Assembly: GCA_001600495.1 (NCBI GenBank)
Contig: BCKE01000027.1
Span: forward strand, 225,371-289,370
Reading direction: 5' to 3'
Source of the DNA: Pilasporangium apinafurcum
Lineage: Eukaryota; Oomycota; Peronosporomycetes; Pythiales; Pythiaceae
DNA length: 64,000 bases
In this document: positions 1 to 64,000 of the stretch, piece by piece
How the letters are laid out: each line of letters starts with the position of its first letter
How positions within the stretch are numbered: position 1 is the first letter of the stretch
The notes under the pieces: model-generated
What the model was told of the DNA's origin: nothing
Databases searched by the model: none
The model's input: the letters and a program-made list of their open reading frames with translations, nothing else
Translations under genes and position numbers: made by a program

Positions 1-243
1 CAGCAAGAGTACGACGGCAGCAAATATAGCTTGCTCGGCTATGGCTACTTCATGCCAGCAACGAACGACATGAACGTCGTGTATCGTGACCATAAACTAC
101 CGGAACCATTCCATCTCGTATTACGTCTTCTAATTCGTTTCCAAGAGAGCCACCTGTTACTTCGAGATGAATCGCGTTACCTTCTTACATGTCTTGCTTT
201 GATTCGCAATGAAATTTCCTACTATCGTTGCAGACCCAACTAA
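1..243 (+). CDS. C-terminal part of an unrecognised protein (partial)
   Basis: The reading frame is open from the first base to a TAA at 241-243, giving at least 80 residues and no start codon in the window, so this is the 3' part of a gene that begins upstream. The visible tail contains a LLGYGYFMPATNDMN stretch and a leucine-rich helix-like segment, and ends in YYRCRPN. I do not recognise the family. It converges on the SDHAF2 gene, with only about 40 bp between the stop codons, which is normal for this compact genome. An accidental open frame of this length is possible but less likely. Confidence 0.5.
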   Translation, partial: QQEYDGSKYSLLGYGYFMPATNDMNVVYRDHKLPEPFHLVLRLLIRFQESHLLLRDESRYLLTCLALIRNEISYYRCRPN

Positions 244-285
244 AGAAAGAACAAAAAAACAATCAGTCTGATAAATCAACAACAT

Positions 286-908
286 TTAGTTGCTCATATA
301 TTTCTTGTTCTTTTCGAATCCTTCAACGGACGCTTTTCCCAAAGGCGAACTGAACGAGTACTCTTGCAGACGCTTCATCATGGGCGTGTTCAGGTGTTCC
401 GGGATACGATCTTTACCAGAGATATAGTTAAAGATGTCGATAGTCTCTTGGTTGAGGATGTCTTCGTATTGCTTTAATTCTTCAGCAGTGAGCTGCATGA
501 CGTTCTGACTGGCCCACGATCCCAACAGCAAATCCACTTCCAACCATCCACGCTGCTTACTGCGGTAGATGATGCGTTTACGATTGGCTTCATCGGCACT
601 AATCTCGCGGTCGCCTTGACTACAGTGAACAACCATGGCAAATTCAACATTGATGACCTAGTGATTATAGATATGCATATATGAAGAATGCAACTTTACC
701 TGACAGCCGGGAATGAGTCCTTGGCCTCAAAGTGCTGCGATCGGATCTCTTCGCCGCGTTTGAGCGCCTTTTCAGCCTGTTCTTGAGTCATCCCATTCAA
801 AAAAGCATTGTTATCGATAGGATGGCTGGTAGCACTGGAGAAGCGACGCAACGCAGGCGTAGAGCGCGCGCATAGGCGTCCTGCACGGTGAACAACTTTG
901 GTCAACAT
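286..908 (-). CDS. SDHAF2: Succinate dehydrogenase assembly factor 2 (Sdh5 family)
   Basis: Two exons, 908..700 and 619..286, joined across an 80-nt GT-AG intron (donor gtaaag), give 180 residues. The conserved block, from RKRIIYRSKQRGWLEVDLLL to LLGSWA and the helix LTAEELKQYEDILNQET, is characteristic of the SDHAF2/Sdh5 family. This family helps attach FAD covalently to the succinate dehydrogenase flavoprotein in the mitochondrial matrix. The first about 30 residues (MLTKVVHRAGRLCARSTPAL) are Arg-rich without acidic residues, as expected for a mitochondrial presequence. It is divergent from the V-ATPase E gene, with a 205-bp shared promoter. Family assignment is firm; the splice junction restores codon AG|T and is well supported. 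Confidence 0.9.
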
Positions 909-1113
909 CGTGATGCTTGATAGGTTTCCTCAACGATGAAATCGCAGGTGTTCGTTTTCATATGCTACGATTCGTATATTAATTGCATAAATAATTGGAT
1001 CGAATTGGTTTTGAATTGATCTCGAGTGCGACGATTCAATGCGGGATTGTGATCTTTTGGGCTTGAAGGGGAAGGAAACGAAGAGGAAGGAGGAAGAAGG
1101 AAGCTAGTGAACG

Positions 1114-2065
1114 ATGAGTGCCTCCGATGCGGACCGCCAAATTAAGCAGATGGTGAATTTTATTCTCCAGGAAGCACAGGAGAAGGCCAATGAAATTCGT
1201 ATCAAGGTATGTGTGGCGTGCTTCACTACTTACAGTAGACGCTTTTCTGTAAAAGCAGCTACAGTTGAGCGTAGTTCGACAAGATCTTTATTCACTAGAT
1301 ATGAAACAAATACCCTTGCTTTATAATGCTATTCCTGATCCTTAATTACAAATGTTGGATGATGTTGGATATGTATGGATGCAATTGGGTCAACGTGGTA
1401 GACGGAGCACGATTTCAACCTGGAAAAACAAATGCTGGTGCACAATGCCAAGCTCAAGATCCAGGAAGACTACGCCCGCAAGGAGAAAGAGCGTGAAGTC
1501 AACAAGCGAATGTACGTTTTATCTATCTCGTCAATCTGACGCAAGTAGTGTAGTATGATATAACTTATATAATGTTTTGTGAATTAGTGCTCGTTCAGCG
1601 GAGATCGGTGCCTCGAGAAGAAAAAAAATGATTGCGCGTGATGAGTTACTCAAAACGTTAATCCAGGAAGGCCAAAATCATTTGCGTACTCTCATGGGCG
1701 ATGAAAATAAGAGCAAGGCGCTGTTGCGGGATTTGATCGTTCAGGGGCTTATCAAGCTTTACGAAACTGATGTCGTTGTGGCTGTCCGTTCGAAGGACAT
1801 ACGTCTCGCAGAGAGTGTGATTAAGGAAGCAACGGACAAATACATCACCACCATGAAGAAAGAAGCGAACTTGGACGTGAGCAAGGTCAAGGTGACACTA
1901 AACAAGGCTGAAGAAGGTATGGTTCCTGCAAGCAAAGCAGGTGGTGTGATCTTATACGCAAAACAAGGCAAAATTGTTTGTGACAACACGCTGGACACGC
2001 GTTTGGATCAAGTGTATTACGACTTGAAACCAAGCATCCGAAAGCAGCTCTTCCCCACGTCGTAA
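1114..2065 (+). CDS. ATP6V1E: V-type proton ATPase subunit E
   Basis: Three exons, 1114..1206, 1402..1511 and 1588..2065, give 226 residues, the usual length of V-ATPase subunit E. The N-terminal half is a charged helix (MSASDADRQIKQMVNFILQE, then HDFNLEKQMLVHNAKLKIQ), matching the peripheral stalk helix. The C-terminal half contains LYETDVVVAVRSKDI and GGVILYAKQGKIVCDNTLD, the conserved globular domain. Subunit E with G forms the stator that links the V1 ATPase ring to the membrane Vo sector and acidifies vacuoles. Introns are 195 and 76 nt with GT-AG ends, and all joins keep frame. Confidence 0.95.
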
Positions 2066-2262
2066 AAACTGGTTATATGATGTCGCCAACACACAACTAT
2101 GTTCAGGCTTGATATCTGAGTACTGATAGCAAAGAGAAGCAAGCTTTTGTACGACAGAAAAATGAATGCGGAGCTCTATTCACACATGTATGTGTCAGTG
2201 TCTTGTAGTTGTGAAGACTTGCTATTTTCTATCTGGTAGGTCGTCCAGCTAATGCCAAAATT

Positions 2263-3275
2263 TCACTCGGAAATCAGGTCGTTCAATTTCTTTTCCTTCC
2301 ATAAAATTGGCTCCTCTCCCTCAATGTGAGCGCCTTCCACCTCATTTTCAGCTGAAGTTGACGTTGCTGGAGTAAAAATGGAGCTCGTTTTCGGATTCCA
2401 TATCTCTTGTATTGGTCCTATTGCAACGCTAACCAAGTGCACAGAATGAATTTGCGTACTTTCAAACCTCCATTCGTTGGCTAGCCGACCATCCAAACGC
2501 ATTCGCCATTCTTTTCTGTCAATATCGAAAAAAAATTCGGCTCGAAGAAGCTTGAATCCGAGACCAATACCAACTGCTTTGATATAAGCCTCTTTTAATG
2601 ACCATAGCCGATAAAAGGCGTGATACTGGGCGTGGTCATTGGTGCCATTGTCATCATTGTGATTCCCATTATCACTTGCAGAAGGCAGATCAGTCGATTG
2701 ACGGATATACTCCCATTCACGTGGGGTGAAATGATGCTCGAATGCACGGAAGAAGTCCTGAATCGAGGTTGTCACGCGTGGTCGCTCTGATATCTGCACA
2801 ACATCCACACCGATCAGCAGCCGTGGATGACTGGCGATCGCAACAACTGTACCATGATGCGACACATTGTAGTTCCACCACGCAGGTGCGACTAGATTCG
2901 CATCGTTTCGTCGCTGCCAATACGGTTTGTTCTGTCGGGTTTTATGCATTCCATATTGTTAGAGAGAGCGAGTGTGCACAAATATTTGTTCGCTGTTGTG
3001 GTGCATAAATCATTCCCACGCACCTCCGGGGTTCGTGCGATTGTGATACTGTGGAAGCTAAAACCGAAGAGCTCCGCAATCAACTTGCGCTGTAACAGGC
3101 GACTGGCGAGTGCCAGCTTTTGATCTTTCGCGAACACGAACCTTGTGACTTGCTGTTGTTCATTCAGCGGTAGCTTTGCAAGTGCATTATTCCATTCTGG
3201 TGAATGTGTGTCCCATGTTTCCACATCGACAAACCATCGCACATTGGTCCCATTTCCTGCTGTAGATATGCTCAT
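2263..3275 (-). CDS. AASDHPPT: 4'-phosphopantetheinyl transferase, AASDHPPT/Sfp type
   Basis: Two exons, 3275..3024 and 2931..2263, with a 92-nt intron (donor gtgcgt), give 306 residues, close to the human enzyme. It transfers the phosphopantetheine arm of coenzyme A to a serine of carrier proteins (fatty acid synthase, alpha-aminoadipate reductase, polyketide and peptide synthases). The Mg-binding signatures are present: LIGVDVVQ around residue 124 and LWSLKEAYIKAVGIG, the W-S-x-K-E-A-x-x-K motif. The N-terminal ASRLLQRKLIAELFG matches the CoA-binding substructure. A low-complexity N/H/D-rich insertion (SDNGNHNDDNGTNDHA) separates the two motifs. No alternative family fits. Confidence 0.92.
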
Positions 3276-4313
3276 GATTGCGCGTTAAGTTCGAGCGAAC
3301 TTAACGGTATGTTCTGTATTGTTTGCGATCTTGTCAAGGAATCTTCTGTCGTAAATCGAACGTATGGTTCACCCATATTGATCAACGATTGCTGTCCTCC
3401 AAATTTTTACCTACAGCTATAACCTCAAGGTGAGTGAGTGCAGTTGGGGAGGGAAGAGCGAAAAGCGGAATACCCAACTGCACTCACACACATAGGGGGA
3501 CTTGTATGTATTCCTTGGGTGGGAGTACTCCATGCAGCTAAGTTCTGTAGTCTCAGTGTTTGAGACGCTAGGTCTACAAAAAAAGCGCAAACAGTGGTGA
3601 TGACGCAGTGACATGACGCCTTGTGCTTCTTGATCATCCATGCACCAGTACTACGCTTTAGAGGGGGCAACAATGGGTGAGTTATTGCGGAATCCAGCAG
3701 CTACCATACGCTGCTGGACCGTAGCATCATCCTTCTACAGGATGCCGATCACTCTATGCTTTCTTCAGGTATGATGACAAAACGTGTGGTCAGGGATCAC
3801 AAACCTCTCAAATTTGATTTTGATAGAAGATTGTTGTCTCTGCCAATGTTTTTTTTCGAATGCTGCTGTTGAGCTCCTCCATATATGAAGGATGGTGGTG
3901 CTCTCCCGCGCTTACATCGACAGATGAAAGAGCCATGGCGAATAAATCAGGCATCGCCTGCGCATACGTGAAAGAGTGCGCACAGAGTGTTCCTTCAGCT
4001 GCGTTCCAACGGATGATACTGTACAACGCTTCAATATACCTCTATCTTTTAATAGGTGGTATCCTCACACGGGTTTAAATCAGAAACCCGTTTTTGATTT
4101 ATTCCAATGAATAGGTTTTGTGACGTATAATACCGATATTTGCCTTTTTTATTGCGTCTATATCTTTAATTTTGAGGAACCAAGCATTCCTTTTCAACCA
4201 AAAAGATCTGCATCATTTCGGAATTTCTGCTCAGGAGCTCTGTAAGCGGAAGAAGAGAAGGAAGAAGAAGCACATCGACTCCTTCATTTGTATTCCGAAA
4301 GTAAGAAGCGAAG
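3276..4313. other. Intergenic region (divergent promoters)
   Basis: About 1 kb between the divergently transcribed phosphopantetheinyl transferase and GH5 genes. Only overlapping ORFs of 72-104 codons occur here, with no recognisable domain, and I call none of them. The region contains one clear short hairpin (4069-4091, listed separately). It ends in a purine-rich leader (4245-4313, GAAGAAG runs) just before the GH5 start codon. Confidence 0.6.
4069..4091. repeat. Perfect 8-bp inverted repeat (ACGGGTTT / AAACCCGT)
   Basis: Arms ACGGGTTT at 4069-4076 and AAACCCGT at 4084-4091 are separated by 7 nt. The same arm pair occurs at 54710-54717 and 54738-54745 with a 20-nt spacer. Function unknown. 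Confidence 0.5.
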
Positions 4314-6650
4314 ATGTTGGGTGGATCGCGATTGAAAGCAGTTGCAGTGATCTGTGCGCTGCTGGCGACGGCTCTGAACTCACCTGCGATGGCACAGCAA
4401 GACCCGGTCGTCACATCGAATGGACCAGTAGATGCAAATGACACGCCCGCTATCTCGAGTAATGCACCGGAAGTGACCAATGCTGCACCAGACCAAGCAA
4501 TTGCTACAGATGCGCCGGCAGTGACTACGGTTGCTCCTGATCAACAAGTCGTGCCCGACGCACCGCTGGTGACATCAGCTGCACCATCGGATGATACTTC
4601 TGACGATGACAATGATTACTCTTCCGCTTCTTCTTCATCTGGGGAAGCTTATGCAGAAGCACCTCCTGACGATAAGGATGCATCAACCATCAAGGACAAA
4701 CGTTGGTACTGGGAACATGAAGATGATCCAAGATTCGCCTCAGAAACGGGCAAGTTTACCAACTTCCGCCCGAATGATAAAACGCAGACGTGCTCGCACG
4801 ATGTCCACTCGACCCCGTTTAACAAGCAAGTCCGTGGTGCCAACCTTGGTGGGTGGCTGGTGCTGGAACCGTGGATCACGCCCACGTTGTTCTACCAATT
4901 CTTGAGCACACAAGAACGCTTCGGTGACCAAGCACCGGAGAAGACTGCGATGGATAGCTACACGTTCTGTACGGCACTTGGCAAGGAAGAAGCAAACCGT
5001 CAACTCCGGATTCACTGGGCCAACTGGGTCACTGAGGACGACATCCGTGAGATGGCGGAAGCTGGTGTCAATTCGCTGCGTGTACCGGTTGGTGACTGGA
5101 TGTTCACTCCATATGAGCCGTACATTGGTTGCACGGACGGTGCTGTGGAAGAACTGGACCGCGTCGTGGATCTCGCGGCCAAGTACGACATTGACATTTT
5201 GATCGACATCCACGGGCTCATTGACTCACAGAACGGATTTGACAACAGTGGCAAGTCATCGGCCGTGCAATGGACATCGATCGCCAGTACACAGCCTGTC
5301 GGCACCACGACGTTCGAGCATTGGCCCATCCGTATGGCGGAATGGGCAGGCACATACGACCCAGAAAACCACAACTACTCGACCATCAACTATCATAATC
5401 TAAACCAGTCATTGACTGCGGTGACTGAGATTGTGACACGTTACGCCAACCACCCAGCCATTCTTGGTCTGCAACCAGTGAATGAGCCGTGGGAACTGAC
5501 ACCCATTGATGTGCTCAAGTCATACTATTGGAAGGCATACAAGCGCGTGAAGGTGCTCGCACCAAAATGGAAGTTTGTCTTGCATGATTCGTTCCGCTTT
5601 GGCGTGCAATACTGGTCCAAATTTATGCGTGGGTGCCCTGATATCGCACTGGATACGCACATCTACCAGGCATGGATGAACCCTGGCACGCAAGCTGATT
5701 TCTTCTCGAATGCCTGCCAGCAGAAGTACACGATCACAGAAATGGAAAACTCGATGATGCCAGTGATTGTCGGTGAATGGTCGTTGGGCACTGACAACTG
5801 TGTCATGTGGCTCAATGGTTTCAATGACAACTTGCCAGGTTTCCCGAAGGTGATCTGTAAGCTTGTTGACTGCCCTGTGGATAGCACGTACCTTGGCAAG
5901 GGATTTCCTGGTACTCCGTTGGATGTGACGAAGCCCATCCAGGGACCTTATGGTACTGGTATGTCTGGTCCGTCGTTCGGTAAGTGTCCGATGACGAGTG
6001 ATTCAGCGTTTGGTCAAGAAGACGACGCGGAATTCACGCGCAACCTCAACCTGAAGAAGCTCAACGCTTTTGCTCTTGGCCACGGTTGGTATTTCTGGAA
6101 CTTCAAGACGGAGATCGGCACCAAGTGGAACTTCTTGGAACTGATTCGTCAAGGCGCGTTCCCGAAGAACGTGTCGGCCTACGTGGAAGAAGACGGCGTC
6201 GATTCCGCGTGTGATAAGGAAGACAAGGGTGATTTCTTATGCCGTGCCAAGCGTGGGGTAAAGAAATACGAGTTGGAGAATGGTCTCAAGTATGCGTGCA
6301 ACCTCAATGAAGTTAACTGCACGGACATAGAGAAGCGGTTCCCGACGTTGGAAGAGCAATGCGATTGGGCTTTCAACGAGTACTGGCACTTGGAACGCGA
6401 AAAGGGTGCAACGTGCGATTTTGGTGGCGCCGCACATTTGATCAATGTTCCGTCGAACTCGTCGTTCGAACAGGTCAAGACCAAAGTCAAGACCATTGGC
6501 AAGAAAATCGTGTCGGCCTCGAAGAACAACACTGTGGAGTTTATCACGGTTGGTGTGGTGGTCGCGATCGTGGTTGGTGCCATCGGTACGGTATTCTACC
6601 GTCGTCATCGCCGTCGCAACCAATACACGCCCATTGGTGGCCGTGTATAG
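4314..6650 (+). CDS. Membrane-anchored exo-1,3-beta-glucanase, GH5 family
   Basis: Single exon, 778 residues. A signal peptide (residues 1 to about 28, hydrophobic core AVAVICALLATAL, ending AMAQ) is followed by a Thr/Pro/Asp/Ser-rich linker of three loose APxVTxxAPDQ units (about 30-95). The GH5 domain starts near RGANLGGWLVLEPWITP (from residue 174). The acid/base is Glu391 in LQPVNEPW and the nucleophile Glu488 in IVGEWSLG. The tail has a hydrophobic span (FITVGVVVAIVVGAIGTVFY) followed by RRHRRR, so this is a type I membrane protein with a short basic cytosolic end. It should hydrolyse beta-1,3-glucan of the cell wall, as in wall remodelling. The start ATG follows a purine-rich leader. 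Family call is firm; whether it is exo-acting or a transglycosylase is inference. Confidence 0.93.
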   Translation: MLGGSRLKAVAVICALLATALNSPAMAQQDPVVTSNGPVDANDTPAISSNAPEVTNAAPDQAIATDAPAVTTVAPDQQVVPDAPLVTSAAPSDDTSDDDNDYSSASSSSGEAYAEAPPDDKDASTIKDKRWYWEHEDDPRFASETGKFTNFRPNDKTQTCSHDVHSTPFNKQVRGANLGGWLVLEPWITPTLFYQFLSTQERFGDQAPEKTAMDSYTFCTALGKEEANRQLRIHWANWVTEDDIREMAEAGVNSLRVPVGDWMFTPYEPYIGCTDGAVEELDRVVDLAAKYDIDILIDIHGLIDSQNGFDNSGKSSAVQWTSIASTQPVGTTTFEHWPIRMAEWAGTYDPENHNYSTINYHNLNQSLTAVTEIVTRYANHPAILGLQPVNEPWELTPIDVLKSYYWKAYKRVKVLAPKWKFVLHDSFRFGVQYWSKFMRGCPDIALDTHIYQAWMNPGTQADFFSNACQQKYTITEMENSMMPVIVGEWSLGTDNCVMWLNGFNDNLPGFPKVICKLVDCPVDSTYLGKGFPGTPLDVTKPIQGPYGTGMSGPSFGKCPMTSDSAFGQEDDAEFTRNLNLKKLNAFALGHGWYFWNFKTEIGTKWNFLELIRQGAFPKNVSAYVEEDGVDSACDKEDKGDFLCRAKRGVKKYELENGLKYACNLNEVNCTDIEKRFPTLEEQCDWAFNEYWHLEREKGATCDFGGAAHLINVPSNSSFEQVKTKVKTIGKKIVSASKNNTVEFITVGVVVAIVVGAIGTVFYRRHRRRNQYTPIGGRV

Positions 6651-8599
<1,949 letters not shown>

Positions 8600-8841
8600 A
8601 GAGTGTGCTGTTCTTGCCTGGAAAGAACGACGAGCGATCTTCTGAGAAGGACTCTATTTTTCTTCAATCGTTGATCTGCTATTCGCTACTTTTCTAGCAC
8701 GGGTGTTGTGTGTTCGTGTGAGTTGTGCTGAGAGATTTTAGCGCTACGGTTTCTCACCACAATAGACCAGAAAGACCTCTTTGATCATTCCCTTCATTTT
8801 TTTTATTTTTTGTGTTACGTCTATGCTGTTGTTGTTCATCG

Positions 8842-9359
8842 TTAGACCACGATCACAACGATGAGTGCAATGATCAACAGCATAATGATTATGTAATAGC
8901 AGCTTAACTGTCAAACAGTCCCAGTTAGTCCTGTAATGTACTCAATTATTGGATATACACACACATGAAGAAGTATGCAATACCTTTCGGTGAGCATGCA
9001 CCACTTTCTTCGCGACCTGCGTCTGCTGTCGCACGGCAGTCTCAGTATCCTGCACTTGCACAGCAACGTGGTCCAACAGATCGTTCTGTGCGACTACTTC
9101 GTCGTTTGTCGCAATCGCGTGCTGCTTGAGCCGCACGACACCTGCATGAAGCGCATCCAATTGCCGCTCCTTCGCGAGGTTTGGATATAGTGTTAAGCAA
9201 CTCCAAAAAGCTACAAACTTGACACCAACCTACCTGATCTTGAGAGGCGTTGTTGATGTGTTCCTGCAATCGTGGTGTCGAGGCATCCTCGTAGTCTGTG
9301 TGTTTGCCGTCATGCTCTGTCGCCATCATGTTCAGCTGCTGGCTAGTCTTCTTCTGCAT
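8842..9359 (-). CDS. Short tail-anchored Qc-SNARE (syntaxin 8/6-like)
   Basis: Three exons, 9359..9234, 9169..8984 and 8907..8842, give about 125 residues. Exon 2 encodes a SNARE motif: ERQLDALHAGVVRLK, then the zero-layer glutamine in EVVAQNDLLDHVAV and VQDTETAVRQQTQ. The last exon is only 66 nt and encodes LSCYYIIMLLIIALIVVIVV plus stop, a C-terminal membrane anchor. This is the architecture of a Qc-SNARE acting in endosome/Golgi vesicle fusion. Introns of 64 and 76 nt have GT-AG ends. The frame stays open upstream of 9359 to about 9428 without an ATG, so an extra 5' exon with an N-terminal helical domain may exist, although only 224 bp separate it from the WDR18 stop. Assignment to syntaxin 8 versus Bet1/Sft1-like is uncertain. 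Confidence 0.75.
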
Positions 9360-9583
9360 AGATTGCTGAGATATTGGAGACCTAACTGTGGGATCTATAA
9401 ATACGTTTTGCTGCCCTTTCGACTTCAATGTGTTTACCAGAATGACTAATTCTAGTCATGTCAATTCCAAAAATCAATGATATAGACGCGGTATAAGTGT
9501 GGAATTAGCTTTACAGGATACACATCACAGAAATCAGGGAAATATATGGTCTATTGATGATTTATTGCACAAATAAACACACA

Positions 9584-10768
9584 CTATGCACCACCGGCAT
9601 GTGCAGACGAGTTCATGTACTTCTTCAAAGGCGCAATGGGCAATAGGACGTTGTGTGGATCATCATCTTCCTGCATTCTTGACAGCTTGATCTTGTGAAA
9701 CAAATTCTGTGGTCGTGGAAGCAGTAGCAGTGACGATATGCATCCATTGAATAATTTGATCGTCCGCAGACTCTGTCGGCTGAGTGAGTCCCAGACTCGA
9801 ACAATACCATTTTCATCGCCTGAAAATAAGAACGCACCGCATTGACTCACTTGAAGCGTTGTGACGCCACCTTCATGGCCCTCAAACGCATCCGGCAATA
9901 GCGCCTGGTCACCCCAGGGAGAAACAGAAGCGCTGCTGCCATTGCCAGGTTTGATGGTGGTAGTGGAGCTGATGATACGGGCAGCTGCAGCTGTGGCAGC
10001 ACTTGCTGCAGCGTGAAGATCGAGCGCATAAATTTTGCCGTTGCCACAGCCCATAAACAATCGATTTTCCATTGGATCGGCCAAACAAACATTGACGAAT
10101 GACGGACATGTGATGCTGTATAAGCACTGTGTGGATGCCAATGACCAAATCTTGCAAGTTCGGTCGAGCGACGACGTGTAGATCCGTGCATTCACACCAC
10201 CAAGCCCAACATGAACGCTCGTCACCGGAAGCAAGTGGTCAGTCCATGATAGCACAGGTGTCAGTCCTTGTTGGAAACTCGAGGTGATATCCGGCTCATC
10301 CAAAATGTCTAAAAGTCGCCACACATGCACGACAGCGTCTTCACCCGCAGTGATCACATGCGAATCATCCGAAGTCAATGCTATGGCCGACACACCCTTG
10401 TAATGCGCGTCCCATACGGTCACTAACTCGCCAGTTTTCACGTCCCACACGTACATTTTGCCCGATTGTGCACCTGCGAGCAGGAAATTGCCGCATTGGG
10501 TAGCAATTGTTGGACCCATACGTTCCGCGAGATGGCATTTATAGACTGGTGCGTCTTTTGACCATGTCCACAAATGCACTGCTAGTTTATTGTCCTGCAT
10601 AGCAACGAGATGGTCGGTGCGCGGCACGATGTACACCCCATTCCGTGCTGGTCGGCACTGCTTGAAGCTGTAAAGTTGGCCACCGGTAGAGGCATCGGCG
10701 ATGAGAAGTTCATTCTCTTGTGCAGAGCCAAGTAGTAGTACTTGATTTGCTAATGGTGACAATGCCAT
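9584..10768 (-). CDS. WDR18: WDR18/Ipi3 WD40-repeat protein (60S ribosome biogenesis)
   Basis: Single exon, 394 residues, WD40 beta-propeller. Matches to the WDR18/Ipi3 pattern include AQSGKMYVWDVKTGELV, SDDSHVITAGEDAVVHVWRL, GVNARIYTSSLDRTCKIWSL, MGCGNGKIYALDL and GAFLFSGDENGIVRVWDSLS. In other eukaryotes this protein joins PELP1/Rix1 and TEX10/Ipi1 in the complex that processes ITS2 and matures pre-60S particles in the nucleus. An alanine-rich insertion (HAAASAATAAAARI) lies before the sixth blade. The ATG at 10766-10768 is the only plausible start. Other WD40 subfamilies are possible but fit less well. Confidence 0.85.
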   Translation of the reverse strand: MALSPLANQVLLLGSAQENELLIADASTGGQLYSFKQCRPARNGVYIVPRTDHLVAMQDNKLAVHLWTWSKDAPVYKCHLAERMGPTIATQCGNFLLAGAQSGKMYVWDVKTGELVTVWDAHYKGVSAIALTSDDSHVITAGEDAVVHVWRLLDILDEPDITSSFQQGLTPVLSWTDHLLPVTSVHVGLGGVNARIYTSSLDRTCKIWSLASTQCLYSITCPSFVNVCLADPMENRLFMGCGNGKIYALDLHAAASAATAAAARIISSTTTIKPGNGSSASVSPWGDQALLPDAFEGHEGGVTTLQVSQCGAFLFSGDENGIVRVWDSLSRQSLRTIKLFNGCISSLLLLPRPQNLFHKIKLSRMQEDDDPHNVLLPIAPLKKYMNSSAHAGGA

Positions 10769-11006
10769 TTGTTCTGTGTGATGGTGTGTGGCTGGAGAGA
10801 TGGATACCGTTGATGGCGAATCTGCTCTTGCACGTCGCTTCCTTCCTTGTCAAGAATGGCCAATTGGAGCTTTTTAGGAAGCGCCTCCACCAACACTTTT
10901 ACAGAAATACAGCAAATCTATTGGCTAAAATTCTAACTTTGACGTTTGATACGAAAATAGTGTGTTAACAGACTTTGGTCCCATTTCGAAGTCAAATTGA
11001 ACCAGC

Positions 11007-12333
11007 ATGGAAAGCAGTGGTGACAAGCGCAAGAAACAATGGAAAGGTGGTGCGACACACGATCAAAATGTACGTCTATGATAGTTCACTCCATCAGATA
11101 CATGCAGATAGACCATTTTCTGGTGCTTATTACTCTTGTGTGCTGGTAGAAACGTCATAAAGGCGCGTTGGGGGCAGCTGCCAACGCCAAAGGGTACAGT
11201 GGTGTGCTAGTCACCTGTGACAAAACTAAGGAACGACAAAGCGTGCGGGACGCATTGAACATCCTCAACGAAGTAGCAGAAAAATACTTTCCTGCCCCGA
11301 ACGCAGACAATGCTGAAGCAGAACAGACTGAAGAAGCTGTGAACAATGGGAACAAAGCTGACGGAGGCGACTCTGTGCAAAAGCTGCTGGAGCAGGAGAT
11401 TGCAGCACTGAAATCAGACGCCAAGAACCGCCAAACCGGATCGTTCACACCACTGGATACGGTATGCGGGCCTTCTTCTTCTTTCTTTTACAAAAGAGGT
11501 CGTGTTGTGCATTTTGCTGAATGTATTTTGCCTATTGTGATAGGGTGTGAAAGGCGCAGTGTTGATCCAATTCCAAAATGCGGCACTTTCGCCTGTGGCG
11601 CTGCTGGACAAAATATTTTCCGACGTAGAAGCGACCAAGGAATTCCCATCGCGATTTATCAACCGCATGATTCCGCTCGAGAAAATCGCATACTCAAGTG
11701 TGGAGGATATCAAGGAAGCAGTAGCACCGATGATCGAGCAGCATTTAAAGGAGTATCGAGACGTACAAGTGAAGCTGTTGGGTGAAAATTCTACAATTCC
11801 TCCATTAGAGGTAAAGTTGTCAAATATGTTTTGTTTGTGTGTTGATTGAACGTATGTACTAATAGTAATTGAGACGTTTTCATGGTGGTATGTAGTACGC
11901 AGTAGAGATCAAACGGCGTAACTGCAGTCACTTGAAATCAATGGATGTTATCAACGCGCTCGCTGCATTGGTCGGACCGGAGCATAAAGTTAACCTGACG
12001 ACACCAAAGACAGTATTACTGGTTGAAGTATTTCGCGTACGTTTGTGCTTTCTCCCAGTCATATGAAGGAAAGAAACTGGTGCATGAACGTGGAAACTAA
12101 ACTCCCATATTTCTTGTGAATTATCTGAATAGAACACATGTGGAGTCAGTATCGTGACGAACTTCCATCAGTACAAGAAGTTCAACATCCGTTCCATTCT
12201 CGACCCTCCAGTCTCATGCAAGTCGAAAGAAAATGCAACTGAGGATAAAGATGATAAAGAGAAACAGAAAGATGATGGCGAGGAACCATCCACCGATAAG
12301 AATACGAAAAACGACGAAGGCAAGGAAGAATAG
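11007..12333 (+). CDS. THUMPD1: THUMP domain protein (THUMPD1/Tan1, tRNA acetylation adaptor)
   Basis: Five exons, 11007..11069, 11150..11461, 11544..11810, 11896..12036 and 12133..12333, give 327 residues. All introns are 80-96 nt and GT-AG, and every junction is in phase 0. The start is MESSGDKRKKQWKGG and the second exon opens KRHKGALGAAANAKGYSGVL, the typical Tan1 start. The THUMP part includes RFINRMIPLEKIAYSSVEDI, YAVEIKRRNCSHLKSMDVI and FHQYKKFNIRSIL. Family members bind tRNA and help NAT10/Kre33 make N4-acetylcytidine 12 in tRNA-Ser and tRNA-Leu. An acidic/lysine-rich low-complexity tail follows. It is divergent from WDR18, so two RNA-maturation genes share a 238-bp promoter. Confidence 0.92.
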
Positions 12334-13217
12334 ACAGGAAGCAATGAAAGCCCTTGTATTAGTACTTGCAACTTTGCTGAAAGCTTAACCAAAATTGGAT
12401 GCTATAGACCTGTAGTTGTTCTGTAGATATGTGATTGGATGGAGAAATGAGGAAAGGCTGAATGATGAATCAGAAGCTAGTGTCATAATCACTGTATCAG
12501 AAAATGTAGATAAGGTTATTGATTTGGTTGTTCATCACCTTCATCATCCAGCCAATCTTCTTCATTATCATTAGCAGAGCAATGACGAAAATGTTGTCAC
12601 TTTAACTGAATTGATTTTTCCAAGCAACCAAAATGAGAGGAATCAGACTGAGCATTTTCCAAGTTCATGACGGTAGTCAGAAAATGTAGATAAGGAATTT
12701 TTTGCTGTTCTTCACGTTCACTCTCATTTTGGCTGATGGTTCGAACAGTGCTGATCCAATTGGCGTTCATTATGTTGATTCTGCTGTTTAGTACCTGTTT
12801 TCACCGTAGCTGTACAGAAACCAAATTCGTTAATCGAGAAGTCCATAGAGATTGAGAGATCACCTGATCAACACTCCAACACATTTTCCTCAAACAGAAG
12901 CGTCGACTTCCATTCATAATTCCAAGAGAAACCAGGATTTTAATTTTCTCTACAACCTCATCCTCCTCCACTGAAGAAGAAGGAGTTGGCCAGAAAGAAA
13001 AAGAAATCCCATCATCAAAGGCGATCACCCTACTCGAACGAAACCAACATCCCTGTCTCCCCTCATTGTTGCCGTGTGCTTGGTTGTAATAATAGTGGTC
13101 ATGGCCGACCATCAATACAATACACTACTGCAAGCGAGCGTGTTTATTCGTCCTGTGCCATATCAAAGCACCAAAAATGTCAGCCATGGGATCCTTTGTG
13201 AATAATTTAGAGCCACA
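12334..13217. other. Intergenic region, about 0.9 kb
   Basis: Between the convergent THUMPD1 and eL29 genes. The only ORF-like stretch (minus strand 13115-12801, 104 codons) has no recognisable motif, and I treat it as chance. A 19-nt direct repeat occurs at 12497 and 12677 (listed separately). Otherwise I see nothing here. Confidence 0.55.
12497..12695. repeat. 19-nt direct repeat, 180 bp apart
   Basis: TCAGAAAATGTAGATAAGG is present at 12497-12515 and again at 12677-12695, with weaker similarity in the bases just before. It may be an old tandem duplication of about 180 bp or a short element; no coding potential is seen. Confidence 0.5.
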
Positions 13218-13518
13218 TTATTGATAGAAATTCACCTTCTTCGAAGCCTTGGCGTGCTTCTTGTTGAACTTCTTGGCCCAACGCTGGTTTCTCAAGAACT
13301 TGGGGTCCAACTACATTATCACAAGCATAATCAACCAAACACAGATGAGCATCGTCGAACCATTTCTTGGCCAAGTCGGCTCATTTTTTCATGGAAATTC
13401 GAGTGAATATACTTACACCACGGGTGGAGTGGTAACGGTGGTTCTTCGGCTTCTTGATACCATTCTTGTGAGCCTTGACGGTGTTGTTGCGAGCGGTGTG
13501 ATTCTTTTGCTTGACCAT
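13218..13518 (-). CDS. RPL29: 60S ribosomal protein L29 (eL29)
   Basis: Two exons, 13518..13417 and 13310..13218, separated by a 106-nt intron (donor gtaagt), give 64 residues. The protein starts [20 protein letters not shown], continues [14 protein letters not shown], and crosses the splice into [20 protein letters not shown], diagnostic of eL29. The last residues (VNFYQ) lie after a possible GT donor (AAG|gtgaat), so a further short exon cannot be excluded. It shares a 385-bp promoter with the clathrin light chain gene. Confidence 0.93.
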
Positions 13519-13903
13519 TTTGACGTCGGATGGGTTTTCTTGTGCGTAACAACGCTATTCACCACCCAGTACTTCCACTACGGACTAAAAAACCTCATAT
13601 TAAACCATTGGCTCGCAGTGTTTCTCATACAAACCAGCAATTACCTATGTAAATAAAAAACCTTGTTATTCCTGAAACTATGTTTACACATTATTTTAGA
13701 ATTTTTTTGAGTTTTATGTACAAATTCTTAAATTAGTTGTAGAGGTTACATGTTCATGTTAAAAACCTTGTTATATATATAAAAACCTTACATAACCGTA
13801 ACTGAATCACAAAAAAGAGGGGGTGAAAGGGGGGAGGGCGGCGACTGAGAAGAAGACGCGTAACCCGCAATTTGAAGCAAAGAACGACAAAGCGAAGGCG
13901 AAA
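13519..13903. promoter_or_regulatory. Bidirectional promoter with repeated TAAAAACCT motifs
   Basis: Between divergent eL29 (minus) and clathrin light chain (plus). It contains four copies of A(4-6)CCT: 13587-13594, 13654-13664, 13760-13769 and 13780-13789. Two of these extend to AAAAACCTTGTTAT. Related motifs lie upstream of PEPCK, QCR8 and the CNBP gene. A role as a promoter element is inference from recurrence only. Confidence 0.5.
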
Positions 13904-14828
13904 ATGGATCCTTTCGGTGACGGCAACGGCGACGAGCAACACGATTTGAGCAACTTCCAAGCACCAGCTGATGCCACGGCTTATAACGGAGAGTGCGTTT
14001 GGCATTGATTGGTTGTCTGTCGGTCAAATAGGCGATTGTGAAACTGAAGAGCTATGTTTGTTGTTGATCTATTGCATATCTATATAGTTTCTATGAAGTA
14101 GATGCCACGGAAGGAACAAGCGGATCGTACGACTACAACCACGAACAACCCGCTGAAACGGAACAGTATAATCACTATGAAGAACAGCAGGAACCAGAGC
14201 AGAGTGCTCTCAATAACTCCAATGACTCCAATGACACCCCGGTATCGTATATGTCGTATACTGAGTCAACCCCATCCTACGAAGCATCTCCTGCGATTCC
14301 TGTTGTAGAAGAAGAAAATGAATTGACGTAAGTGTGTGGTATTTGCAATATTTCATGCATGAAGGGATGGAATGTAGACTAATTCAACTGATTCTTAGGA
14401 AATTCATGCGCGCGTACGAGCAACAGATCGCGGAGAAAGCCGTCGAGCAGGAGAAAGTGGCGGTGGAATGCAAAGAAAAGGCAGCCAAGGATATGGAAAA
14501 GTTTCAGGCAGAGCGCGTGCGCATCAAAGAGTCGAAGCAGCAAGCAAACCGCGTAAAGGAACAGGCGACGCTGGAGAAATTGGTCGCCGATCTGCAGAAC
14601 GAAAATCCATGGGAACGCGTTGTAACGCTCGTGGAATTAGAAGCGAACCGCAAACAGAAACTCGCGGCGTTGAATGCTAAGAAGGATAGCAAGAACGCTG
14701 ACCAACCAAAGCCAGTGGCCAAAAAGGAAGAAGAGGAGGAGGATATTTCTCGGATGCGGCAATTGTTTGTCCAGCTAAAGGCCCAACCGCTGGAGAAGAC
14801 GCGCAGTGGCAGCGTCACTGCCCATTAG
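13904..14828 (+). CDS. CLC: Clathrin light chain
   Basis: Three exons, 13904..13992, 14088..14327 and 14399..14828, give 252 residues. The protein opens with MDPFGDGNGDEQHDLSNFQ and an acidic, Asn/Ser-rich segment. It then forms a long charged helix (FMRAYEQQIAEKAVEQEKVA onwards) and has the family signature NPWERVVTLVELE and, near the C-terminus, EEDISRMRQLFVQLKAQPL. These are the heavy-chain binding and distal parts of clathrin light chains, which regulate coat assembly in endocytosis. Donors are gtgcgt and gtaagt, and all junctions keep frame. Sequence outside the signatures is divergent, as is usual for protists. Confidence 0.88.
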
Positions 14829-15056
14829 AGAGAAAGAGAGAGAAAGGAAGCAAGAGAGAAAGGGAGAGAAAAGAGTGCATGGCCACAACGTTCGGGAATG
14901 ATACGGACGAGAGCAGATGGACAAACATGAATGTGGACAGCCTCTTTCTTCTTTCTTTTTTTTTTGTCATGCTGTGTATTCATTTGTATCAAGCTGAGCA
15001 TGGGATGACTTCATTCGTCAAACTACCAATCTCGTCTGGATAATCTTCAAATGTAA

Positions 15057-18000
15057 TTAGTCCACGAAGTCATCGTTTTCATCTTCATCACTAGACGGAT
15101 ATGTCTGGTTCATTAGATTGTGCGGCTGTTCTGTCGTGGATGCCTCTTGAGCTTCTGTCGTGGATGCCTCTTGAGCTTCTGTCGTGGATGCCTCTTGAGC
15201 TTCTGTCGACGGCTTCTGTTCATCCTCATTTTTTGGCTGCTCGGTTGCTTCCTGAGCTGCTACTGCTGCTGCTAATGCTGCTGCTTCTTCCTGTACTTGA
15301 GGTGGTGGAATAGGCGGCCCATCACTATCATCTCCATCCACTGCTGACGCTGGCTCCTGCAGTCGTTGGACCACATCTTTTGTGCTCTGCTTGAGCACTT
15401 TACGGATGACTGTGAGCACCTGCTTGCTCTCTAGCGTTGCTTGTTCTTCGAAGTAATCCTGAAAACGGAAAAACATCTCGTTCACAGCTTCCTTGAACAA
15501 ATTAATCAGTTTGTCCCGATCGGCTTCACCATTACTTGCAAAAGCAGGCTTGTCTTGTAACATGGTTTCTGCTTCACGCTTGATTTCTTCGACCATCGCC
15601 AAAGTTCGCGCTGCTGCAGCTTCTCTCGCTTCAAGAGCCGTCTTTTGTTCCTCTAACGCCGCACAACTATCACATTGTGCCGGAGCATTTTCCGCAAAAG
15701 ATGTAGATCGAATGAGACGAGGACTGACCAAATCTTGTTGAACACGTTCAAACTTTTCTGCTTCCAATTCCTTGACTTGTTGCTGCAATAATTCGATTTG
15801 TTCTTGGTAAATCCGTTTTTCTTCCGTTGCCAGATTAAGTTCTGCATTATTCATCCCTGCTTGCCCCGCTGATGCATTCTGCAATGCCTCTTCCAATTCC
15901 TGAACACGACTATTGGACATCTCGATGCGGTCTGCTAACTCTTGTTTCTCATTAGTCAATTGAATAATCTGCTGTTGCAAACTTTCCAGTTGGAACTGCA
16001 TTTGTTTATCCTTATGTTCGAGTTGCACTTGATGCTCTTCTTGTTGCCGGGTGTTCTGGTTCTGGTACTCAAGTGTTAATTTCCGTAATCGTTCTTCATT
16101 TTTCTTCTGATCTTGAGCTTGAATGACCGTCCACTGTTTCTCTAATTCCTGTTTCTGATTCAGCAGCTCAGAGTCCTTAAGTTTCATAAACACGTCGTAT
16201 TGTTTCTTGGTCAACTGTAGTTCTTGTTCAATGAGAGAACGTGTTTGGGTTTCTTTCTTTAGTTCTTTTTCGAGGCGAACGCGCGACTCCCGCTCAAAGT
16301 TCAATTCGTTTCGTTGTTCTTCCGCTTCAGCTGCGAGAAACAAAAGCGAAGCGTCAGATTTTCAAAATGTGAAGTAGTGATACTCGAAACTTACATGATA
16401 CTTGTTGCTTCTGATAAAAAGCAGTAAGAAGCTGTTGGTATTCAGCATGTAAGCGATTGGTTTGCGTAATGGCGGCATCACGTGCACTAGTCAATGCCGT
16501 GATCTCCGAATTGTAATTGAGTTGTAGACTCGCCGCAGATTGATACTTCTCGTCAAGCGCGCGCTTTTCTTCCTGCAATCGTTGGTTCTGCTTTAAAAGT
16601 TCCTCACAACGTTTTTCATACGAAGAATATTGTTGATTCTGAGAATTGATCTGGAGTAACAACCGTTCATTCTCACCAGCTAATCGTTCCACACCACGAA
16701 TAACCGCTGATACATCCGTAACGCCACCAATGGATGAACCACCAACACTGCTAGAGTTTGAAGTGGGAGCCATGCGAATAAGGTAATCGATCTTTGCGTG
16801 CAGCTCCATAATCAATCCATCTAGGGGACGTCCTGAGGCAGTCACCATCGGATTGCTCTGTGGCGGGTTGAACAGCGAGCCATTGTAGGAAGTGGAAAAC
16901 CCGTAACCAGATTGCCCAAATGGAGACTGTTGTTGCTGACCGAAAGGATTCGCCGGATTGAATTGCCCGGAATGACCACCAGCCGATGCATTCAGTTGTG
17001 CGAGTTCTACTGCTTTTGCCTGAATTTCCAGTTGCTTCTTGAGCTGTAAAATGCTTAATTCTTTCAATTCTAATTCATCCAACGTCGTTTCATTCGCATA
17101 CGGAACGATATGTCGTTCAGTCCCATTGCTGTTGCTTGCTTCAGCATCAGAAGTATTGGTAGGGCTGGATTTACGGCGCGGAGTTTTCGAAGTAGATGCA
17201 CCGGATGTAGCGCCATTCTCAGCCGAAATTGGGGCCGACGGTTGTGGAAGCGATTTGCGCTGACTGTTGCTCCCTCCTGTCTTGGTTTTCACAAGCTGAA
17301 CCTCAATCAAGTACCAGTCCTTCCCATTGGTCTTGCCCGGTGGTGCTAAGATCATGCGTTTTCCGCCTTTCTTCATGCCAACAACACCTTCTTCCAGCGC
17401 TTTAATTCGCTCATTACCGTCGCCAAGACGAAATTTGCGCAGATCCGCATCGGTAGCTTGTTCAAATGGTGCATATTTCTTCACAACTTCATTGGGAGCA
17501 CAAGAGGCGCTGCCCACGACGCGCCAACAACTGAAAGTCACCGCGACCGTATCTCCGTTGGTAACAACGTGTGCGTCTTCTTTGATGTGCACAAGATCAT
17601 CTTGGATTAACACATTCGGCGACGTCTTGGTTACCGTTTTCTCCGTGCCCCAAATCTCGGTGTGGATCTTGGTGAGGAAGATCTGCTTCATGAACTCGCT
17701 CACTTGGTCTTGGCTCGCAAATTTTACTGACCAGTTGATACCTTTATCATCATAAAAATTTACATAATTCTTTGGCTGCAAGATCGGCTTGAAACTACCA
17801 AATTTGATCGGCACGAGACACAAATGCGCCTTGGCGGCGTTGTAAAAGAGCAAATTGTAATTGGCGTTGTTCCCAACGATCACACAACCCACAGTGACAC
17901 TACCACCCGCACCTGTAGTTCCCATCTGCACATACTTGCGCGCAGTGGCGTCATACTGGTAGAGCGACACCATGGTTGTGTAAACGATTGCTGCGGCGGG

Positions 18001-18174
18001 GGTAGCATTCGTCTGCGCTTGCACTTGGGATTGTTGCTGTTGTTGCTGTTGTTGTTGCTGCTGCTGCTGTCGCGATGGCTCCTTTGGTGCTACGTAGCGC
18101 AGCACATCATTCCCCTGTGAGGAAGCGGACGCGTCCTGGAAGAGTCCCGTCAACCGCGCCTTCGGATTCGACAT
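15057..18174 (-). CDS. FKBP15: FKBP15-like protein (WH1 + FKBP + coiled coil)
   Basis: Two exons, 18174..16395 and 16330..15057, with a 64-nt intron (donor gtaagt), give 1017 residues. Order: a short N-terminus with a 13-Gln tract; a WH1/PH-like domain (about 60-175: TTMVSLYQYDATARKYVQMG, then INWSVKFASQDQVSEFMKQI); and an FKBP-type domain (about 190-300, with FRLGDGNERIKALEEGVVGM and KKGGKRMILAPPGKTNG). A Ser-rich linker follows, then more than 400 residues of coiled coil and an acidic tail with three AQEASTTE repeats. Animal FKBP15 (WAFL) has this architecture and acts in endosome transport on actin. Several Tyr/Phe residues of the rotamase pocket are not evident, so catalytic activity is doubtful. 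Confidence 0.85.
15131..15208. repeat. 24-nt coding tandem repeat, 3.25 copies
   Basis: Exact 24-nt units beginning CTGTCGTGGATGCCTCTTGA at 15131, 15155 and 15179, with a partial unit to 15208. On the minus strand they encode AQEASTTE in the acidic tail of the FKBP15-like protein. Identical copies imply recent slippage and probable length polymorphism. Confidence 0.9.
18031..18069. repeat. Polyglutamine codon tract
   Basis: Thirteen consecutive CAA/CAG codons (minus strand) near the N-terminus of the FKBP15-like protein, just after VAPKEPSR. The mixed codons suggest some age, but length variation between strains is likely. Confidence 0.85.
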
Positions 18175-18497
18175 CCTGCCCTCAGCGCTGTAGTTGCTTT
18201 CTTTCGCTTTCTCGTTGTCTTCTTCTTTGATCTGAATATGCGATACATTCTTATTTTGCCGTCTTCACTTACCTCTATAAATAAATACCCTTCTTTTCAT
18301 GATTACAATTATTATTGTATATTTACTTTATTTGACTTTACTACTTAATATAGCCTGTCCCTCTTTTTCCCTCGTTTGAGTGTCAGAACCATCACTCTGC
18401 ATGATCGATCTTTATCACAACCCACTGCAACATGCTCCATCGACATCAGCTGCAAAGTCACATAACTATTCACGCTCGATTCATCTAATGCGATCAT

Positions 18498-19790
18498 TTA
18501 GGTAGTTCCACGTGGCATCATTTGCAACAGCAGGTCTTCATCCATGAACAGTGCGGTTTTTAACAGATACCCTCGTTCTTACTTCTTACTTGACTGAATG
18601 TGGACTTCGAGATCTCACAGGATAATCGCGATGGGCATCTTGGCTTCCAGTACCGTCATGTTCATGCCAATACGGATCCGTGGGGTGACCTGGAATGGTA
18701 GTGACACAAATACCGCTGGGCGATTCTTAATCTTTAGTCATCACTCTGGCTGAAACGTCAATAGGTCTGGTTATCGCATTGAGAGGTGACGGACCATGTA
18801 CCAGACTATGGACAGCATCGATCCTAGTTGGAACAAAATCTGGAGTTTTCCTGATAAACAGCGATAGCATATCAAACCGCTCCACAGCCTGATTGCCTGA
18901 TTCTTCTAATCGACCCTGCAATATTTTGTCTGCAATGCCTCGAATGGAATCTGTGTGCCGCTTAAGTATTTATTCGCTCGAGATAAGCCAAGCAAATAAC
19001 TTGTAATATTGTTTAACGAGCATCCGACTGGCACAATGTTCGTTCACAAAGCTCATCCGGACAGCAAACCCATCTGGACTCACAAAATTATCGAGTGGGA
19101 TACCATCTGGTATCCCAAAGATCGATCGCAACGTATAATGCAGCAAAAGCTCTTGCATGTCACAACGTGTGCTCTGCGTCTCGATGACATGTACCATATC
19201 GGATGTGTATTTCGAAAAAAATTGCTCCACAAACACCTTAAAATTCTTGATCTTAAACGCTTTAGACGCAACTTCGAGTTACAGTCTCCATATATTGTCG
19301 TTATCTAGTGTGTGAGCCTGGTTCATGGCGAAAAACGAATACTCAAACACTTCGTGGAAGACATTGATGAACCTGTGTGGTTCAATATAGTTATTCATGT
19401 TTGTCAAAAGAATATGATTAGTGTTTGTTGGATCCAACATCTATGGAATGCAGTGCTTTTAGTCACAGAAAGAAGCCACTCGAACAATGGGAAGATTATC
19501 AAGATAAACGCACATAAATGGCTTCAACGAAGGTTTGCCACGATATATTCATGCGATTTCCGTGCTCCATCATTTTTTTTTCTTCCTATCGATCAACATC
19601 ACAAAGTATACATTAGTTACTAAGAGAAAGAGGAAGAATATAGGATGTTATGGTACCAGGAAATCTAGATTTGTTGATGAACATGGGGAGATTTCCCAGC
19701 AGGGGCACACTCATGGATCCCAGTAACTGTTTGAGTCTACATGCGATACGCAGTTTATGATCTAGCGCCGAGATCTAGCATACATAGATT
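18498..19790 (-). pseudogene. Cytochrome P450 pseudogene
   Basis: A decayed copy of the intact P450 at 46676-48400. Matching blocks in order on the minus strand: membrane-proximal segment and PPGP-like start (about 19790-19640, LLGNLPMFINKSR); exon-2 region (about 19560-19510); the block before MNH (19450-19320, resembling INVFHEVFEYSFFAMN); a long open stretch (19236-18970, with CDMQELLLHYTLRSIF and SFVNEHCASRMLVKQYYKLF); the heme-proximal block (18690-18610, TPRIRIGMNM, where CIG has become RIG); and the C-terminal LLQMMPRG with a TAA at 18498-18500. It lacks the I-helix AGRDTT and K-helix ExxR, lost in a deletion of roughly 330 nt near 18840, and carries several frameshifts. The heme-ligand Cys is replaced by Arg, so it cannot be an active P450. 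Confidence 0.88.
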
Positions 19791-20216
19791 CACGTAAATA
19801 TCACGTATGGAAGCATTATTCATACGTGGCGCAGCCATTCCAGTGGAGTCATTTCCATCATTAGCAAAATGGTAAAATGTATCCACTAGAAAATGAAAAA
19901 CCCAAAACCCACATCAGCTTCGACACTGTAATAACACATTTAACCCAATAACACGATATGGTCCCTTGAAAGTTGCTTGAGAGTGATGGTCGCATTCCCG
20001 CCAAAAACCGCTTTTTTCTTTTTGTGGCACTTGGTAGTGCCAATGCGGGTTTGAAGCGGAACCGCGCACAACCCAGAGAGAAAAAGAAGCTGACGGAAGC
20101 ATCGGGTGCGTAGCGATTACTGACGCCTGGAGCATTCATCCATCATTGAGGCATATTTATCTGATTTGCTGGGTGCGAAGTCAGTGACGTGATTACGCTT
20201 TGCAGCATCGTATGAT
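19791..20216. other. Intergenic region
   Basis: Sequence upstream of the P450 relic grades into the BRCA2 promoter. Weak similarity to the N-terminal anchor codons of the intact P450 may continue to about 19880. From there to 20216 I see no gene. Confidence 0.45.
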
Positions 20217-23200
20217 ATGCCTGGTTTTAGGCACAAACATAGAGCTTCCCGTTCCAAGAAATCTGAGGTCGATGAGGCATCGAGTCAAACCAGTGACGAT
20301 GACGATGATGGAAGAGACAAACGACTCGTATTTATGGAAGCTATCCGTGAAATAGATGTATTTGAGCAGGATTTTGACACAGCCATGCAGATCTGGATTT
20401 ATCAAGACCCAGTCATCGCGCGGTTATTATGGGAGGAACCACGGATAACGAGACGCAGCACCACGAGCAATTCTACACAATCCAGTCAATCACAAAGGTC
20501 GTCGCAATCAACTACCATCGAAGCAATACCAAGGAAAAAGCGCCGCCGAACGTATGGTGCTACAGACACGACTTCTCGCTTTGTATCCCCGCCTGTATCA
20601 CTGGGTTACTCATTTATACAAGTTAACAAAGATGAGTTGTCTATGCCGTCACATCCTGGCTTCTGTCGAAATGATTCCATGGAAGCACAACGTGATAGTG
20701 ATACGAACTCCACTCAGTGTTCTGAGAACGGATGCACTTTTCAGGTTGTACTAAATTGTGAGGTTGTTGAAGAGTTGCAAGACAATGTGTACGATGAAAT
20801 CCAAACAGACAAATTAGAAATACTGCCAAACAGTACTGAAATGCACCAAGTGGCTAACACCTCTATTCAGGAAATGAATAATCAGGAGCGATATTCGCCC
20901 AATCATTTACGATATGAAGAGCGACTACTCGATAACAAATCCAACAATCAAGGTGAAGATGGCATATTTAGGATACGTAATGGTCATGCAAGAGCGGAGA
21001 CAGGACAACCTGACGTTGAGAATGCATCATCAATGGGTACTGTGTCCAGTCTCTTCCAAACAGGATCAGGGAAGACTGTGAAAGTATCGAAAGCAAAGCT
21101 GCAAGACTATGAGAACAAGTGGAGNNNNNNNNNNNNNNNNNNNNNNNNNNNNNNNNNNNNNNNNNNNNNNNNNNNNNNNNNNNNNNNNNNNNNNNNNNNN
21201 NNNNNNNNNNNNNNNNNNNNNNNNNNNNNNNNNNNNNNNNNNNNNNNNNNNNNNNNNNNNNNNNNNNNNNNNNNNNNNNNNNNNNNNNNNNNNNNNNNNN
21301 NNNNNNNNNNNNNNNNNNNNNNNNNNNNNNNNNNNNNNNNNNNNNNNNNNNNNNNNNNNNNNNNNNNNNNNNNNNNNNNNNNNNNNNNNNNNNNNNNNNN
21401 NNNNNNNNNNNNNNNNNNNNNNNNNNNNNNNNNNNNNNNNNNNNNNNNNNNNNNNNNNNNNNNNNNNNNNNNNNNNNNNNNNNNNNNNNNNNNNNNNNNN
21501 NNNNNNNNNNNNNNNNNNNNNNNNNNNNNNNNNNNNNNNNNNNNNNNNNNNNNNNNNNNNNNNNNNNNNNNNNNNNNNNNNNNNNNNNNNNNNNNNNNNN
21601 NNNNNNNNNNNNNNNNNNNNNNNNNNNNNNNNNNNNNNNNNNNNNNNNNNNNNNNNNNNNNNNNNNNNNNNNNNNNNNNNNNNNNNNNNNNNNNNNNNNN
21701 NNNNNNNNNNNNNNNNNNNNNNNNNNNNNNNNNNNNNNNNNNNNNNNNNNNNNNNNNNNNNNNNNNNNNNNNNNNNNNNNNNNNNNNNNNNNNNNNNNNN
21801 NNNNNNNNNNNNNNNNNNNNNNNNNNNNNNNNNNNNNNNNNNNNNNNNNNNNNNNNNNNNNNNNNNNNNNNNNNNNNNNNNNNNNNNNNGCAAAGCTGCA
21901 AGACTATGAGAACAAGTGGAGGACCGAAGACGCAGCCGACATTGAAATGGGTGTGTTGGAGACTGACGTCGAAAGAGATGATTTAAAGGACAAGGGAAAC
22001 GATTTGCTTCTTCAGTCAAATGGTATTTCGGTTGATACACCAGGAGATGAATTGGAGCTGAAGGGATTGAATTTCCGCACTCAGGTCACCGGTGCAGCTC
22101 ATGATCCATTGGCTGAAGCGGCAAAGGTTTTAGATGTGGAATCTAATTCAAGCAAGGTCGAAGGCATTGAACAGAGCTCCTCTCCAGTAAATTGTATTGA
22201 ACGGTCTGACTGGTCAGAATCGTGCCACGCGACGGATAAAGAATATCCAAGCTGTAGCACCGGTTCTGAAAAAGCAAGTGAACGTCACAAGCAAGAAGTA
22301 AATTGTCTTAAACACAAATCAAAGAAAGATGACACCATTTTTGAGCAACACCTGCAATTGAATATTCCAGCGAAAATGGAACATTCGATCCCTGCATCTG
22401 CGTGGAAAGCACCTCGATCAATATCAGCACACAAGCCAACAGAATCGCAGCAAAATTTGGAGAGTATGCAAGCACAATCCCAAAAGAGATCACGGCAAGC
22501 CGGGAGCGGAAAACGACGATTCCAGTCACCAATTCCTCGAAAGGTGTCTAGTACAGCTGATAATGTATCAAAACATAATTCCACCGAGAGAAAGAAGCAA
22601 AAGACGGAGAACCGAAACATCGAAACTTTTCAATACAAGGAATCCATGCGGATTTCGTTGAAGTTTTTGCTGAGTACACATAGAAATAATGTGCGTTCGA
22701 CTTCGATTGACAGGAGACAAGACTCACCACGCACTCATACATTAAAATTAGTTAATGCTGAGTCGGCTGTCAATGTTATCTTTCTTCGTCGCGAAAACGG
22801 GTCCAATGCAGACACGAACTCGGTATGTTTACGCGCTGACGTTAACGATCCGTACGATCCAGATGAGTATATCGGTCCACAGGAGATGTATTCCATAATG
22901 AAAGCTGCGAACTATATTGTGGAAGCTGAAGGCGGAACCTTTGACTGGTTTTTGAACCATTACAGGTGGATAGTTTGGAAATTGGCATCAATGGAGCTGT
23001 CATTTCCACTTTTTCTGCAAGATAAATACTTGACAACATGTCAGGTGATGTATCAATTGACCCATCGCTTCCATCGTGATTTGCGATTGGTTCACCGCTC
23101 TATTCTGAAAAAGGTCCTGAATCGAGATGCGAGCTCCTTAAGCTGTATGGTGTTATGCGTTGCTGCTGTTATTCCTTTCTCATCAAATCAAGATCGGCCC

Positions 23201-25420
23201 ATCGATCTGACGCTTCCACCATATTGGAAGCTGGCGCTTGTGGTAACTGATGGTTGGTATTCTGTCTATGCGGTTCCTGATGCAGTATTGGGGGCTGTGT
23301 TGTGGAAACTTCATCAGAAGCAAAGTATCGTCGGAATGAAGTTAGCTGTTTGGAATTCGACGTTGCAAAATGCAAGTGAAGGTGTGGATCCATTGGATTG
23401 TGCAGTTAGTAAAGCGAGCTGGAGAAATCCACTTCTGGACCAAGAGGATGTTACACAATGGCCATATTTACAGCTGAACTATAACAGCACACGAAGGGTG
23501 AAGTTTGATACTCCTCTGGGATTGGAGCGCTTACACATGTTACCAGCACCAGAAACTACCGGTAATAGAGCAAGAACCCAGCCAACGTTTTTGTTTCAAC
23601 TATTGAAAAGTGTTCCCTTACGAACCCTCGAGGTTGGCGGTGGAATGGCTCGATCTATTCGTGTTTTCATTACTCGCATTTCACCGGTTTTGCATCTTCA
23701 ACCAAAGGAATTTACAGTAGGACCACGCATTCTCTGTGAAGAACAACTTGAAGTATACTATAGCCTTCGTTCAGAATTGGCGAAAATGAGTCTGGAAGAA
23801 CATGGACAAAAGAGGAAAGAGGCAAATTATGGGGACGAAAGCAATGCCAGTATGCTCGATGCGCCAATGCCTATCCCATTTGTCAAATTGGATGTCATTT
23901 GCACACATGGGTACCAAGAGCAAGAAAAACAAAAACAGAGGGGTTACGCTGTGTTGACGATCTGGCGTCCGCCAGAAGATCTTTATGCGAGTATTTTGCA
24001 AGAAGGAGCGGAGTATTATGTCAGCAACGTGGCAGTAAACTGGAAAATTGATGGAGGAATAAGGAATGGATCCTTTCTACGACTGAGTTCAACGAAGGGA
24101 AGCTTGTATGAAAAGATACATGAGGCAGAAACTGCGGCTTGGCTATCCGAGTCTGAGAAACTTCAATATGACTTTCGTTCAAAGTCATGTCTTGATATTG
24201 AAACTGCAGTGCAAGAGTTTCAAAAAATGCAAGAAGATGAAGGTATTGGCTTCAGCAACGAATGGAGATATACAGTCGATGTTTGCGTATATGTTTTGTA
24301 CGTATCAGAACAAGAAAGTTGTGACCCCAATCCAAGCGAGCTCGTTAAATCAAAACAAGCTGCAACAACGGCTTCAGTCGACCCAGCAGTCGTGTCATCT
24401 CAAAAGTCTTTTGTAGAACACATCTTTGTCACTGACAAGAGCTGCAAAATCATGAGTATTCGAGCATCAGGTATGAGTACAATGATCTCAACGTCAAAAC
24501 ACCGTCGCCGTTCAAATTCAGGTCTGTCTACGTTTGTATTTCGACGTGGTGGCAAGAAGACGTGGACTCCAGGTTCAGTTGTTTGTATCAGTGGATTGCA
24601 AGTATCGCACTATGATGAACAGTTGCGGATCCTTGATTGCAACTTAGTTGAAAGTTCCCAACTTGTGTCTTTCCCTTCGAAAAGGTCGCACTTCTATGAT
24701 GAGTTTAAGCAGCTCGTTGATTTAGTAAATGGCGATCGCAATGGCGGATCGTCAACCCATTTTACCGACGAAATGCGAGATTTAACGAAGTACATTGAAC
24801 GTAAAGTCCTTCAAAAGGATTTCATTCCCACCCAAGTTGATGATTTGGAGGACGCAAAAGCAGAGAGACTAACTCAAGAGTTAATTGCACAAGAAACAAG
24901 CGAACATTTGATCGAGCAACAATTGTTAAATAAACCGCAAGCCATTGTTTGGGAAGCTTCCATTGTGCAGTTGAAGTTATTACCATTCTCGAACGGAAAC
25001 ACCCCCAACGACCTGGTTGCAGTTGCTTTTGTGGATCTTGGCAAAGCTGATCCACAATATGGAACAATTGACAAGTACAACAAACTGCAGATGGTGTACT
25101 TGTCACGACAAATGCTTATATTGATTACACAACTACTTTGCAATGATCCTCATGTGACTATTCACGAATCAGATCAATGTGAAATTACTGCCGATGCTGA
25201 TGACATCAACATGGTCTACAACATTAATCAGATGATAGTTGAAGCCAAATCAGATTGTGAGATGCGAGATAAAAACTGGTTTCGCTTCAAAGTTCAGCAG
25301 GAAACAAGCGAAAACTTGAGTAACAGTTGGAGACCATGGGAGCGACTCAACGCATCTTATATGAACGTACACATGGTTTTTCAAGCAGCCCATCGCCCAT
25401 GTAGCTCCCAAAAATTGTGA
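20217..25420 (+). CDS. BRCA2: BRCA2 homologue (BRC repeat plus DNA-binding domain), interrupted by gap
   Basis: An intronless gene split by 765 Ns (21125-21889); about 1478 residues are visible. The N-terminus is acidic and low-complexity. At 21048-21122 there is one BRC repeat: SLFQTGSGKTVKVSKAKLQD, with the F-x-T-G/A-S-G-K core that binds RAD51. After a Ser-rich basic linker comes the BRCA2 DNA-binding region: helical domain (WIVWKLASMELSFPLFL, HRSILKKVLNRDASS), OB1 (VLCVAAVIP, ALVVTDGWYSVYAVPDAVLG, NSTRRVKFDTPLG) and further OB-type strands up to about 24700, then a C-terminal extension. BRCA2 loads RAD51 onto single-stranded DNA for homologous recombination. Upstream and downstream frames differ across the N run, so its length is not real. 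The family call is firm. Confidence 0.93.
21093..21921. other. Assembly gap (765 N) flanked by identical 32-nt ends
   Basis: Ns run from 21125 to 21889. The 32 bases before the gap (21093-21124) are identical to the 32 bases after it (21890-21921), both encoding the end of the BRC repeat (AKLQDYENKW). Either the gap hides more tandem BRC repeats, or the two contigs overlap and there is no gap. Overlapping them gives a continuous reading frame, whereas the stated gap length does not. Confidence 0.95.
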
Positions 25421-25538
25421 ACGCAGTGCGAAAACGTCAACGCAAAAAATAAAGGCCAAGTTTTAAAAACGGGAGGCAGAAGTTTAGAACTGATAACATG
25501 GTGATGGTATAAAAATAGATTCGAGGCAGAACCAGTTC

Positions 25539-26240
25539 ATGCAGCATCATTATCTTCACTGCTACATTCACCCATTGGAGAAGGAATCTCGAGCATATTG
25601 CACCGTAAAACGCATTGATATGCCAACAGCAAACGCTTCAAGAAGGAAGAGTGAAGAATATTTGCGTCAACGCGAAAATGGATTTAATCTATCTGGCGTT
25701 CACCAAGAACGACTTCCACAGTACAATGCCTTAGTAGATCGCAATCTCCGCCAGCATTTTGAAGCTCGCTCTGTGCAGAGCCATTTGAACCAAATAGGTC
25801 TTATCGATCAACACGGACGCATCATCGATCTGGAAAAGCAAAAATCCAAGATTTCAATCATCGAGCAGGAATTCAAGCTTGCAGAACAAAGTGAGAGACG
25901 GAAAACCAAGGAAGAGGAAGATATTCGCCGTCGTGTTCAAATGAAGCGCCACGAGGCTCTTCAAGAGGCTCGTCAAAGGGAAAAGCTCTTGCAACTCAAA
26001 GAAGAAAAGAAGATTGCACGTGAGATCATCCAAGCAGCCAAAGGGTATGCATCAGTTAGTAAACCCAAGATTTGAATTGTGTAATATGACTTGGGGCATT
26101 TGCTTTATTCTTCTTTCGCTATGTATTAATTTTTTCTTCTATTGTGCATGTTTTCTTTTTCCATCGAATAACATTTGTGCATCACGCTTTGCTAATCTTC
26201 TATTTGTAGGAAAGGATCGAGTCCGATCATTTCTCCATAG
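25539..26240 (+). CDS. Coiled-coil protein of unknown function
   Basis: The main exon opens at the ATG at 25539 or, in the same frame, at 25620 (MPTANASRRKSEEYLRQREN). The body is strongly charged helix: QHFEARSVQSHLNQIGLIDQ, then EQEFKLAEQSERRKTKEEED and EARQREKLLQLKEEKKIARE. Without splicing it ends at 26075 (178 residues, ...KGYASVSKPKI). A GT donor at 26045 with the acceptor ttgtag at 26209 would instead end it KGKGSSPIISP at 26240; that 165-nt intron is rather long for this window. I do not recognise the family. It lies 118 bp after BRCA2 and overlaps the convergent DHHC gene end if the spliced form is right. Confidence 0.65.
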
Positions 26241-28467
26241 GATGATCAAGTAATAACGTGCTTTTTCTCGACGCTTCCGTTTCATCTACGATGATTTCAG
26301 AGTTAAAGCCGCTGCACACTTCGATATAGTTCTGCCGACATCCGTGATCATATGGATTGTAGAACTCGTTCATTGCCGTCTTCAGATACGGATACTTGTC
26401 TTTATTAAACACTTCGTTGGTCGTGAGATTATTCGCCACGTTCCGGAGTTGCAACCACAGGAGCATGATCGTTGGTAAGCCAAACAAGATAGCACAAAGC
26501 AAGAGAAATATGTGAATCAAACGAAGTATGAGGGTAGAAGAATCGGTTGCGACGAGTGCCCATGCTGGTGGATGGAAAGGTGCTTCCCAACCCGGCGAAA
26601 AACCACCATCGATGACGGAATGAGTGGCATGCAACGGCAACTTTCCTAGCAAAATTAACAAGGAAAATGCGCCCTCGTGTACGCAAAACAGGGACAATGA
26701 CGCCAAGAAGAACAGAAAGCCGCAATGATTGCCAATGCCGACGCAGTTGTTGATCCATGGACAATGATGGTCGAAGCGATACACGCAGCGGCGACATGAT
26801 GAGCAATGCTTAGAACGTTGGGGTTTTTGAGTCACGCACGTCGGGCATGGAATGGCATTCTGGCATTCGGAGGCGAGCACTTCGTACGCGGGCCGGGTCG
26901 ATCTCGGAACATATCCAGGATCCTTTAGCCAAACATATATGTACAGTAAGCATGTGATCGTACAAATTCCGATGGATGTGATCAAGTAGAATGATTTGGA
27001 TTCAGCTGACAACGATGGGATCGCAAAGAACAGTGAGAGACACTCTGTTCCGAGCACCATGACCCAGAAGAACACCACGGTGGCTCCCTTGCGCGACATC
27101 CACGCTACGAACCGATCCGACACACCTGATTTGAGTGCATTCACCGTTTCAAGGTGCGCACCTTGCTTCGCGATGTCCAGTGCTGTTCGTCCATGTTTGT
27201 CTTTGGCCTTGATAGGTGCACCTTCAATGACTAGTTGCTTCGCCAAGAAAGAATCTCCTAACGCACTTGCAATCATCAGTGGAGTCTGCTGCTCCGAGTC
27301 ACAGATGCACTGGTCAGCGTGATAACCAAGCAGCAGCATGGCAGTGTACTGAAACCCTTCAAAGACTGCCCAATGCAGTGCAGTCGCGCCTCGACTATCA
27401 ATTTGGTTCACATCGGCACCGCGATGAATCAACAAACTCACCAAACCTGCATTACCTGTACTGGCAGCATAATGCAATGCAGTCATCCCAGAAGAGTTCC
27501 TGGCGTCCAAACGCGCACCATGATCAATCAAGATTGTCGCACAAGCCACGGAAGTACAAAGCATCAATGCTGTTGCTCGATGCTTAGAATCTCCGCAACA
27601 ATTGTCAAGAAAGTCTTGGAAAGATTGATGACCGTCTGTCTGCTTGGAAGGGGGATCAGTCAATTCATATTTCTTGGCGATAGCGACCAAGTATTCAACC
27701 ACAGCAGGATAGTCGTACAAAACAGCGAGATGTAATGGATTCATTTGATGCCGACTGTCGTGGGTCATCAACAAGTCGTAAACCGCCTCGGAGACGATAA
27801 CGTTCGAGGAGGTAGTCGGCGAGCTCTCTTGCCTGGCCACTGACCGCTTAATGATCATCTCCACGGCGCTTTGTGCTTGGAAATAATCACCTTTCATGCA
27901 TGCCGAGCACAGAATCTTGGCTGGTGATGGAAAATACGAGTACTTACCACTCCCATTACCATCATCATCGAGATCAGCTTCGTCATCTTCGTCGTCTTCT
28001 GCTGGACTGTGATCGCCTTCATCGTCACTGTTGCGTCGACTGCCCTCATTGGATCGACTCGCCGAGTGGATCAGCGCCGTCAAATTGCCTGATCTCGATG
28101 GAGACGCTGTGCGATGTAGTGGTGATGATAATGGTGACGATGCAGAAAACCCTTGTGGTTTGTGTTTATTGCCTCCTGTTCCAGCATGGAACGGTGAAAA
28201 TGGCGACGAGGATAGCGAGCGGCCAGCATATCCTGGTGATAGCACCAGTGGATGTGCACTATTAGCAGCCGACGTCGGCGACAACAATTCCAACGGCTGC
28301 TGGCCGTTCGTTCTAGAACCATCACTGCTATGATGATTGTTATGGTTCGGACTGCGAATCAATGGCGTCAGTTCTGTCGCATTGTCGATACTGTGGGCGT
28401 TTTTCCGATTCGCACCCATTGCTCCACTCGTTGTAGCCGTCCGATGTACAGAAGACACAGAACTCAT
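26227..28467 (-). CDS. Ankyrin-repeat DHHC palmitoyltransferase (ZDHHC17/13, Akr1-like)
   Basis: Single exon, 746 residues. A Ser/His/Asn-rich N-terminus with an acidic patch leads to about five ankyrin repeats (HLAVLYDYPAVVEYLV, TALHYAASTGNAGLVSLLIH, ATALHWAVFEGFQYTAMLLL, TPLMIASALGDSFLAKQLV, TALDIAKQGAHLETVNALK). Two membrane spans follow, then the cysteine-rich DHHC domain: CPTCVTQKPQRSKHCSSC and RFDHHCPWINNCVGIGNH (DHHC near residue 565), then further membrane spans. These enzymes S-acylate cysteines of Golgi/endosomal cargo, and the catalytic Cys is present. The architecture equals animal HIP14 and yeast Akr1. The start ATG at 28465-28467 is the first in frame. Confidence 0.94.
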   Translation of the reverse strand: MSSVSSVHRTATTSGAMGANRKNAHSIDNATELTPLIRSPNHNNHHSSDGSRTNGQQPLELLSPTSAANSAHPLVLSPGYAGRSLSSSPFSPFHAGTGGNKHKPQGFSASSPLSSPLHRTASPSRSGNLTALIHSASRSNEGSRRNSDDEGDHSPAEDDEDDEADLDDDGNGSGKYSYFPSPAKILCSACMKGDYFQAQSAVEMIIKRSVARQESSPTTSSNVIVSEAVYDLLMTHDSRHQMNPLHLAVLYDYPAVVEYLVAIAKKYELTDPPSKQTDGHQSFQDFLDNCCGDSKHRATALMLCTSVACATILIDHGARLDARNSSGMTALHYAASTGNAGLVSLLIHRGADVNQIDSRGATALHWAVFEGFQYTAMLLLGYHADQCICDSEQQTPLMIASALGDSFLAKQLVIEGAPIKAKDKHGRTALDIAKQGAHLETVNALKSGVSDRFVAWMSRKGATVVFFWVMVLGTECLSLFFAIPSLSAESKSFYLITSIGICTITCLLYIYVWLKDPGYVPRSTRPAYEVLASECQNAIPCPTCVTQKPQRSKHCSSCRRCVYRFDHHCPWINNCVGIGNHCGFLFFLASLSLFCVHEGAFSLLILLGKLPLHATHSVIDGGFSPGWEAPFHPPAWALVATDSSTLILRLIHIFLLLCAILFGLPTIMLLWLQLRNVANNLTTNEVFNKDKYPYLKTAMNEFYNPYDHGCRQNYIEVCSGFNSEIIVDETEASRKSTLLLDHPMEK

Positions 28468-28728
28468 GGAATGTGAAATCTACCACGCACGCACAGATGT
28501 AGAGAGAGACAAGTGTCGGAAAGATCCGCCAAGCTGCTCCTGAGTGATTCAATGGGGTCTGATTTTCGGTCTCTTCCACCGTTTTGCTTTTTCTCCCAAA
28601 CAAAAATCATCGAAAAGTACCCTACGACGGTGTCCAACATAACGTGGTTACATCAAATTTAGAATAAAATAACGTGGGACACATAAAAATAATGCTTTCA
28701 TGAATTTTGCCATTACCTCAAAAGGAAA

Positions 28729-29235
28729 ATGAAGGAAGAGGAAACAGTAGCAGATGCCCATACCACCACTACCAACAGCAGCAGTAGCATCGCTGTGGAT
28801 GCATCTGCGCAAACACCGGCCGGTGAAGCGTATTTGGGAGCCATGAACAGCTCATTCGCCAAATGCCTTTCGCTGGTGTGTCCACCGATCCAGTATCCGC
28901 CTCATTGTCGCATCAACCCCGTCCAACAGGACGCTGCTGACACTGCCGAGCTGGAAACGCGCCTGGAAGAGTTCTTTCTGCACGCGAAGCAATTAGAATT
29001 GCTGTTTCTAAATGATATCGGTACTGAACAGGAGAAAGCGGTGGCGATAGGTGATGACCATGCGATCAATGGCGACGTGCAACAGAGTGATCTGGAGATG
29101 GAAATTCTGAATTTGGAGGCAGAACTGACGGAGAAGAATGATTTAATTGAGAAATACATGGATGTGATCCGTGGGTGGGAGGGAAAATTCAAACGACTTG
29201 AGAACCGCATGTCACCCGACAAGGACGAGTATTAG
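28729..29235 (+). CDS. MED28: Mediator subunit 28-like protein
   Basis: Single exon, 168 residues. A Thr/Ser/Ala-rich N-terminus is followed by MNSSFAKCLSLVCPP and two helices: LETRLEEFFLHAKQLELLFL and NLEAELTEKNDLIEKYMDVI, then RGWEGKFKRLENR. The pattern of a short Cys-containing start, then FF..A+Q.E..FL, then a second helix of the form L+.EL..KD.LI.K....+.W, matches MED28 of the Mediator head. Similarity is low-complexity and helical, so other small coiled-coil families are possible. The gene is divergent from the DHHC gene, with 261 bp between starts. Confidence 0.6.
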   Translation: MKEEETVADAHTTTTNSSSSIAVDASAQTPAGEAYLGAMNSSFAKCLSLVCPPIQYPPHCRINPVQQDAADTAELETRLEEFFLHAKQLELLFLNDIGTEQEKAVAIGDDHAINGDVQQSDLEMEILNLEAELTEKNDLIEKYMDVIRGWEGKFKRLENRMSPDKDEY

Positions 29236-29363
29236 GAAGCGTAAAGGAGTACCATTATAGAGCTAATCTAAACGTTAAGCTCTTCTTTATTTGTTTTTGT
29301 CTATTGTTGCGAAAAGAAAAAGTACACAACGATGAGAAAACGGCTAAGCAGAGGCTTGTCCTA

Positions 29364-30535
29364 TCAATTGAGCGTTTCCCAGGCCTTGAGTAGCACCGCC
29401 GTTTGCTGGGGGTTCCGCACAGCCACACGGACGTACGTCGGCAGATCGTATCCTGGTTTCCCCGAGCGCACGGGTACACCGTGTTGCTTCGCGAGCTGAC
29501 ATGCACGTTCACTCGTCTCCACAGACTTGGTGTCGATCCAGAGCCACGACAAGAAGGGTTTTCCATACACCTCCCAGGTTGGGAAGCGCTTAGCGAGCTC
29601 GTCGACCATATGCGCACGCCAAACTGGCGTCACTTCCCACGTTTTCTCCATGTAGGCAGAATCTTTCACGACGGCCGATACAAATGCAAGCGCCATCGAG
29701 TTGACTGACCATGGGACCTGCTTCTTTTTAATAGCAGCAGCGTGCGCTGGGGTAGGTGCAACAACGCTGCCAATGCGCAGCCCCGTGCAGGACCAGATCT
29801 TGGTCCAGCTGGTCATAATCCACACGTCGATGTGGCGCGTCTCACTCAGTTGCTTCACCCACTCACGCTGGTGAATCAGACTGTCCTGGCGCCAGTGCGG
29901 CCCCACCCATGGCTGCATGCTTTCATCTATGGGGGGAATATTCCCAGAAAACCATTAATAACAATCTAAGTACCAGCATTTTTTTGAGTAGATGACGTAC
30001 CGATGATGATGGTGTGGTGGTCGGGGCAGTGCGTTTCAATGTAGCTCTTCATTGCCTCAACATCCAAGTAATCACCCGTGGGGTTTGTTGGGTTCACGAG
30101 GCAAGTCAGCACCGCGTTCTTATCATTCCATGTGAGCGTTTCACGCCCATCAGCTTTACTAGAGCGCTCGTACTCCTTATATTGCGTGAGTGTTCCACCG
30201 GGTCGCCAGCCGCCAGGGCGGACACTACGGATCACCAAATCGATCAGTTCCGATGCGCCGTTGCCCATGAGCAGCAGTGGCAAGTACTGTTCCCATTGCT
30301 CCGGCCAGAGGAACTCGGCCAAGTGGCTGATCGCTGGTTGGAAATCCGCTGGCGGGTAATGGTGGATCGTGTGAATAGCCTGCGTCGCTGCTGCGAGTGC
30401 CTGTTCTGGTGTGCCAAGTCCATTGGTCGTGACGCTAAAGTCTTCAGCGAAGTTCGAGAGGAATTTCCAGTCCTGTCCGCCGTGGAAAGTTTGCGTGGCG
30501 TCGTCCCACACTCCGTCTTTGCTGCTGCTTGCCAT
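29364..30535 (-). CDS. PLP-dependent class I/II aminotransferase (HisC/CobD-like)
   Basis: Two exons, 30535..30001 and 29926..29364, with a 74-nt intron (donor gtacgt), give 365 residues. Fold type I signatures include MGNGASELIDLVIRSV (phosphate-binding start), VNPTNPTGDYLDVEAM, IIIDESMQPWVG spanning the splice, and TSWTKIWSCTGLRIGSVV with the PLP-binding lysine in S-W-T-K. The C-terminal VRVAVRNPQQTAVLLKAW contains the substrate-carboxylate arginine. Closest in style to histidinol-phosphate aminotransferase or threonine-phosphate decarboxylase. The real substrate cannot be read from sequence. The leader carries a GA microsatellite (about 30541-30556). I chose the ATG at 30535; codons upstream look like 5'UTR. 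Confidence 0.85.
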
Positions 30536-32289
30536 GGTCAAGAGAGAGAGAGAGAGATGGAGGAGATTAGCGCGAATGTGGAGATTCGAATCTACTGCTG
30601 CGCTGCTTGGATGATGAAATCGGTTTTTGTGAGAATGGCAGATTATGGGGGAGATGCACAAACACGGAGAATTAAATTATAATATTAGAGAGTTCGTAAA
30701 ATTATAAAACAGCTTAGTGCATACTGTTTTATACAAGTTTGTATTAACTGAACAAGATGAACTCTCTTCTTTTGTTGAATATTTAAATTTATTGATTTTT
30801 CTCCGTTTAAACCTTTAAGAAAACATATCAACTTTTACAGAAAAGAAATGTGCGGATGAAACGCCTCGAGATTCCCGTTCCGGAAGTGCAGATCCCTCTA
30901 TTCGTATCATCAAAGGAATTCGCTTATGCATCTAAACAAATTTCTTTTGCTCGCTCAGTTGGCAAGTAGAATAAACCGAGCAATACGCACACTTGGTGCA
31001 AACATTGGAGCGAGATGTTGGTCACGCGCAGATAGTTTTTCAAATGTGAGCGAGATGAAGATATCAAACTGCTGTTGCTAGTCACAAGTTGGAGAATCTA
31101 CACGCCACAGAGTGTAATATTTTAGAATGTTGCGTATCTGGTCGCGTCTACAAAGGTTTGAAACGACTTCGCTGTGTTGCCAACGTCTGCATGTTCATGT
31201 CCACCCTTTAGCAACGATTTCGTACATTTCTACAATTCAAAAGCTTTCGAACTTGTACAATCCGTTACGGTAAAGAAAATTATAGTTATTTAACCGTAAT
31301 GTATTCTATTTCAAAGAGTGCCCTAATTTACTTTCAGATCGCATCCAATTTTTTCAGTTTAGATATTATCCGGACATTAAAGCTAAAATTGGTATACAGC
31401 ATAATGAACAGGTAAATTTTACTTTACTGCATTTTTACCAAGTAAAATTTAAGATAGCAAAAAAATTTTAAACATGAATTTTGACGTTTAAGCAGCGCTT
31501 TGCGCAAATTTCATTAACTGATAGATTGAACACAGCATTTTACAAAAGTAGAACTTCAACGTCCCGACGTTTTTTCAGTTTTGGTGATGAACAAAAAATA
31601 TCACATAAATGAAGAGGTTGCGAGACGAGGAAGTGCACTTGCTCTCTTCATAGTCATCATGCTTCTGAAGTACTATGTATATTCCTTACTGAGAGAAATG
31701 ACGACAGGAAAGTGCATCACTTGGTCGAAATCATAGCGAAGATCAGCAAGCACACGGCCACCATTACTCAATGTGTGCAGAAGTTTTCTAGAAGGAAGCT
31801 CATGGTGCCCCATTCTTTCTTGTAAGCCTTGATTAAAAATGAATGAAATACGCCCAAACAAGAAGATGATGGAGATGAAAACAGAAGCTAGATATGTTTC
31901 ATGAATACCGACAGATGCATGCAACCAACGCAACAGCAGATTTAGCAAAGAGTAAATGGTGAAAAATGATTGCCATTCAAGAGCTTGCTAGTAAATAATA
32001 TGGGTTCATTGGTGCATTTTCGCGATATGCGTCTACAGTAATGATAGTATTTAGCGTTCATGCTCGCGTCAAACTAACTGTAAAACTAACCTTTTATTCT
32101 GCGCTTTGAGCACTCAATTCTTTGAAGGGTAATATCTGCTGAGCTAAGGGAAAGTGTAGGTGGAAAATATCGGTAGTTAACTCAAGATTGGAGCCACTAT
32201 ATTGCATATCTAGTTGCGCCATCTCGAGGCAAAGTGAGTGGCTTTTTGGTCCTATTTATCTCCCCTTATGAATTAGTTTTTTCTCTATT
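30536..32289. other. Long AT-rich non-coding stretch
   Basis: 1.75 kb of AT-rich sequence. It starts with the GA-repeat leader of the aminotransferase gene. The only ORF above 80 codons (minus strand, 31948-31673, hydrophobic FISIIFLFGRISFIF) has no recognisable motif and no splice partners I can support. This is the emptiest part of the window and ends at a decayed mobile element, so it may be relic transposon sequence. Confidence 0.5.
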
Positions 32290-32330
32290 GTTACATATAA
32301 TAGTTTCTAGAAGAAACCAACCACTTCAAC

Positions 32331-32931
32331 AATCCTGGTCGAAGTGATCGCATAACACATTCTCTCCATGCAACTGACAACAAGGTAAGGCCATCCGATT
32401 GATGGTAATGGCACGCAAAGAGCAGATCTCGAGGATTATGGCTACTGTTGTCTGTTGGTAGATCGTTGTTTGTCTCGGTTGTTTCAAAAAGAGTCCAAAC
32501 ACAAGCGCTATCGGTTGAAGAAAATGATTTGTCGAGTTTACCAACGGATGAAAGCGATGACGTCAGATATGCACCAAAAAGTCTCCAAGTGGCTGTTGGA
32601 CAACTACCATGAAGTACTTCTTCCATCTTTTGGGACTTTAGAGCTGATGTCCAAGCAAAAAGGAATTTCAAGTAAGACGTCAAGAGCAATCTTCACGTGG
32701 TTTCATTACAAGTTCAAGAAGCTACTGAAGCACGAGATGAAAAGGACTGGAGGACGCGTGATCAAATGTGAGGAACACTATATAATAAAAACTTGTTCTC
32801 AGTGTAGGAGAATCAGCCACGTGATGAAGCATCAGAAAGTCTTCGAATGTCCTCACTGCAAGTTCGTCCTTGATAGAGATGTCAACGCTGCTAGAAACAT
32901 CTTTCTCAAGAATGAACACCTACTCACCTAG
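32331..32931 (+). pseudogene. Broken TnpB/Fanzor-type RNA-guided nuclease gene
   Basis: The RuvC-I motif region reads N-P-G-R-S-D-R-I-T from 32331, where D-P-G-R is expected, so the catalytic Asp has become Asn. A frameshift near 32390 changes to the frame DGNGTQRADLEDYGY. The rest is open: RLKKMICRVYQRMKAM, the helix VSKWLLDNYHEVLLPSF, SSKTSRAIFTWFHYKFKKLL, the zinc ribbon TCSQCRRIS with CPHC, and RuvC-III LDRDVNAARNIFLKN, ending at TAG 32929-32931. The order bridge helix, RuvC-II segment, CxxC..CxxC ribbon, D-R-D-x-N-A is that of IS605 OrfB/TnpB and eukaryotic Fanzor. The missing N-terminus and the lost Asp make it inactive. Confidence 0.85.
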
Positions 32932-33017
32932 ATTCATCGAGTCCAGGTGTCGGAGATGGCTACTCCACGGTCGCCTAGTATTAACTAGCTTTTGCTAGTC
33001 AAATCGAACCCAAACAA
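32927..33017 (+). ncRNA. Candidate omega/guide-RNA-like 3' tail of Fanzor copy 1
   Basis: This segment overlaps the nuclease stop codon and is conserved in copy 2 until both sequences diverge. It begins with a stem CCTAGATTC / GAGTCCAGG around ATC (32927-32947, partly decayed here). It ends with a perfect 6-bp stem ACTAGC / GCTAGT with a TTTT loop (32984-32999). TnpB omega RNAs and Fanzor guide RNAs lie at exactly this place, overlapping the ORF 3' end and ending at the right element border. Transcription is unproven. Confidence 0.5.
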
Positions 33018-33040
33018 CAAAGCAGGAGCTCTTCCCTGAG

Positions 33041-33580
33041 TTACTCGTACGTTGGTATCTCTATGATCTCTCGAGATGAATCGCCTTCTCTTGCAAATGA
33101 ATCATCTTCTCTCACAAACGAATCGCCCTCCGAGTCAAAGATATCCACTACTTCTCGCTCTTGCGCTCCATGGCGTTCATCGTCGTCCTCTTCTTCATCA
33201 TCCTCATCTTCGTCCATGTCATCCTCTTCCATGTCATCCTCATCATCTTCTTCTTCTTCCTCATCCTCTTCTTGCCATATTTCTTCACCTTCAGCAATTA
33301 AACTATTACGCGCACCATTTCCCGATAGACTCGTGTCCATCTGACGTCGCGTCTCCTCCTGAAAACAGTTCTCGCGATGGAATTTCACCCCAATCGGCAC
33401 GGCCGCTTGACGCTCGACCAGTGACTGCACCATGTTCTCCAACGCTGCTTCCTCTCGATCCAATTCGTTAAGGTCCAGTGCGTACGCCTGCATCTCACCC
33501 ATGCGGTAGCTGCTGGCGCCATATAAATCACTGACCGTCGCCATCAGCGCAGGAAACGTTGCCGTTCGTGCATACTCCAT
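33041..33580 (-). CDS. Acidic protein of unknown function
   Basis: An open frame of 179 residues from the ATG at 33580 (MEYARTATFPALMATVSDLY). The first about 90 residues look helical and ordered (ASSYRMGEMQAYALDLNELD, NMVQSLVERQAAVPIGVKF). Then comes a tract of about 40 nearly pure Asp/Glu residues (33175-33280) and a Ser/Asp/Arg tail with repeated DSFxREGDS. The frame extends about 11 codons upstream without an ATG, so a 5' exon may be missing. The plus-strand shadow (Ser-rich) is an artefact of GAA/GAT codons. I do not recognise the family. It lies 130 bp from the divergent ubiquitin-like gene and only 24 bp from the right end of the Fanzor relic. Confidence 0.6.
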   Translation of the reverse strand: MEYARTATFPALMATVSDLYGASSYRMGEMQAYALDLNELDREEAALENMVQSLVERQAAVPIGVKFHRENCFQEETRRQMDTSLSGNGARNSLIAEGEEIWQEEDEEEEEDDEDDMEEDDMDEDEDDEEEDDDERHGAQEREVVDIFDSEGDSFVREDDSFAREGDSSREIIEIPTYE

Positions 33581-33710
33581 CTTTTGGGCCAAATGCTTTA
33601 GCAACCCGCGCACAATTCATCAAATAATTGACATATCAATTCAATTATTAGTTGAAGGAAGGCGAAACGACACAGCAAGCAAGAAGGACGCGATCAACAT
33701 AATCAAAGTA

Positions 33711-34337
33711 ATGATGGCAACGTTACCAGAACTCTCGATTGCTTTGCATGCAAATGACGATGAGCGTAGACGTGAGTCCAAGGAGGAAACCAAGTTTGAT
33801 GGTCTCATGGCGTTACAGGAGGAGCCGGTGCAGGTAGAAAGACGATGAATGTCTTTGGACCCGATGCATTCGTATTGTTATACTTCAGCCTCACATTGGT
33901 GTGCATCCCGGATGCTTATATGTGACTAGGTGAAGTTTATTCTCCCTGATGAATCAACAATAGTTCACGAGGTATTGCCTGCGTGATTGCATCATTTATG
34001 TGCATGGGGGTGTGATTCTCATGGTAAATGGCTTATCGGTTCTTCCTATTCGATGCAGTTCAAAAAAGGACACACGGTCATGGTTCTCAAGAGTTTTCTC
34101 GAGGAAGAATATGACATCAAACCGCAGGACTCTGTAAGTACTACATATAAGACGCGAATGCGCGCTCAAAAAGTATCGAGTGATCGACTCATCTTTACTT
34201 GTTTTGACATACAACAGCAACTGTACTTGGGTGGAGACTTGATGCTCGATCCTTTCTCATTGACCGACTTCAATGCTGTTGCTAACTCTACCTTCATTGA
34301 GATCAACGTACGTCAGGAAGCACACATGCGTAAATAA
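33711..34337 (+). CDS. Small ubiquitin-like-fold protein
   Basis: Four exons, 33711..33833, 33930..33971, 34059..34133 and 34218..34337, all phase 0 with GT-AG introns of 84-96 nt, give 119 residues. The N-terminus is MMATLPELSIALHANDDERR. The spliced domain reads VKFILPDESTIVHEFKKGHT, then VMVLKSFLEEEYDIKPQDSQ and LYLGGDLMLDPFSLTDF, then STFIEINV. This is a beta-hairpin, helix, LYLGG, strand order typical of ubiquitin-like domains. There is no C-terminal Gly-Gly, so it is not a conjugated modifier. I do not recognise a named family. The fold appears only after joining the exons, including a 42-nt one, which supports the gene model. Confidence 0.75.
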
Positions 34338-34411
34338 TGAACCAGAAGAATGCATTTAAGCTTCTCATCTACTCAGTTTGTTTTTTCGCAGCATTTATGC
34401 CCATAATCCAA

Positions 34412-34424
34412 ATGTGGTCCACAT
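34412..34424. promoter_or_regulatory. Palindromic ATGTGGTCCACAT site upstream of NDUFA1
   Basis: A perfect 13-nt palindrome around GTGGTCCAC, ending 126 bp before the NDUFA1 start codon. The core GTGGNCCAC recurs at 39103, 42052 and 50448, each 90-130 bp upstream of another start codon. Confidence 0.45.
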
Positions 34425-34547
34425 CATGTTTTAGTTTGAATGTGGTCTGAATGTTTGAGAATTTATAGAAGGTTACGCGAAGGTGTTGCGTTTGTTGTGT
34501 TGGTGGTTCAGGTGAGCGGCTCAGAAAGCGTCGCTGTTTGGGGGAAG

Positions 34548-34814
34548 ATGCCGTACCAAGTGCTGCCGGGTCTGGCGATCATCGCGGGCGCCTTCACGCT
34601 CATGGGCTTGGGCTTCGGCGCTGTGAACAAGCGCGCTGCGAAGAAGAATCAGCAGGTGATACATAATCTTAAACAAACATCTATCTTGTAGCCGACTGAC
34701 AAGTTCTGGGTCTTTTCGCAGAGTAAACTCCAATTACTGACGGATTGGGATCGGTTGATGGACGAGCGAGACCGGAAGTTATCAGCACGAGCCGCTGCGG
34801 AGACGATAAAGTAG
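34548..34814 (+). CDS. NDUFA1: NADH dehydrogenase 1 alpha subunit 1 (complex I MWFE subunit)
   Basis: Two exons, 34548..34655 and 34722..34814, separated by a 66-nt intron, give 66 residues. The protein reads MPYQVLPGLAIIAGAFTLMG, with one membrane span near the N-terminus, then a basic segment (NKRAAKKNQQ). It continues across the splice with SKLQLLTDWDRLMDERDRKL. The LPGLAII membrane start and the W..LM..RD+++S motif match the MWFE subunit of mitochondrial complex I, at the usual length of about 70 residues. The ATG choice is set by the conserved MPYQVLPG. Confidence 0.88.
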
Positions 34815-35449
34815 TAACGTATTGCGGAAGGGAGAGGATCAGAAAACTATTCGACTTGTTTGATTCAAGTAGTCTCTCCCTCTACTTCCCTTCATTAAGA
34901 CAGTGCGCGCATTCGACAGAGCAAATGGCTTGACGATTGGGAAAGACAGCACTTGGTGATGGAAAACACAAGAAACTTTAAGAAAAAAATGAAAAATGCA
35001 AGCGCTGACGTAGGTTTGATCCAGTGAAGATGATCATAGACTCTCTGGAATCTGTATAACGAAAATATACAGTACACTGCTGTTAGACAATCAAACCAAG
35101 TGTCATGATGTATGCAATAGGCAACTGAAACAGATCTGCTAGTCAAGCAGACAGGGAAGGATGAACACACTGGTGTTCATGGCTTAGTTTTCGGCACGTT
35201 CGTTTGAAACAGTAAAAAAAATCATCCGAAAAATCCTCACTCTGCTATAATCACAGTGCTCTGGATTCTCTCTTTCTCTCACATTGCTTTTCTAACTACA
35301 TGTCTAAGAAACACAAAAACAGGCTGAAGATATCATAGGGATATATACTAGTACAAGCGGGCCATTTTATCCGCGCGCCTCACACACATGAGCAATACCC
35401 TCTCTCTCTCTCTCTCCTTCTCCCAAATTCCCCTCTCTTCTCTCCACGC
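34815..35449. other. Intergenic region
   Basis: 3' ends of the convergent NDUFA1 and CNBP-like genes. It contains a CT microsatellite at about 35399-35416 in the probable CNBP 3'UTR. I see no further gene. Confidence 0.55.
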
Positions 35450-35905
35450 TTAGGTCGCCTTGACACCCGTGCAGTTGCGTGCCCAGTGTCCCGATTCACC
35501 GCACTGGTAGCATTTGTCCGTGTTCGGACCGCTATCTTCCGGGCAATCACGGCGCAAGTGGCCGGTGTTGCCGCAGTGGTGGCACTTGCGCGATTCACGG
35601 ATGTCTTCCGGGCAATCGCGGCGCAAGTGGCCGGTGTTGCCGCAGTTGTGGCACTTTGGTGGAAGCGCATCCTCGGGGCAATCACGACGGATGTGGCCGA
35701 CGTTACCGCAGTTATGGCACGCACGGCCACCCGTGGGGCAATCACGCTTCAAGTGACCAAACTTGCCGCAACCAAAGCAGGCAGCTCCACCACTGTTGAA
35801 TCCACCGTAGCCACCTTCGGCCGATGGCGCTTCAGGGCAGTCACGACGCAAGTGACCAGTGTTGCCGCAGTTGTGACATTTTCGCGTATCAGCTGGAGCT
35901 TCCAT
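35450..35905 (-). CDS. CNBP: CCHC zinc-knuckle protein (CNBP/Gis2 type)
   Basis: 151 residues from the ATG at 35905 (MEAPADTRKCHNCGNTGHLR). Six CX2CX4HX4C knuckles are present: CHNCGNTGHLRRDC twice, CFGCGKFGHLKRDC, CHNCGNVGHIRRDC, CHHCGNTGHLRRDC and CYQCGESGHWARNC. A Gly-rich spacer lies after the first. Proteins of this kind (CNBP, yeast Gis2) bind G-rich single-stranded RNA and DNA and act on translation of target mRNAs. A splice acceptor (ttgcag) 10 nt upstream of the ATG suggests a 5'UTR intron, with the first exon near 36080-36130. Confidence 0.93.
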   Translation of the reverse strand: MEAPADTRKCHNCGNTGHLRRDCPEAPSAEGGYGGFNSGGAACFGCGKFGHLKRDCPTGGRACHNCGNVGHIRRDCPEDALPPKCHNCGNTGHLRRDCPEDIRESRKCHHCGNTGHLRRDCPEDSGPNTDKCYQCGESGHWARNCTGVKAT

Positions 35906-36690
35906 TGTTTGTTTCCTGCAAATCAACAAGATAAGCACACGTCACAGTCAATATTCAGTCAACCCAATTAAATAGATACTGCAATTCACACCATCAACTA
36001 GTTACAAATAGGTATTCAACTAGTAAACAAGTGCATTCACATAAAAACCAAGTAGGATAATCTGTCCACTTGCCGTACCTCTTCGTTTCTCTTTCGCGGA
36101 CGAGTTCCACGCGTTCTCTGCTGCTTTTCTTCCACAGAAATGAACGGCGTGGGTGGTGAAGAATAGAGAGCGAGCAGGTTTTTGATCACTGGAGCTCCCG
36201 GTAGTTGAGGTTTTTAGTGGCCCCGCACGTAAAAACCTCGCTCACATGTGGAGAGGAACACAAAAATATCGAAGAGCTCCGCATGGAGTGGCGGCATGGC
36301 GACATCTATCATCAAAGAGATGTAAGCAGACTAGAAGTGAAAAGGAAGCGACTGTACGCTGCGTTTATTACAACCCGTAAGGAAAATACTTCTCTTCTAG
36401 CTCCCTTACTTCATTCACAATAGAACGATCAGTTTTCCGTGATTGTCTTGCGGATTTGGGAGAGGCGGCCAAGTCTCAACTTTTGTATCCATGTTTCACG
36501 AAGTAATATTTTGACTACAATCGGAATACGAGGTCATTCCTCCTTCAATAGTCAGCATGCACCCGCCGTCACGTATTTTCTGCCAATCATAGAATTGTAA
36601 ATTACTAGCTAAATAGAAACATAATTGGCTATAAATGTGTAAAAAATATATTTTCGACCAATCTACAAGCATAGATGCTCCCATACCTAA
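35906..36690. other. CNBP 5'UTR intron and promoter, then intergenic
   Basis: The part next to 35906 looks like a 5'UTR intron: the acceptor lies at about 35916 and a probable exon near 36070-36130. At 36208-36217 and 36230-36239 the sequences AGGTTTTTA and TAAAAACCTC form an inverted pair 12 bp apart; both are copies of the TAAAAACCT motif seen in other housekeeping promoters here. No gene is recognisable from 36240 to the LMF stop at 36691. Confidence 0.5.
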
Positions 36691-39013
36691 TTAGTCGCGC
36701 TTCAACTTGACTTCAACTTGCCGCACCAAAATGAACATGGCGTTGCGCATGCACGCGCAGATCTTTTTAGCTGTCAAAATACCCATCGCAAGGCATAGAG
36801 GTGAAAGATTCCACTGACACAACATGTCTAGTGTTGTCTCCATCCATACACGCCATGCTGACCGCGTCTTCAACTTCTCTGTACCGATAGACAATACACC
36901 CGAAGGCCAGTGATGGCTGACGAAGGCTGATAATGTCGGATTGCTGCGTTCGATGGCAGGCATATATTCTCGCGCAAACGTCCGCGTCCACCAATTTTGG
37001 GAAGATTTAGTGTCGGATGTGTTGATGATCTCTACTAATGGCAGTGCTCGGTTCCATGTCGTATTCAGTCGAGTGAAGTCGTAATAATAGAGTTGTATCC
37101 GAATAGCCTGCGGAGGGGAATCTGGAAATGGATCACGACTTGTTTCCAACAAATTTTTTACAGTCGGTGAGCCCTGCAACAGTTTATGTACCAGATGCAC
37201 GATCCACGGGGCGCTTTGGTAGTTCCCTAGTGCTGCAAACCACATTTGCCAATCCAGTCGTGGTTGGAATGGTGTTACGAGACGAGGAGCTACGTTCACA
37301 TCACCTGGCTTGTAAAGAAAATGATATGGTTTCCACGTCTGGCCATTGTCGGCTGTGCCTTCAATTATTAACTCTGGTCGTGCTACAATGGAAACTTGCT
37401 GGCCATTGTGCTCGATCGTGCCCATCCCTGTCATCATTCGAAAGAGTCCGTAGGGGCTCGTAATCCGATATTTTTCTGTTGTCACGTACGCTGCAAGCAT
37501 GAAAGGTGGCAATGTCTGCTGGAATGGATGGTCTAAGATGGACAGTGTGACGGCACTCGAGCTGAAAATCCACAAACTAACTGCTGTTGTGAAGAGAAGG
37601 TAGAATACACCGCAAACAAATCCGCATCGTGATAAATTGTTGCGTCGGGTGAGAGTAAACCGAAGGAATTGCCACACTGCTGCAAACACAATCACAGAAC
37701 CGGCAAAGGCAGTACAAAGCGGAAGCACTCTACCGATCCATACTTGGACATCCTCAACCGTGAGTAAGAACTGCACTTGTGTCGCCAACAATATATCCTC
37801 CCATGTATACTCTGGCGGTAGATGTCCAACTCTCATCGAAAACATTTCCATGGATGTGTAAATACAAAATCCGATCGTCATCACCCACAGCAGTCTCGCT
37901 ACGGACCGATTCTTCTGGAAGCTTTGCCATTTTGCATCAATGTTAGAAATCCAACTTGCGTCTCGGTCACTCAAATTCGTTGATTGGTTGTCAGCAATAT
38001 CCAGCACTGCAATGGCCAAAATTATGGATAAAATGTTGAAAAAGTTGTAATTTCCCGATAAAAGTATAGGAATCTGAAGCGCAGTTTGTGAGATAGCACC
38101 AAACCATCGAAGTGTCAGTGGTGGAGCGAGGAGGAAGAATGTCCATGGTCCTTCAATTAGGAGCGTCGCAGCCACAGCCAAGCGGTTGATAATCGGCTAT
38201 CATCAATGCACCGCTGCTGGTGAGGAACAGTTATACAAGTAAGGGTAGATGATTGTTTTTAGTGTTGAAACGTACCGGTGACTGATGTGCATACCAGCTA
38301 AGTGGTAGTGGCAGCGGCTGTGTCGCATAGTGGAAATCCAGTGCCGTTAATCCCAGCCAGCTTGGACATCTCGATTGGATTTTGACACATCCGGACATGA
38401 GCATAAACTTGAAGAACAGAAAGCGCAAGGTCCAGGCTGCCGCAGCTGGCGTCTCAAATATGTCTATGCTGGTTTCCGTTGCTTGAGCCGATGCAGATGA
38501 CCTCCACCATGGTGCCAACCATATTGCAAGAAATCCGACTTCCAATAACAATGCATCCCATTGGAACTGCAAGAACGTTTGCCCACATTGTGTGACTGAG
38601 AGATAGCAGATCCATAAAAATGTCATCCAGAGCGTGGTGCGACACGAACGCTGAGCAATTCCACACAACGCAGCCGTCGCACCTGCGAGGCAAATCACTT
38701 CCAACATGAACACTGACGACCAGTGCAATGGTTCATGGAACCACACCAACGTCGGATACAGCAAGATACGCTGCCATGGTGAGCTTTGCGCCAATAATTC
38801 GTTGCGCTGTTTGAGCTTTTCCAGAAAGATCGCAACAGGTTCTAATCCATCCCTGATATACGAAGAACATTAGCATCTCATTGTTATCAAATCATGAGCC
38901 ATGTTGACTTACTCGCCATAAAGACCGCGGATCTGGGAACGGATGGACACGAACGCTATGGCGTACACTGCACAAATTGCAATGAGGAAAAAATCACGTG
39001 GAAAGCGTAGCAT
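36691..39013 (-). CDS. LMF1: Lipase maturation factor family membrane protein
   Basis: Three exons, 39013..38913, 38852..38276 and 38196..36691, give 727 residues. Introns are 60 and 79 nt, GT-AG. The protein starts MLRFPRDFFLIAICAVYAIA, then LYGEDGLEPVAIFL across the first splice. Several membrane spans follow, and the luminal family signature: YRITSPYGLFRMMTGMG, RPELIIEGTADNGQTW, FLYKPGDVNVAPRLV and FQPRLDWQMWFAALG. LMF proteins sit in the ER and help secretory lipases fold and dimerise; that function is established in animals, and the protist role is inference. The second splice uses the acceptor GATAG rather than the nearer CACCAG, because only this gives PIINRLAVAATLLIEGPW in frame. Confidence 0.9.
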
Positions 39014-40036
39014 CCGTCCAGTAGAGAGCAACAGTCACAAGTGATGGCCATCAAAGATTTCGCCTTCGGATGTTCACGCCGTCGGATTTGAGCAGATTTG
39101 ATGTGGACCACGCTATTACTCAACGACCTCAATTAAGTATCCGAACTCTCCTAGTTTATAACCAGTATGTCGTGGACTTGAAGTTTATATAGATAGTTGT
39201 GTATCCACTTGACGCGCACGGCTCTGGCCGTGATGGCGTGGACTTGAAGTTTTTGTATTGCACAAACCCACCAATAATTGCGCCATGCGCGATAGAATTC
39301 CCATTGACTTAGTCTTTGTATACCGAGGCCATGTCTCATTTTCGAGCACACAACCAGGTTCTGTAAAATATGCGCCTATAGGTTGCCTCGAGATGTTAAG
39401 TACTCGTGTTCTACCACTCTTGTGGTTTCAATCGACGCGCCAGCGTCTGTCTCGAATTGTTTTACGTAACATATGTGGTTATTCAGAATTGCTGGCCATT
39501 CAATTTTCAATCCGCGACAACCACAAAAGCGAAAGAGAGCATCAACACCTTCATGTTCGTGCAGACGTACGTTGATATTGAAGTTCCACCGTTGCCTGGT
39601 ATACGTACAGTTCCCAACACACCCTGTATAAAACATTCAATACAAATTTCCATATATTTGGTTCATCTCATCCACACTATGCGCTTTTTATCCCCACTAT
39701 ATCTGAACAGGGTAGGGCTATTCCTTTAGTGTATTGAAAGCAGTGACGCATCGGTTTCATCGTCGCTTTTGCTGGATTTGACGCCTCTGATTGGTCAAAT
39801 ACCATACAAAATAAGCCAATCCCGTTCGTGTCGACGAAGCCTATAAGGTTTTAACTAACAAGGTTTTTTGTTCCAAAGTCAACAACTTACCTTACAAGAT
39901 CATCATTACTCCACCACCACTGAGCGGATCTTTTCCCAAGGCGAAGGGGGCGAAAAGAACCAAAGCGCCATAGTAGAATTTTCCGTCGAGCGTGCTTGTC
40001 TTCTTCGTCACTCTACTTATATAGAAGCTTTCAGAG
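39014..40036. other. Intergenic region, about 1 kb (divergent promoters of LMF and PEPCK)
   Basis: No recognisable gene. It holds the GTGGACCAC site (39103), a 16-nt direct repeat CGTGGACTTGAAGTTT at 39171-39186 and 39237-39252, and two reverse copies of the AAAACCTT motif at 39846-39853 and 39860-39868 upstream of PEPCK. The overlapping ORFs of about 105 codons on both strands show no motif. Confidence 0.5.
39103..39111. promoter_or_regulatory. GTGGACCAC palindrome upstream of LMF
   Basis: A 9-nt palindrome located 90 bp upstream of the LMF start codon (gene on the minus strand). It is one of four GTGGNCCAC sites in this window in similar positions. Confidence 0.4.
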
Positions 40037-41734
40037 ATGTTTACCTCTGCTTTGCGTGCGAGTCTGCGATTGCAGCGCCAGAGTGTGCTAAAGAATGCGT
40101 CTGTGTCACCATTCTTAATGCGCAACTTTAGCTCCAACACTGCTGCTTCGGCACTTGGCTTGGAAAAATTTGGCATTACCAACAACAAGACCAAGGTTTT
40201 CCGCAACTTGAGCTATGAAGAGATCGCCAAGCACGAAGAAGCCAACAAGGAAGGTCAGTTCGTTAAGAATGGCACGTACACGATCGACACGGGCAAGTTC
40301 ACCGGTCGCTCACCCAAGGACAAGTACTTTGTCGACCAAGAACCCTCGAACAAGAACATTTGGTGGGGGGACATCAACCAGCCGATTAAGGCTGACGTCT
40401 TTGATGACTTGTACGCCAAGGCGACCAAGCACTACGAAAACGCTGACAAAGTCTATGTCTTCGATGGGTACGCCGGTGCGAATGCCAACTCGCGCAAGAA
40501 AGTGCGCTTCATCACCGAATTGGCCTGGCAACACCATTTCGTGACCAACATGTTCTTGCGTCCACAGACTCGTGAAGAAATTGAAAATTTTGAACCAGAT
40601 TTCACGATTGTCAACGCTTGCAAGGTCACGAACCCGGACTACAAGAAGCAGGGCTTGAAATCTGACGTGTTTGTCGCGTTCAACATTGAAAAAGATGTCG
40701 CGGTCATTGGTGGCACCTGGTACGGTGGTGAAATGAAAAAGGGTATCTTTAGTATGATGAACTACTGGTTGCCACTCGACGGCATCATGGCTATGCACTG
40801 TTCCGCTAACAAGGGCAAGAACGGTGACACGGCACTCTTCTTTGGCCTTTCCGGTACGGGTAAGACCACACTCTCGGCCGATCCCCACCGTTATTTGATT
40901 GGTGATGATGAGCATGGCTGGGATGATGAAGGTATCTTCAACTTTGAAGGTGGTTGCTATGCCAAGACCATTAACCTCAGCCAAGAGAACGAACCCGATA
41001 TCTACAATGCCATCAAGCGCGATGCACTGTTGGAGAATGTGTTTGTCGATTCCAAGACCAGCGAACCAGACTACTACAACACCTCCAAGACTGAGAATGG
41101 CCGTGTGTCGTACCCAATCTACCACATCCCGAACCACGAACCAACCTCGAGCGGTGGCCACCCTGAGAACATCGTTTTCTTGACTTGTGACGCTTATGGT
41201 GTGCTTCCCCCTGTGTCCAAGTTGACCGATGGCCAAGCGATGTACCATTTCTTGTCGGGTTACACCGCTAAGGTCGCTGGTACTGAACGTGGTGTGACGG
41301 AACCCACCGCAACATTCAGTGCATGCTTCGGTGCTGCGTTCTTGCCTTTGCACCCAACGAAATATGCTGACTTACTGCAGAAGAAGTTACAGAAGCACAA
41401 GACGTCGGTGTACTTGGTCAACACTGGCTGGACTGGTGGCGGCTACGGTGTTGGCAAGCGCATGAGTATCAAGGATACGCGTGCATGCATTGACGCGATC
41501 CTTGATGGATCCATCAAGAAGACCGAGTTCACGACTGATCCAGTATTTGGGTTTGAAGTGCCCAAGACCTTAGGTTCTGTCTCGCCAAACGTGCTGAATC
41601 CTCGTGAAGCCTGGAGTGACAAGTCTGCGTATGATGTCACGGCCAAAAAGCTCGCTGACATGTTCCAGAAGAACTTCCAGAAGTACATCTCGAAGGACCA
41701 CACCGATTACTCGTCGTTCGGCCCCAAGGCATAA
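40037..41734 (+). CDS. PCK: Phosphoenolpyruvate carboxykinase (ATP)
   Basis: Single exon, 565 residues. It catalyses oxaloacetate + ATP to phosphoenolpyruvate + CO2 + ADP, the entry step of gluconeogenesis. Signatures of the ATP-dependent class are substrate loop [34 protein letters not shown], the P-loop [16 protein letters not shown] (about residue 270), [11 protein letters not shown] (metal site) and [15 protein letters not shown]. The first about 40 residues ([20 protein letters not shown], then MRNFSS) are basic and hydroxylated, a probable mitochondrial presequence absent from bacterial and yeast forms. Codon use is highly biased, as in AHCY, indicating high expression. Confidence 0.97.
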
Positions 41735-42185
41735 AGCATCTACCTGGCGCTTGTATGTAAGCAACGGTGAAGAATAGACGTTTGTCGTTTTTGGTTGTGG
41801 ATTGTATATCAGGAATGCGATCTTTGCAATCTGCGGCGATCGAAATTGTTCAAAAAGGATACACGGAGAGACAGTAGCAAGAGCCAAGAAAGCTCGAATT
41901 AATATATTTTTGCCCATGAAAAAACGGAACATGCAATGTCTTGTATAGAGTGAATTGGTTTGTCAGGAAGAGCTGAGCACAAGTGTGCGCAGGTTGACAT
42001 GCATTGTCAAATCTGTAGTCCACATATAAGTTAAAGTTGGATCAAAATAGTGTGGTCCACGTCGTTTATGATTGAAGTTGCTAATTTTAGGCGTTATGCT
42101 TCATCTCCTTTTTCCATGTCCAAGAGCTGTAGTCGCGGACGTGACGAAGGAAACGAAACAAGACGATCTAACACACGCGTTTGCC
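41735..42185. other. Intergenic region
   Basis: PEPCK 3'UTR followed by the ARL6 promoter with a GTGGTCCAC site (listed separately). The frame is open upstream of the ARL6 ATG to about 42072, but those residues are unlike the family. No gene seen. Confidence 0.5.
42052..42060. promoter_or_regulatory. GTGGTCCAC palindrome upstream of ARL6
   Basis: It ends 126 bp before the ARL6 start codon, the same spacing as the site before NDUFA1. Part of the recurring GTGGNCCAC set. Confidence 0.4.
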
Positions 42186-42992
42186 ATGGGGATGTTTAAG
42201 CAGTTGACCAATGCACTAGGCTTCAAGAAGACTCAGGTGCGTATCTTGATCGTCGGACTCGATAACAGCGGCAAAACAACACTCGTAAACCACCTCAAGC
42301 CCAAGAAATCGCAGTCGCGAGAAGTCGTCCCAACGATTGGCTTCCAAGTCGACGAATTCAGCAAGAACAACCTGAACTTCACAGTATTTGATATGTCTGG
42401 ACAGGTATGCAGAGCGAATGTGTGATCAATTTGATGCGTTAAACTTCTGGTAATAAGGTGTCTGACTTGTTCATTCGCTTAGAGCCGATACAGGAGCCTT
42501 TGGGAGAATTACTACAGCGACGTGCAGGTATAGATCAAATGCTTGCGCTTGACCATCAATAAAAGATCAGTGGAAGAGCTTTGCATGTTCATGGTGTATG
42601 CTTTGCACATATGTTTAGGCGATTATTTATGTTTTGGATTCGACGGATACCATTCGCATGTGCGTGGCGAAGGACGAACTTGAACAATTGGTCGAGCATA
42701 AGGAGCTCGTAGGGAAAAAGATTCCGATTCTATTCTTTGCCAACAAAATGGATCTCGCCACGGCCATGACCCCTGTGGAATGCATGGAACAGCTTGAACT
42801 GGAGAAATTGACGGGCAAATCCTGGCACATCACGTACGTTTCGATATCGTATCTCTTTTGTGCAAAACATGAAATGTTGATAATCAAAATAACGTTCTCT
42901 ATAGAGCGAGCAATGCCATCACTGGGCGAGGTGTGGAGGAAGGCATCGCCTGGCTGGCCGACCAATTCGTTAAGGGAAAGTCCAGGAAATAG
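42186..42992 (+). CDS. ARL6: ARF-like small GTPase ARL6 (BBS3)
   Basis: Four exons, 42186..42404, 42483..42527, 42619..42833 and 42905..42992, give 188 residues, the length of ARL6. It has the myristoylation-type start MGMFKQLTNALGFKK, the P-loop GLDNSGKTTLVNHL, switch I VVPTIGFQVDEF, switch II FDMSGQSRYRSLWENYY, the NKMD guanine motif in FFANKMDLATA, and the C-terminal ASNAITGRGVEEGIAWL. ARL6 recruits the BBSome to membranes for ciliary trafficking, so its presence implies a flagellated stage. It is convergent with CFAP20, another flagellar gene, with 174 bp between the stops. Confidence 0.94.
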
Positions 42993-43166
42993 AGATGCCA
43001 ACAGAATACACGCTCGATTCTTTTACATCGTACCATTGACTTTATCACGTAGTTCAATCGGAACAGCAATGATAAAAAAACGGATGGAGTATTAGTAATA
43101 AGACCTAGGCAAATCAACAAACTTCCTTCTCTCTTTTTTCTGGGATCAGCACCTTTTGGGTATGAT

Positions 43167-43857
43167 CTACATGGTTTGCTCAGCTGGAGCATGCTGCTTC
43201 TGCTGATCGCCGGTATTGTTTGCCTTTGGCACGGGCAAGAACAGCTTAAACTCGGGTGGGAGCTCTTCTTCTGAGTATAATCGATCAGAAAAGTAAATGC
43301 GGCGGATGCGGCAATTGGCATGGATTTGCACTCGCAGTGTCTCAATGTAGTTCGTGCCATACGCGCGTCGCGTAAAGTCCGAGAGATTAAATTGGATCTG
43401 ATTCCATCCTTCGTCCAGTCGCATGGGCATCGTACAGATGAATGGCTTGACACGTGTGGAGCTCTGGTAATTGGACGCACGGAATCGGCGGCGCACGTTT
43501 TTATCATCGAGCACTTGCACCTCAAAGGTGAAATATTTCTTCAAGTTCTTGATGATCATGACCAAGAATGGCAATTTGATGCCCAATGTCTTCGCCGGCT
43601 GCGCAGGGCAAGTGATGAAATTGGTGCTGACATTTGTTCCCATGATCTCCAACACGGACGATTGGATGTCCTGGTCCGTAATACGCTTGATGTGACCATT
43701 GCGCACTTGCTTGTCCCAGATTTGCAGCGGTTTACTCCTATGCATATCAAGAAGCAGTATTCAGCACATTGCCTCATTCTTCATAGTCAGATAAATGGAC
43801 GCACCCGATGCTGTAAAGGATGGAGAGGAATCCGGACTGGAATGTGTTCTTGAACAT
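43167..43857 (-). CDS. CFAP20: Cilia and flagella-associated protein 20 (Bug22/GTL3)
   Basis: Two exons, 43857..43805 and 43737..43167, with a 67-nt intron (donor gtgcgt), give 207 residues. The protein reads [20 protein letters not shown], then [40 protein letters not shown] and [20 protein letters not shown], one of the most conserved ciliary proteins. CFAP20 is an inner-junction protein of axonemal doublets and basal bodies. The tail after [10 protein letters not shown] is extended and Gln/His/Ala-rich. Family call is certain. Confidence 0.97.
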
Positions 43858-44177
43858 GCCTTGGCTTTAGTAAGAAGGGTCAAAACGCTCAGTCACTCAC
43901 TCACACGTCAAGCACGAGGTTAATCAATGAGTATTAACGCTACGCAGAACGGTGTCTTCTATACACAGACTATCGGCTTCGTTCAATCGCGAGATGCTCT
44001 TTACACCCAGCCGGTCGTTTCCTTTCCTAGTAATGTAGCTCCTCATGTGTGTGTCTCTTCATGAACAAACCGTTTCATTCCTCAAAGTGCGAGATACCGG
44101 TATTTAAAAGTTGCTTCATAAGAGTGCAAGTTGCAAATTAAGAGGATGATGGCGCCAATCACAAAAACCAGTGGTTG

Positions 44178-46126
44178 ATGACAACGAATATGGGAGCTAA
44201 AGTGCGCATGTGGCAACAAGATTCCTCCTTTTTCGTCGGAATGATTCGTTCTCCACTGGATACACAAGAGGATCTCACAACCATCAAACGACGGAAACTC
44301 AACACACTGCCGCTTAGATGTCTCAATGCGGTTGAACGACGCTATACGGACGAGTGGATGGCTAGCGAAAGTGTCTCCGATAGTGAAATAACTCTTGATG
44401 ATGAAGAGAATGATGACAATAATGAAGATGAATTCCTGATGGATTCTGATTGTCGAGATGAAGCAAATACTCAAAGCGAAAAGAGTGGCGATGTTGGTGA
44501 GTTGTATTGCAAGATCTGTGCTATTGCATTCACGTATAAGCACTCGCTAGTGCGCCACCAGAAACGAAATCATGTCAACGCGACACGTCCATTCGAGTGT
44601 GTAACATGCCTGCTGGCGTTCAATACGAAGCGGAAACTAGATATGCACAGCTCAGTGCATGAAGGTGGGTGTACTTATGTATGGATATGCAGTGATGGTG
44701 GGAACTTATACTTACAGGTTTGTTTCTCTGATTATTATTTTTCTTTTAATAGTTCATGAAGGAGTGGTGCACGCTTGTGAAGGTTGCACGCAAGTATTCG
44801 CCACCAAACATGAACGAGACGTGCATTTTCGAGCCGAGCATAGTTATGTATGCTCAGTCACTACTTGTGGACTCAAGTTTTCGGGCAATAGGCAACTAAC
44901 CAAGCATACAACTCAATATCACACCGGTATGTCAATTCAATTGTATTCATAGCAGTTCTCGTACTAATTCAGGCGGGATTTGCCTACATTTTTGTTTTGT
45001 TATAGCTATTCAGAACATGCGTTTTAACTGTACAAGTTGTAAGATTGAATTCCAGACACGACATGAGCTTGAGCTGCACAACCGCAATCACCATGCATCT
45101 CAACCAGCAACCTTCCCATGCGTCATTCCAGGATGTAACAAGAGCTACTCGAAACGTGAACATTTGAACCGCCACATGCGTACCATCCATAGCACAGACA
45201 AAGAAGAAGGCGAACAAACAGGAGAAAAGTCAACCAAATATCGTTGCGAACTCTGCAATATCAGCTTCACCTATAAACACGGACTTGTGCGGCATCAGCT
45301 TCGTTCCCATGCGAATCAGAACAAGCCGTTTCAGTGCACAGTTTGCTTTCTGGCATTCAAGAAGAAAAGCGAATTACAGGCGCATTCGTATATTCACACC
45401 GGCGTACTGCCCTTTGAATGTGACGAATGTCATGAGCGATTCCTCAAACGATTCCAGTTGACGCGCCATCAACGACGGCATGCTGCAGCTGCTTCAGCGT
45501 CGACGCAAGTTCTGTTCTGTGAAGAAGAAGGCTGTGACGAAATGCTGTTCAGTGTGGGGGAAAAAGAGAAGCATATGCAAGAGGTGCATCACAAAACAGA
45601 AGGCAAGGAAGCTGACTCGGTGACCAACGAAAAGAGCCATCCTGTTGTCACCATTGCCTGCAAGATTTGTGAACGAACGTTCCAGCGGAAGCAGAACTTG
45701 CGCGCGCATTTCAGAACCCATTTTGAAGCCGTCGACGAGCGGAAACAGTTTACGTGTCCTGTAGTAGGTTGTGACAAGACTTACACCAAGAAATCGAATG
45801 TACGCGCGCATTACAACGCTGTACATGATGAAACGAAATCCCAGCGGTTTGTTTGTCCTGTTGAGGGATGTCTTGGTCGCTTCGGCTACAAGAAAAGTTT
45901 GGAGACGCATGTAGAGAAAGTGCACAGAAACCCACATCCAGAGAAACGCCGTGAGCGCAAGTCGATTGGCGTGAAGGCGCGTGTGTTGGGGGAAAATCTA
46001 GCCGGTGACAATTGGGACTCTAAGATTGGAAAAGAGGAAGAACGCGAAGAAGAAAACAAAGAAGAAGAAGAAGAAGCGGCGATGAAAAAACAGTCAAGAA
46101 CGAGACGGTTGCTGAGGGCAAAGTGA
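44178..46126 (+). CDS. TFIIIA-like protein with 13 C2H2 zinc fingers
   Basis: Three exons, 44178..44664, 44753..44926 and 45006..46126, give about 593 residues. An acidic N-terminus precedes 13 C2H2 fingers, from YCKICAIAFTYKHSLVRHQ to FVCPVEGCLGRFGYKKSLET. Several have the C-x4-5-C spacing of TFIIIA (FPCVIPGCNKSYSKREHLNR, FTCPVVGCDKTYTKKSNVRA). A basic/acidic tail follows. TFIIIA binds the 5S rRNA gene and 5S rRNA; that role is inference here. Fingers 1-2 and 7-8 are close copies (FTYKHSLVRHQ versus FTYKHGLVRHQ), showing internal duplication. The second exon has two usable acceptors 9 nt apart (44753 or 44762), both in frame. Confidence 0.85.
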
Positions 46127-46675
46127 GTAAATCACGTGAGAGATTCGATGCACAAGTGTTTTGTCACCACGGAAGAACACCCTAAGGAGATACAGGCGCG
46201 ATTGTGATAAAGGGAGAAACGTTGCTTGAATCTTCCAACATGTGATGCAAAGAAAGGAATGATTCTTCGTGAGACCAAGGGTGACAAAATAGATGCACGA
46301 ATAGAAAATTCGTACCTTCAAGTTGAAATGAACGACTCTCCAGGATCTGATTGCACACACAAGAAAAATAATTCGGTGGAAAGATTATTTTTGAGAACGG
46401 CCCACAAATTTCTTCGATAAATGAAAGCTAAGACTCGCCAGTCGCAGGGCAAACATGGATGTACTGCGAATACAAGAAGGCACTGAGCGTTAACCCAACA
46501 GTATTTTAGTGAAACGGTTGTCACCGTGGAATCTCTCATCACAGCATTCCAAGTTTAACATATTACCGTTCATCAGCCAACAATCAACAACCTCAACAAG
46601 CACGCTCGGATTTATCACGTCTCGGCAGACTAAAATCTGTTTGCTACGGATTCGTGCTGCTCCAATCTTACTATC
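46127..46675. other. Intergenic region
   Basis: 3'UTR of the zinc-finger gene and promoter of the P450. Only short ORFs (60-80 codons) without motifs; nothing further seen. Confidence 0.5.
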
Positions 46676-48400
46676 ATGTCGATCTTCAAGCATGCAGTAG
46701 ACATGTCATTGCTGGACTATATCAAGATGTTCCTACTGACAGCACTCACGGTGGTGCTCACTACTATCATATCAACGATGATTGCGGCGTTAAATCGGAA
46801 GCTACGCATCGCTCAAGGATTGGCACCATTGCCTGGTCCAAAAGGCGTGTTTCTATTGGGAAATATCCCAGTGTTTATGAAGAACAAAAGTCGGCTTTAT
46901 GATTTGCTGGTGAGGAAACTACCATTCTTCTTTCTCACTCTGGATTTGTTGTATCTTATTGGTGGCGAGTACTGGTCTACAGGAAGAATGGCTGGTGAAA
47001 TATGGCGGTCGTATGAAGATGCCGTGGCATCTCTTCTTTGATGGAGCTATTTACGTGAGTAATCATGGCATCTATCTCTCGCTTCACTGTTAGCATCAAG
47101 CGTATTCATCCGTTTGATATTTTCAACCATATAGATTACGGATCCAGCCGATGTTCAACATATCCTATCCACCAACGTCGATAACTATATCAAGCCACAG
47201 GGATTCATCGACGCTTTCAGTGAAGTCTTTGAACATTCATTTTTCGCCATGAATCACGCACACACACCCGATAAAGGAGAGAAATGGAAACTACAACGCA
47301 AAGTCGCGGCGCGAGTGTTTACAACCAAAAATTTCAAAGTATTTGCGGAACATGTTTTCGAGAAATACGCATCTGAGATGATACACACTATTGAAAATCA
47401 GGGCTTGCGCTGTGACATGCAAGAGTTGTGTGCACAATATACACTGCGATCAATCTTTGACATCGCCTTTGGCGTTCCACTGGAAGAGGTCGTCGATCCT
47501 GACGAATTTGCGCAACGGATGGGCTTCGTAAATGAGCATTGTGCGAGTCGGCTTTTCGTGAAGCAGCATTACAAATTATTTGGGTGGCTCATGCCGAGTG
47601 AGTACACACTCAAGCGCCACACTGATGCCATTAGAGGCATTGCGGACGAAATCTTACGGCGTCGACTTCATGAATCGGAGACTGAACTAGCGGATCGGTT
47701 TGATATTCTGTCGCTATTTATCAAAAAAGCGCGAGAATTAGATACTGAATCGGAGTCGTTACTATCCCCAGCGACACTTCGATCGATCATCTTAACGTTT
47801 ATCTTCGCAGGTCGAGATACCACGGCCGAATGCATCACGTACACGTTCTATGGGATAACAAGACATCCTCATGTGCAGCAGAAGATCGTCGACGAACTGT
47901 CGGCAATTACCACCATAGGCTCACCCTTCACATACAACGAAGTCAAAAGCCTCAAGTACTTGGAAGCAGTTGTGTACGAGGCCATTCGTCTGTATCCAGC
48001 ACTGCCATACAATGTGAAACACGCTGTGGAGGACGATTTACTTCCCGATGGCACGTTCGTTCCTGCTGGCACCGATGTCGTTTACAGTCCTTGGTACATG
48101 GGCCGCCATCATCCACTATGGCAGCCAGACCCACTGGTATTCCGACCAGAGCGATGGCTCGAGATGAAGACTCGTCCAAGTGCTTTCGAGTTCCCAGCAT
48201 TTCAAGCGGGACCACGGATCTGTATTGGGATGAACATGGCGGTGCTGGAGGCCAAGATGTTTATCGCGGTTATGCTCCGTCATTTTGAAGTTCGATTTCC
48301 TTCTGGTGAGAAAGTGGAGCGAGGATATGTGCTGAAATCGGGACTGTATATGGATGGAGGTCTGCCCTTGCAAATGATACCACGAGCTCGAGCCTCATAG
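46676..48400 (+). CDS. Cytochrome P450 (CYP86/CYP94-like fatty-acid hydroxylase clan)
   Basis: Three exons, 46676..46909, 46983..47054 and 47135..48400, give 523 residues. An N-terminal anchor (MSLLDYIKMFLLTALTVVLT) is followed by the proline-rich LPGPKGVFLLGN. The spliced exon 2 reads EEWLVKYGGRMKMPWHLFFD. The I-helix has FIFAGRDTTAECITYTF, the K-helix EAIRLYP, PERF-like FRPERWLE, and the heme loop FQAGPRICIGMNMAVLEAKM with Cys as iron ligand. An ER membrane monooxygenase using P450 reductase. Clan is inferred from AGRDTT and overall layout; substrate unknown. A decayed relative lies at 18498-19790 in opposite orientation. Confidence 0.94.
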
Positions 48401-48462
48401 CGTCCTTCTAACTGTTCATGTATCGTAATGCACAATGTGATTATCCATACTATTAACCGTTA

Positions 48463-48548
48463 TTGTTTGGGTCCGACTTAACAAAAGCTAGCCTAGACTA
48501 GACACCGCGGAGTAAGCGTCTCCGATACCTGGACTCGATGAGTCCAGG
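48463..48548 (-). ncRNA. Candidate omega/guide-RNA-like tail of Fanzor copy 2
   Basis: Here the first hairpin is perfect: arms CCTGGACTC and GAGTCCAGG around a 3-nt loop (48528-48548). The second stem (CTAGC..TTTT..) is partly decayed, the reverse of copy 1. The intervening sequence is shared with copy 1 apart from scattered substitutions. The conserved end ACCCAAACAA marks the probable element border. Confidence 0.5.
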
Positions 48549-48753
48549 AGAGTAGGTGTTCATTCTTAAGAAAGATGTTCCTCGCAACATTGACATCCCT
48601 ATCGAGAACGAGCTCGCAGTGAGGGTACTGAAAGACTTTCTGGTGCTCGATCGCGTGGTTGATTCTCCCACACTGAGAACAAGTCTTTGTTGCAAAGTGT
48701 TCCTTACAGTCGTATGTATGATGCTTGCCTTCCTTTCGCATCAATACTACCAT
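48493..48753 (-). pseudogene. 3' fragment of a TnpB/Fanzor-type nuclease gene
   Basis: It encodes KCEEH-like YDCKEHFATKTCSQCGRINH, then VFQYPHCELVLDRDVNVARN and IFLKNEHLL, matching copy 1 closely. The second zinc knuckle CPHC has become YPHC, losing a ligand. The stop used in copy 1 (TAG after NEHLLT) is lost and the frame reads into the tail. Together with the missing N-terminus, this is a dead copy. Confidence 0.8.
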
Positions 48754-48790
48754 ACCACATTTTCTGGACAGTCACTTTGATTCTCCACGC

Positions 48791-49211
48791 ACTCGATCTC
48801 CTCGGGCATGCACTGTCATCGCTTCACATCCGTTCTTGAAAAGGAGAATGGCGCTCATTGCGGAGAATTGGAAACAAGTTTCTGCTTCTATCGATAGAGA
48901 GGAAAAAATACGTCAAAGTATATCCAACCGGTGGGAGAAGTGGGGGAATAAAGGTTAAAAAAAGCAGGTTTGCTTATATAACTCCGTTTATTGTGATCAT
49001 TCACAACACCATTATCATTTCAAGCAGATAATTTTTGATTAAGCAAAATAAATGGGGAATACATACACACGCAATGTCAATCCATAGGACCTTCATACAT
49101 CATTCTCGGCCGACACGACTAACCGATTAGTATTTCTCCGTTCGGAATGGACACTGGTGCTGTAGATCAAAAAAATCTGGCATCGCGGGAATCGCTGCCA
49201 CTCGGTCGGGT
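48791..49211. other. Intergenic region with a relic of the SYLF zinc ribbon
   Basis: 49130-49211 repeats the last about 70 bp of the SYLF gene. The minus strand reads like TEWQRFPRCQ-FLIYS, compared with TERQRCERCQNFLVYS in the gene. This is a degraded tandem duplicate of the C-terminal zinc-ribbon codons in the 3'UTR. The rest (48791-49129) shows nothing recognisable. Confidence 0.6.
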
Positions 49212-50318
49212 TTACTTAAACGCACTGACACTGTAGACCAAGAAATTCTGACACCGCTCGCACCGCTGTCGCTCGGTCGAGTTTATTTGACCACACTGAT
49301 CACATCCAATCCCTATGTGACTTGGGGCTAGCACGGGGAACCCATTCGCGTACTCTCGCCGCACGTTTAACGCCTTGTCAAGCGCTTGCCAGAGCGGCAC
49401 GGCGAGCGGACAGGGCACTTTGCCACCGAGAATCTGCCGTGCCGTGACGTTGGGACCGTAGCACTTCGCATTAAGGGTCTTCCGTGTACAGATGACGGCG
49501 CTCGTGAGACCGATGCCACCGTAAAGACCGACACTATGGCTGTACGAGTAATTCGGTGCGAAGCCCGCGCGCCCAACGTTTAACGCAGCACTTGCCGCTC
49601 TGCCAATGGGGCCCACTGCTAAATCCACTTCAGAGCCAAGCTGGAACTGGCCGTTGCGCGTAAAGACCTTGACTGCGTTCCTGGAATTGAGGATGACCAT
49701 GTAATTGACCAACTCGCCACCAGCCATCATACCAAAGCCCAGGCCGCCGGAGCTGAGGAAACATGGCGCAGACCATCCACCAGTTGTGCGTGAGATCACA
49801 AAACCATTACCTACTTTACCCGAGAATAGGAAGCCAACTTTATAGACAGTCAAAAAGACCAAGCCATAAGCTTCTACAAGCAATTCGTGGGGGATGGATT
49901 GGTCTTTGAGCATCTTTGGAGAAAGGAACGTCTCGACGACCTTAACGGCACTATTCATCTCTTTCTTAAGCTTGGCTGTAGCACTGGCATCCATGCAGTG
50001 GTCGCTGCCTGGTATGAAATGTGACGACGAACGTACCGCCCACGATTGCGAGCGTTCGCGTATATCCTGTCCATTGTTATTAATATTAAGGTTAACGCCT
50101 CCAGGTAATGAGGTATGAGACGGTTGCTGGGATTGTTGTTCTTGTTGCTGCTGCTCCAAAATCACGGATTTGGTCGACCGAAGCATACGCGAGCCGCCAC
50201 TCGAGAGCTGTGATGGTTCTCGTGCACCGCTGCTGTGTGTGGAGCTCGTAGATGTACTGCTTGTAGAGGAAGAGTAAGCAGTGGATGCTGTTGGAGCTGG
50301 TGAGCGTTGCTGGATCAT
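49212..50318 (-). CDS. SYLF-domain protein (SH3YL1/Ysc84-like) with C-terminal zinc ribbon
   Basis: Single exon, 368 residues. A Ser/Thr- and Gln-rich disordered N-terminus (about 1-110) is followed by the SYLF lipid-binding domain: VVETFLSPKMLKDQSIPHEL, AYGLVFLTVYKVGFLFSGKV, GNGFVISRTTGGWSAPCFLS, GGLGFGMMAGGELVNYMVIL and LGSEVDLAVGPIGRAAS. The C-terminus has CDQCGQINSTERQRCERC, a two-CxxC ribbon of the RanBP2/FYVE-like kind. SYLF proteins bind phosphoinositides and actin at endocytic membranes. The fusion with a C-terminal ribbon is typical of some protist and plant forms. Confidence 0.88.
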   Translation of the reverse strand: MIQQRSPAPTASTAYSSSTSSTSTSSTHSSGAREPSQLSSGGSRMLRSTKSVILEQQQQEQQSQQPSHTSLPGGVNLNINNNGQDIRERSQSWAVRSSSHFIPGSDHCMDASATAKLKKEMNSAVKVVETFLSPKMLKDQSIPHELLVEAYGLVFLTVYKVGFLFSGKVGNGFVISRTTGGWSAPCFLSSGGLGFGMMAGGELVNYMVILNSRNAVKVFTRNGQFQLGSEVDLAVGPIGRAASAALNVGRAGFAPNYSYSHSVGLYGGIGLTSAVICTRKTLNAKCYGPNVTARQILGGKVPCPLAVPLWQALDKALNVRREYANGFPVLAPSHIGIGCDQCGQINSTERQRCERCQNFLVYSVSAFK

Positions 50319-50987
50319 CTTAGGTGTATGGAGAATGTGGAGATAAGTAGCTCTTGTAAGGTGGGAGCGGCGTGTCTTCTCGCTCCTTTATGAAGACGTC
50401 AGTCTATGAAACCAGTCCGACTCGCTGTCTCTGGGATTTTTATGGGTGTGGCCCACATAACTTCCACTTTTTTCTCGGTTATGTACCTGCTATCGCTTGC
50501 AAAAGTATCCATATGATATCCAAGGATGGAGCAAGCTAAAAATTAATGTCTTGTTTAAGTAAACATCCGAAATTTTTATCGGAATGGACATGGGTGCCAG
50601 CCAATGGAAGAAAAGAGCGTTCATGTGGCGGCAGTTTGTTAGCTGCATTTTATAGTTGTCTCTGTGTTTATTGGGATTTTTTGTTGTTGTGACTTTATGG
50701 CTTGAAATACGCAAGTAGATACGACCTCCACGCTCTCTACTTTCTTCCTTCCTTTGTCTATCACGTGTGCTGCTCTTCATCCACGCGATCTCTTGCTTGA
50801 AAGATGATTTCTTCTTTATTTCTTCTCATTATGCTGCCTCAGAATTCTTTTTTACCAAAACTCTGCACATAACCACCAGCGGCTTCAAAGCGAAAAAGAT
50901 CCCGCGCAATACAAGATTAACCACACATGCAAAGTTGAAAGCAAAAGTTTGCATCGAGCGATTCATCGTCTCCTCTCACTTCATCAT
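50319..50987. other. Intergenic region
   Basis: Promoter side of the SYLF gene with the GTGGCCCAC site at 50448, then AT-rich sequence to the 3' end of QCR8. ORFs of 70-96 codons here show no motif. Confidence 0.5.
50448..50456. promoter_or_regulatory. GTGGCCCAC site upstream of the SYLF gene
   Basis: 130 bp upstream of the SYLF start codon (minus strand). This copy is not perfectly palindromic at the centre (C) but keeps GTGG-N-CCAC, like the other three. Confidence 0.35.
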
Positions 50988-51236
50988 CTAACTCCAGTGT
51001 TCACGGTGATGTTCGTCGTTGGCCTTGACACCCCATTTAACCGTGCCGACAAGCAACAACGCCGAAGGAATCAACACCAAACCGTTCTCTTGGACCTTAC
51101 GGATGGTCTTGGCTGGGATGGACGCGATCAAGCTGGAAACATGGTGAATTTCGTATGGAGAGAGGTGACGAGTCACACGGCCGGTCTCATGGGCCATCTT
51201 AGCCCACCATTTCGTGAGGGGAGCGCTGGGTGGCAT
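50988..51236 (-). CDS. QCR8: Cytochrome b-c1 complex subunit 8 (QCR8-like)
   Basis: Single exon, 82 residues from the ATG at 51236 (MPPSAPLTKWWAKMAHETGR). The diagnostic start HLSPYEIHHVSSL is followed by a basic helix (IPAKTIRKVQENG), one membrane span (LVLIPSALLLVGTVKWG) and a charged tail (KANDEHHREHWS). This is the LSPYE, membrane helix, short tail layout of QCR8/UQCRQ in mitochondrial complex III. Length and order fit; sequence identity is modest, as usual for this subunit. TAAAAAACCTTTA lies about 80 bp upstream of the ATG. Confidence 0.82.
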   Translation of the reverse strand: MPPSAPLTKWWAKMAHETGRVTRHLSPYEIHHVSSLIASIPAKTIRKVQENGLVLIPSALLLVGTVKWGVKANDEHHREHWS

Positions 51237-52862
51237 GGCTGCTTCACGTTCGCTTGCTCTTCCTGCGATTCGGGTGGTGCGTTCACGTGAAAGTGTGTGG
51301 GTGAGGACGCTTCGCAATAAAAAACCTTTATATATTTGTATACTATATAAAAATCAAGATACATAGCTTTTTTGCAATAAAACTGTGCGTTTCTATTGCG
51401 TTTCTAAAGCTGCAATATTTTACCGGTATGATACCAGTTTGTGTCTTTGTGATTGTACAGTGGAATTTCGTTAATCTGTTTGTGTGTACAGTGATAATGC
51501 GTAAAGTTTATATCACTCTTGATATTTGCACATGATGTGAAGAGCTATCCAAATGATAAATGATCTATCAATGCCCATCAATGAGACTCCTGTGACAGTA
51601 CCTCACTAATAGCTGGTGGTAGCCCTTATCCACAAGACGTTGTTGTGCTAGAATTTCCCCTGATAGAGGCATGTATCATACAGACACAAGTAAACAAAAA
51701 ATTCTGTTCAGCACAAATCACATACTGGTAATCAAGATGTGCCACTATGCTCTCATCAAACAGCTGAGCAATCTTATCATAAGCCACATTCCTGAAGTAA
51801 GTCTGTCTACCTTCCAAACGAATGGTTATTAGAGTTTGGTAAAAAAGTATAGAGTATTTCGCCCTCAACTAAAAGCACAGTGCGAGCCATTGCAAGTTTT
51901 CATTTTATGTAAAAGATACGAATGCTTTCAAAACTCAGCTGTTTGCGTCATAGCTTTGAAAAGCCGTCAGTTACGTCGTGTTGGTCGTGCGATATTAACT
52001 TGAAGAAGGTGCATAGAAATCCCATCGTGCCACCAATGATATACCGATCGTTTTCAAGTATGTATAAACCATCACCAATAAGGTGCCAGCACACATGCAA
52101 TCTGGGACTTGATTGAGCTACTTTATAGAGTAATTCAAGTAATAAAAGGTGGCTACAAAACTCGCAAATCGATAGGTACCAATTGACGCTTGTGATTGGG
52201 CGGAGCATCAACCTTCATTCATTCAATTCCATTGGCTGGAAATTGTGTACCCAGATCAGCTGCGCCAACCTCTTACACTACCAGCAACAAATACTGTGCG
52301 GTTAGCACTCCACTCGTTATCCAACGTACAGTAACTTGATGGTACGACAGTTCTGTGGATGAGGCGAATATACGTAGTAGAGCGACTAGATGAGGTGCTG
52401 AGCGATGGTGGACACATACATAGATGCCAATATTTTGACTTTCTTGGTTCTTGATCCAGAACTCAGCATCAATAGATCTAACAGTTTCCTTTTCTATCGG
52501 CTCTAAATATGATACGGGTTGGGCTGAAACATCCATCAAACCCATCTACTGACTTGTCAAATGTAATTACCTATATAAATGTATTATAAAGTGCAGTTTA
52601 CAACCCACCTAATATTTCATGTAAAACTAGATTTTTATATGTACCTGACTTTTTTCATAATTTAATAACCTCTATAAATAATTTATTATATCACATTCAT
52701 ACCTCCATGACCTGTTTTTGTGTCACATGTGTGTTGTACTTTCCACCTTCGAGCAGTGTGGATACTCACCCATGTGCCAGCGTGGGTGGAGGGTCTCGTT
52801 CATTTCCCAATTTCCTTCGCATCCGCAGCAGCAAACACAAGAAAAAGGCAATCAGGAACAAG
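51237..52862. other. 1.6-kb region without a confirmed gene
   Basis: AT-rich, with TAAAAAACCTTTA at 51316-51328 (QCR8 promoter). Three minus-strand open stretches (52545-52273, 52211-51948, 51868-51626) contain protein-like segments such as EFWIKNQESQNIGIYVCVHH, DGLYILENDRYIIGGTMGFL and IRLEGRQTYFRNVAYDKIAQ, and possible splice signals. I cannot join them into a family I know. They may be exons of an unrecognised gene or a relic. The last about 250 bp is the promoter of the His-rich gene. Confidence 0.4.
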
Positions 52863-54097
52863 ATGGTGCTACGCAAGCAATTGATCGTCTTGGCGGCAGC
52901 CTGTGCAACAATGGCCGTCGCAGGTGAAGAAGCTGTGTCGGTGCACATCCACCACCACAAGCACCATCATGAAGACAAAGGTTTGCTTGATTTCATTGGC
53001 AATGTCACGGAAGATATCAAGGATGGCGTTAAGGATGCTTACAACGACGTAAAGGACGCCTTCAATGGGACGGAGTCTGAATCAGGGTCAGGATCGGTAG
53101 GTTCTGTTGACGAAGACGAAGAGGAGGAGGAAGAGAAGCACCACCACCACCACCATCATCACCATCATAAGAAGGGCCTGCTCGATTTCATTGGTAATGT
53201 CACGGAAGATATTAAGGATGGCGTCAAGGATGCTTACAATGANNNNNNNNNNNNNNNNNNNNNNNNNNNNNNNNNNNNNNNNNNNNNNNNNNNNNNNNNN
53301 NNNNNNNNNNNNNNNNNNNNNNNNNNNNNNNNNNNNNNNNNNNNNNNNNNNNNNNNNNNNNNNNNNNNNNNNNNNNNNNNNNNNNNNNNNNNNNNNNNNN
53401 NNNNNNNNNNNNNNNNNNNNNNNNNNNNNNNNNNNNNNNNNNNNNNNNNNNNNNNNNNNNNNNNNNNNNNNNNNNNNNNNNNNNNNNNNNNNNNNNNNNN
53501 NNNNNNNNNNNNNNNNNNNNNNNNNNNNNNNNNNNNNNNNNNNNNNNNNNNNNNNNNNNNNNNNNNNNNNNNNNNNNNNNNNNNNNNNNNNNNNNNNNNN
53601 NNNNNNNNNNNNNNNNNNNNNNNNNNNNNNNNNNNNNNNNNNNNNNNNNNNNNNNNNNNNNNNNNNNNNNNNNNNNNNNNNNNNNNNNNNNNNNNNNNNN
53701 NNATGCTTACAATGACGTAAAGGACGCCTTCAATGGCACGGAATCTGAATCGGGATCAGGATCGGTGGGTTCTGTTGATGAAGATGAGGAAGAAGAGAAG
53801 GTGCGCGGTACCTCACTTTCTGCTACCGAGACCGAGCACAATACTGGTGAGGCCACATACGCCATTTTTGGTTGTGCCATCGGAGCCGCGGTTGGTCTGG
53901 TTGCTGTTGCTCTGGGCTTTGCTTTCAGAAAGCGTTCCAAGGAGAGTGCTGAACTTTCTACTGATGACGCTGCGGTTGCCATGGCTGCCGCTGACGCTGT
54001 GGATGAGGAAGAAGAGGATTCTGAAGATGAGTTGGAGGACGGTGCCAAAAAGCAATCTGAACCCGTTGATGAAGGCAGATTGGAAGGATCTGTTTAA
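52863..54097 (+). CDS. His-rich acidic single-pass membrane protein with tandem repeats, interrupted by gap
   Basis: Signal peptide MVLRKQLIVLAAACATMAVA, then a His-rich patch (HIHHHKHHHEDK) and a repeat: GLLDFIGNVTEDIKDGVKDA, YNDVKDAFNGTESESGSGSV, an Asp/Glu run and ten consecutive His, then GLLDFIGNV again. A 460-N gap (53243-53702) interrupts the second repeat. After it the protein continues AYNDVKDAFNGTE, RGTSLSATE, a membrane span (YAIFGCAIGAAVGLVAVALG, then FAFRKR) and an acidic cytosolic tail ending EGSV. N-V-T and N-G-T are glycosylation sequons. The downstream gene is a paralogue with the same ends. Surface location and metal binding by His are inference. Confidence 0.82.
53230..53715. 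other. Assembly gap (460 N) with matching 13-nt ends
   Basis: Ns at 53243-53702. ATGCTTACAATGA precedes the gap (53230-53242) and follows it (53703-53715). The frame changes across the stated length, so the gap size is a placeholder. Overlapping the ends restores one continuous frame with two repeat units. More repeat units may be missing. Confidence 0.95.
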
Positions 54098-55091
54098 TTT
54101 GCTTGTTTCATTTCCTTTTAGTGTTTGATAATCAAAGATTTTTGTTTTCCGAACATGTTGGATATTGTGTCATTGCAAGATCATTAATATTTTAGATTGG
54201 TGTAAAATATACTGGGCTAAAATGCCAGCAGCAGTCTTCTCAGCAACGAGATGCGGGAACTAAGTAGAGAATGTGCGTGTCCATTACTGCAGTGCATTGC
54301 ATGATTGCTTAATGAGAGCCACTTATTGTATCACAAAGTTCACATGGGTAATCGAAGCAACAGATTTATTCACAATGAAAATCCATTGTGCGACAAACAC
54401 TAAGATCTTGATGACGAGTCAACATCTTCGCGCAAGATTACCAAATCATCACTTGTACATCCACGCGATACACAGCATGATTACCAATTGACTGGCCAAC
54501 AAAGAAAATAAGGAAAAAATCCTCCCATCTATTTGGCTCGGCTGAAGCAAAAGTCAAAAGCTCCTCCCTTCGCAACTGCTCTTTCGCTGTCGCATGATGT
54601 TCGATTCGCGCTCATCCACCAAAAATGCTAACCTAAAGTCCAATTGCATGGTATCGATTTTAAAAGGGGACTAGTACCGTGGGTACATTTCTAGCTAAAC
54701 CTATACAAAACGGGTTTTGAGTATGTCAATATCTTATAAACCCGTAATAGATTCAGCAAAAAATCAGTTTGTATAGGGCCGTTTGGGTTCAGACTACGAA
54801 AATTTATACTATAGTTTCTACCAACAACAGATATTTATTAAAGATGTGTACCTTTATTTAATAATAACCTTTGAAAATGATGGCATGTAAATAGACACTG
54901 CGCGTCTTTTTTCTGTGTCACGGGTTCTGTAACTCCTGGGTCTAGAGCAGGTGATAGAGATGATTCTCGTTACTGGATTGGTCCAAAAGAAAAATACCCC
55001 CAGTCAGCAAAAGAGAAAACGACCAGTCGAAGGAGCGTAGACGTCATTTCGGAATATTCTACCCACACAACTCTACTGAAGCAAAGGAAGA
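54098..55091. other. Intergenic region, about 1 kb
   Basis: Between the two paralogous surface-protein genes. It contains the inverted pair ACGGGTTT (54710-54717) / AAACCCGT (54738-54745) and AT-rich sequence. No gene seen; ORFs below 80 codons carry no motif. Confidence 0.5.
54710..54745. repeat. Inverted repeat ACGGGTTT / AAACCCGT, second copy
   Basis: Same 8-nt arms as at 4069-4091 but with a 20-nt spacer. Confidence 0.4.
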
Positions 55092-56372
55092 ATGGCGTTC
55101 CGCAAGAGTTTCTTCCTGTTAGTAGCAGCATATGCTGCCGTAGCTGTGTCGGCGAGCAAGGGACATCACCCTCATCACCGTACACACCACCACGTGAAGG
55201 CAATCAAGAAACAGGCATCGTACGATGAATCAGCCTCCGCTCCGGCGGAAGAAGAGTATGGTGAGGAGGAAGTTTCGTCCTATGTCTCCAGTGGCAGCGG
55301 CGAATGGGCGGTAGATGTTCCGGAATACCGTTATGCGTCGTCATCTGGCAGTGTGGAGTATGACGTGGATGTCCCTGAGTATACTTCGAGCTCCGGAAGT
55401 GTCGAGTATGACGTAGATGTGCCAGAATACTCATCCAGCTCAGGAAGTGTGGAATATGAGGTGGATGTGTCGCAGTCTCAGTACGCGTCGTCTAGCGGCA
55501 GTGTGGAGTATGAAGTGGATATTCCAGTCGAAGGATCTTCGACTGAATCCAGTGATTACCTTGAAGAAGAAGACGAAGATTGGTCGGGTTCCTATGCTGA
55601 AGAGGAGGAAGAAGAAGAAGACTACAGTGGAGAATACGATGAAGAAGAGTATGAAGAAGAGTCAGCTTCTGCGGAATCCTATGAAGAAGAGGAGACCACT
55701 ACGAAGAAGAAGAAAGCTGTGAAGGAATCACATGCCAAAGAAACCAAAAAGGAGGCTAAGACTGAAGCTCCGGTAAAGAAAACCAAGAAGTCGACGAAGA
55801 AGGTTGTCACGGAATCTCCGGTTGAAGAAGAGCCGGTCGCTGAAGAAGAGTTTGACGAAGAAGAAGAATCGGGTTCATTCTACGAGGATGAAAGCGGTTC
55901 TCTTGAGGAGAGCGAAGACTACAGCGACGAAGCCGAAGGTTCCTATTCCCAGAGCGCTAGTGGCAGTGGCTCCAATAGCACTGGGGCCGAAGTCGGCAGC
56001 GACTATGGCTACAGTGAATCAGCCAGCCTGAGCGAGGATGACGTGAGCACCGAGTCTGTGCAGGGCACCTCTCTGATGGCTCAAGACGATGAGAGCCAAT
56101 GGGGTGCAGATACCTATGCGGTGTTTGGTGCTGCGGCTGGTGCTTGCGCTGGGTTGGTTGCTGTTGCACTGGGATTCGCTCTTCGCTCTATGCGTCAACG
56201 GAACGCCAACTCGGTGTTGTCAGAGGATGAAGAAGCCGCCATCAACAAGAAAGAAAAGTATGGTAAGGATGAAGATGCCTCGAAGGATGATGCGCTGGAA
56301 AGCGGTGCGCTTGTAAAGGAGAATAGCGACGACGAAACGGCCGAGGAAGGCAAGTTTGAGGGATCGGTGTAA
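55092..56372 (+). CDS. Acidic repeat-containing single-pass membrane protein (paralogue of the His-rich gene)
   Basis: Single exon, 426 residues. Signal peptide MAFRKSFFLLVAAYAAVAVS, then a His-rich stretch (HHPHHRTHHH). Four to five tandem units of about 16-19 residues follow (SSSGSVEYDVDVPEY and variants, 55310-55530), long Glu/Asp-rich and Lys-rich runs, and a Ser/Gly-rich segment. The membrane-proximal part VQGTSLMAQDDE, the span YAVFGAAAGACAGLVAVALG, then FALRSMR and the tail ending EGSV parallel the upstream gene. The acidic Ser-rich ectodomain suggests a heavily modified surface or wall-associated protein. No enzymatic domain is seen. The polyA-type signal AAAATAAAG lies about 55 bp after the stop. 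Confidence 0.85.
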   Translation: MAFRKSFFLLVAAYAAVAVSASKGHHPHHRTHHHVKAIKKQASYDESASAPAEEEYGEEEVSSYVSSGSGEWAVDVPEYRYASSSGSVEYDVDVPEYTSSSGSVEYDVDVPEYSSSSGSVEYEVDVSQSQYASSSGSVEYEVDIPVEGSSTESSDYLEEEDEDWSGSYAEEEEEEEDYSGEYDEEEYEEESASAESYEEEETTTKKKKAVKESHAKETKKEAKTEAPVKKTKKSTKKVVTESPVEEEPVAEEEFDEEEESGSFYEDESGSLEESEDYSDEAEGSYSQSASGSGSNSTGAEVGSDYGYSESASLSEDDVSTESVQGTSLMAQDDESQWGADTYAVFGAAAGACAGLVAVALGFALRSMRQRNANSVLSEDEEAAINKKEKYGKDEDASKDDALESGALVKENSDDETAEEGKFEGSV

Positions 56373-57209
56373 GCTTTTGTGCTGACACGTACGTTATGCT
56401 TTGTAAGTAACTCTTGCTTGTCTTAAAATAAAGTTGATTTATCTCAATTGCACAGCGTCTTTATCCACTTTCGTCCACCTGCATTGTGATCTTGGTAAAA
56501 TTTTGAGTTGATGGAAGTTCGTGAATGAAATTGAAGGGCGGCGAAATCACCATCATCCACCATAACGTCTGCATCATTATCGCATTTTGCGCCATTTGTC
56601 TCACTAGGGTAAAGTGGAAAAGAATGAAAAGCCAGAGTGTGCGGCTGTCAATTATGTAAATCTGTCTGAACTCCAACCCCAACGGAAAGTTGAGCAGGAA
56701 GATTGTGACTGGCGACCTCTGCCGACTATCAGTAGCGTAAGACACCTCTGCTTTACTTTTTTTCATCAGGTGCACCGATCGACGAGTAAGTTTCATTTTC
56801 AGTCACCATCCGTGACATGATTTTGTGGCACCTCTCCCACAAGCAAATCAGGCAAAGATGGGAAGGGGCACGAGCACCCAAGATAGGCGCGGATTCAAAA
56901 TTCATTTTTATTGGTCATAAAAATGTTTAATATATAATTTTATCCAATAATTGGTCCATATGAAAATTTTAGTGCATGTCCTGTATCTTTTACGGGTACC
57001 ACCAAGTGTCCAACAGCTACGGAAAAGATGATGCTGATGAAGAAGACGAAGAGAATCCACTATTGCCATGCAAATAGACTCTGTGCTGTATGGAAATGGC
57101 TTAAGTACGTACGATTCGTTCGTTTTCGATTGTATGTCACTCTCATTATTCATCTTACCACAAACAGCAAACAGCAACTGTTCACTGAAGCCCATCATCA
57201 TACATAAAG
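56373..57209. other. Intergenic region
   Basis: Promoter region of the first TMEM198-like gene, with the conserved element at 56931-56949 (listed separately). No gene seen. Confidence 0.5.
56931..56949. promoter_or_regulatory. AT-rich element with inverted CCAAT, upstream of TMEM198-like gene A
   Basis: TATATAATTTTATCCAATA lies 279 bp before the start codon. A near-identical element, TATATAATTTTAACCAATA, lies at 60705-60723, 311 bp before gene C. One mismatch in 19. Confidence 0.45.
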
Positions 57210-58091
57210 ATGCCCACCAGTTCAAGAATGTCGATGGCGGTGTTGCTCTTCCTCTGCCAAGCAGCTATGCTGCTTCAAACTACACGAGCCGTCGACACCG
57301 CGAGTGACACTGTAGAATCAATTTTCTCTTCGGCTGATGGCATCAACATTGGCGGCAGTGTGTTGGCGATCATTGCCATTGCAGCCGGTGTGTTCATCTG
57401 TGTCGCGGGATACAAACTCTTCCGCGCAGCGCTTTTCATCGTTGGTTTTGTCGCCGGTGGCGTGTTAGTCGCGTCTGTGCTGGAACACATCTTTGACGAT
57501 AAGTCATGGATGAAAACTGCCTCCTGGATTGGCTTTGTCGTCGGTGGCTTCATCATTGCTAGCCTCGTAGTCTCCTTGTACACGTTCGGAATCTTTGTCG
57601 CGGGAGCCGCGGGTGGCGTGCTGATTGCCATGGCACTCAATACTTCCTTCGGTTACAAAATCTACCCGAGTGATCCAGATGTCGCGCTTATCATCTGGGC
57701 CATCATCTTTGGAGTGATTGGCGGGATTGCCGCAGTGAAATTCGAGAAACCCGTGATTGTAGTCGCCACGAGTGCTGTCGGAGCTGGGGTGGCTGTCTGG
57801 GGTGTCGGATACTTTGCTGGCGACTACCCGAATGCTGATGACCTCAAGCGTTTTCGTGACCAGAATACCAATGGGGACTGGGTGTACAACATCCCTGACG
57901 CATGGTGGGCGTATTTGGCAGGCATGGTCGTGCTCTTTGTGTTTGGCATGTTCATACAGTTCCGCAAGACTGGCCGCCATGTGCATCACAGCAAGACGCG
58001 TGCAGTGCCCAGCTCCTCCGCCTACGTAGATTCTCAGACACCACCGGCCAACACCGCACGATATGGTAATCAAGCCATCAATCACGTCTAA
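57210..58091 (+). CDS. TMEM198/DUF4203-like multi-pass membrane protein, paralogue A
   Basis: Single exon, 293 residues. Signal peptide MPTSSRMSMAVLLFLCQAAM, then about seven hydrophobic spans rich in Gly/Ala (LAIIAIAAGVFICVAGYKLF, ALFIVGFVAGGVLVASVLEH, WIGFVVGGFIIASLVVSLYT, GIFVAGAAGGVLIAMALN). The luminal marker FGYKIYPSDPDVALIIWAII and WGVGYFAGDYPNADDL are shared by all three paralogues. The tail is hydrophilic (HVHHSKTRAV). The glycine-zipper multi-span layout matches DUF4203, the domain of TMEM198, which in vertebrates associates with LRP6 in Wnt signalling. That function need not apply here. Confidence 0.82.
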   Translation: MPTSSRMSMAVLLFLCQAAMLLQTTRAVDTASDTVESIFSSADGINIGGSVLAIIAIAAGVFICVAGYKLFRAALFIVGFVAGGVLVASVLEHIFDDKSWMKTASWIGFVVGGFIIASLVVSLYTFGIFVAGAAGGVLIAMALNTSFGYKIYPSDPDVALIIWAIIFGVIGGIAAVKFEKPVIVVATSAVGAGVAVWGVGYFAGDYPNADDLKRFRDQNTNGDWVYNIPDAWWAYLAGMVVLFVFGMFIQFRKTGRHVHHSKTRAVPSSSAYVDSQTPPANTARYGNQAINHV

Positions 58092-58276
58092 GTACGCAAG
58101 GAAAGTAGCAAGAAAGAAAGATTTCATTAGCAACACTTTTTTCCGTTTATATAGAGTAAGGACAATAGAAATAAGCCATAGTATTATTACAATCGAGCTT
58201 TGCACAACCTTAAAACCAAAATGCGATTCTTAGATATGGAAAAACCGTCTCATTCGACTGCTTACTTGTTACCTTC

Positions 58277-59194
58277 TTATACTTGATGGGCTCCTAGTCG
58301 ATGACCACTACAATTGTGTTGATTCCGCTGTCTGTGCGCTCGACTAAACCGAAAATGACGTCTACCACTAACGGGTGAGGCCGGAAACGCCACATAGACG
58401 ATCGCCCGTAGTGTAGAAACTTGGTCTTTCCGGCGTGTGTATTGCCGAAGCACCCCAAGTACAAACAAAACAATCATCGCGCACAAGTAACCGAACCAGG
58501 CGTCAGGTAATTCATAAACCCAGTCATCGTCATGATGCCACAAAAGAAACCAACAGAGTTCCCAGGCGTTTGGGTAATCCCCAACAAAGTAGCCGATCCC
58601 CCATACCGCCATAGCAGAGCCAATGGCAGCGGTTGCAACAATCAGCGCCAGTTTATGCAGCTTGATCGCCAAAATACCGCCAGCTAAGCCAAGTAACACT
58701 GTCCAAAGTATCATCCCCAATAATGGATGACCGGGGATGATCTTGTAGCCATAGGAGGCGTTGATGGCCATGGCGACCACCACACCAGCGATTGCACCGG
58801 TGAGAAAGACACTGAAACTGTAGAAATGCTGCGCGATCAAGCCAACGACAATCCCACCAACAAAGAAGCTGATCCAGGACGCCAGCAACATCCACTGTTC
58901 GTCCTGGAACCACCACTCGACGAGCGTCGCGGTTACGATGCTGCCAGCAATGAAGCCGTAGTAGAAACGCATGCGCGAGTAGAGATGAAAGCCTTTGAAA
59001 CAGATGAGCAGCCCGAGTGCGATGGCAATGACTGCTATGAGGCCGCCACCGAATTCAATGCCGTCGATAGAACTAAAGATCGACTCGGCCGTGTTGCTAG
59101 CGGTGAAATCATCTGCAAAACTCGACGGGATATGCAGCCACACGAACATCAACGTTATCAGTAGCATGACTGGAGAACAATGATGGCTAGACAT
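58277..59194 (-). CDS. TMEM198/DUF4203-like multi-pass membrane protein, paralogue B
   Basis: 305 residues from the ATG at 59194 (MSSHHCSPVMLLITLMFVWL, a signal peptide). The spans correspond one to one with paralogue A: GGGLIAVIAIALGLLICFKG, YYGFIAGSIVTATLVEWWFQ, ISFFVGGIVVGLIAQHFYSF and SVFLTGAIAGVVVAMAINAS. The shared FGYKI is YGYKIIPGHPLLGMILW here, and WGIGYFVGDYPNAWEL is kept. The acidic/aromatic DWVYELPDAWFGYL matches DWVYNIPDAWWAYL of A. It is convergent with A, 185 bp between stops. The frame is also open 27 codons upstream, but the signal peptide begins at 59194. Confidence 0.82.
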   Translation of the reverse strand: MSSHHCSPVMLLITLMFVWLHIPSSFADDFTASNTAESIFSSIDGIEFGGGLIAVIAIALGLLICFKGFHLYSRMRFYYGFIAGSIVTATLVEWWFQDEQWMLLASWISFFVGGIVVGLIAQHFYSFSVFLTGAIAGVVVAMAINASYGYKIIPGHPLLGMILWTVLLGLAGGILAIKLHKLALIVATAAIGSAMAVWGIGYFVGDYPNAWELCWFLLWHHDDDWVYELPDAWFGYLCAMIVLFVLGVLRQYTRRKDQVSTLRAIVYVAFPASPVSGRRHFRFSRAHRQRNQHNCSGHRLGAHQV

Positions 59195-59516
59195 ATTGCA
59201 GATAGCGGTAATTTTCTGGACTGAGATCAGTGCACGAACTTGCTGGATGGTATCTCTGGAATGGAGTGAAGCCACAAAACTGATTTTTTCGGAGAAAGAT
59301 TTTCATTGCGCCAATCACCGGCAGCACAATACAAGCAAGAAAAATAGGGTGAAAAGCTTCGCACTTGACGATGATACGATGATTGGGATGCGGTACAAGT
59401 ATATGCGTAGTGGGCGAGCTTTATCATTGAACTTGACGTACACACATATCTGGACATCACGTTCTTCTTATATGCGACACTAACGATGGGGGGGAGAGCT
59501 CCTTTTCGTCCATTAA

Positions 59517-59837
59517 ATGGAACTTGTCGGCAAGATAATCAGCAGGATGCTTGAGAACCGATTAAATATGGACGATATGAGAGAGGCAAAGTTATGGGAA
59601 AGCAACGAATTGTACATGTATCTGTGGATTCGCATCATGAGCCGAAATTTTCTGACCAGCCTTGAAGTGTGTGTACAGAAATGGATTCTCTTCTGCTATT
59701 ACTACCTTGGATGCCATGCAGTAGGTAGATGTGCCATCAGGAAAATGGATGATCTTCTTGCTTGGCAGGCATATGTAAACCCGACTGGGCTGATAGAAGG
59801 TAAGTATGAAGTTGCAGCATGGTTATCTCAATGGTAG
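59517..59837 (+). CDS. Unrecognised ORF, possibly an exon or relic
   Basis: An ATG-started open frame of 106 codons (MELVGKIISRMLENRLNMDD, then NELYMYLWIRIMSRNFLTSL). The sequence is protein-like, with hydrophobic and charged residues alternating, but no family is recognised. It could be joined to the open stretch at 60317-60559 by splicing, which I cannot verify. It may equally be chance or transposon-derived. Confidence 0.25.
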   Translation: MELVGKIISRMLENRLNMDDMREAKLWESNELYMYLWIRIMSRNFLTSLEVCVQKWILFCYYYLGCHAVGRCAIRKMDDLLAWQAYVNPTGLIEGKYEVAAWLSQW

Positions 59838-59952
59838 AATCCTTAGCAGCAAGAGTCTCTTTTGTAGACATTCATGTCATCGAGCAGATCCTTGACCGTG
59901 CCTAAAACAAATTGATTTCTCCATGCTACGCATTGTTGCTGTCTAATATTTC

Positions 59953-60120
59953 ATGTAGAAGATACATAGCGAGTGTAAGAATGCTCTTCGATGCATTGAC
60001 ATCTCACTCCCAGGTGACTCTGCACTCGCTGTTACAGTGGAAAACCTGGTGAGAATCCTAGCGTGTGTGCTCGACCGATACGCTATGATGGCATGGTCGG
60101 ATTTATTTACACTACACGAC
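59953..60120 (-). pseudogene. Relic of a Fanzor/TnpB-type nuclease 3' end (family 2, copy B)
   Basis: 59953-60037 aligns with 63763-63847 of the other relic. On the minus strand it reads VFHCNSECRVTWE, TGA (60004-60006), then DVNASKSILTLAMYLLH. This is the second zinc knuckle plus the RuvC-III D-x-N-A-x-x-I motif. Upstream homology fades by about 60060. Confidence 0.65.
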
Positions 60121-60704
60121 ACCATTCATGAGTCTTTTAGTTTTTATTTTTCTCAGGAAGCGAATCCTAAGCAATAAAATAATCAACAGAAAAAATTGTG
60201 GGGCTATCTGCTGGTGGTAGTTTTAGCAAAATCAATTCATTGCCGCATATTTCGACTGGTACGTTGTTTGATTGTGACCACACAAATGTCTGAACAAATC
60301 ATTTCAGCTCAACAAGTGTACACAATCAGATGTAGCCAAGGACATGGAGAAGGATGACAGTAGACAGTCACAGAGAGTCAGTCGAATGGATTTTGCCTCC
60401 ACGTATTTCATAGTACCAAACGTCGTCGTCATCCAGCTGCAAAGCAAGAAGCTTGAAGCTTTGGAAAACAAATACTTGTGTCTGTCAGATAGTTTCACTA
60501 GGTTGTTATCACTGGCTCGTAGCGATGGCACAACTGATTATGGTGGTGTGGCATCGTGAAGGATAGTTAGAAAACTGAGAAATTTGAGCTCATGCGCCTG
60601 CTGATCCTTTCACAATCGGTCATCAAGCAGAGAAATCCAGAGCCAGATCACAACGAATTAACAACTGAAGTCCGTAATTATTTTAGCCAATAATACAGAC
60701 TTAT

Positions 60705-60723
60705 TATATAATTTTAACCAATA
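60705..60723. promoter_or_regulatory. AT-rich element with inverted CCAAT, upstream of TMEM198-like gene C
   Basis: TATATAATTTTAACCAATA, matching 18 of 19 bases of the element before paralogue A (56931-56949). Confidence 0.45.
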
Positions 60724-61015
60724 GTATATCTATATTAGGTGAATTTCGTGAATTGATGCGTAATATTCTTACCCATACCTTTCTGTGCCTTGAGGAGCCA
60801 CGACACGCGATCTCTGTTCCTCAGAACCAGCAGCATGAGTATTAGTGAGAGTGGGAAATAGCTTATGTGGATCGGATGGTACTACTTGGCTGGCGATAGG
60901 ATTGTAACAACACTCAAGATGTTTCTGGATCTCTTTGACGCTCGTTTATAACCAAGTCCCAACCTCGCGACAGCCTCTTGATTGCCTCCATTTCCCATCA
61001 ACTGCATTCCTGATC

Positions 61016-61843
61016 ATGTCCGTTTGGTCAACTATTTACATCGCTCGTATTCATCTGCTGCTGTTATGTCAAGCTCTATTATGGGAAAATCACACAACAC
61101 TGGCGCTCGAAACCGTCAGTATGGCTATCAAGTCCATATATGATACCACCTCAGGCCTGGAACATCCAGGCACAGGCGCCTTCGCAGTTGTCGCTATCGC
61201 CATCGGCGCTATTTTGTGTTTTGCAGGTTTCAAATTCATTCGAGTCACGCTGTTTGTATGTGGATTTGCTGCAGGCGGCATTTCTGCAGCGTATATTGTG
61301 GAAGAACTGTGGACGGACCGAGATTGGATCGCCTCGGCGTCCTGGGCTGCACTGGGGCTAGGGGGACTCATTTGTGGAGCCCTTGTGATCTATCTCTTTA
61401 CACTCGGTATCTTCATCTCTGGCGCCGTTGGAGGTGTGTTGCTCGCCATTGCCATCAATTCTTCGTTTGGCTACAAGATTTACCCAAGCGATCCGGACAC
61501 TGCATTGATGATATGGGCGATTTTCTTGGGCTTTGCAGCTGGGTTTCTCGCCATACGACTGATGAAACCAGTACTGATTGTTGTTACGAGTGCGGCGGGT
61601 TCTTGTTTGTTGTTGTGGGGTATTGGCTACTTTGCTGGAGGATTCCCAAATGCTTCGGAACTTAATGAGATTGAATGGGAAGACGAAGACGACTGGGTTG
61701 ATGATATTCCAGCAACATGGTGGGCGTATGTGGCCAGTTGGTTAGTGCTACTCGTGCTTGGAATTGCCATTCAATTCCGAACCGCAAGACGACATCGACA
61801 CACCCGACACGGCAAGCGTGGATACATCGAATCATTAGTTTAG
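61016..61843 (+). CDS. TMEM198/DUF4203-like multi-pass membrane protein, paralogue C
   Basis: 275 residues from the ATG at 61016 (MSVWSTIYIARIHLLLLCQA). The spans include GAFAVVAIAIGAILCFAGFK, TLFVCGFAAGGISAAYIVEE and WAALGLGGLICGALVIYLFT, then ISGAVGGVLLAIAINSSFGY. KIYPSDPDTALMIWAIF is almost identical to paralogue A, and WGIGYFAGGFPNASEL and DWVDDIPATWWAYV are the shared C-terminal blocks. It ends in a basic tail (RHRHTRHGKRG). A and C are closer to each other than either is to B, by the KIYPSDPD block. Confidence 0.82.
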   Translation: MSVWSTIYIARIHLLLLCQALLWENHTTLALETVSMAIKSIYDTTSGLEHPGTGAFAVVAIAIGAILCFAGFKFIRVTLFVCGFAAGGISAAYIVEELWTDRDWIASASWAALGLGGLICGALVIYLFTLGIFISGAVGGVLLAIAINSSFGYKIYPSDPDTALMIWAIFLGFAAGFLAIRLMKPVLIVVTSAAGSCLLLWGIGYFAGGFPNASELNEIEWEDEDDWVDDIPATWWAYVASWLVLLVLGIAIQFRTARRHRHTRHGKRGYIESLV

Positions 61844-62005
61844 AGTAAGTTAGTTGCAAAAGTGAGCACATCAACTAAAAATGCATGAAAACATCGATGA
61901 AATATCAAAATGGATAGATGTGTTATACAAAAGTAAGTGTGTTCTTTTTGGCCTATTCGATATTATTACTATCATAGCAGCTATATGATAAAAGTACGAC
62001 CCTGC

Positions 62006-63171
62006 TTATTCCGTAATATAAGGCTCCAATGGTGCTGGGTTCCAGTCTGGGTAGAACTTACTCACCACAGCCTGCACCTGTTCAGGTGTACCCACAACTG
62101 CACTTCCAGATTCGACCAGCCCGCTCACAAATGCCTGGAAATCCGAATTGGATTTGGCGTGATTTTCATCGAAATCAACATAGCGAATCTCCATTTTCTT
62201 GCCCAATTTCTTTTCAGCGATGGCAGCGACTTCTAGTGGCGTCTTCCGGTCACCTTCGATAGGGAACTCGGCCCATTCCAAGTCTTTTGGATCGGCAGTT
62301 GTGAGCACGTGCGCGATGAAGCGACCAATATCGGGACGGGCTGTGCAACTGAACGCTGTTTGTCCCTTGCCAACAACACGCATGTGGCCCTCGGCGTAAT
62401 TGTATTCAAGGAAGCTGAAAGCAAAAAGGTGGCATAACGACAAAGTAAGTAAACACATGAGTTATTGGGCTCGGGTCTAATCAATGTGGCTTGACTTACG
62501 GCGCAAACCAGTCGGAGAAGAGACCGGTAAAAAAGAGTACGTAAGGCAGATCGAGTTTCTTGAGCTCTTCTTGGAGGTCGCCTTTGCCACGGTTCAGTCC
62601 ACTGGTATCATTGAAACCATACTACACAGGCACAGGACAAATGGAATGCAGTGAGCACCATCAATAGAATGACAGTAGATAGAATATGCCAATGTACCTC
62701 AGCTGGGATGAAAAGCTTGACACCAGCGGCTTTGGCCACTCGTGCAAAATCGAGTTGGAGGTCAAGACCAAACTGACCGATAGTGCTCACACTAAAGACA
62801 ATAGAGACAAACAATAGCGAGCAATTGTTAGTCGATCGATAATGAACATTGTATGAGCATTGTCAACGTACACGACATCGACACCCTGAAAAGCTGGCTT
62901 CCACGACTCGGGATTGGAGTAATCAGCCTTAATCAGACTGGCACCATTCTTCTTCAGCTCTTGGAGTTCAGACTATTTCGGCAGCAGCAACACATACTCG
63001 TTAGAAACTCGACGAGGCTTGTAACATGAACACAGGAGCTCAAAGATGGCTTACTTTGGTGTCATCTCTGGTGATGACTCTGACGGTAGCTTCTCGCTTG
63101 AGGAGTTCGTTTACAACATACGTGCCAACAGAGCCGGCACCTAGGACGACAAAGGTTTTGTGATGAGCCAT
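62006..63171 (-). CDS. NmrA-like NAD(P)-binding oxidoreductase/regulator
   Basis: Five exons, 63171..63055, 62972..62872, 62791..62698, 62621..62500 and 62414..62006, give 280 residues. All introns are 76-85 nt, GT-AG, and all joins keep frame. The Rossmann start is TFVVLGAGSVGTYVVNELLK (a G-x-G-x-x-G variant), then RVITRDDTK, GVDVVVSTIGQFGLDLQLDF, KLFIPAEYGFNDTSGLNRGK and DLPYVLFFTGLFSDW. This is the atypical short-chain dehydrogenase group of NmrA and isoflavone-reductase-like proteins, which bind NAD(P) and often sense redox or reduce small aromatics. Substrate unknown. The exon density is the highest in the window. Confidence 0.88.
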
Positions 63172-63640
63172 GCTGTTGAGTTGGTTGGTACTGTTTTGGT
63201 TGTCGATGTGTGTTGTTGAAGGAAGTTTAAATTGTGAAGAGCACTCGACTCAATTTGAATGTAGAGTTTGCTGGGATATACCAAATCCGACGACCATTAG
63301 ATCAGATAACATGAATGCATACGCCGAAGGATTACGATGAACCTATTCAGCTCGTCATCATCAAACCATCAATCCAAACCCTTGGTCAAAATTAGAACGA
63401 AACGCCTACAAGGATTTATCAGCATAAGAGAATCGAGGATGACGTTTTCCTCTCATCTCTTCCAAGATGCAATAATACATGTCCTGTCGATGTGCACTAT
63501 AGTGCTTGAATCGATTTTGAGTCATTCTTATAATCCTAAGAACTTTGCGAATTATGCCTCTTCTTTCATGAAAGCTGACATTGAAATCCTTTAATAAGTT
63601 CAAAGATACATTGAGAAAGAGTGCCTCTGTGTTTACTGGC
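63172..63640. other. Intergenic region
   Basis: Promoter of the NmrA-like gene and sequence of unknown nature. The 85-codon plus-strand ORF (63337-63594) and its minus-strand shadow have no motif. It grades into a relic of a Fanzor-type element. Confidence 0.45.
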
Positions 63641-64000
63641 GGTTGCCAGAATATGGACTAAACCGTGTGGATGCGTCTGAGAGGTTGTTAGAATCTCTCG
63701 TTGCCCACGCATACTTCTGCACTCTATTCTGCTCGCCGTAACTATAATGATCTCGGAAGTATATGTAGAAGGCACATGGCAAGTGTATGAATGTTCTTCG
63801 ACGCATTGGCGTCTCACTNCCAGGTGATTCTGCACTCGCTGTTATTGCAGCAAAGAACATGGCGGGGAAACTCGATACCTCCACTTCCATCAGTTTTTTT
63901 TGTCGGGAATGGCATCATCTCGAGCTGCTGGTAGCACTTGAAGCACCGCTGGCTCGTACTGTACTCGTTAATGTGTAGCACAGTCATGCACGCTATCAAC
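63641..64000 (-). pseudogene. Relic of a Fanzor/TnpB-type nuclease 3' end (family 2, copy A), cut by window edge
   Basis: On the minus strand from the window edge: VLHINEYSTSQRCFKCYQQL, then RHVLCCNNSECRITW, an ambiguous base (63819), TGA at 63814-63816, then DANASKNIHTLAMCLLH. The CxxC knuckle, the C-x5-C-type knuckle and D-x-N-A-x-x-N-I are the zinc ribbon and RuvC-III of TnpB/Fanzor proteins. The TGA stands where Arg (R-D-x-N-A) is usual. Sequence below 63760 (to about 63641) is probably the element's 3' tail. The family differs from copies 1 and 2 in ribbon spacing. Confidence 0.7.

Follow-up and report, generated by a model that had tools for sequence, protein, structure and literature searches.

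Does the conserved sequence behind a decayed Fanzor/TnpB-type gene in the oomycete Pilasporangium apinafurcum belong to a guide RNA? The gene lies in the window analysed here, a 64-kb stretch of DNA (C27:225371-289370 of the 36.5-Mb assembly), in which an earlier note had seen two dispersed copies of the element and had proposed a guide RNA at its 3' end. Comparison with the relatives in the genome leads us, with a probability of about 0.78, to read the family tail as a Fanzor2 guide-RNA scaffold that extends from the gene end to the right end of the element, the two window copies being dead, decayed members. They contain the following features.

32240..33078, plus strand: copy 1, a decayed, internally deleted type A Fanzor2-like element, its edges placed by comparison with relatives
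32455..32931, plus strand: remnant C-terminal part of the Fanzor2-like nuclease, 158 amino acids (PF07282, E 3.5e-18)
32929..32931, plus strand: premature stop TAG, a TGG in longer copies (L039 and P0002 read through)
32927..32947, plus strand: hairpin 1 (9-bp arms around a 3-nt loop), in which one pair is mismatched and one is G-U; coding in relatives
32951..32967, plus strand: hairpin 1b (CGGAG/CTCCA, one mismatch), homologue of the family D loop-to-end hairpin
32984..32999, plus strand: hairpin 2 (ACTAGC-TTTT-GCTAGT), from the sequence and pair counts
32986..32988, plus strand: usual family stop TAG, within hairpin 2, placed by the frame of L039 (...SSSLS and stop)
33000..33078, plus strand: remaining tail to the right end, overlooked in the earlier note and found by alignment to relatives
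48453..48958, minus strand: copy 2, a type B element reduced to 506 bp by internal deletion, TTAA at both edges
48462..48559, minus strand: tail of copy 2 (covariance-model match of 99.6 bits)
48528..48548, minus strand: hairpin 1 of copy 2 with perfect 9-bp arms, from the sequence and the covariance model

The Fanzor/TnpB identity proposed for the gene was borne out. The frame at 32455-32931 carries the Cas12f1-like_TNB domain (PF07282) and has the TnpB-like protein L79 as its best solved relative (E 2.4e-15), which we take to be a mimivirus Fanzor2-type protein; no chain among the solved-structure matches at E<=0.01 is named Fanzor. In the longer relatives L039 and L105, PF07282 and PF12323 (HTH_OrfB_IS605) were above cut-off and PF01385 was below its cut-off of 30.5 bits (29 and 19.3 bits, respectively). 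A genome search with PF00239, for which 15 of 15 candidates were scored, gave three matches (C62, C55, C1), every one of them within a family copy that also bears the nuclease; the recombinase frames are interrupted in the copies seen. L100 has a recombinase part, called Resolvase with E 2.1e-6, and the nuclease start in a different, overlapping frame. Such a combination of nuclease and serine recombinase is the IS607 arrangement described for some Fanzor2 elements in parts of PMC3627910. Three signs, the L79 relative, the HTH_OrfB_IS605 domain and the IS607-type serine recombinase in three copies, suggest that the family is Fanzor2-like rather than Fanzor1. The Fanzor1 reading was not preferred because of the best solved relative and the linked recombinase. 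Fanzor1 is characterised by kinked REC2 helices, REC/WED insertions and residence in a non-IS607 transposon, and the recombinase speaks against it here.

Some further frames were recorded separately. At 3620-4033 of L052, on the minus strand, what we read as a serine-recombinase-like frame (YMQVSSKSQSDDLERQVELLRAW) stands at and beyond the right end of the Fanzor copy in the opposite orientation; it is absent from the PF00239 match list. L109 (C135:16000-19000) represents another Fanzor/TnpB-like family, with a 691-codon open frame free of N that has IGIDPGVSTFLSGY and a C4 zinc ribbon; L048 and L090 are similar. The long open frames of some members (e.g. 8140, 2332) were set aside, as they cross N stretches in L106, L107 and L108. 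The window also encodes a palmitoyltransferase with 50-67% identity to those of Globisporangium, Pythium, Phytophthora and Lagenidium, which agrees with an oomycete source.

The claim of two dispersed copies proved far too low. With 32290-33017 as a query against the genome, 733 first-look candidates were obtained, and 527 with 32900-33050; 40 were scored in each search, and 40 of 40 matched. The protein query gave 742 candidates, of which 150 were scored, yielding 163 matches. The window pair is thus a small sample of a Fanzor2/TnpB family with many members. No relative was confirmed among the 8 viral and 27 prokaryote pattern stretches checked, so that the covariation analysis drew on copies from this genome, and Rfam gave no match to the window at gathering score.

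The 1.5 kb upstream of the tail were examined in 30 loci of the 32900-33050 search, the window and 29 others. The nuclease body (1504 bp) was whole in two of them (L016 and L029), and less than 150 bp of it was left in nine. A type B-like left end was seen by eye within the 1.5 kb in 14 of the 29 non-window loci. An open reading frame upstream of the tail was present in other genomic copies, in line with the proposed link between the two. The tail was also often found without the nuclease, as it would be if it belonged to an unrelated repeat, but these loci are internally deleted derivatives of the family, comparable to the S. punctatus ghost elements.

Copy 1 belongs to type A. Its left edge has GG before it and CTTTTTGG after it (by eye), and the matches of L002, L003, L004 and L007 start at 32235-32244. 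These four share with copy 1 the first form of the type A left edge, GG and then, past the edge, NTTTTGR; other type A copies have a second, CTYTATYCC-like form. The right edge was placed by eye near GAGATG (GAGGYG or close to it in the family), and the longest matches stop at 33074-33083. The tail had been thought to end at ACCCAAACAA. This end was rejected: 36 of the 39 other listed tail matches align on to 33043-33050 (query position 144-151), and some matches extend to about 33080. Types A and B diverge at ACCCAAACAA, type A extending by roughly 60 nt more, as far as GATCTCTTGAGGYG or a near match to it, and copy 1 to about 33078.

The beginning of the tail also had to be revised. L039, the longest lineage frame seen with 504 codons from stop to stop, ends in ...NEHLLSWTHQVQVSETPTPRSSSLS before its stop, and similar C-termini were found in other records (P0002, ...HLLTWTNRVRVSEMPTPWLSGIV; P0003, ...LLSWDLRSQVSEKPTPRLSQLQKKF). 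The TGG of SW in these longer copies corresponds to the TAG at 32929-32931 of copy 1, and the relatives continue with ...SWTHRVQVSExPTP... for 19 codons to the TAG at 32986-32988. Because the window stop is premature and the frame runs 19 codons further, hairpin 1 is coding in the longer copies, and a non-coding tail starting at the window stop was rejected. The sequence past this stop is indeed shared by both copies, as the earlier note had described, but 57 nt of it are coding in relatives. The C-terminal extension is not universal, since P0009 ends exactly in ...LLT like the window copy and P0004 has another extension.

The two perfect hairpins that had been pointed out were found as described, hairpin 2 in copy 1 (32984-32999) and hairpin 1 in copy 2 (48528-48548); hairpin 2 of copy 2 is short of 4 nt in its 3' arm. 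The tail covariance model matched the window at 32916-33018 on the plus strand with 114.3 bits and at 48462-48559 on the minus strand, matches that hold by construction since its alignment contained both window rows; no further full-length match was obtained within the 64 kb.

Two more distant lineages were informative for the tail. Type C has 44-57% protein identity to the window copy, and its tail has the feature order of type A, but a shortening by two bases ahead of hairpin 1 puts this hairpin into a different reading frame. In L044 and L054 of this type the frame is open through the tail and closes at a TGA that is part of the terminal CCTGAGG or a variant of it. Family D, with 38-41% protein identity to the window copy, is a young, intact-looking lineage. 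L105 has a 648-codon frame, which includes unread bases. The D tail is 132 nt long, runs from the stop codon to TTAGGYG and lies wholly after TGA TAA or after TGA alone. Compared with the tail of L105, those of 15 other copies are 95.8-98.6% alike, that of L083 is 93.4% and that of the diverged L088 is 84.7% alike. Among 20 regions, of which L090 is in another family and L089 has a right end that was not recognised, 18 distinct copies (17 D and the diverged L088) had a recognisable right end (TTAGGYG or TTGGGYG), and 18 of 18 have a flank of their own. At the left edge CCGC was seen by eye before the shared sequence in three copies, and neither TIR nor target duplication was seen by eye in the three copies with both edges. 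Target-adjacent motifs given in parts of PMC10432273 are CCG for NlovFz2 and TTAAN for GtFz1; that such motifs recur at left edges here, CCG in family D and TTAA in type B, is suggestive only.

The structure of the tail was then assessed. As single sequences the tails of the two window copies were weakly or moderately more stable than their shuffles: z was -0.6 (to 33078) or -1.0 (to 33017) for copy 1 and -2.9 for copy 2. Two tails of family D had z of -2.0 and -1.0, four of type C ranged from 0.3 to -1.9, and six of type A from 0.0 to -3.0. Covariation of the stems within types A and B, which the earlier note had looked to for support, was weak and on most measures not beyond shuffles, as expected of decaying copies from few sources. 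With a set of 32 A/B rows (30 of the 47 available plus two), RNAalifold kept hairpin 1 alone, with a covariation term of -0.04 and three pairs altered on both sides in some row. The three hairpins paired in 88.8% of the cells, which was matched by 83 of 500 shuffles; nine pairs with double changes were reached by 16 of 500, and the covariation score by 67 of 500. For 33 type A rows RNAalifold gave no structure (0.0 versus -0.4 in shuffles). The consensus fold of type C was -22.5 versus -9.8 +/- 2.6 in column shuffles, and none of 100 was as good.

Hairpin 1 was also compared between the lineages. Under a tree-based null for 54 rows (39 A/B, 15 C), 90.1% of the cells paired versus 69.7% expected, a value reached by 8 of 1000 simulations; the double changes and the G statistic were not beyond this null (218 and 167 of 1000). 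The inner pairs are T-A in 46 of 49 and C-G in 36 of 49 of the A/B rows taken together with the rows of inverted hairpin centre (flips), and the same pairs are C-G in 14 of 15 and A-T in 13 of 15 rows of the C group. Here 64 rows were kept and four dropped; L052, although of type A, is counted in the C group, and L069, although of type C, among the flips. The pairing of hairpin 1 is kept between lineages through two-sided changes, across the frame shift. For the inner five pairs of hairpin 1b, 133 of the 155 A/B cells (31 distinct) were paired, as were 47 of the 60 C cells (12) and 25 of the 25 D/E cells (5), and the hairpin's own register was the best of seven in all three groups. Pair 4 is G-C in 23 of 31 A/B, G-T in 9 of 12 C and A-T in 3 of 5 D/E rows; pair 5 is A-T in 30 of 31, G-C in 8 of 12 and A-T in 5 of 5, respectively. 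Of the 31 A/B rows, 30 have a mismatch at the outermost counted pair; the innermost, pair 6, is broken in half of the type C rows (6 of 12).

The loop of hairpin 1b was compared with the end of the element. In family D this loop is TCGCCTT, and the CGCCT within it is complementary to the AGGCG at the end of the element, with 5 of 5 pairs; in L088 the loop word is TGCCT and the end is as in D. The lowest-energy fold of family D has CGCCT-AGGCG as a closing stem and hairpin 1b unformed, the folding program being unable to show pseudoknots and hence both pairings at once. An IS607 TnpB is reported in PMC10711439 to require a pseudoknot between loop and end, and Fanzor2s are predicted there to have one. 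The chance of a 5-base complement for one loop in three registers is estimated at about 3 in 1024, a figure that leaves the inspection of several loops uncounted; the match was found post hoc. Among the 31 distinct A/B blocks, the fitting loop word (C or T)GCCT was present in 9 and the non-fitting GGCT in 11. Judged by these words, the loop-to-end pairing appears to be a property of D, of part of C and of some A.

Several rearrangements of the tail were observed. L002, L003, L005, L006, L033, L036, L037, L038, L044 and L057 lack the 5' arm of hairpin 1; the seven of them in the alignment have the same 10 columns gapped, as if deleted between two ACTC words. The centre of hairpin 1 is inverted (CATCG to CGATG, the 21-mer reverse-complemented) in L012, L019, L021, L026, L027 and L032r, also in L066 and partly in L069, which creates an in-frame TGA. 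It is inverted in 6 of 39 tree rows, for which 6 changes are needed and at least 4 are forced by well-supported branches; these rows did not cluster on the tree (500 of 500 shuffles as low). The flips are a recurrent hairpin-tip inversion. Inverted duplicates of the right part of the element, with both right ends outward, were found in L047 (C3:607.4-609.6 kb, arms 794 bp at 100%), L058 (C4:431.6-433.3 kb, 694 bp at 99.4%), L038 (C24:433.0-434.0 kb, 305 bp at 100%) and L017/L020 (C1:178.3-179.4 kb, 263 bp at 90%). They look like right-end/right-end derivatives, but may be an assembly artefact.

These observations bear on what else could have conserved the tail. It might be kept as the right end of a transposon, a binding site for recombinase or transposase with DNA hairpins that is needed for mobilisation, and involve no guide RNA. 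Its retention in the nine derivatives almost devoid of the nuclease body, the inverted hairpin centres, which point to a DNA hairpin, and the right-end duplicates with arms of up to 794 bp all fit such a site. We nevertheless regard it as unlikely to be the whole explanation, as the loop-to-end match and the hairpin layout fit the published reRNA design and the structure begins within the reading frame in types A to C; moreover, the roles of DNA site and guide RNA are not mutually exclusive.

Conservation past the window stop could also be due to coding alone, through the C-terminal extension of the nuclease. Similar extensions do occur in other records (P0002, P0003, P0027), but coding accounts for 57 nt only, the type C hairpin lies in a different reading frame with paired changes, and the tail of family D comes entirely after the stop, which makes this explanation very improbable. 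That the hairpins arose by chance in repeats, their identity reflecting common origin only, would agree with the weak A/B covariation and the modest z-scores; it is improbable given a hairpin layout common to lineages at 38-57% protein identity to the window copy, and a type C fold that 0 of 100 shuffles matched. The guide RNA proposed in the earlier note is thus retained as the best reading for the family, on the loop-to-end pairing, the cross-lineage hairpins and family D, and the reasoning from non-coding conservation and from an end at ACCCAAACAA is not.

As a guide-RNA scaffold the tail would work as follows. In working relatives the 3' part of the transcript would be the reRNA/omega RNA. 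Its scaffold hairpins would begin in the last nuclease codons (types A to C) or just past the stop (family D), and the scaffold would run to the right end, where AGGYG is predicted to pair with the loop of hairpin 1b. The bases past the element end, which are host DNA, would act as the guide. Nuclease and RNA would then cut the empty donor site, with the target-adjacent motif on the left flank and the guide match on the right, and repair from a full copy would restore the element. Transcription, processing, guide use, cutting and repair are the steps that we infer.

Copy 2 represents type B; its right edge was compared with 11 other type B copies and its left edge with eight. The right end is AACAATAACGG followed by TTAA and the left edge is TTAACCTTTATTCCCC, and the edges TTAACCTTTATT / AATAACGGTTAA form short inverted ends. 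Of the edges compared, 7 of 9 on the left and 9 of 12 on the right carry TTAA, the left count being without L045 (edge not found), L047 and L029. A tree built from 39 tails separates type B (13 rows) from type A (26 rows) with 99/98 support, the 13 B-side rows including L016, whose right edge was not placed. L024 combines a type B-like hairpin 2 with a type A right end. Type B is without the AGGYG end and without the distal part of the type A tail, and no transposase was found inside its elements. Piggybac-type DDE transposase matches are present in the genome at C5:658288, C40:263182 and C12:190893, and no CTYTATYCCCC end was found within the stretches examined around these three loci. L026 contains, at about locus position 880-945, a short palindromic element at a TTAA within a type A copy; its ends, CTTTATTCCCCAC / GTGAGGAATAAAG, resemble the type B left end.

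Tentatively, type B, made up of copy 2 and some dozen relatives, might be a Fanzor2 that a TTAA-inserting cut-and-paste transposon has recently captured, with the IS607-like types A, C and D persisting in the genome, the scaffold cut at ACCCAAACAA and TTAA replacing AGGYG; we consider this possible at odds well below even. Fanzor2* is the name used in PMC10711439 for a Fanzor2 carried by cut-and-paste transposons, in an alga and in molluscs. Type B is like these in being flanked by TTAA with short inverted ends and unlike them in that no transposase was found inside and the distal type A tail is absent.

The whole family resembles the IS607-type Fanzor2 elements described in parts of PMC3627910 and PMC10711439 in its TnpB-like nuclease with HTH_OrfB and zinc ribbon, in the IS607-type serine recombinase of some copies, and in that no TIR or TSD was seen in the three D copies with both edges; the loop-to-end match at the right end likewise agrees with parts of PMC10711439. 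It differs from them in its hundreds of first-look candidates in one oomycete genome, in the interrupted recombinase frames of the copies seen and in hairpins that overlap the coding end, the frames of L044 and L054 being open through the whole tail. With SpuFz1 and its ghost element Spu-1, as presented in parts of PMC10432273, the family shares a guide scaffold, here a putative one, between stop codon and right end and many short derivatives that retain it without the gene. SpuFz1, however, is a Fanzor1 with 30-nt inverted repeats according to the same source, whereas the nuclease here is Fanzor2-like and the tail overlaps the end of the reading frame in types A to C.

Fanzor proteins of Phytophthora, Pythium and Albugo are tabulated in parts of PMC3627910, and a P. 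cactorum Fanzor is modelled in parts of PMC10711439; no description of an oomycete reRNA was seen among the titles in the literature searched. The element is of a known kind, and the family in this oomycete is new. In conclusion, an oomycete Fanzor2 family is added that has many copies, a young, intact-looking D lineage in which the tail end is defined and followed by 18 different natural flanks, and older lineages for comparison, a natural series for guide-RNA architecture and for the survival of the scaffold without the nuclease. The family also suits asking about the fate of the scaffold when the nuclease moves between transposon types and, if the capture of type B is true, would give a side-by-side view of a scaffold end rewritten when the nuclease changes transposon.
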